A stretch of 24,199 nucleotides of DNA, taken from a virus. Numbering within the stretch: the stretch's first letter is position 1; every line of letters begins with the position of its first letter. Positions 1 to 24,199 of the stretch are shown one piece after another. The DNA lies in the IMG/VR virus record IMGVR_UViG_3300030419_002173, positions 3,042 through 27,240 of that record; one strand, given 5' to 3'. Made by a program: the position numbers and the translations under genes. Below the pieces are notes generated by a model. That model did not search any database, was not told the DNA's origin, and worked only from the letters and a program-made list of their open reading frames with translations.

Positions 1-311
1 ATTGATTTTATCATTCCGAATTCAATTGAATTTTCTCCAGGTGTAGTCGTACCTACAGCTTTACCTTGGTATACTACGTAAATATTATTAGTGCCTGTTG
101 GAGGGGCTGCGGTAAAAGCTAAAGTTGTTCCACCTGATACTGAATAAGCTGAAAACGGATCCTGACGAACGTTCCCAACGTAAACTTCAATTTCGTTAAC
201 GTTTCCTACGGATTGTGTAAGTGTAAAATCTGTTTCTGAATTATCGCCGCTGTACTGCGAAGAGTTCATGGTTAATAAATTATTTTTTGGGGCATTTCCT
301 AAATAAGCCAT
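1..311 (-). CDS. Partial tail fibre or tail structural protein (N-terminal 103 residues)
   Basis: This reading frame starts at the ATG complementary to 309-311 and runs off the left edge, so only the N-terminal part is visible. A clear Shine-Dalgarno AGGAGG lies just upstream. The protein begins MAYLGNAPKNNLL. It contains a stretch of alternating beta-type residues (FTLTQSVGNVNEIEVYVGNV, then QDPFSAYSV) that resembles the module placed near the N-terminus of many marine phage tail fibres, where a short beta domain describes a 'named' fibre start. It is the last of an uninterrupted run of minus-strand virion genes, which supports a tail or fibre role. The exact product and length cannot be told because the C-terminus is outside the window. 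The family assignment is by recognition of style, not by a search. Confidence 0.75.
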   Translation of the reverse strand, partial: MAYLGNAPKNNLLTMNSSQYSGDNSETDFTLTQSVGNVNEIEVYVGNVRQDPFSAYSVSGGTTLAFTAAPPTGTNNIYVVYQGKAVGTTTPGENSIEFGMIKS

Positions 312-319
312 GATTCCTC

Positions 320-655
320 CTATGTACTAATTTGATCAACTACACTTACTACTGTATCTAAAGATGAAGCTGTATCGGATACTGCATATAATTGTTGTCC
401 GTCTTGTAATACAACCTTACTACCACCATCCATTAATTCTAATGATCCGCCACTTACAATAGGCACATTTTTAATTAAATAAAAATCATTAGTGTCTTTA
501 ATATAGACATCTACTTCAATAGTAGAAGTGGTAACATTAGCTAATCTTAAACTGACAATACAATCATAAGTACTCGAACCTACTGCACCTCCTAAAAGGT
601 CCACAGGTGTTGTCCCAGTGTTTCTTTTTAGATAGTTTCTAAAGTTTTGAGCCAT
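320..655 (-). CDS. Small virion-type protein, 111 aa, function unknown
   Basis: A 111-residue protein starting MAQNFRNYLKRN. After a short basic N-terminus it is almost wholly beta-type: alternating hydrophobic residues (IVSLRLANVT, IEVDVYIKDT, YLIKNVPIV) and a central SLELMDGGSKVVL segment that looks like a small beta-sandwich. I recognise this kind of protein from marine podovirus structural modules, where it sits beside fibre genes, but I cannot give it a biochemical function. It lies 8 nt upstream of the truncated fibre-like gene and 23 nt downstream of another fibre-like gene, in the same direction. A capsid- or tail-surface role is an inference from context. No signal peptide or membrane segment is seen. 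Confidence 0.8.
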   Translation of the reverse strand: MAQNFRNYLKRNTGTTPVDLLGGAVGSSTYDCIVSLRLANVTTSTIEVDVYIKDTNDFYLIKNVPIVSGGSLELMDGGSKVVLQDGQQLYAVSDTASSLDTVVSVVDQIST

Positions 656-678
656 ATTAAATATTTACCATTTTTAGA

Positions 679-1326
679 CTACAAAGCAACGGCCATTGCA
701 ACGGCAAAACCTTGGCTTGCCCCTGCAGATCCACTCGATGCTGCTGTTAATCTTCCTTTTGCGTCGACTGTTAAACTTGCATTAGTGTATGAACCTGCCG
801 ACACTGCAGTGTTCGCTAATGTTAGTGCTCCACCTGTAGCGATAGTCGCGTCTCCTGACATATCAACTTCTTCAAATGAAGTACCATCTGCAACTAATAT
901 TTTATTAGCTGTATTAGTTGGTAATTTAAATAATGCACCAACGGAAACATCTCCGTCAAAAGCTACATTACTGGAGTTATCTCCAAATACTACTTTACCA
1001 GAATCATCTTTCATCAAAGCTTTTTCTGAAGGTAGTGAAACAAAAACTATTGATGTTCCTGTTGAGAAAACTGTTTTAGACCCACCATTACTACTAGCAA
1101 GTACGGTATCTCTTGATAGTGATGTACCTGAATGAGTATAAGTTCCAATACCTACTTCCCATTCACTAGGGTTATCTTCCCCAACGATAGTATAGTAAGT
1201 ACTATTACTGTTTCCAATACCAGAGTTAAAACTAACGAAACCAGTGACTGCACCATCAAGTACCATTGAAACAGTACCTGTAGTTGTCGAGGTTTCTTTA
1301 ACCCGATCATTTGTTTTAAAAGCCAT
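679..1326 (-). CDS. Tail fibre-like protein, 215 aa
   Basis: Two modules can be seen. Residues 1-105 (MAFKTNDRVKETSTTTGTVS, then YYTIVGEDNPSEWEVGIGTY and a VFVSLPSEKAL end) match a domain very common in phage tail and fibre proteins. In that family a conserved WEVG.GTY and an SR.TVL..SNGGS motif precede a VFV..PSEKA end; here the SRDTVLASSNGG form is at about 71-82. Residues 155-200 carry the low-complexity SGDATIATGG...LTVDAKGRLTAASSG pattern typical of tail fibre shafts. The C-terminus is a short hydrophobic Ala/Val-rich tail. The ATG is preceded by TAGGAGG at a good distance. The protein is short for a complete receptor-binding fibre, so it may be an adaptor or one segment of a multi-protein fibre. 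Confidence 0.85.
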   Translation of the reverse strand: MAFKTNDRVKETSTTTGTVSMVLDGAVTGFVSFNSGIGNSNSTYYTIVGEDNPSEWEVGIGTYTHSGTSLSRDTVLASSNGGSKTVFSTGTSIVFVSLPSEKALMKDDSGKVVFGDNSSNVAFDGDVSVGALFKLPTNTANKILVADGTSFEEVDMSGDATIATGGALTLANTAVSAGSYTNASLTVDAKGRLTAASSGSAGASQGFAVAMAVAL

Positions 1327-1334
1327 TTATCCTC

Positions 1335-1760
1335 CTATGCGACTCTTATAATAGCTGTGCTTGCTCCTGCTGCAGGGAACTGAATTGTAAATGTTCCATT
1401 AGTAGATATTTGGTCTGAACCAAAATCTAATACGCAGCATGCTTTGTTACTTTCACTACTATTATAAATTAATGCATATCTTGCATTAATCGTAGCACTA
1501 GTAAAAGCTAGATCAGCCCAGTCAACAAGTGCAGTTGTACCATCAGTTGATGTTGCTTGACTAAGTAAAGTTCCGCCTCCAGCAGAATAAGTTCCGCTGT
1601 TACCGACTTCATTACCTGTAGTATAAACTGTGGTTGTTGCTACGTTTCCTGTATATGAACTATTATACAAAGCTAACTTAAAAGTATCACCACCATTTTC
1701 AAAGTCATGAACACCTTCAAGCAATTCTTTTTTAAAGCTCGTCATTACCGTATTTGCCAT
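1335..1760 (-). CDS. Virion structural protein, 141 aa, marine phage type
   Basis: Starts MANTVMTSFKKELLEGVHDF and continues with DTFKLALYNSSY, then a threonine/glycine-rich beta region and a VDWADLAF..ATINARYALIY core ending FTIQFPAAGAS. This SFKKELLEG....FKLALY beginning is one I recognise from many marine phage structural modules, usually next to tail fibre genes; no precise function has been assigned to it that I can name. A well-placed AAGGAG precedes the start. The initiation region is nearly duplicated at another gene of this window (see the repeat at 1753-1780). It sits between a neck-type gene and a fibre-like gene, so a tail or tail-surface role is likely by context. Confidence 0.82.
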   Translation of the reverse strand: MANTVMTSFKKELLEGVHDFENGGDTFKLALYNSSYTGNVATTTVYTTGNEVGNSGTYSAGGGTLLSQATSTDGTTALVDWADLAFTSATINARYALIYNSSESNKACCVLDFGSDQISTNGTFTIQFPAAGASTAIIRVA

Positions 1761-1780
1761 TTTTACTCCTTATATTATTA
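1753..1780 (-). repeat. 28-nt translation-initiation block shared with 9933-9960
   Basis: The 28 bases around the start codon of the 141-aa gene match those around the start of the 68-aa gene (9933-9960) at 26 of 28 positions. The only two differences are adjacent, between the ribosome binding site and the ATG. On the coding strand the block runs from the stop codon of the preceding gene (TAA TAA) through TATAAGGAG to ATGGCAAA, so it joins one gene's end to the next gene's start. Confidence 0.85.
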
Positions 1781-2452
1781 TGGACTAGGTGGAACAGATC
1801 TTAGTTTTTGTCTAATTTCTCCGTCCACGTATTCGTCTCTTCTTCTTCTACCTTGTTGTTCGATACCTAATCCTGTTAAGGATTGTTGGTAACGACCTTC
1901 ATATGTATTGAGCAGGTCTTTGTCTTTTAAAAAACTGGATGCTTCGACCAGGCAAGCAAACAAGAGCGTATTTGGAGCATTTAAGCTTATATACGTAGTT
2001 GTGTTAGATGAATCTAATTTAGTTCCATCTGATGTATTAGGTCTTTTAACATAAGCGCACTCAACTTTCAAGGCTGCATTAGGGGTTGGACCCAATAATA
2101 ATTTAGTCTCATTCCAATAGGCATAAAATTTAGGAGTACCCTGAGTAGTCCTATTAGCTGTATATTCATCAATAAAAGAAGCGTCTTTTTGCATTAAAGT
2201 CTCTCTAGCTCCTGTAGAACCATTGTATATTTCTAGCCATCTTATTAATAATATACCACTTGGAAGGGTTAAAAACTCATTTCCTACTGATAATGTAGAA
2301 TAATCATTTCTTCTAAAGACATCTAAATCAACGTCAGTCATTATTCTAAACTCAGCATTTTCTATAAATCCATCCACAATAGTAGAAGTAAATACTGTAT
2401 CATCTACTTCACAATAATCTCTAATTTTTTGTACTAATTCTGAATAGGTCAT
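1778..2452 (-). CDS. Head-tail adaptor-like neck protein, 224 aa
   Basis: The N-terminus (MTYSELVQKIRDYCEVDD, then a helix ending IENAEFRIMTDVDL) has the helical start typical of short phage adaptor proteins, which begin with a 'ty.eLv..i..y' helix followed by an 'AE.ri' helix. Next come a beta-rich middle (WLEIYNGSTGARETLMQKDA, then TPKFYAYWNETKLLLGPTP) and a helical end rich in Arg (GRRRRDE). In the adaptor families the residues after the two helices contact the portal or tail tube. It overlaps the upstream gene by 4 nt (ATGA), which points to coupled translation and a shared assembly step. The family call rests on pattern recognition; an HHpred search against phage adaptor and connector models would settle it. 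Confidence 0.72.
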   Translation of the reverse strand: MTYSELVQKIRDYCEVDDTVFTSTIVDGFIENAEFRIMTDVDLDVFRRNDYSTLSVGNEFLTLPSGILLIRWLEIYNGSTGARETLMQKDASFIDEYTANRTTQGTPKFYAYWNETKLLLGPTPNAALKVECAYVKRPNTSDGTKLDSSNTTTYISLNAPNTLLFACLVEASSFLKDKDLLNTYEGRYQQSLTGLGIEQQGRRRRDEYVDGEIRQKLRSVPPSP

Positions 2453-3324
2453 GGTGTAATAGTAACAGGACCAGCTGAAACTGGAAATCCTCCTCCTTCA
2501 ATTCCTCCCACTGTGGCATTAGTACCTTGAGTAAATTGAAAATAATTATCTGGATCTTCAATTAAAGTCACAGTTGCTCCTGCATTATGAGTCGCAGCTG
2601 TTGTCCCATAGGCTCCTCTGGTAACCACATTAGGATTTATAGACGTTGCTTCAGGACTTACTTGTCCTAAAGTATTGTCGGTTGCTATAGTTGTATATCT
2701 TATAAGTTCGTTGTCAACCATAATTGCTTGACGTAAAAAATCATTTGTTGTCACAGCAGAAAAAGCTGTAGCATTTGTTAATTTAATTCCTGTAGTTTGA
2801 GTTGCATCTAGTGCATCAACTAACGTAGTTTGTCTTAAAGGCATTCCTTTTCCTACATCAATAACATATCCTGTTGCATTACAAATAGTGGATCCTGAAA
2901 TTCCATCTATATCTTTACAACTAGAAAAACCTGGTGACCCATTATTAGTAGGAGGAAATTGGGAAGGACCTGTACTTGTTGATTGATCTGGAGTTCCTCT
3001 AAATCTAACTGTATCTCCTTCATTTCTCATATGATTAGGAGAATGAACAAAAATTAATCCACTACCAGCAGTATATGTTTCAAAAGGATTTTCAGGAAGC
3101 ATGATAGGAACTGTAACCGTACCTCTTTGTTCTGGTCTTGGATGTTCTAAACCAATTCCATCTGCACCTATAACAGCTAATTCCAATTGGGGTTGTTTAG
3201 GTTCGTATTCTGTATAATGAACCCACATACCATTCCATTCCTTAACCATTTCTCTGTAAGGAAATCTTAAACCACTTCTATCTGAAATGGCGATAGCGTG
3301 TTTTCCTGATGCAAATTTTCCCAT
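2449..3324 (-). CDS. Virion structural protein, 291 aa, tail-associated
   Basis: Begins MGKFASGKHAIAISDRSGLR followed by FPYREMVKEWNGMWVH and a YEPKQPQLE motif, a beginning I know from marine phage structural proteins of unassigned function. The C-terminal half holds the pattern DNELIRYTTI...VVTRGAYGTTAATHNAGATVTLI. The RG..GT.A..H..GA.V form recurs in many phage tail proteins and probably marks a small beta domain. The two Cys (near 137 and 148) lie in a short SSCKDIDG...STICNATG loop and could be close in space; disulphides are unlikely in a cytoplasmically assembled particle. It lies between the gp4-like neck gene (2 nt away) and the adaptor-like gene (4-nt overlap), so it probably belongs to the neck or tail tube. 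Confidence 0.8.
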   Translation of the reverse strand: MGKFASGKHAIAISDRSGLRFPYREMVKEWNGMWVHYTEYEPKQPQLELAVIGADGIGLEHPRPEQRGTVTVPIMLPENPFETYTAGSGLIFVHSPNHMRNEGDTVRFRGTPDQSTSTGPSQFPPTNNGSPGFSSCKDIDGISGSTICNATGYVIDVGKGMPLRQTTLVDALDATQTTGIKLTNATAFSAVTTNDFLRQAIMVDNELIRYTTIATDNTLGQVSPEATSINPNVVTRGAYGTTAATHNAGATVTLIEDPDNYFQFTQGTNATVGGIEGGGFPVSAGPVTITP

Positions 3325-3326
3325 AA

Positions 3327-4079
3327 TTAACTAACTGATGGATAATAAGCTTTTGGTGTTACATATGAACTTGTTGGAGATCCATCTTCTGTTAAAGCTC
3401 TTTGAAGTTCATCTTCATAATATAATTTTAAAGCTTGTGTTCTATCTGGAGATACTTTTTGACTTAAATAAAAAGCTAATCCTGACGTCATCGCTGGTAA
3501 AAATCTATAAGGTGCATCTGGATTATTTGAATATACTCCACTATCTTGAATTCTTTTTACATAATAAAAATTTAAATATTTATTAGTACTTGAACTAGGT
3601 GCCATATAAATAGTTAAATCAGTATATTCTCTAAATCGTTGTATAAAATATTGGGAAGGAGTCCCTTTTGATTCTTTATTTGCTAATGCTTGGTAGGTAG
3701 ATCTATCTATTTTGGACATAGTAGTATCAGTTGGTTCAGTTAAATCATTTCTATAAACCACTTCTAATACATCAGTAGCATTATATAAATAATCTGCACT
3801 ATCCCCTATTTTAGCAGGATTAGTAGTCACACTATTTCTAGCTGTTTCATCCTTATATATTCTATAAAGATTTTGACCTTCATTTAATTTAATGCTTACG
3901 TTAGCTACTTCCCAAAAATGTAATCCTCTATTGCCCCACTCGGACAATAAAATATTTAATGAACGTCTAGCACTCTTAAGATCATATCCTGACCTTCCTT
4001 GACCACCGCAACGTTCAAATGCGTCTTCAATTATTTCTTCTATTGATAAGTCAAAACTTACCGAACCGGACGTCGCCAT
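3327..4079 (-). CDS. P22 gp4-like tail accessory (neck) protein, 250 aa
   Basis: The N-terminal region has the hallmark of the P22 gp4 head-tail adaptor family: a helix ending IIEDAFERCGGQGRSGYD, then a helix with ARRSLNILLSEWGNRGLHFW. In gp4-like proteins this helix pair binds beneath the portal ring and begins the tail after DNA packaging. The rest is beta-rich (YLYNATDVLEVVYRN, LNFYYVKRIQDSG) and ends with a helical segment followed by a tail. The length is larger than P22 gp4 (about 166 aa), as usual for marine relatives, which carry an extra beta domain. A strong AGGAGG precedes the ATG. The presence of a P22-type portal in the same operon agrees with this call. Confidence 0.78.
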   Translation of the reverse strand: MATSGSVSFDLSIEEIIEDAFERCGGQGRSGYDLKSARRSLNILLSEWGNRGLHFWEVANVSIKLNEGQNLYRIYKDETARNSVTTNPAKIGDSADYLYNATDVLEVVYRNDLTEPTDTTMSKIDRSTYQALANKESKGTPSQYFIQRFREYTDLTIYMAPSSSTNKYLNFYYVKRIQDSGVYSNNPDAPYRFLPAMTSGLAFYLSQKVSPDRTQALKLYYEDELQRALTEDGSPTSSYVTPKAYYPSVS

Positions 4080-4089
4080 TATTGACCTC

Positions 4090-4431
4090 CTACTGCCAGA
4101 TTACTTGTACAGAAGTAGTTGCTCCTAAACCGCCACCAGTTTGAAATTCAATATACATTCCTGCATCAAATTTAATTCCAGTTGCCGCTATGTATTCTTG
4201 ATACATATCTCCAGCAGCCGAACCTCCTCTGAATTGATATCTTAAAGCTCCACTGTTGTCAGATCCATCAAAAATTTTAATTGAACAATTTGCTGCACCT
4301 GGGTTAATTGTAACACCTTTAAGCATACAAATACCACCTACAACAGTTGATCCACCTGTAGCAGTTCTTAAAGTTGAACTAGCTTCAGTATAAAATTGTT
4401 TTACTGGCGTCGCCATTCCATTATATGACAT
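4090..4431 (-). CDS. Small beta-rich virion-type protein, 113 aa
   Basis: Starts MSYNGMATPVKQFYTEASST and is mainly beta-strand (SIKIFDGSDNSG, YIEFQTGGGLGATTSVQVIW). I do not recognise a named family. The composition and size fit a phage surface or tail accessory protein with a small beta-barrel. It is the first gene after a strong hairpin terminator (4449-4474), and its ribosome binding site (AGGAGA, 11 nt before ATG) lies immediately behind the terminator's U-run. Its expression may therefore depend on read-through from upstream. Confidence 0.78.
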   Translation of the reverse strand: MSYNGMATPVKQFYTEASSTLRTATGGSTVVGGICMLKGVTINPGAANCSIKIFDGSDNSGALRYQFRGGSAAGDMYQEYIAATGIKFDAGMYIEFQTGGGLGATTSVQVIWQ

Positions 4432-4448
4432 ATATTTTTATCTCCTAA

Positions 4449-4474
4449 AAAGATGCTCCCGAAGGAGCATCTTT
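4449..4474 (-). terminator. Intrinsic terminator with UUCG tetraloop
   Basis: A perfect 11-bp stem (4449-4459 with 4464-4474) closes on a four-base loop. On the transcribed minus strand the loop reads C-UUCG-G, the extra-stable UUCG tetraloop. The stem is followed by five U and then the ribosome binding site of the next gene. It lies 9 nt after the stop of the 158-aa gene. The U-run is short, so termination may be partial. Confidence 0.85.
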
Positions 4475-4483
4475 AATTATTTA

Positions 4484-4960
4484 TTACGCAAGATTATTAT
4501 TTTGTTGGTACAAAATAGTAGCTCTAACTTCACCAGCGTCAGTTGCACCAGTACTTGTCCACGTAAGTTTTACGTCTGAAGTACCTGTATCAGCCCAAGC
4601 CAATGCACCACCAGCTTCAGTTGTTGGGTATTTTCTTCCCGCACCTGAAGCAACTGTTATTGAAAATGAATTAACAAAAGTTGCATTACCACCAACTGTA
4701 TCTCCGATACTGAAAACGCAAGTAGCATTTCCCATCGCAGTTGGACAATCAAGAACTATGTCAATAATTTGTGAGTTTGCTGGAATAACGACAGTTGTAG
4801 CGTTTGCAGCAGAAGCTCCACTCGAAAGAGCAGACCCCGTTGAAAACGTCTGTGCCATTACTACTTGTCCTGTGTTTTTAACATCAGATCCAAGAGTTGT
4901 TCCAGTTGTTTCTTTAATCGTTCCCGCTTTTATCGGTCCCGAAAATGTAGTTGTTGCCAT
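4484..4960 (-). CDS. Virion structural protein, 158 aa, marine phage type
   Basis: Begins MATTTFSGPIKAGTIKETTG and continues with ANATTVVIPANSQIIDIVLD and an ITVASGAGRKYPTTEAG stretch. The 'TTTFSGPIKAGTIK.TTG' start and a following VVIPAN strand are familiar from many marine phage structural modules, where the protein is usually an abundant virion component; head decoration or tail surface are both possible and I cannot choose. All residues favour a beta-sandwich and there is no membrane segment. A strong AGGAGG sits before the ATG. Unlike its neighbours the gene is bracketed by its own candidate promoter (5049-5077) and a strong terminator (4449-4474), so it may be expressed as a separate high-level transcript. 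Confidence 0.83.
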   Translation of the reverse strand: MATTTFSGPIKAGTIKETTGTTLGSDVKNTGQVVMAQTFSTGSALSSGASAANATTVVIPANSQIIDIVLDCPTAMGNATCVFSIGDTVGGNATFVNSFSITVASGAGRKYPTTEAGGALAWADTGTSDVKLTWTSTGATDAGEVRATILYQQNNNLA

Positions 4961-4982
4961 GATTATATCCTCCTAGTTTTCC

Positions 4983-5023
4983 GAACGTAGTCTCTAGGCC
5001 GTCGACTATACTCGTCTACGTTC
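4983..5023 (-). other. Leader hairpin upstream of the 158-aa gene
   Basis: An 8-bp perfect inverted repeat (GAACGTAG, 4983-4990 and its complement at 5016-5023) encloses a 25-nt loop. It lies between the candidate promoter and the ribosome binding site, so it would be in the 5' untranslated part of the mRNA. It has no U-run and is not a terminator. It might protect the transcript end or influence ribosome access. Confidence 0.5.
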
Positions 5024-5048
5024 TATAAAATAATTGTATAGTAAGTTA

Positions 5049-5077
5049 GATATACTCTAATTTTTAGTAGAGTGCAA
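5049..5077 (-). promoter_or_regulatory. Candidate sigma70-type promoter for the 158-aa gene
   Basis: On the minus strand TTGCAC (5077-5072) and TATATC (5054-5049) are separated by exactly 17 nt. Each box matches the bacterial consensus imperfectly. A second possible -10 (TACAAT) lies just downstream. The position, about 90 nt before the ATG and in a 154-nt gap between genes, supports a promoter, but an AT-rich genome gives such matches by chance. Confidence 0.35.
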
Positions 5078-5114
5078 GGTATCCTAGGGTATTTTGTGTG
5101 ATTTTGTAAAAGCC

Positions 5115-5324
5115 TTAAGTTGCTATTGATACTGATGGTGCAGCGTTATTTATTGCATTTTCCCTATTAGCAATTTTAGACTCTTCTGCCTTAATTGCTG
5201 CAATAACTTCTTGCACCTTCTTATCAATCTGGACCATATTGAGAGTATATTTACCATTTTCATTATACTCCTGTTGCCAGTTCAACTCCAAGGACCTTTT
5301 CTGTTTGTATAGGTCTGTTACCAT
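5115..5324 (-). CDS. Small coiled-coil protein, 69 aa, function unknown
   Basis: I chose the ATG at 5324 because a strong GAGGAGG lies 9 nt before it; an upstream in-frame ATG at 5381 lacks such a site. The protein (MVTDLYKQKRSLELNWQQEY, then MVQIDKKVQEVIAAIKAEES) looks like two amphipathic helices with heptad-like spacing and probably forms a short coiled coil. It starts inside the preceding gene in another frame, a 62-nt overlap. It sits between the capsid gene and the tail block, where small accessory proteins are common. No known function can be assigned. Confidence 0.72.
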   Translation of the reverse strand: MVTDLYKQKRSLELNWQQEYNENGKYTLNMVQIDKKVQEVIAAIKAEESKIANRENAINNAAPSVSIAT

Positions 5325-5514
5325 AGTCTTGGACCTCCTCATAGGTAATATAATTAGTGCCACCATAAAATTCTCCAGCACTGTCCCATTTTATAACATT
5401 CTGTCCCAGTTTGTCAACTATAGCTTTTTCTATATCCTCGGGAGTGTCGTTCGATTCTATAGTAAAATCGGCATAATAACCGTAAGCTCTTATTTGGATT
5501 CTGAATGTTTTCAT
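5263..5514 (-). CDS. Hypothetical protein, 83 aa
   Basis: Starts MKTFRIQIRAYGYYADFTIE and has a mixed alpha/beta pattern: two beta strands, an acidic helix (DTPEDIEKAIVDKLGQN) and a tail. The start resembles small ferredoxin-like folds, but I do not recognise a family. A weak AAAGG ribosome site lies before the ATG. It is the first gene after the capsid terminator (5546-5574), so its transcript depends on read-through or on a promoter I cannot see. The next gene starts within its last 62 nt. Confidence 0.72.
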   Translation of the reverse strand: MKTFRIQIRAYGYYADFTIESNDTPEDIEKAIVDKLGQNVIKWDSAGEFYGGTNYITYEEVQDYGNRPIQTEKVLGVELATGV

Positions 5515-5545
5515 AGATTACCTTTTGATTTTTTCTTTTTATCAC

Positions 5546-5574
5546 AAAAAAAAGGGGCGGTCAAGCCGCCCCTT
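5546..5574 (-). terminator. Strong intrinsic terminator after the capsid gene
   Basis: A 9-bp GC-rich perfect stem (5552-5560 with 5566-5574; core GGGGCGG) closes on a 5-nt loop. On the minus strand it runs into eight consecutive U (5553-5546), two of them paired in the base of the stem. It lies 28 nt after the capsid stop codon. This is the clearest rho-independent terminator in the window. Confidence 0.93.
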
Positions 5575-5602
5575 AATATTAGTTTAAAGACTTAATTAGT
5601 TA

Positions 5603-6511
5603 TTAAGCACCTTGGTTTCCGTAGATACCTCTCCAGTCAGACCAGCCGAAGCTGTATCTTTCTCTAGCTTTGTATCTAACGTTTCCAGTATCGAAGTCGC
5701 CTTCCATAGCTGTTTTTAATGGTGCTCTAACGAAGTGCTTCATTCCATTTGGTACATCTGTTTTGATAAACCAAGCGTCAGTGTCAGATAAGTAGTGGTT
5801 AACTACATATCCCTGAGGAATCATACCCATGCTTTTAACAGCATTGATATCATTATCCGCAGTACCAACTCTACCTTGAGATTTCATAATTCTCTCAGCA
5901 GTAAACTGAAGCTCTTTAGGGATGATCATTTTCATTCCTTGAGCTGCAATTTTAAGACCTCTTTCATCTTGGAAAGAAGCGATGTCAATCAAAGCTTGCT
6001 CTAAAGATGTTTCAGATAAGTCTGCTGCAGTAGTAGGTATGTTAGTTTGGTTACCATTAAGTGTAGGGTGAGCGTTACCACATAATGATTCGCCGTCTCC
6101 GCCATTGTAGCCGGAAGCTTGGAACGCATTATTAAGTACGTTTGCACCTTTAACTTGTTTTGATGTCGCCATTGAACGTGCTAAAGCCTTTGTGTATCTA
6201 GAAGAGATTCTGTCGTAGAGGTTATCTTCGATAGCTTCTTCTGTCAACGCGAATGCTAATGCTACTGTTTCGTGAGTGTATCTAGCAGTGTAAGTTTCCT
6301 GTGCATCGTCGTATTGAACGCCGCTACCTTCAGGTTTTACATCTGCAGTACCGAAACCAGATAACATTACTTCTTCTTCAAAAGCTCTGTCAGAAGATTC
6401 GTTGTCGAAAATCTGACTTGCTTCGTTTTCATAACGTTTGTATTCCAGGCCGAATAGTGCATTCAGACCGGGTTCTAGTTCTTTAACTAGCTGTGCTCGT
6501 GATATTGCCAT
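5603..6511 (-). CDS. Major capsid protein, 302 aa (HK97-fold, gpT-like)
   Basis: The protein forms the icosahedral shell. It starts MAISRAQLVKELEPGLNALF and has the features of the Mu gpT-like branch of HK97-fold capsid proteins: an N-terminal helix, an extended loop region (ASQIFDNESSDRAFEEEVML, then GFGTADVKPEGSGV), a long spine-helix region (IEDNLYDRISSRYTKALARS) and a late beta-rich A-domain (AAQGMKMIIPKELQFTAERI). The end YSFGWSDWRGIYGNQGA is typical, with the aromatic-rich F.W.DWR.. motif of these proteins. The gene is preceded by GGAG about 10 nt from the ATG and followed by a strong terminator, as expected for a very highly expressed gene. A scaffold-like gene two genes upstream and a GroES gene fit a capsid-assembly module. 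Confidence 0.93.
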   Translation of the reverse strand: MAISRAQLVKELEPGLNALFGLEYKRYENEASQIFDNESSDRAFEEEVMLSGFGTADVKPEGSGVQYDDAQETYTARYTHETVALAFALTEEAIEDNLYDRISSRYTKALARSMATSKQVKGANVLNNAFQASGYNGGDGESLCGNAHPTLNGNQTNIPTTAADLSETSLEQALIDIASFQDERGLKIAAQGMKMIIPKELQFTAERIMKSQGRVGTADNDINAVKSMGMIPQGYVVNHYLSDTDAWFIKTDVPNGMKHFVRAPLKTAMEGDFDTGNVRYKARERYSFGWSDWRGIYGNQGA

Positions 6512-6526
6512 GTCGTTATGCTCCTA

Positions 6527-7147
6527 TTATACCCCAACCACAAATGCATTGTATTTGTTGTTTAAAACAACAATTACGTTTGCATATGCCGCGTTGAAGT
6601 CTGAGTTATCAGGATCTTCTGCTGATCTCAAGATTCTCCACTGCTTAGTACCTGTAGCTAAATCATTTGTAAGATCTAGTGTAGTGTTACTTCTACCCGC
6701 AGTAGATTCACCTGAAGCTGTAGTGTCACAAACTTGTAAGAACGTTTTTTGAACGTTGTCTGCTGTGGAACTAATAGCTGAATCAGTTGCAATCTGATAT
6801 TCCTGGAATGGGTTGTCATTTACGAACGCAGTGATGTTTTCACTATTCGCAGGTGTAGTTGAAGCAGGATAATAATTGCTCCAAGTAGGTTTTTCAGTTG
6901 TAGCTGCATTGTAGAAACAGCCGTTGAAAACTCCAACGACTAAATCTGTAGATGCTGCTGCCGCACCTTCAACAAAACCACCAGTACCAGGAGTGTTACT
7001 TACAATCCCTTTAACTGGTTCACCATTGTATATAGCTGTACCATGCGCACGTTTGATAGTGTATTTAGATTGACCTGAAGTCGCAGGAGTATTTCCTAGC
7101 GTGTTAACAGGTTTTAATCCATATCCACCAGCTTGTGTATTTGCCAT
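6527..7147 (-). CDS. Head-associated structural protein, 206 aa (decoration-like)
   Basis: The protein starts MANTQAGGYGLKPVNTLGNT. The pattern 'GLKPV..LG..P..SGQ..Y.I....GTAIY.G..V' followed by LVVGVFNGCFYN is one I know from many marine phages, where it lies next to the major capsid protein. It is Thr/Ser/Gly-rich and all-beta, and the last strands (ANVIVVLNNKYNAFVVGV) are hydrophobic. A role as a capsid decoration or cement protein is plausible because it is immediately upstream of the capsid gene (15 nt) and in the right size range, but it could also be a head-fibre or minor head protein. No enzymatic motif is visible. Confidence 0.82.
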   Translation of the reverse strand: MANTQAGGYGLKPVNTLGNTPATSGQSKYTIKRAHGTAIYNGEPVKGIVSNTPGTGGFVEGAAAASTDLVVGVFNGCFYNAATTEKPTWSNYYPASTTPANSENITAFVNDNPFQEYQIATDSAISSTADNVQKTFLQVCDTTASGESTAGRSNTTLDLTNDLATGTKQWRILRSAEDPDNSDFNAAYANVIVVLNNKYNAFVVGV

Positions 7148-7225
7148 AGTGTTTACCTATTCCAATTATGTTCACATTTTTACATGTAAACGGGTTAATT
7201 TAAATTCGGAAAGTTTTGAAAAGAA

Positions 7226-7684
7226 TTATTCTTTTTTGCCACCACCGAAACTATACGTAGTACGCCTGTGATTACTCATTGGCATACTTGGATGCTGGTC
7301 CTTCAGAGGCTCGTTTTCAACAGCTTCCTGTTTGTCTTTCGTGAGCTTACTAAAGTGAGCGTCACGTTGACGTGCGAGTTCTTCTGGTATTCTAGCCAAC
7401 ACTAGACCACCTACTCCGATGTAACCTTTGTATCTACCGGACTCTATTGCGGGATAGTTTAGATCAGGATAGGCATCAGCTCTTACGAGTTCCCAACCCT
7501 GCCTTAACTTGGACGTGATATTTTTAGTATCATCTTGTCCCATCGTTTCATAACGAATCCAACGCTGTCTAAAGCCGTCTGGACACTTAGGTGCATCTAA
7601 GTGAGATGAGTTCACCCAAACTTTTGGTCGTTCAGATTCCGACCTAGTTTGTTGAGCACGAGGAGTTTTTGTTTGTTTTTCCAT
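7226..7684 (-). CDS. Conserved phage protein, 152 aa, function unknown
   Basis: Starts MEKQTKTPRAQQTRSESERP, a charged flexible N-terminus, then WVNSSHLDAPKCPDGFRQRW and a WELVRADAYPDLNYP motif. The end is a basic, glycine-rich tail (RRTTYSFGGGKKE). I recognise the style from marine phage capsid modules but cannot name a function. Its ribosome binding site AAGGAGG lies inside the last codons of the scaffold gene (stop 5 nt upstream of the ATG), suggesting coupled expression. It may be a head-assembly accessory. An AT-rich inverted repeat overlaps its stop codon (around 7222-7240), too weak to call a terminator. Confidence 0.78.
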   Translation of the reverse strand: MEKQTKTPRAQQTRSESERPKVWVNSSHLDAPKCPDGFRQRWIRYETMGQDDTKNITSKLRQGWELVRADAYPDLNYPAIESGRYKGYIGVGGLVLARIPEELARQRDAHFSKLTKDKQEAVENEPLKDQHPSMPMSNHRRTTYSFGGGKKE

Positions 7685-7688
7685 ATGC

Positions 7689-8702
7689 TTATACCTCCTT
7701 CATGGATAATTGTTTCGCATAATCTTCGAGTGGCACGTTTAGCTTTTTAGCTATTGCTACCTGTGAAGACGTGAGTTTCACAGTTTTGCGACCAGGTTTT
7801 ATACTTCTAGCAGCTGATGAAGTCGCTGAAGCAACCGTCTGGACGGTTTTGGTCGAGTTATAATCACTCTTATCAAATTTATGAGGAAAGTCAACTCTTA
7901 TTCGTTTGTCAATTTCCTTATAATATTCGTCAGATTTAGGATCAAAGCCTTCTTTTTCCACGAGATCTTTGTGAATTTCAAAAGCAGTGAAAGTCATGGC
8001 TCTATCTTGACCAAACCAATTATTCTTTTCTGCCCAAGTTTCAGCTTTTGGATCAGGTGTTCCCCGAGCCGCGTGTTCTCTTGGAAGGGTTGAAGGTGTT
8101 TCCCTATGTCTAAGATAATCCTGCTCCTCAGGAGTCTTAGGTTTAGTTTCTGCTCTATACTTTTCAGCGGCAGAAAGTCTAGCTTCTTCTATAGATAAAG
8201 CAGCGATTTTTTTATTTGCTAAAACTTGTTTAGCAGCATCACCTGATTCTATAGCTTGACCTAGTTCTTCTTGTGCTGATTTAAGTTGTTGAGAGACTTT
8301 ATCAGAGAAAGCTTTATCATACTTTTCTTCAGTAGTTCTAAACTTATCGGACATAATCTCGATTTGACGTTTAGCACCCTGTGCATAATCAAGCGCAGCT
8401 TTTTCTCTACGCTCGGCTTCTCTCATTTTTCTAGTTAGTTTAGAGATTCTTTTATTAACAGATTCACTATACTCTTCTAGCTTTTTTTCTTCTGCTGGTT
8501 CTTGTTCCGTTTTTACTTCTTCTGCTGGTACTTCAGTAACTTTTGCTGGTTCTTGTTCCGGTTCCGTTTTTACTTCTGGTGCTGGGGCTTCTTCTTGTTT
8601 TACCGTATCATCTGGTAAATCAATTTCGGCTCCTGGACCTGTTGTATCAAGTGGAACTAACTTTTCGTCTTTTTTGTCTGATGGTTGTTCTTGATCAGGC
8701 AT
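7689..8702 (-). CDS. Scaffold-like protein, 337 aa
   Basis: The architecture is that of a capsid scaffolding protein. Residues 1-75 are acidic, proline-rich and repetitive. Residues about 80-200 form a long charged helix or coiled coil (RISKLTRKMREAERREKAAL and following). A flexible middle follows, and the last 35 residues are a basic helical end (KPGRKTVKLTSSQVAIAKKL). In P22-type and similar phages the basic C-terminal helix-turn-helix binds the capsid protein and is excluded from the mature head. Its place between GroES and the capsid module fits this. The coding sequence of the acidic region contains two near-identical repeats (8494-8520 and 8545-8577), so this disordered segment has grown by duplication. 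The assignment is by architecture; no sequence signature of a named family is seen. Confidence 0.78.
   Translation of the reverse strand: MPDQEQPSDKKDEKLVPLDTTGPGAEIDLPDDTVKQEEAPAPEVKTEPEQEPAKVTEVPAEEVKTEQEPAEEKKLEEYSESVNKRISKLTRKMREAERREKAALDYAQGAKRQIEIMSDKFRTTEEKYDKAFSDKVSQQLKSAQEELGQAIESGDAAKQVLANKKIAALSIEEARLSAAEKYRAETKPKTPEEQDYLRHRETPSTLPREHAARGTPDPKAETWAEKNNWFGQDRAMTFTAFEIHKDLVEKEGFDPKSDEYYKEIDKRIRVDFPHKFDKSDYNSTKTVQTVASATSSAARSIKPGRKTVKLTSSQVAIAKKLNVPLEDYAKQLSMKEV
8494..8577 (-). repeat. Imperfect tandem repeats in the scaffold acidic region
   Basis: A 16-nt sequence (GCTGGTTCTTGTTCCG) is found at 8494-8509 and again at 8545-8560. A second 16-nt sequence (TTCCGTTTTTACTTCT) is at 8505-8520 and 8562-8577. 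Between the two parts the second copy has gained a 6-nt duplication (GGTTCC). The repeats keep frame and encode EVKTE..EPA-type residues. Confidence 0.85.
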
Positions 8703-8723
8703 AGTTTCCTCCTATGTAAGAAA

Positions 8724-9146
8724 TTAGAACTCATGGATTATATCCTCTGGGTTCTTAATTGTTGCGATGATTTCATCATCGTTTAACAGTCGTACTTCTC
8801 CACCTTCTATTTTAAACCGAGATCCTGCATACCGAGCAAATATTACCCAGTCTCCCTTTTTGCACCACGGACCATCGGGATATCTTTCTTTATCCCTATA
8901 ACAATCGGGACCCATCTCTAGTACGTTTCCACATACTGTAGCGAGTTGTTGTCTATCGATTTGTTCATCGGAATATAGAATTCCTCCTTTAGTTTTTTTC
9001 TTCCCTTGAAAAGGAAGAACTAAAATTCTCCAACCAGTTGGTTTTGGCAACTTAGCTGATTCTTCTTTGTATTTATCTGTTAATGCTGATTTAATTTTTG
9101 GTATGTCTGTCGTTGATGTCGATGACGTTTCCTGTGTGTTTTTCAT
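8724..9146 (-). CDS. groES: GroES/Cpn10-like co-chaperonin, 140 aa
   Basis: Residues 36-130 match the Cpn10 fold: KPTGWRILVLPF, a mobile loop (KKKTKGGILYSDEQ, residues 49-62, with the hydrophobic GGIL tripod that docks on GroEL), LATVCGNVLEMGP, a WCKKGDWVIFARYAG barrel strand, and the GGEVRLLNDDEIIATI end that corresponds to GroES '.EVLIMSESDILAIV'. Compared with a bacterial GroES (about 97 aa) there is an extra N-terminal stretch of 35 polar residues and a longer loop with two Cys (DCYRD...DGPWCKKG). I chose the ATG at 9146 because AGGAG lies just before it; an ATG at 9164 would include that site. The protein would replace host GroES on host GroEL to help fold phage proteins, as T4 gp31 does. 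Genetic proximity to the capsid genes supports this. Confidence 0.92.
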   Translation of the reverse strand: MKNTQETSSTSTTDIPKIKSALTDKYKEESAKLPKPTGWRILVLPFQGKKKTKGGILYSDEQIDRQQLATVCGNVLEMGPDCYRDKERYPDGPWCKKGDWVIFARYAGSRFKIEGGEVRLLNDDEIIATIKNPEDIIHEF

Positions 9147-9327
9147 ATTGCTCCTTTTTTTCAAGCAGGTTGGAAATCTCCTGTAAGATTGCTTCGTAAG
9201 CGTTTATTTGTCCTAACATATACTTATAAGACTCAAAATTGTCAACCCCTGCACCTGAAGTTAGTGCAAGCGTGATGGCCTGTAGGGTTTGCTTAATTTG
9301 TCTTTTTAACTTTAGTATTTCGTCCAT
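9091..9327 (-). CDS. Small helical protein, 78 aa
   Basis: Begins MDEILKLKRQIKQTLQAITL, continues with LTSGAGVDNFESYKYMLGQI and ends in a charged helix (AYEAILQEISNLLEKKEQYE) followed by a polar tail. I recognise this protein as widespread in marine phage genomes near the GroES gene, without known function. It is probably a helical hairpin. The start codon overlaps the previous stop (TAATG), and its last 56 nt overlap the start of the GroES gene in another frame, so it is translationally coupled to both. Confidence 0.82.
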   Translation of the reverse strand: MDEILKLKRQIKQTLQAITLALTSGAGVDNFESYKYMLGQINAYEAILQEISNLLEKKEQYEKHTGNVIDINDRHTKN

Positions 9328-9734
9328 TAACTTTTTTTATTCATGGCTCTAAAAGTTTTAGCTAAATTGTATCTTTTAGATCCTGGCGGGCATGTTTCAC
9401 TCCCGAATTTTTTTCCTGTGCATGGTTTATCTTTACGCATGTTTTTAGTGGCACTTTGAATCCATTTATCTTTACCACCACCGCTTTTAGCTCCAACTCT
9501 ATCCATTGCTTTATTGTGAGCAGTTTTAAAACTATCTCCTTTTTGCATGCTGGATTTCATGTGGGCCATATGCTTAGCTGAATGATGTTCAGCATGTTGT
9601 TTCATTTGCTTATTCCCACCAGTGCTAAAATTAGTTCTAATTGGAATTCCACCACTAGGATACAAATCTTTATTAGATGAAAAATATTTTTTCATCCCCG
9701 AACCAGGGAATGCTTTGTTATCCTGATAACCCAT
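9327..9734 (-). CDS. Small basic His/Lys-rich protein, 135 aa
   Basis: Starts MGYQDNKAFPGSGMKKYFSS. The middle is rich in His, Met and Lys (MKQHAEHHSAKHMAHMKSSM), and the last 45 residues are basic (KDKWIQSATKNMRKDKPCTG, then YNLAKTFRAMNKKS). The DKWIQ.A start and LAKTFRAM end are similar in layout to a short basic module found in many giant-virus and phage proteins, possibly nucleic-acid binding. There is no catalytic motif. Start and stop overlap with the neighbours (TAATG at both ends), so it is coupled in a run of basic small proteins. A role in DNA condensation inside the head or in packaging is only an inference. Confidence 0.8.
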   Translation of the reverse strand: MGYQDNKAFPGSGMKKYFSSNKDLYPSGGIPIRTNFSTGGNKQMKQHAEHHSAKHMAHMKSSMQKGDSFKTAHNKAMDRVGAKSGGGKDKWIQSATKNMRKDKPCTGKKFGSETCPPGSKRYNLAKTFRAMNKKS

Positions 9735-9940
9735 TATCTAATTTCGCAGCCTTTGCCTTTTTTTGCAGCGCCCCAACTACCTTTACCGCCATGAGAGAAA
9801 CCAGCACGACCACCTTTTTTGTAGCCTTTTTTGATTTCGCCAATTACTCTTTTCTTTTCAGCTCTACGGTTAGGATTAGATTTTTCTGCATCTATACGAC
9901 CTACTTCTTCAAGTAGATTCATTCTTCCTGTGTTTGCCAT
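9734..9940 (-). CDS. Small basic protein, 68 aa, with GGRAGF motif
   Basis: Starts MANTGRMNLLEEVGRIDAEK, then a basic helix (NRRAEKKRVIGEIKKGYKKG) and the motif GGRAGFSHGG (residues 43-52) followed by a lysine/glycine-rich tail. The same GGRVG[FY] type motif recurs in the giant proteins of this window. The function is unknown; strong positive charge suggests nucleic-acid contact. Its initiation region is duplicated almost exactly at the 141-aa gene (1753-1780). The stop overlaps the next start (TAATG). Confidence 0.8.
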   Translation of the reverse strand: MANTGRMNLLEEVGRIDAEKSNPNRRAEKKRVIGEIKKGYKKGGRAGFSHGGKGSWGAAKKGKGCEIR

Positions 9941-9960
9941 TTTAGCTCCTTATATTATTA
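9933..9960 (-). repeat. Second copy of the 28-nt initiation block
   Basis: This is the partner of 1753-1780: 26 of 28 bases are identical. It spans the start of the 68-aa gene, its AAGGAG site and the stop codon of the 79-aa gene. Confidence 0.85.
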
Positions 9961-10197
9961 AGATTTATCCATTGTAGACACAGAGGAATAAGCTCTTTTA
10001 CCCATAGCTTTTTCCATGCCTTTAGACTCATCTCTTCTAGCTTTAAAGCTTTGAGATTTAGTCGACTCAGCACCGTCTCTTGCGCCTAATGATTCATCCA
10101 GTCTGTCGTTGTAACCTTGAGATTTTCCACCCGTAGATTTTTTAGTTCTACTTGCGTATGGAAACCTAACATTACTTCTAACTCCGTTCTGTCTCAT
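9958..10197 (-). CDS. Small basic Ser/Lys/Arg-rich protein, 79 aa
   Basis: Begins MRQNGVRSNVRFPYASRTKK, then a polar, glycine- and serine-rich region (STGGKSQGYNDRLDESLGAR) and a charged helical end. It is highly basic at the start, low in hydrophobic residues and probably largely disordered. I do not recognise a family beyond the type 'small basic virion-cluster protein'. It is coupled to the holin-like gene by a TAATG overlap at 10197 and lies in the same compact operon. Confidence 0.78.
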   Translation of the reverse strand: MRQNGVRSNVRFPYASRTKKSTGGKSQGYNDRLDESLGARDGAESTKSQSFKARRDESKGMEKAMGKRAYSSVSTMDKS

Positions 10198-10586
10198 TAT
10201 TTTTTTCCTCCGTTTTTAAATATCTGTGTTCCCTTTATACCATATATACTCGCAACGACAAGTATCCACAAATTTGTGAACCATGACGGGAGCTGCTGGA
10301 ACTGCTCAAAAAACTCCTTTATCTTTGCAGAAGCATTTGGATCGTCCGAAAACACCCCCCAGGCGATCACCAAAATTGGCAGCGTGAGAATTACGAGGAC
10401 GGCCTCGTCCTTCCAGTCCGATTGACGGGCTTCTAAAAGTTTGCCCTGGTAAGCTTCCTCTCCAGAGGCCATACGAGCAGCATGCATATGCTGTGCGTCC
10501 GCCATAGCCATTTTAGTTTCTTGACGTTTTTTAAATATATGTGTACCAGCCTGTAAGGCTACTTTAGCTAAACTGAACCAAGCCAT
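10197..10586 (-). CDS. Holin-like membrane protein, 129 aa
   Basis: Two hydrophobic segments are clear: residues 62-79 (AVLVILTLPILVIAWGVF) and 102-117 (WFTNLWILVVASIYGI). Before them lies an amphipathic, Met/Ala-rich helix (TKMAMADAQHMHAARMASGE) and the motif SDWKDE (56-61). The layout of a charged helix with 'DWKDE', then 'PIL..a..VF.DDP', 'FF..F..LP.W' and 'a.IYGIKG' resembles the family of holins of gene-transfer agents (Pfam GTA_holin_3TM). Holins make pores in the inner membrane to start lysis. It is unusual in sitting in the middle of the packaging and head genes. No endolysin gene is seen in the window. A structural transmembrane protein is the alternative. Confidence 0.72.
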   Translation of the reverse strand: MAWFSLAKVALQAGTHIFKKRQETKMAMADAQHMHAARMASGEEAYQGKLLEARQSDWKDEAVLVILTLPILVIAWGVFSDDPNASAKIKEFFEQFQQLPSWFTNLWILVVASIYGIKGTQIFKNGGKK

Positions 10587-10589
10587 GAG

Positions 10590-10772
10590 TTAATACCACT
10601 TAACTTTTGACTTTTTGTCAGCAAGCATTCTTCTTTGACCACCAACTTTATTTACTGTTGGAATCTCTTCAGGGATTTTAATCTCAACACCACCTTTTAG
10701 GTATCCATCTTTATTGATGAATTGTTTTTGATTAACTCCTTTGTAGAATGGTTCTTTACCGTTCTTTGCCAT
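10590..10772 (-). CDS. Small protein, 60 aa, function unknown
   Basis: Starts MAKNGKEPFYKGVNQKQFIN and contains DGYLKGGVEIKIPEEIPTVN followed by a basic end (GGQRRMLADKKSKVKWY). The AGGAGG site is well placed. It lies between portal and holin-like genes with 3 to 8 nt gaps. Short size and basic composition match other small proteins in this cluster, and I cannot give it a function. Confidence 0.75.
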   Translation of the reverse strand: MAKNGKEPFYKGVNQKQFINKDGYLKGGVEIKIPEEIPTVNKVGGQRRMLADKKSKVKWY

Positions 10773-10780
10773 TTATCCTC

Positions 10781-13318
10781 CTAAGATTTTGGACCTTTTA
10801 AAGTTCGGACATCTTTAGCTTTCATTCTTGCGATGTCACGTTTAGTCTCATCTGCCATTGTTTGTTTTACCAAAGATGTATCAGCTCGCAGTATAGCTAA
10901 TTCTTCGTTTTGTGCAAGCTTATCATCCTCAATACCTTCTTTAGATAGTATTTTAGCTTGTTCTACAGACTTTCTTTGCTCCATTTCTTCTTGTTTTCTC
11001 ACAGTATCCATCGCTTTTAAGTCAACTTCTCTTGATTTAAGTTTAAGTAATGGATCATGATCAAATTGAGAAGTAATTTTCTTCTCTTCTTTCATGAAGT
11101 CTTCTGTAATTTCAGCAATCAATATTGCTTTTCTAGCTTCTATCTTTTGAGTAATATCTTGTATTTGAGGTGCTATCTGTTGTTGCATCTCAGGACTTTG
11201 TTGAGACATCTGTTGTAATTGAGCTAACATCTGCATTTCTTGTGGAAATTCCATTTGAACTTGTTCTTGTGCCATTAATGAAATGTGTTCTAAAATATTT
11301 TTTTCAACTGCAGCCATGACGACAGGATTATTTCTTACCATGTTCAAAGCCATAAAATGTAAGTGCGCGGTAACGTGCGCTCTATGATCTTGACCTGAAA
11401 ATGCTTGAAAAGGTTTCTGTGCTAAAGCATCAATGTGTTCTAACGCAGGGTCTTTTGGTTGCACTGGAGCAGGAGGAGGTAAGACTCTATCGATATCTTT
11501 AACTCCTAAAGCCGTATACATTGCTCTATAGCATTCATATAAGTTGTGCATTTTTGGGTTGGACATAGCTAACTGTAATTCAGTTTGAGCTACACTTATA
11601 CGTTGCGTTTGTGAAAATATATCCGGGTCTGCAACAGGTAAAATATCTACCTTGTCGTCGAAATCAGCTGCCTTGATAGTTCTTTGTGCACCAACAACAT
11701 CATAAGGATATTCTGGTGGTAAAGAAGTAGCAAATATTTTTGCAAGTAATTGAAACTCTTCTTTAAGAGATGCAAACAATCTTTTATGTATTGCACTCAT
11801 AACTCTAGAGCCTCTTTCCAATAAAGCTACAGTTGTTCCAACTGCAGCGTTTTGGTTTCCATCACCAACTTGTGAATCAGCAATGGATGCAAATCTTTGT
11901 CCTGCCGCTACTACTGTTCCTAGTAATTGAAAAAGAACTGGAGAAGGTTCTTTATACGGCAAATTCATAAATGAATCTTTTAAACTTCCACCAGGAGCAT
12001 CAACGTCTCTCCATTCCCCTGGTTGTAAAGGAGCGGCATCATCTCTAATTCTAATACCTCTCATTTTAAATCCGGCCGGTAAATTAGATAATGTACCAGC
12101 ATCTAATAATTGGCGGAGAGCAACCGTTGCGGTTCTGCTCAATCCGCCAATCATGTGTATTAATCCGAAACCATAAAATCCTAGTCCAGGCAGAAATTTG
12201 AAATGGACAAAATATTGGATTTTCTTTTTTGTCGGATCGTTGGGCGCAAAGTTCCTTCTTACAGAAAGAACTGTACGGCTACCTGCATCGATGGTTACGA
12301 TATAAGGTAGTTTGATACCTGTTGGTTCTCCGGTTTGTGGATTGATGTCTTCGAAGCCTTCCAGGTCCAAATTTGTATGACACTCTAAAAGAGTGTAAAT
12401 ATCTTCAGGTTTAGTTTTCTTTTGCCCATCTAATTCTCTTTCTTTTTGTTTTAATGGGTCTTCAAACATTTGCGGTGTGCCTAATTCTACATCTCTATAG
12501 AATCCTGAAACTTGTTGTTTTCTAATCTCATTACCAGACATTTTTAAAACGTGAATAACGCAATCAGCATCTTCAATATTAGTTGCACTATATGGAACTA
12601 ATAAATCATCTGCTTGAACAAATTGAGAAACTGGTTGTTGTTTAACTGCATCAAAAAATACTTTTTTAAATGTAGAACCAGCTAATGGTAAATAAAACAG
12701 CATTCTATCAAAATCTTCATCATATCCTTCCATTTGATTCATCAACATGTAATTCATATAATTTTTAACTCTTTGAGACTGTTGATCTTTCTGTGGAGTC
12801 GGCATACCCATAATTTGTGTTCTTACAGGTCCTTGTGCCGGTAATAATTCTTTATACGCTTGTGCTTGGAATTGTGTAACTGCTTCTGCTAACACTGGGT
12901 GTGTTGCACCTGAAGCTCCTTGAAATGGTTGGGTTCTTTGTTGATACTTAAATCCAAGTAAGTCAAGCCCTTCAATATAAGTATTCTCCCAATCTTTTCT
13001 GGACATTTTATAGTCCATTTGTTTTTCATAAAGATCTGCTGCTAAAGGTCCTAAAACATTTTCAGGAAGCATTTCGGCTAGGTTTGCAAAATGATCATCA
13101 GGATTTCCTGGCATCAATTGTGTAGGGTCAAAGTTAACTTCAACTCCACCATCTGCTAATTCTGTAATTGCTGGTCCACCTTCTGGTGAAGGTGCTTGTC
13201 CTTCTACTTCAACGTTTACGTCAGACGCAACATCGTCTTTGTCTAGGTCTACACCTGGTATACCTGGTAATGCCTTTTCCATAGGCGAAAATTTTCTATC
13301 TTCCGGAGTATCTGCCAT
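10781..13318 (-). CDS. Portal protein, P22 type, 845 aa
   Basis: The dodecameric portal is the channel through which DNA enters and leaves the head. The N-terminal 60 residues are acidic and probably disordered. The body shows the P22-type portal pattern: SRKDWENTYIEGLDLLGFKY, then THPVLAEAVTQFQAQAYKEL with the LLPAQGPVR motif that follows, and a wing and stem region with IQYFVHFKFLPGLGFYGFGL. After about residue 660 come long, Gln/Met-rich helices (QVQMEFPQEMQMLAQLQQMS and on), which correspond to the C-terminal barrel of P22 portal. The C-terminus is charged and helical. At 845 aa it is longer than P22 gp1 (725 aa). It overlaps the 48-aa gene by 23 nt. Its ribosome site is weak (GGAT), suggesting translational coupling. 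Confidence 0.95.
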   Translation of the reverse strand: MADTPEDRKFSPMEKALPGIPGVDLDKDDVASDVNVEVEGQAPSPEGGPAITELADGGVEVNFDPTQLMPGNPDDHFANLAEMLPENVLGPLAADLYEKQMDYKMSRKDWENTYIEGLDLLGFKYQQRTQPFQGASGATHPVLAEAVTQFQAQAYKELLPAQGPVRTQIMGMPTPQKDQQSQRVKNYMNYMLMNQMEGYDEDFDRMLFYLPLAGSTFKKVFFDAVKQQPVSQFVQADDLLVPYSATNIEDADCVIHVLKMSGNEIRKQQVSGFYRDVELGTPQMFEDPLKQKERELDGQKKTKPEDIYTLLECHTNLDLEGFEDINPQTGEPTGIKLPYIVTIDAGSRTVLSVRRNFAPNDPTKKKIQYFVHFKFLPGLGFYGFGLIHMIGGLSRTATVALRQLLDAGTLSNLPAGFKMRGIRIRDDAAPLQPGEWRDVDAPGGSLKDSFMNLPYKEPSPVLFQLLGTVVAAGQRFASIADSQVGDGNQNAAVGTTVALLERGSRVMSAIHKRLFASLKEEFQLLAKIFATSLPPEYPYDVVGAQRTIKAADFDDKVDILPVADPDIFSQTQRISVAQTELQLAMSNPKMHNLYECYRAMYTALGVKDIDRVLPPPAPVQPKDPALEHIDALAQKPFQAFSGQDHRAHVTAHLHFMALNMVRNNPVVMAAVEKNILEHISLMAQEQVQMEFPQEMQMLAQLQQMSQQSPEMQQQIAPQIQDITQKIEARKAILIAEITEDFMKEEKKITSQFDHDPLLKLKSREVDLKAMDTVRKQEEMEQRKSVEQAKILSKEGIEDDKLAQNEELAILRADTSLVKQTMADETKRDIARMKAKDVRTLKGPKS

Positions 13319-13442
13319 TTTTTAATCCACTGTTGGTTTTTATAACAGGTTTCTTGCCATAAGGCAAACCTTGAGGAACTGGTCCTTTTAAAGGAGGAAT
13401 TGTCTTAGTTAATCTCTTTGGTTTAATCATTTTATTCGACAT
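13296..13442 (-). CDS. Short proline-rich basic peptide, 48 aa
   Basis: The start at 13442 follows a GGAGAG site by 7 nt, and the gene overlaps the end of the giant upstream gene by 11 nt and the portal start by 23 nt. The peptide (MSNKMIKPKRLTKTIPPLKG, then PVPQGLPYGKKPVIK) is basic and proline-rich. It is the kind of very small conserved protein that lies next to the portal in marine phages. An in-frame ATG exists further upstream (13517) but lies deep in the giant gene and has no good ribosome site. A role in portal assembly is inferred only from position. Confidence 0.65.
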   Translation of the reverse strand: MSNKMIKPKRLTKTIPPLKGPVPQGLPYGKKPVIKTNSGLKNGRYSGR

Positions 13443-16400
13443 CAAACTCTCCTGCATCTCTTGCTTCATCATAAGCACTTTGAGCTCTACCTTCTGCCCA
13501 ATCAACCTGTATTTCACCTTTAGTCATTTCGTCAACTTTTTTTCCAGTGCCAATTTCTTCCATTCCTTTAGTACCACCTAAAACGTCATGAAGTTCTTCT
13601 ACTACTTCACCATCAAAATCCACATCGTCAGGACCTGAACGCACTGGAACAGAATCTTCAACTATAAATTCTCCCTGATTATAAAATGATCCATCTGCAT
13701 CACCTTCCCATTTAGGAGCCTCATATGTAATTTGGAAATCTTGTTCATAAGCATTTTTACCACTGATATGATAATCCTCACCAATTCTTTCTATATGAAA
13801 TCCTGGAAGAAAATCATCTGTACCTGTAAACGACCACATACCATCACCGTGATATGTCATTTTATCATTTACCTTATCTATAAATTTTGGAAACCATACA
13901 GGCATTTTAGTGCTTGATCTTTCAATCATTTTAATTGGACCAGGGATCGGGTTACGCGTAGCGCCTTTTAATAATTTATCTAAACCTAAATATTTAAGAG
14001 CACCAATAGCACCACTTGTAACTAAAAGTTTATTAAAGTCTCTTCTATTCATTCCTTTGTCGGTTAAGGTTTCTTCAATAACCTCATCTACATTTCTACC
14101 AGCAACATAAGGAGCTAAAGACTTTTTAAGAGCATTGTATTTATTAGCTGCCATTACATATCCAAATGGTAATGTTATATCTAATCCCATTTCAATATTC
14201 TTACCAGCAATGGTTGGCCATTTAGATTGTCCTTGCGCTATCATTTTATCTTCCATTCCTTCAATTAAAGAATCTAGTCCTGTTTTTTCTGAAAATGCGC
14301 CGGGCATTAAATTTTGAAATGCTTCTGTAAATAACCCTGTTCCTTCTAATTTATTATAAGGTTGATCTGTTAACCAACTATCATCAACTCCTTCCATATA
14401 CTTTTCTCCCATTCCTATAGAAGCTGAAGATCTAGGTTCTGCTTCTTTTATTTTAAACGCAGGTCGTGTTGCTAATTTTTGTAATAAATCAATTGATACA
14501 AAAGGAAGTTTAGCAGAAACTTCTGCAACATTCATTCCAGCTCTTAACATTCTAGCTGCGTAGTATGGCCAGTTATCTACCCTTGCTACATCAAGAATTT
14601 TTCCTGGAACACTCTTACCGGTATTCCAACCTTGTTCCATTTCAAACATTTGGTTTTTAATCCATTCTAAAATCTCTTCATCAGATTTATCGTCATTAGG
14701 AGTGCCGTCTGCAAATCCAACACGGCCACCTTCTCTTAATCCTTGTGGAGGAACTTTAATCATGTCTTTTATATCTATGGCCCAATTCATAGAGTCATCC
14801 ATTTGTTTTAATCTTTCATTAAGTAATGGATCATCTTTTCCTACTGACTTAGGCATTTGTAATCCCATTAAATCTTTTATAATAGCTTGTAAATCTTTTC
14901 CGTGTTGTTCTGTTACTTCTCTCATAGTCATATTTCCTTCAATAAGAGCATTAATTGCTTTTCCAAATCTTTGCGCAGCTTCAGGATTTTTAATTAACCA
15001 TTGAGAAGACCCTAGTCCTGCTTCTGGTAAAGGCATTCCAAAAAAACCAGAGAATATCATGAAATCTAATGCCGCTGCTGTTGCACCTATTGGTAATTTT
15101 ACACCTTTAGGAAGAGGGGCGCTTTGAAACATATTTGCTAATCTATTTCTTATCCCTCTAATAATCATGCCTGCTCTATTTTTATTGACCTTTAGATCTT
15201 TAACAATTGATTTATAAACCTTAATTGGATTTGGTTTGTCTCCATAAATTTTTCCATCAACCATAAACTGAATACCACCATGCGCTTTTGATATTCGTTG
15301 AATTTCTTTAATAAATTGTTTTTTAGTAAATTCTCCAGATTTATATTTTTTATGTGCATCTCTTACTCCAAAGTTTGCAGCTCTACTTACCAGTTGAACT
15401 CTATATGGATTAATTTCTACTCCTTCAATATGATGCACTTGTGCCTGAGAATAAGCTCTTATTCTTCTTTGAATAAAATCTTCATCTGGCATTGCACCAT
15501 TATTGAGAGCTTTATACTCCTGTATGATGGCATCCCTAGCTAAATACTGACCAAGTGCTAAAGTTTTGCCGCTTGCTTTATCTTTTATTCTTTTAGAACC
15601 ATAAAGTTCTGCTTGAGTTGCATAATCTTTTGTAGCTCTTGAAAAAGATCCTTTTCCAAAAGTATTATCAATTTGTTTAGCTAAATTATCGTATGTAAAA
15701 GTAACTTTTCCTTTTGGAGTTGTCATATCTGTAAATGTAACTTGTTTCCAAGCTGGTTGTCCTGTTTTAGAATCTATCGCCTGCCAGTCAACATAACCGT
15801 TTTTGTCTTTAGGCCAATTTTTTTCAAATCTTAAACTTTTGCCATTAAACGTTCCAGACATTTTAATTCTATCACCAGTTTTAGTTCCAACCGATGCTTC
15901 CCAAAAATTCTTCCATAATTTTCCTTCAGGCCCTCCAGAAGGTTCAAAATTTCCATATCTTTTAGCTCTAGTATCAGCAGAAATAAGTTTGTTAGCCTCT
16001 TGTCTAAAAGTTTGTTCTCTTAATTTAGGATCAGGAATTGCATTAATTCTTTTTATAACTTGTTTACTATTAGATGATAATTCATTAATAATTTTTATTG
16101 CATCTGCTTCCCCTCTTATAAATTTTAATCCTAATTTGTCCTGAGTCATATTAATATTACTTACAGTCCATTTATTATCGAGCATTGTTGTCTTACCCAT
16201 TTTATTTAATTTCTTTGCCACCTCTTCTCTGGTTAGCTCTACATTTTCAGGTTGTAATCTCCATTCTTTAAAATCGGCATCAGACATTCTTTTTGAATGA
16301 TATTTTTTACTCAATCTTTCATGTTCATCTAAAATTAAATCTAAATTTGCATCCGTTGCAGCAACTGAACTAAATCTAATAGGTGGTTTACTTTTCTTAA

Positions 16401-16926
16401 AACCTCCTCCAGGATAAAAATCAAATTGATAATACCAATTTTTATTATGTTTAGGACCAGAAGAAACTAAATTAATTCCTTTTGGAAGATCTGCTTTTAT
16501 AGCATCTACTTGAGTAGAAGTTAATTTAACCCCACCCCCAAATTTATCTCTACTAGTTGTTGCTCCTTCAATGTTTCTATATTCCCCTGCAATATTTTTA
16601 TCGTACGAAGTAGGTTTATATGTTGTTTGATCTCCTGATAATTTTCTTTTCTCATATCCCGACAATCCATATGTAGGTTTTACTAATCTTACTTTGTTCT
16701 CTGGTGCAAATGGTTGTCTCGCCAATCCACCTTTAGCTGCCATCATCTTGTTAGGTAAAACTGGTCCTATTGGTTTAGGTGCCCAAGGATTAACTGGTTT
16801 AGTTGGGTCCTCCGGTAAAGGATTACCACCGGCAAAAAACCTTTCACCAAGTGGTTTAAGTGGTGAAGTTACATTATCCGCTGATTCAATGTTTCCGGTA
16901 GATGGGTTAAATATTATTCTGCTCAT
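13432..16926 (-). CDS. Giant protein of unknown function, 1164 aa
   Basis: The start codon overlaps the previous stop (TAATG). Seen in order: a Pro/Gly-rich N-terminus with AAKGGLARQPFAPENKV (63-79); a basic mixed region; a helical region with an HHI...N...H motif (HHI 498-500, N518, H525); a hydrophobic stretch of about 20 residues (611-630, GATAAALDFMIFSGFFG) that may insert in a membrane; GGRVGF (733-738); a long helical region; the segment MNRRDFNKLLVTSGAIGALK (959-978) resembling a twin-arginine motif followed by a hydrophobic stretch; and an acidic C-terminus. I know similar long proteins from uncultured marine phages, where they lie with terminase and portal, but not their function. 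An internal virion protein ejected with the DNA, like the large ejection proteins of podoviruses, is a reasonable inference, not a demonstration. Confidence 0.85.
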   Translation of the reverse strand: MSRIIFNPSTGNIESADNVTSPLKPLGERFFAGGNPLPEDPTKPVNPWAPKPIGPVLPNKMMAAKGGLARQPFAPENKVRLVKPTYGLSGYEKRKLSGDQTTYKPTSYDKNIAGEYRNIEGATTSRDKFGGGVKLTSTQVDAIKADLPKGINLVSSGPKHNKNWYYQFDFYPGGGFKKSKPPIRFSSVAATDANLDLILDEHERLSKKYHSKRMSDADFKEWRLQPENVELTREEVAKKLNKMGKTTMLDNKWTVSNINMTQDKLGLKFIRGEADAIKIINELSSNSKQVIKRINAIPDPKLREQTFRQEANKLISADTRAKRYGNFEPSGGPEGKLWKNFWEASVGTKTGDRIKMSGTFNGKSLRFEKNWPKDKNGYVDWQAIDSKTGQPAWKQVTFTDMTTPKGKVTFTYDNLAKQIDNTFGKGSFSRATKDYATQAELYGSKRIKDKASGKTLALGQYLARDAIIQEYKALNNGAMPDEDFIQRRIRAYSQAQVHHIEGVEINPYRVQLVSRAANFGVRDAHKKYKSGEFTKKQFIKEIQRISKAHGGIQFMVDGKIYGDKPNPIKVYKSIVKDLKVNKNRAGMIIRGIRNRLANMFQSAPLPKGVKLPIGATAAALDFMIFSGFFGMPLPEAGLGSSQWLIKNPEAAQRFGKAINALIEGNMTMREVTEQHGKDLQAIIKDLMGLQMPKSVGKDDPLLNERLKQMDDSMNWAIDIKDMIKVPPQGLREGGRVGFADGTPNDDKSDEEILEWIKNQMFEMEQGWNTGKSVPGKILDVARVDNWPYYAARMLRAGMNVAEVSAKLPFVSIDLLQKLATRPAFKIKEAEPRSSASIGMGEKYMEGVDDSWLTDQPYNKLEGTGLFTEAFQNLMPGAFSEKTGLDSLIEGMEDKMIAQGQSKWPTIAGKNIEMGLDITLPFGYVMAANKYNALKKSLAPYVAGRNVDEVIEETLTDKGMNRRDFNKLLVTSGAIGALKYLGLDKLLKGATRNPIPGPIKMIERSSTKMPVWFPKFIDKVNDKMTYHGDGMWSFTGTDDFLPGFHIERIGEDYHISGKNAYEQDFQITYEAPKWEGDADGSFYNQGEFIVEDSVPVRSGPDDVDFDGEVVEELHDVLGGTKGMEEIGTGKKVDEMTKGEIQVDWAEGRAQSAYDEARDAGEFDVE

Positions 16927-19619
16927 TAATTTTGTAATAACACGTTTATTCTACTTGTTAAACTCCTCTGCATTTGTTTTCTTTGAGTTTGGTTGTAATC
17001 TGCGTATATACCCAAACCTTCAACAACCATTCTAAGTCTTTCTAATAAATCATCCAATTCTGATTGTCCAAGACCTGTTACAAAATCTCCTTGATTACCA
17101 GATTGATCTTGTTTCAATAGTCGTAGAGTTTCTTCCATATCAAAACCTTCATCAAACTCGGGATCTAACACAGAACCATGGCCCCAGTGATAATTATAAT
17201 TTCCTCCTAAAGAATAACCAACACGTCCGCCATCAGCCATACCGAATAATTTTCTAAAATTAGATAATGCTGATGCTTGCGCTTGTTCTGGTGTCATGTC
17301 TAATGTTATATCTTTAACAACTAATTGAAGTTGATCTTCTGTTACATCACCTGGTGCATAAGGTTTCATACTATCTACAATTTCTTGTCTTAATCTTTGT
17401 AATGGAGATCCGCCACCGTCAAATCCTAAACGAACAATACCACCTTCTGCATATAAACCCTCATCTGGATCATAATCAGGATCATCAGGGTCAAAATTAG
17501 GGTCATCTCTATAAGGTCGTTTATTTTTGTAATCCCATCTATCTGATGGATCTCTTTGATTAACCCAATCGTCTGTATCGGTAAAAATTTGATCTTGGTC
17601 TGCTTTTGAGATACCTTTGTATCTACCTTCACCTTTTAACACCTTATTTACTTCTTTCATCGCTTCAACCGGTTCTAATGTTTTTATATAATTAATATGA
17701 TCGGTAATAGTATAAGTTCCGGGAGCCGTGGTCTTTGTTTTTGAACCAAACTTTTGCTTCCAGAGTTGATAATCATACTGGAAGTTTCCAGTTCCTTTCC
17801 CTAATTCTTCATACATTTTTTTAGCCTCAGCTAATGCTTTTTCAATCGCATCATTTCTTGCCTCTAATTTTTTAAATTCTTCATATCCCATTTTAGTACC
17901 ACCAGTAGAATCTACTTCAGCCATCTTCCCTTGGTTCATGTGTAATTCATCAACTAACTTGTTTAAATCATCATCTGTTAATTTAGATATGTCTATTGTT
18001 TCTGAAACTAAAGTTGGTTTTAATTTTTTTTCTTCCATCATTTTCTTAACTAACTCAGGATGTTTAAGTTCACTTGTATCTATATCAATCTCAGGCTTAG
18101 CACCTATTTTTTGTCTATGCATGTCATAGAAATGATCAATAAGGTCTTCTCTGCCATCTCTTAACATTGCTTCTAATGTTTCTTTTGGTGGAATTGTTTG
18201 TTCTGCATTTGGATCAACATTTTTAACTAACCAATCTATTCTATCCTTGTATATATCATCTTTAATAATTTCTTCAGGGGATTTAGATGTTTTAGTACTC
18301 TTACTCCACGGTCCTTCAATCACGTTGCTTTCTAATTCTAAATTGTCTCCTGGTTTAGCAGTGATACCTAATTTTTCAGAAATTTCATCCCAACCTTCAT
18401 CTCCTTCAGAAATAACTTTAAATACGCTATCCATAGTGTCATCTTGCTTGTAAGCTGGATCAGTTGTATCTACTGCAGTTTTCCAATCCATTTTGTTATA
18501 CGCTTCAGGATAATTTCTTTTCAACGCATCTAAATATTTTTTCTTCTTTTCTGCATTATCAACAATTGCTCGCATTACATTTTCAGCTTTATCTTTATCG
18601 CTCATTCCTTTTATATTAGAATAAAAATGATCATCACCTTTAAAAATATCTATACTTTTTTGAGCTTCTTCAGCATGAGCTATTAATTCTACTTCATTCA
18701 TGTAATCTAACGCGTTCTTCGGTCCGTCAACCTTGATTGGTTTAATCTTATTCTTTTTCATCCAATCGACCATTGCATTTGGACCAATGAAGGTATCTCC
18801 TTGATTAAACATGTCCGCTTCAAAGACTTCGTCAAATTTATCAAATATTTTATCTCCAAAATGATATCTCCAAATTCTTGGTATATCAGGAGCAAACATA
18901 TCGGCCCCAGCCCAATGATATTTGCCTTCTTTAACAGCATTATAGATTTCATCATCAAGTTTAATGATTCCCGCTTCGTGGAGCTTGGCTAATTGGTAAG
19001 ATAAACCTCTATACATGTCAGATCTTCCTTCATAAGCTCTACCGTGATATTTTCTCTTAAAAAATTTATCTCTTGCAGCTTTTTCCGCAGCTTCTTTCTT
19101 AGCAATGTTTTCAGGTTTCATTTCATCAGCTAATTTTTTTAATTCGTTCAGTTTATCTTGAAGTGATCCCATAATTCCGGTATCACCAACAAAATTTTCT
19201 TGGCCCCGAGTCTTCATAACTTTAGCAATATCTTTTCCATCTTTTCTTAAGATATCTGCTGACTTAATGTTGTTAGTTCTTAACATCTTAAGAATTCCAA
19301 CGTTATATTCTAAATTTTTTAATTGTTCTCTTCCTAATTTAATTCCTTCATCATCAATCTTCTTCAAGACTTTCATGATGTCATCAAAAATATCTTTTTC
19401 ATAAGTTTTAAAAAGATAATACTGTCTATCTCTAGTCATGCCTTTATTAGCAAGACTATATTGTGTTTCATTTATCGGATTTCTAAAACGAATTCCAATT
19501 GCTGGAAGATCACCAATATCTTTACGAGTTAGGAGTTTTAAAACTCCTTCCTTGTCTTTATTGCCTCTTAAATATTTGTTGATAAGTTTTAGTAACTCAT
19601 CCCAACTGCCTTTAGCCAT
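16926..19619 (-). CDS. Giant helical protein of unknown function, 897 aa
   Basis: The start (MAKGSWDELLKLINKYLRGN) follows AAGGCAG and overlaps the terminase stop by 8 nt. Most of the chain is charged and helical, with many Lys/Glu pairs and coiled-coil-like segments. Near residues 185-260 is a patterned segment (ARDKFFKRKYHGRAYEGRSD, later IPRIWRYHFGDKIFDKFDEV) that I recognise in large proteins of other marine phages, without function. The last quarter is Asp/Pro/Gly-rich (DPNFDPDDPDYDPDEGL) and holds two glycine motifs, GGIVRLGFDGGG (726-737) and GGRVGYSLGG (797-806). No enzymatic motif is visible. Its place right after terminase and before the 1164-aa protein suggests the two work together, for example as internal core or ejection proteins. 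Confidence 0.85.
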   Translation of the reverse strand: MAKGSWDELLKLINKYLRGNKDKEGVLKLLTRKDIGDLPAIGIRFRNPINETQYSLANKGMTRDRQYYLFKTYEKDIFDDIMKVLKKIDDEGIKLGREQLKNLEYNVGILKMLRTNNIKSADILRKDGKDIAKVMKTRGQENFVGDTGIMGSLQDKLNELKKLADEMKPENIAKKEAAEKAARDKFFKRKYHGRAYEGRSDMYRGLSYQLAKLHEAGIIKLDDEIYNAVKEGKYHWAGADMFAPDIPRIWRYHFGDKIFDKFDEVFEADMFNQGDTFIGPNAMVDWMKKNKIKPIKVDGPKNALDYMNEVELIAHAEEAQKSIDIFKGDDHFYSNIKGMSDKDKAENVMRAIVDNAEKKKKYLDALKRNYPEAYNKMDWKTAVDTTDPAYKQDDTMDSVFKVISEGDEGWDEISEKLGITAKPGDNLELESNVIEGPWSKSTKTSKSPEEIIKDDIYKDRIDWLVKNVDPNAEQTIPPKETLEAMLRDGREDLIDHFYDMHRQKIGAKPEIDIDTSELKHPELVKKMMEEKKLKPTLVSETIDISKLTDDDLNKLVDELHMNQGKMAEVDSTGGTKMGYEEFKKLEARNDAIEKALAEAKKMYEELGKGTGNFQYDYQLWKQKFGSKTKTTAPGTYTITDHINYIKTLEPVEAMKEVNKVLKGEGRYKGISKADQDQIFTDTDDWVNQRDPSDRWDYKNKRPYRDDPNFDPDDPDYDPDEGLYAEGGIVRLGFDGGGSPLQRLRQEIVDSMKPYAPGDVTEDQLQLVVKDITLDMTPEQAQASALSNFRKLFGMADGGRVGYSLGGNYNYHWGHGSVLDPEFDEGFDMEETLRLLKQDQSGNQGDFVTGLGQSELDDLLERLRMVVEGLGIYADYNQTQRKQMQRSLTSRINVLLQN

Positions 19620-21099
19620 AATACTGCCTTTTTATACCAGGAAGTTTTTCTTCAACATAATCCTCAGGGTGTTGAATCAATCCACCTTGCCTGAACCTCA
19701 TGACTGCTTGTGTTGTACTATCCACAAGGTCGTCATGATCCCCATGTGGAAACGCTGCGCATTCCTCGATCACTTCTTCGGCAAACTTTTGAGTGGGCGC
19801 CCATATCGTTCCGCTCTCAAATAGCGGTGCGACCGAGTTAACACGTACATGTTTATCATTTCCTTTGCTCGGTGTAAAGTTTACAACAGGAATATCCATC
19901 TGTCTTAATTCATAGGTTAATGGCAATCCAGCGGCCTTAGATTCGATTAAAACTGTCTCTGGATCCCAATATTTGTACGCTGCAAGGGCTCTTCTACGCA
20001 ATTCTGGGAACTCCCAACGTCCTTTAATTGCGTCTAAAAGCATCAATGCTTGTTTTGGTTCGTTCGGATCGGGCCTAAATATGCCCCAAGTGGTAATTGC
20101 ACTAAAATCGGCTGTTTCTTTTTTCAAATATGCCGTATCGTACGACTGAATTACATGTTCTAACGGTGGAACCCAGTCTCTATCCCATTTTTGCCACCAT
20201 TCTCGCTTAATTAAGGCTCCTTCTTCTGATGTTGGACGTTGCATCCACTGTGCATTCCATTTTCCAACCGGTAATGTCGCTTTTACCTTCTCTAATTCGT
20301 CTAATTTCCAATATTGAGGCCAAACTGGCTTTGCATTTTTAGTGTCATCGTCCAAAATTGCCGGAAATTCTACAACTTCCCACTGATCAGACTTAACTTC
20401 ACCCTGATTTTTTAATAAAATTCCAGTTAAGTCCTTTGTTGACCACCTTGTCATAACTAAAATTATTTTTCCACCTGGTTGAAGCCTTTGACGTGGTCCT
20501 GAAGTGTACCATTCGTACGCATTTTCCATTGCAGATTCGGATAACGCATCTTGTTCCGAGTGTGGATCGTCAATAATCAATAAATCAGCTCCACGGCCCG
20601 TGATTGCTCCTCCAACACCAGCGGCGAAATATTCACCACCCTGGGCTGTCTCCCAACGGCCCGCGGCTTTTGAGTCTTCTTGTAATTTTGTTTGAAAAAT
20701 TTTTGCGTATTCCGCAGAATCAATTAAATGTTTTGCTTTTCTACCAAAACGAATTGCAAGTTCTCCAGTGTGTGTCGCTTGAATAATTTTTAATTTTGGT
20801 TGACGGCCCACCATCCACGCTGGAAGCAAGAAAGAGGCAAATTCAGATTTAGTATGCCTAGGTGGCATATTAACAATTAACCTATTTATCTCGCCTGTGG
20901 CTAATTTATTAAATTTTTTTGCAATGTGCCTGTGATGGGGCCCCTCAATAAATTCGGGCCATACGCACTTAACAAAAGATAGAAAATCGTCTTTAGCTTT
21001 GTTCTGTATCTTTTTTTCAGCATGCATGACCTGATATCGTCTGAATTGCTTCCGGACATCCGCAGGTAACTTGCTAATATCAACATTATTCAAGTCCAT
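19612..21099 (-). CDS. terL: Terminase large subunit, 495 aa
   Basis: TerL packages DNA into the procapsid using an ATPase motor and a nuclease. The ATPase part has a Walker A-like PPRHTKSE (79-86), the Walker B LLIIDDPHS (173-181) and the coupling motif VMTRW (215-219). The RNase H-like nuclease part has Asp321 in IQSYDTAYLK, Glu386 in VLIESKAAG, and Asp residues in GDHDDLVDS (453-461). The region GGAITGRGADLLI is typical of the family. Length is normal. The start at 21099 has no strong ribosome site, and an alternative in-frame start cannot be excluded, but the N-terminal helical region fits relatives. No small terminase gene is recognisable next to it. It begins the late operon. Confidence 0.97.
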   Translation of the reverse strand: MDLNNVDISKLPADVRKQFRRYQVMHAEKKIQNKAKDDFLSFVKCVWPEFIEGPHHRHIAKKFNKLATGEINRLIVNMPPRHTKSEFASFLLPAWMVGRQPKLKIIQATHTGELAIRFGRKAKHLIDSAEYAKIFQTKLQEDSKAAGRWETAQGGEYFAAGVGGAITGRGADLLIIDDPHSEQDALSESAMENAYEWYTSGPRQRLQPGGKIILVMTRWSTKDLTGILLKNQGEVKSDQWEVVEFPAILDDDTKNAKPVWPQYWKLDELEKVKATLPVGKWNAQWMQRPTSEEGALIKREWWQKWDRDWVPPLEHVIQSYDTAYLKKETADFSAITTWGIFRPDPNEPKQALMLLDAIKGRWEFPELRRRALAAYKYWDPETVLIESKAAGLPLTYELRQMDIPVVNFTPSKGNDKHVRVNSVAPLFESGTIWAPTQKFAEEVIEECAAFPHGDHDDLVDSTTQAVMRFRQGGLIQHPEDYVEEKLPGIKRQYYG

Positions 21100-21157
21100 G
21101 GTACCAAAAAGTTTTTACCATGATTAACAGTCTAAATCAAGGCCTAAAGAAAAAAGC

Positions 21158-21233
21158 AGTGGGACCCCTTTTCTTTTTTCGGGGGTTGGGGTATCGATTA
21201 TATATAAGATTGAAGTTTCAAGCGGGTCCTACT
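21158..21233. repeat. Imperfect inverted repeat in the 182-nt gap before terL
   Basis: The arms AGTGGGACCCCTT (21158-21170) and AAGCGGGTCCTACT (21220-21233) are near-complements with one mismatch and one extra base. They enclose a 49-nt AT-rich loop with a perfect TATAAT on the minus strand. The repeat could be an operator around a promoter, or a structure in the leader. Confidence 0.5.
21197..21221 (-). promoter_or_regulatory. Candidate promoter for the late operon
   Basis: On the minus strand a perfect TATAAT (21202-21197) lies about 100 nt upstream of the terminase start. TTGAAA (21221-21216), a five-of-six match to a -35 box, precedes it, but with a spacer of only 13 nt instead of 17. 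It may be a promoter used with an activator or a phage-specific element, so the call is tentative. Confidence 0.4.
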
Positions 21234-21241
21234 TATTAAAT

Positions 21242-21269
21242 GTGTCACGCGTCGCAAGACGCGTGACAC
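21242..21269 (-). terminator. 12-bp hairpin after the early cluster, likely terminator
   Basis: A perfect 12-bp stem (21242-21253 with 21258-21269) closes on a four-base loop; the + strand loop is GCAA. It begins 12 nt after the stop of the 109-aa gene. On the minus strand it is followed by ATTTAATAA, which is AU-rich but not a U-run. It probably ends the early transcript or acts as a structural barrier. Confidence 0.65.
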
Positions 21270-21281
21270 TTGGACACTTAC

Positions 21282-21611
21282 TTAGTGTAGTTTGTTATTC
21301 TTCTTGTCCTTAATTAATTGTTCTAACTCTTTTGTTTGTGGGTGTGTCCACATCATGTCGTGAACCATATCCATATTAGACAGCAATATAATATGAGCCA
21401 TTTCTTCTTGAGTAAAGTTAGAGTTCTTACACTCTCTCAATACTTCTATTCGTCTAGCAAATGCCATCTTGTCGTCTTTCTCATTTCTTGCTTGAGATAA
21501 GAAAGCAACAGCATTTAATATCTTTGGTTGAAGATAGCTTGGCAATGCTTCGAACAATTCATTTAGTTTATCTAAAAGAATTAGTTTGTCTTTATTACTT
21601 GGCTTTGTCAT
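21282..21611 (-). CDS. Small helical protein, 109 aa, function unknown
   Basis: Starts MTKPSNKDKLILLDKLNELF and is predicted by eye to be mostly helical (YLQPKILNAVAFLSQARNEK, then MAFARRIEVLRECKN and a MAHIILLSNMDMVHDMMW segment). It is the last gene before the intergenic gap and terminase. A size of 109 aa and a helical nature would be compatible with a small terminase subunit, but no helix-turn-helix signature is clear, so I do not make that call. GGAG lies 8 nt before the ATG. The 5' end overlaps the 64-aa gene by 17 nt. Confidence 0.75.
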   Translation of the reverse strand: MTKPSNKDKLILLDKLNELFEALPSYLQPKILNAVAFLSQARNEKDDKMAFARRIEVLRECKNSNFTQEEMAHIILLSNMDMVHDMMWTHPQTKELEQLIKDKKNNKLH

Positions 21612-21789
21612 TTTTATACTCCAAGTTAAAAGTTTTATTTACTTGATTAGCAACATAATTACTGCCCATCATAAAACCTAACCACAACAAACTTCTTTCG
21701 TTTGGTATGTGTCGGTTAATATACTCTATAACTTCTTCTTGTGTTTCAAAAGTAATTACAAAGTTATTTGTTTCTAGTTTTATACTCAT
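21595..21789 (-). CDS. Small protein, 64 aa, function unknown
   Basis: Begins MSIKLETNNFVITFETQEEV. Two beta strands are followed by a helix (EEVIEYINRHIPNERSLLWL) and a short hydrophobic part (WLGFMMGSNYVAN). I know no family. The start follows GAAAGGACACAATG, the same leader as at 22366, with the ATG overlapping the previous stop (ATGA), so translation is coupled to the zinc-binding gene. Confidence 0.72.
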   Translation of the reverse strand: MSIKLETNNFVITFETQEEVIEYINRHIPNERSLLWLGFMMGSNYVANQVNKTFNLEYKNDKAK

Positions 21790-22169
21790 TGTGTCCTTTC
21801 GTTTAAAGTATAATTTGTATCATTATATTGTTCCTCGGTCAATGGTCTTATTTCTTTTGTTACTTGATTAACAAATCTATAATTAGACTTTACATCATCG
21901 CGCCAATTATAATCATAGTCTTTATACCACGCATTCTCCGGTCCTAAAATAATAGGCTGAGTTATTCTTCCAAAATGGTCCAAAGCCATTTCGCCAAACT
22001 TATTAAACCAATCTTGTTCACATCTAGTCGAACATGCATTTCCACCTAAATAATAAAAATGACTTCTTCTTCTAGTTTGGTTTGTTTTATTTCCTTTAGG
22101 TCCTCTTATTCTATCTTGCGTATAATAAGTATGACACTTTGGTCCTTGGCAATATTTTAATGTGCTCAT
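21786..22169 (-). CDS. Small putative zinc-binding protein, 127 aa
   Basis: Four Cys in two pairs (C7-x4-C12 and C46-x3-C50) lie in a basic, aromatic-rich domain: KYCQGPKCHTYYTQDRIRG, then GNACSTRCEQDWFNKFGE. The spacing suggests one tetrahedral zinc site, as in small treble-clef or zinc-ribbon folds. The second half is polar and acidic (ENAWYKDYDYNWRDDVK). I recognise a family of such proteins in marine phages, with a conserved 'HFGR.TQPI' (here HFGRITQPI). Its function is unknown; RNA or DNA binding is possible. It overlaps both neighbours by ATGA, so it is in a coupled operon of small genes. Confidence 0.8.
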   Translation of the reverse strand: MSTLKYCQGPKCHTYYTQDRIRGPKGNKTNQTRRRSHFYYLGGNACSTRCEQDWFNKFGEMALDHFGRITQPIILGPENAWYKDYDYNWRDDVKSNYRFVNQVTKEIRPLTEEQYNDTNYTLNERTQ

Positions 22170-22366
22170 TTAATCCACCACATTTCTGTTGCTTGTCGCC
22201 AACCATTTGCGTCTAAGTCCCAATAAGTAAAACATTTAATTCCATTTTTATCTGTTCTAGTTTTTGAGCCCTCTCTATTGTCGCCATTTCTAGTAATCAT
22301 CTTACCATATTTTTTTGCATAGTAAGTAATCTTAAAAGTTATTGTGTTTTTGTTTTCTTCTGTCAT
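22166..22366 (-). CDS. Small protein, 66 aa, function unknown
   Basis: Starts MTEENKNTITFKITYYAKKY. An N-terminal beta strand, a basic loop (RNGDNREGSKTRTDKNGIKC) and an aromatic end (YWDLDANGWRQATEMWWIK) can be seen. The end WDLDA..WRQAT resembles small SH3-like beta proteins, but I would not name a fold. The ribosome site AGAAAGGACACA is placed immediately before the ATG. The stop overlaps the next start (ATGA). Confidence 0.75.
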   Translation of the reverse strand: MTEENKNTITFKITYYAKKYGKMITRNGDNREGSKTRTDKNGIKCFTYWDLDANGWRQATEMWWIK

Positions 22367-22384
22367 TGTGTCCTTTCTAAATTA

Positions 22385-22413
22385 TGGCTATCCTATCATT
22401 AATAGGATAGCCA
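22385..22413 (-). terminator. 12-bp hairpin between two early genes
   Basis: A perfect 12-bp stem (22385-22396 with 22402-22413) with a 5-nt loop lies 19 nt after the stop of the 344-aa gene and 19 nt before the start of the 66-aa gene. There is no U-run on the minus strand, so it may be a weak terminator, an mRNA-stability hairpin or a processing site. Confidence 0.55.
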
Positions 22414-22432
22414 CGTCAAGTTAATTATTAAC

Positions 22433-23467
22433 TTATTTTTGCATTTGTTTGGCTAGATTTTGCTCGTATAAAATCCTCGCCTTTATCTTATCCTCTCTAC
22501 TGATATCTTTATTTTTCATGCCCTTAATCCTATCAGCAAGATTTTTGGGATTATAAATAGTTAATCCTGTTGAATTAACTCTTATAATTTCTGCGTCATT
22601 GACCGACAATCCAAGTTCGGTGCAAAGTTCAATAGCTTCATCTAAATAACGATAACCTTTTAAACCGATTTTAATTTCTTTCATCTGATTTAAAATGCTC
22701 TCAATCCATTTTTGGTGTGCCATTATTAATTGACCTTTTGCTTGTTGCCATTGAATAAAAGTTTCAAAATTCTCTCTTGAAACTTTTATTTGTCTATCTC
22801 TACAATACTCACGACCAATTAAATCTAGTTCATAATCCTTATCCCACTCGGCAGAATAACTTGTAAGATTACTATTATAACTATCATTCATACCAAGATA
22901 CTTGTCATTTGCGTCTTGATATTTTTGTTCGTGAGGATTTCTGTCTTTGCCTAACATTTCAATATTGATATCGGGATTGCAATTTTCTTGTGCTTTAAGT
23001 TCATCACGAAAATAAGCATAAGCAAAATTTCTTCCACTATCATCAAGATTAGGTTTGTGTCCCTCTCTTTCTTGTCTATCAATACCATTTATATCGCCAC
23101 CGATTTTAAAGTCAAAGTGTTTAGTTTCATACTTATCATCTTCTTCAATAACCTCGCCATTTTCGTCAATGGTTTCTTTTGTTTTCATATAACCAAAATG
23201 AAAACAACTATCTTTGGCAATAGTATTAACGTTAGGATATTTGTCTTGCAAATATTGTGCCATTTCAACATCTTCTTTTGGATATTGTTTTTCAACACAT
23301 TGTTTTGCAAGTTCCCAAGTCTTATCTTGTATGTTTTTAAAATTAGCTTTTAAATTGTCATACTTTCTTTTTTCTTGGGTGTCCTCTTGTTCAAGATGAA
23401 TACGCATACGATTTGCAATTTTATTTCTGTATTCTGTATTCAATCTTATTCTATGTTGTTTTTGCAT
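22433..23467 (-). CDS. Early-region protein of unknown function, 344 aa
   Basis: I chose the start at 23467 because GAAAGGACAAT lies just before it; an in-frame ATG at 23491 has no such site. The protein is highly charged and mostly helical (MQKQHRIRLNTEYRNKIANR, RIHLEQEDTQEKRKYDNLKA, then ENFETFIQWQQAKGQLIMAH). A short C-terminal domain (IGLKGYRYLDEAIELCTELG, then NDAEIIRVNSTGLTIYNPKN) has a different, alpha/beta composition. No catalytic motif is visible. It is the first gene of the minus-strand early cluster and follows the divergent region with the palindrome. Regulation by that palindrome is likely by position. Confidence 0.8.
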   Translation of the reverse strand: MQKQHRIRLNTEYRNKIANRMRIHLEQEDTQEKRKYDNLKANFKNIQDKTWELAKQCVEKQYPKEDVEMAQYLQDKYPNVNTIAKDSCFHFGYMKTKETIDENGEVIEEDDKYETKHFDFKIGGDINGIDRQEREGHKPNLDDSGRNFAYAYFRDELKAQENCNPDINIEMLGKDRNPHEQKYQDANDKYLGMNDSYNSNLTSYSAEWDKDYELDLIGREYCRDRQIKVSRENFETFIQWQQAKGQLIMAHQKWIESILNQMKEIKIGLKGYRYLDEAIELCTELGLSVNDAEIIRVNSTGLTIYNPKNLADRIKGMKNKDISREDKIKARILYEQNLAKQMQK

Positions 23468-23502
23468 ATTGTCCTTTCTATTATTTAACATAATTATTTT
23501 CT

Positions 23503-23529
23503 TTTATATCTTGACAATAGGATTGTCAA
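23503..23529 (-). promoter_or_regulatory. Candidate promoter for the 344-aa gene
   Basis: On the minus strand a perfect TTGACA (23529-23524) is followed 15 nt later by TATAAA (23508-23503). The boxes are good but the spacer is 2 nt short. The -35 box is within the palindrome at 23511-23529, so a protein bound there would block this promoter. Confidence 0.4.
23511..23529. promoter_or_regulatory. Palindromic candidate operator in the divergent region
   Basis: TTGACAAT-AGG-ATTGTCAA is a perfect 8-bp inverted repeat around three bases (23511-23518 and 23522-23529). It lies in the 71-nt gap between divergent starts (23467 on minus, 23539 on plus). Its size and symmetry suit a dimeric helix-turn-helix repressor. 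No repressor gene is recognised in the window. Confidence 0.55.
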
Positions 23530-23538
23530 TGATTAAGT

Positions 23539-23838
23539 ATGATTAATCGAAATAAAAAAACAATAGTTTATTTTATTAGATTGAGCAGGTTTCTGGTAGC
23601 TGATAGAAGTAGCGAAAGCCAAAATATTGAGTTATACCAGAACCAGAGCTCTTGGGCTCTATTACTGTCTTAAGGCACATGCAACCGAGATGGGAAGAGA
23701 GCTCTTAGGACTTTTTGGCGCCTGGAAATTTCTGGGCTATATTATAGGTCGCGAGCATCGGGCGGTGCTGGGCCAGTAGGGATGCATACCGGAAACCCCG
23801 CCTATGAGCCAGGTCCTAAAGAATTAAATGGACAATGA
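23539..23838 (+). pseudogene. Small plus-strand gene split over three frame segments (about 99 aa if joined)
   Basis: Three consecutive plus-strand segments look protein-like. The first frame starts ATG at 23539 (MINRNKKTIVYFIRLSRFLV) and would stop at 23671. The second frame, shifted by +1, is open from 23600 to 23779 (LIEVAKAKILSYTRTRALGL, then MGRELLGLFGAWKFLG). The third, back in the first frame, is open to the stop at 23836-23838 (MHTGNPAYEPGPKELNG). A one-base extra near 23599 and a one-base lack near 23773 would join them into one protein of about 99 aa with an aromatic/hydrophobic middle. Either this is a damaged gene, or the sequence has two indels, or two overlapping small genes exist. 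A TTG at 23627 could start the second frame alone. GC content is higher than in the flanks. I do not know the family. Confidence 0.5.
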
Positions 23839-23862
23839 AAGAAAAAGGAATAAAGTATTAAA

Positions 23863-24012
23863 ATGACAAAAAAGAAAATATTAGATGGATATTATATAGA
23901 TGGTAAAGGAAACATCTTTGAATTGTATAAAGATGAACACGGTAAAGTTTCACAAAAGAAAATGAAAAATACAACTTTTGTAATTACTGAAAAAAAGAAA
24001 TATAAAAAATGA
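23863..24012 (+). CDS. Small basic plus-strand protein, 49 aa
   Basis: An ATG at 23863 opens 49 codons ending TGA at 24010-24012. The product starts MTKKKILDGYYIDGKGNIFE and ends with a lysine-rich tail (ITEKKKYKK). A run of DGYYIDGKGNIFELYKDEHG suggests a small beta domain. AAGGA lies 13 nt before the ATG, a rather long spacing. No family is recognised. It is downstream of the frame-split gene in the same direction, and the stop overlaps the next start by 4 nt. Confidence 0.6.
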   Translation: MTKKKILDGYYIDGKGNIFELYKDEHGKVSQKKMKNTTFVITEKKKYKK

Positions 24013-24119
24013 TAAGTGCTGTAGCCCCTCCAGGCATGCCTATAGAGCGTGGTATGACAGCCTCCTGGATCCAGAGACTAGTCAACCTGGGTTCAGGAAA
24101 TATGGATCAAACAGTTTAG
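24009..24119 (+). CDS. Very small plus-strand ORF, 36 aa
   Basis: The ATG at 24009 overlaps the previous stop (ATGA), which is the usual sign of translational coupling in this genome. The product (MISAVAPPGMPIERGMTASW, then IQRLVNLGSGNMDQTV) has a Pro/Gly start and a possible amphipathic helix. It is too short to be certain; there is no separate ribosome site. Its GC content is higher than the neighbouring 49-aa gene. I include it because of the ATGA overlap and the plausible composition. Confidence 0.4.
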   Translation: MISAVAPPGMPIERGMTASWIQRLVNLGSGNMDQTV

Positions 24120-24130
24120 AATGATTCTAA
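24116..24130. other. 15-nt palindrome at the end of the 36-aa ORF
   Basis: TTAGAAT-G-ATTCTAA is a perfect 7-bp inverted repeat around one base, overlapping the TAG stop of the 36-aa ORF. An A-rich stretch follows (24135-24150). It could be a protein-binding site; a one-base loop rules out a normal RNA hairpin. Confidence 0.45.
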
Positions 24131-24152
24131 TTAACAAAAAAAATAAAAAACT

Positions 24153-24199
24153 GAGCTTCAAGCAACAGGCGGCGGGCCGGGCTCGAGCTACAAGCAACA
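24153..24199 (+). repeat. Start of a period-7 (heptanucleotide) repeat array
   Basis: From 24153 to the window end the sequence runs as 7-nt units of type RAGCNNC: GAGCTTC, AAGCAAC, AGGCGGC, GGGCCGG, then a 4-nt phase change, GAGCTAC, AAGCAAC. GAGCTTCAAGCAACA (24153-24167) recurs as GAGCTACAAGCAACA (24185-24199) with one mismatch. The array continues beyond the edge, so its length is unknown. Confidence 0.7.

Follow-up and report, generated by a model that had tools for sequence, protein, structure and literature searches.

Polymorphic toxins consist of a constant delivery part and an exchangeable C-terminal toxin part, and they diversify strongly. Phage T4 loads Alt and its internal proteins into the head by means of an N-terminal targeting segment and delivers them with the DNA. 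Few viruses on Earth rival pelagiphages in abundance, and the majority of pelagiphage genes still lack an explanation. Polyvalent proteins are very large proteins that terminase-portal phages encode near their virion genes and for which packaging and injection have been predicted (Iyer et al. 2017, PMC5512222); PBECR5 is a polyvalent-protein domain that is thought to be injected, and the text of that paper names HNH once only, for GmrSD (PMC5512222). The pelagiphage HTVC010P has a genomic island with a ribonuclease and an internal virion protein (PMC6487183, PMC3909814), and a survey of 82 HTVC023P-type genomes reports eight unannotated core genes, with neither HNH nor endonucleases in its main text (PMC9599517). 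No earlier description of the locus that is analysed here was found in the literature searched.

This locus lies in a stretch of 24,199 nucleotides (hereafter the window), which comprises bases 3042-27240 of the 27,240-base IMG/VR record IMGVR_UViG_3300030419_002173. In its portal protein it shares 62% identity with Pelagibacter phage HTVC027P and 51% with HTVC023P, so the window is a fragment of an HTVC023P-type podovirus; because it covers only 24 kb of a fragment of 27 kb, it does not include the genes that follow the tail module. PHROGs confirms the terL, portal, capsid and co-chaperonin genes. An initial annotation had described two giant uncharacterised proteins between terL and portal, here called W897 and W1164 (Table 1). 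This was borne out: both frames are present exactly as described and lie inside the packaging/head operon, terL and W897 overlap by 8 nt, W897 and W1164 are joined by TAATG, and the pair, said to fill a quarter of the window, occupies 25.6% of it. The probability that 897 codons stay open by chance at the window's GC content is ~1e-28, and both frames are kept in relatives with dN/dS <1. A 113-nt gap separates W1164 from the portal gene; the initial annotation noted no gene there, which requires correction since a conserved small ORF starts in it.

Table 1. Features of the terminase-portal locus and associated elements (positions in the window).
Feature	Position	Strand	Remarks
terL, large terminase subunit	19612..21099	-	PHROG_38, E 1e-109; upstream neighbour of W897
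W897, 897-aa protein, first giant gene	16926..19619	-	N-terminal ~440 aa conserved in clade, modular beyond
Optional W897 cassette between GGIVRLGFDGG and GGRVGYSLGG	17238..17439	-	Absent in L003/L007, L011
W1164, 1164-aa protein	13432..16926	-	N-cap + payload + C-module
N-cap, aa 1-67	16726..16926	-	Pro-rich; 94-96% identity in nearest relatives; predicted unstructured
Payload, aa ~68-730	14735..16725	-	Not similar to any relative, to phage records or to PDB sequences
HNH-like core (putative), aa 494-546, VHHIEGVEINPYRVQLVSRAAN...	15289..15447	-	Leave-one-out profile of 14 other cores; weak Pfam GH-E
Hydrophobic stretch in W1164, aa 611-629, LPIGATAAALDFMIFSGFF	15040..15096	-	
Junction motif GGRVGFADG, aa 733-741	14704..14730	-	Relatives' homology restarts here
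C-module, aa 733-1164	13435..14730	-	57-97% identity within clade; homologue in clade C (hhalign 99.9%)
Conserved RRxF segment + hydrophobic run, RRDFNKLLVTSGAIGALKYLG	13990..14046	-	Twin-arginine-signal-like but internal
C-terminal beta-rich domain, aa 1005-1160	13447..13914	-	Model pLDDT mostly 70-89
Small basic Pro-rich ORF, 44 aa, MIKPKRLTKTIPPLKGPVPQGL...	13296..13430	-	Overlaps portal start; conserved in three clades
Portal protein	10781..13318	-	PHROG_1216, E 3e-68; downstream neighbour
68-aa protein that also has the GG motif, KKGGRAGFSHGG	9734..9940	-	

The interval between terL and portal differs in content among relatives. In HTVC027P it holds gp41 (483 aa; QGZ17822) and gp42 (892 aa; QGZ17823) and in 023Pt_psg01 proteins of 615 and 751 aa, so that the gene order looked for in relatives of the window recurs in both; these counterparts occupy the same position as the window pair and are annotated as hypothetical, and gp42 has the N-cap/payload/C-module plan of W1164, although N-cap and payload sequences are unrelated to the window's. 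DSL-LC04 has a single 825-aa PcfJ protein between terL and portal (Pfam PcfJ, E 5e-9), HTVC023P, which was isolated on the same host strain as HTVC027P (HTCC1062), has a single 201-aa gene there, and CRP-901 has a PBECR5 nuclease protein between its portal and capsid genes (E 3e-15). These varied contents indicate that the interval is a variable accessory bay rather than a constant component of the virion.

Alignments with relatives (numbered L) show that the ends of W1164 are conserved and that its payload is swapped at fixed junctions. In BLAST comparisons only aa 1 to ~66 and ~700-730 to 1164 align. In the most extreme case, contig 3300002483_000106 (L003/L007) is 100% identical to the window in terL, 99% in portal, 96% in the N-cap and 97% in the C-module, and nothing aligns across the ~660-aa middle. 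DNA homology stops on the N side at 16726-16748, the end of the N-cap (L007, L008, L009), and restarts at 14731 (L009), 14732 (L018), 14732 (L011) and 14734 (L008), at the GGRVGFADG codons. The GC content of the payload is 32.3%, versus 41.8% in the N-cap. HTVC027P and L071 likewise share 99% identity in terL and 98% in portal and have unrelated gp42 middles. The plan of constant ends and variable middle occurs in three clades: the window's (A), that of HTVC027P (B) and L035-L057 (C). Their C-modules are homologous (hhalign A-C 99.9%, B-C 99.2%); their N-caps are not homologous to one another. W897 is modular like W1164, with an optional segment flanked by two GG motifs, and the first giant genes of the three clades have the GG motif alone in common. 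The hypervariable middle of W1164 was not visible to the initial annotation, which had one sequence before it. Two other readings of W1164 were rejected: a Tat signal in the RRxF segment, owing to its internal position and weak profile (Pfam TAT_signal E 0.48 in L017), and an intein, since no intein family occurs among the 25 families listed for 41 proteins and, by inspection, payload edges have neither a Cys start nor an HN end.

The payload junctions are marked by a short peptide motif, R-x-x-[FYL]-x(2,3)-G, with forms such as RENFAxG, REGFALG, RVGFADG and RIGFADG. It brackets the payload on the N side in 35/42 and on the C side in 39/42 complete proteins, counts that are non-independent within a clade and involve only three N-cap types; its background is 0.07 per 65 aa in payload interiors and similar elsewhere. 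The motif closes each of the three unrelated N-cap types; in the window, the N-side copy is an imperfect one, reading RQPFAP at the junction, with RDKFGGG at aa 126. The strict form GGR[VIA]G[FY] recurs in HTVC027P gp82, the window's 68-aa protein and every clade's first giant gene; it is absent from the other ORFs of the HTVC027P stretches examined and from all HTVC010P and HTVC023P ORFs. Its codons vary between clades and the peptide is kept, so the constraint appears to act at the protein level, and this variation in codons led us to reject recombination that relies solely on a DNA site at the GG motif.

Payload comparisons show horizontal movement together with purifying selection. The 42 payloads fall into 16 groups, some of which cross clade boundaries: the payloads of A_L018 and HTVC027P gp42 share 43% identity, those of A_L008 and C_L048 41% over a short stretch, and those of B_L071 and C_L052 29%. 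Between L005/L009 and L016, dS is 0.10 in the payload, 0.75 in the C-module and 0.45 in portal, and between HTVC027P and L073 it is 0.048 in the payload against 0.239. Payload dS below backbone dS implies that payloads move between backbones faster than backbones diverge, and dN/dS values of 0.18-0.57 within payloads imply that they are kept functional. The window payload had no relative among the viral contigs, phages and PDB sequences that were searched. No adjacent immunity gene that covaries with the payload was found; the small ORF that follows is conserved whatever the payload. More widely, tblastn of W897 and W1164 against 50,697 phage records gave no match, whole-protein Pfam and PHROGs scans gave sub-threshold hits only (SIMPL, E 0.0012, for W897; GH-E, 0.047, for W1164), the C-module had no match in cellular genomes, and PADLOC gave no convincing match.

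What the payloads may do is suggested by a common core. An [DEHQS]H ... N ... N-type pattern is present in most payloads, and in an alignment of the cores of 15 payloads, the window's included, one His and one Asn never vary. A loose H/N pattern was found in 22/29 payloads versus 8 expected from shuffles and a strict one in 6 versus 0.45 expected, although these patterns were devised after the sequences had been seen. When the window's core is left out of the profile, it ranks first after the training set and 0/2000 shuffles score as high. Leave-one-out profiles also recover L039 (1e-12), L088 (3e-8), L037/L040/L048 (1-3e-5) and the L011 group (8e-5); these tests gave no significant recovery of L049, L051 and L057, and L008 and L018 are unscored in them because identical copies exist under other names. 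A sister group that includes LDHIIPL-type cores has HNH proteins (Cas8f-HNH) as its sole PDB matches, at E 0.09-0.12. Payload groups L078, L087 and probably L007 have no clear H...N core, the Pfam GH-E scores are 12-15 bits against a cut-off of 25, PF01844 had no match in 37 records, and the A7 core profile gave chance matches only among PDB sequences, e.g., a sulfotransferase.

The model of an HTVC027P-type payload (L073, pLDDT 80) has an N-terminal helix-turn-helix (HTH) and, at its H...N site, strands 324-328 and 340-344 and helix 345-364; placement of the His in a strand and the Asn on a helix appears in this model only. Among the best VIA matches listed for it, only HTH matches occur (residues 1-57; best Z 6.9, rmsd 3.5, 50 aligned), and Foldseek against PDB and BFVD returned nothing at E <= 0.001. 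The model of W1164, for which a fold search had been suggested, is poor (pLDDT 49.7) except in the C-terminal domain and a helical stretch at ~aa 520-560, has a helix rather than strands after HH, and matched no nuclease of solved structure. Its BFVD rows with E <1e-3 have TM-scores <=0.06 and are meaningless given such scores and the low pLDDT, and its best VIA match (Z 6.0 over 52 residues) falls in the helical region ~500-561. Fold searches of both models thus gave no nuclease match, and no payload reaches a Pfam HNH cut-off; for these two reasons "HNH-like" is a label for what we infer. An HNH-like nuclease core is nevertheless well supported for the payload family by profile evidence, and moderately supported for the window's own payload. 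Weak HTH, MarR and AP2 matches are scattered across payload members, and a DNA-binding HTH in one payload type is supported by its model but not proven. The initial statement that neither giant has a recognised enzymatic domain needs revision for the middle of W1164, where a weak HNH-like core is significant against shuffles.

The small ORF ahead of portal provides a further connection. It encodes 44-63 aa with a PPxxGPxPQGL motif in each of the three clades, irrespective of the payload. It is missing from the HTVC027P annotation, the unannotated ORF there having 57 aa and lying at 26076-26246 of the HTVC027P record; HTVC023P gp32, beside portal, has a similar motif. In split-type relatives (L020, L050, L051 and, by inspection, L088) PPxSGPxPQGL forms the C-terminus of the payload protein, a fusion that links the payload with the small protein encoded ahead of portal.

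Taken together, we consider that the pair is an accessory, probably virion-carried, DNA-targeting effector locus with an exchangeable payload in HTVC023P-type podoviruses, and give this reading a probability of about 0.48. Several features suggest carriage in the virion: the late operon, in which the pair is associated with terL and portal, a motif in common with the tape-measure-like gp82, the constant ends, and the counterparts that have PBECR5 or PcfJ; a virion-associated role is our best guess. W1164 would be a modular carrier that is made late, alongside terL and portal. Its N-cap and C-module probably serve particle incorporation or delivery and may bring it into the head or neck, perhaps aided by the PPxxGPxPQG protein. 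It would enter the cell with the genome and act on host or rival-phage DNA, which the central payload could recognise and cut through its HNH-like core, and recombination at the junction motifs would exchange payloads and create phage-specific specificity. From sequence patterns we infer that W1164 is packaged and ejected, that it is processed at the motif, and what it targets. A bolder version, in which SAR11 phages have a particle-built system of polymorphic effector delivery, with constant ends for capsid targeting and delivery, bracketing motifs as sites of processing or docking that release the middle, and nuclease cassettes swapped in an arms race against hosts or rival phages, is possible though doubtful.

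The strongest rival is a selfish cassette of the homing type, in which an HNH homing endonuclease domain within a late gene cuts alleles with rival payloads and brings the phage little gain. An HNH-like core with DNA-binding domains, horizontal movement (dS 0.10 versus 0.75) and swapping at fixed boundaries are all consistent with it. However, no payload-free allele exists among the complete two-ended proteins, whose middles are all roughly at least 250 aa; the payloads are large, form at least 16 groups and in some cases have no core, and split-type relatives retain the payload as a separate gene. We regard the homing reading as unlikely. Somewhat less likely again is a late cytoplasmic nuclease that stays unpackaged and acts against competing phages or host DNA: the nuclease-like core and late operon would fit, but the large conserved N-cap and C-module, the motif shared with gp82 and the fusion to the pre-portal small protein would be left unexplained.

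The initial annotation proposed that the pair is an internal or ejected core that takes DNA through the envelope. Its size, late position, hydrophobic segments and conserved ends could suit such a role, which is weakened by the gene content of two cultured relatives. HTVC027P has its large virion-type genes after the tail genes, namely the tape-measure-like gp82, gp83, which matches the PHROG "DNA ejection protein", and gp85 (1342 aa), and so has a separate ejection-type module; HTVC023P infects the same host strain without the giant pair. Moreover, a hypervariable middle is unlike an essential conduit, and W1164 has no match to ejection families in PHROGs. The best reading is that the pair is not an ejection core, a role that we regard as quite improbable. 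A packaging nuclease that works with the terminase, like the HNH protein next to terL in HK97-type phages, is suggested by adjacency to terL and portal and by the HNH-like core, but is hardly tenable, since it should track terL, yet payloads are unrelated between phages with identical terL and HTVC023P packages its DNA without the pair.

A virion-carried effector locus would have wider implications. Although selection on the locus is purifying, its middle differs entirely from one phage to another that is otherwise near-identical. Should the payloads be delivered nucleases, the "hypervariable islands" of ocean phages could be given a testable mechanism, for which HTVC027P (with the pair) and HTVC023P (without it), both isolated on HTCC1062, form a cultured model pair.

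W1164 can be compared with several described systems. Like polyvalent proteins, it is large and encoded with the virion genes of a terminase-portal phage. Polyvalent proteins have nucleic-acid-targeting domains and combine several disparate enzymatic domains in one chain; in W1164 one candidate enzymatic core was found. It differs from them in that no named polyvalent domain was detected in it and in that one payload, with a repeated motif on either side, is swapped while the ends stay constant. The HTVC010P island resembles the window locus in being hypervariable, in a SAR11 phage, among structural genes, and in pairing a nuclease with a virion-type protein, but it consists of separate genes near the tail fibres of an unrelated phage type in which the GG motif is absent. 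T4 Alt and the internal proteins have no sequence relation to W1164, and likeness to head cargo is by analogy. With polymorphic toxins W1164 shares a constant part and an exchangeable part; unlike theirs, its payload is central, has no payload-specific immunity gene and is carried by a phage late protein. If the payloads are delivered nucleases, polymorphic toxins would have in this locus a counterpart that is carried by phages.

Split-type relatives (phages L020, L050, L051 and L088) carry the conserved C-terminal module in a first gene and the exchangeable payload in a separate second gene of 662–916 aa; both genes immediately follow terL in L020 and L088. In L020, L050 and L051 the payload protein bears, fused to its C-terminus, the PPxSGPxPQGL motif of a small ORF before the portal. 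Another C-terminal sequence, GG[LI]xxxLG[EV], recurs in gp41 of the cultured pelagiphage HTVC027P and in L020, L050 and L088 proteins (GGLPHILGV, GGLAYMLGE, GGLAKLLGE and GGIARMLGE), which are unrelated apart from this tail.

Within the C-terminal module of W1164, the 1164-aa protein, a conserved arginine-containing segment resembles a twin-arginine signal, although it lies deep within the protein. HTVC027P has KR in place of RR here, and GGRIGFADGP adjoins the segment in clades B and C. The GGRIGF motif is also borne by tape-measure-like HTVC027P gp82, encoded immediately upstream of gp83, the ejection-protein match. Downstream of the portal, near-identical phages differ in a small-gene cluster by insertions, deletions and changed gene order. 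In the related Roseobacter phage CRP-901, the PBECR5-domain gene has the portal on one side and the capsid on the other.

Coordinates of features in the window and its relatives
Feature	Location	Strand	Remarks
RR-x-F-(L/N/M)-K plus hydrophobic run	W1164 aa 961–979; window 13990–14046		Conserved; also in relatives
Basic Pro-rich ORF	window 13296–13430	-	44–63 aa; conserved; before portal
HTVC027P counterpart of Pro-rich ORF	HTVC027P record 26076–26246		Without annotation there
Small basic genes	window 9740–10214		Cluster downstream of portal
HTVC027P gp82	L092 6165–7184		
CRP-901 gp66	L025 12321–13880		PBECR5 nuclease domain, E 3e-15
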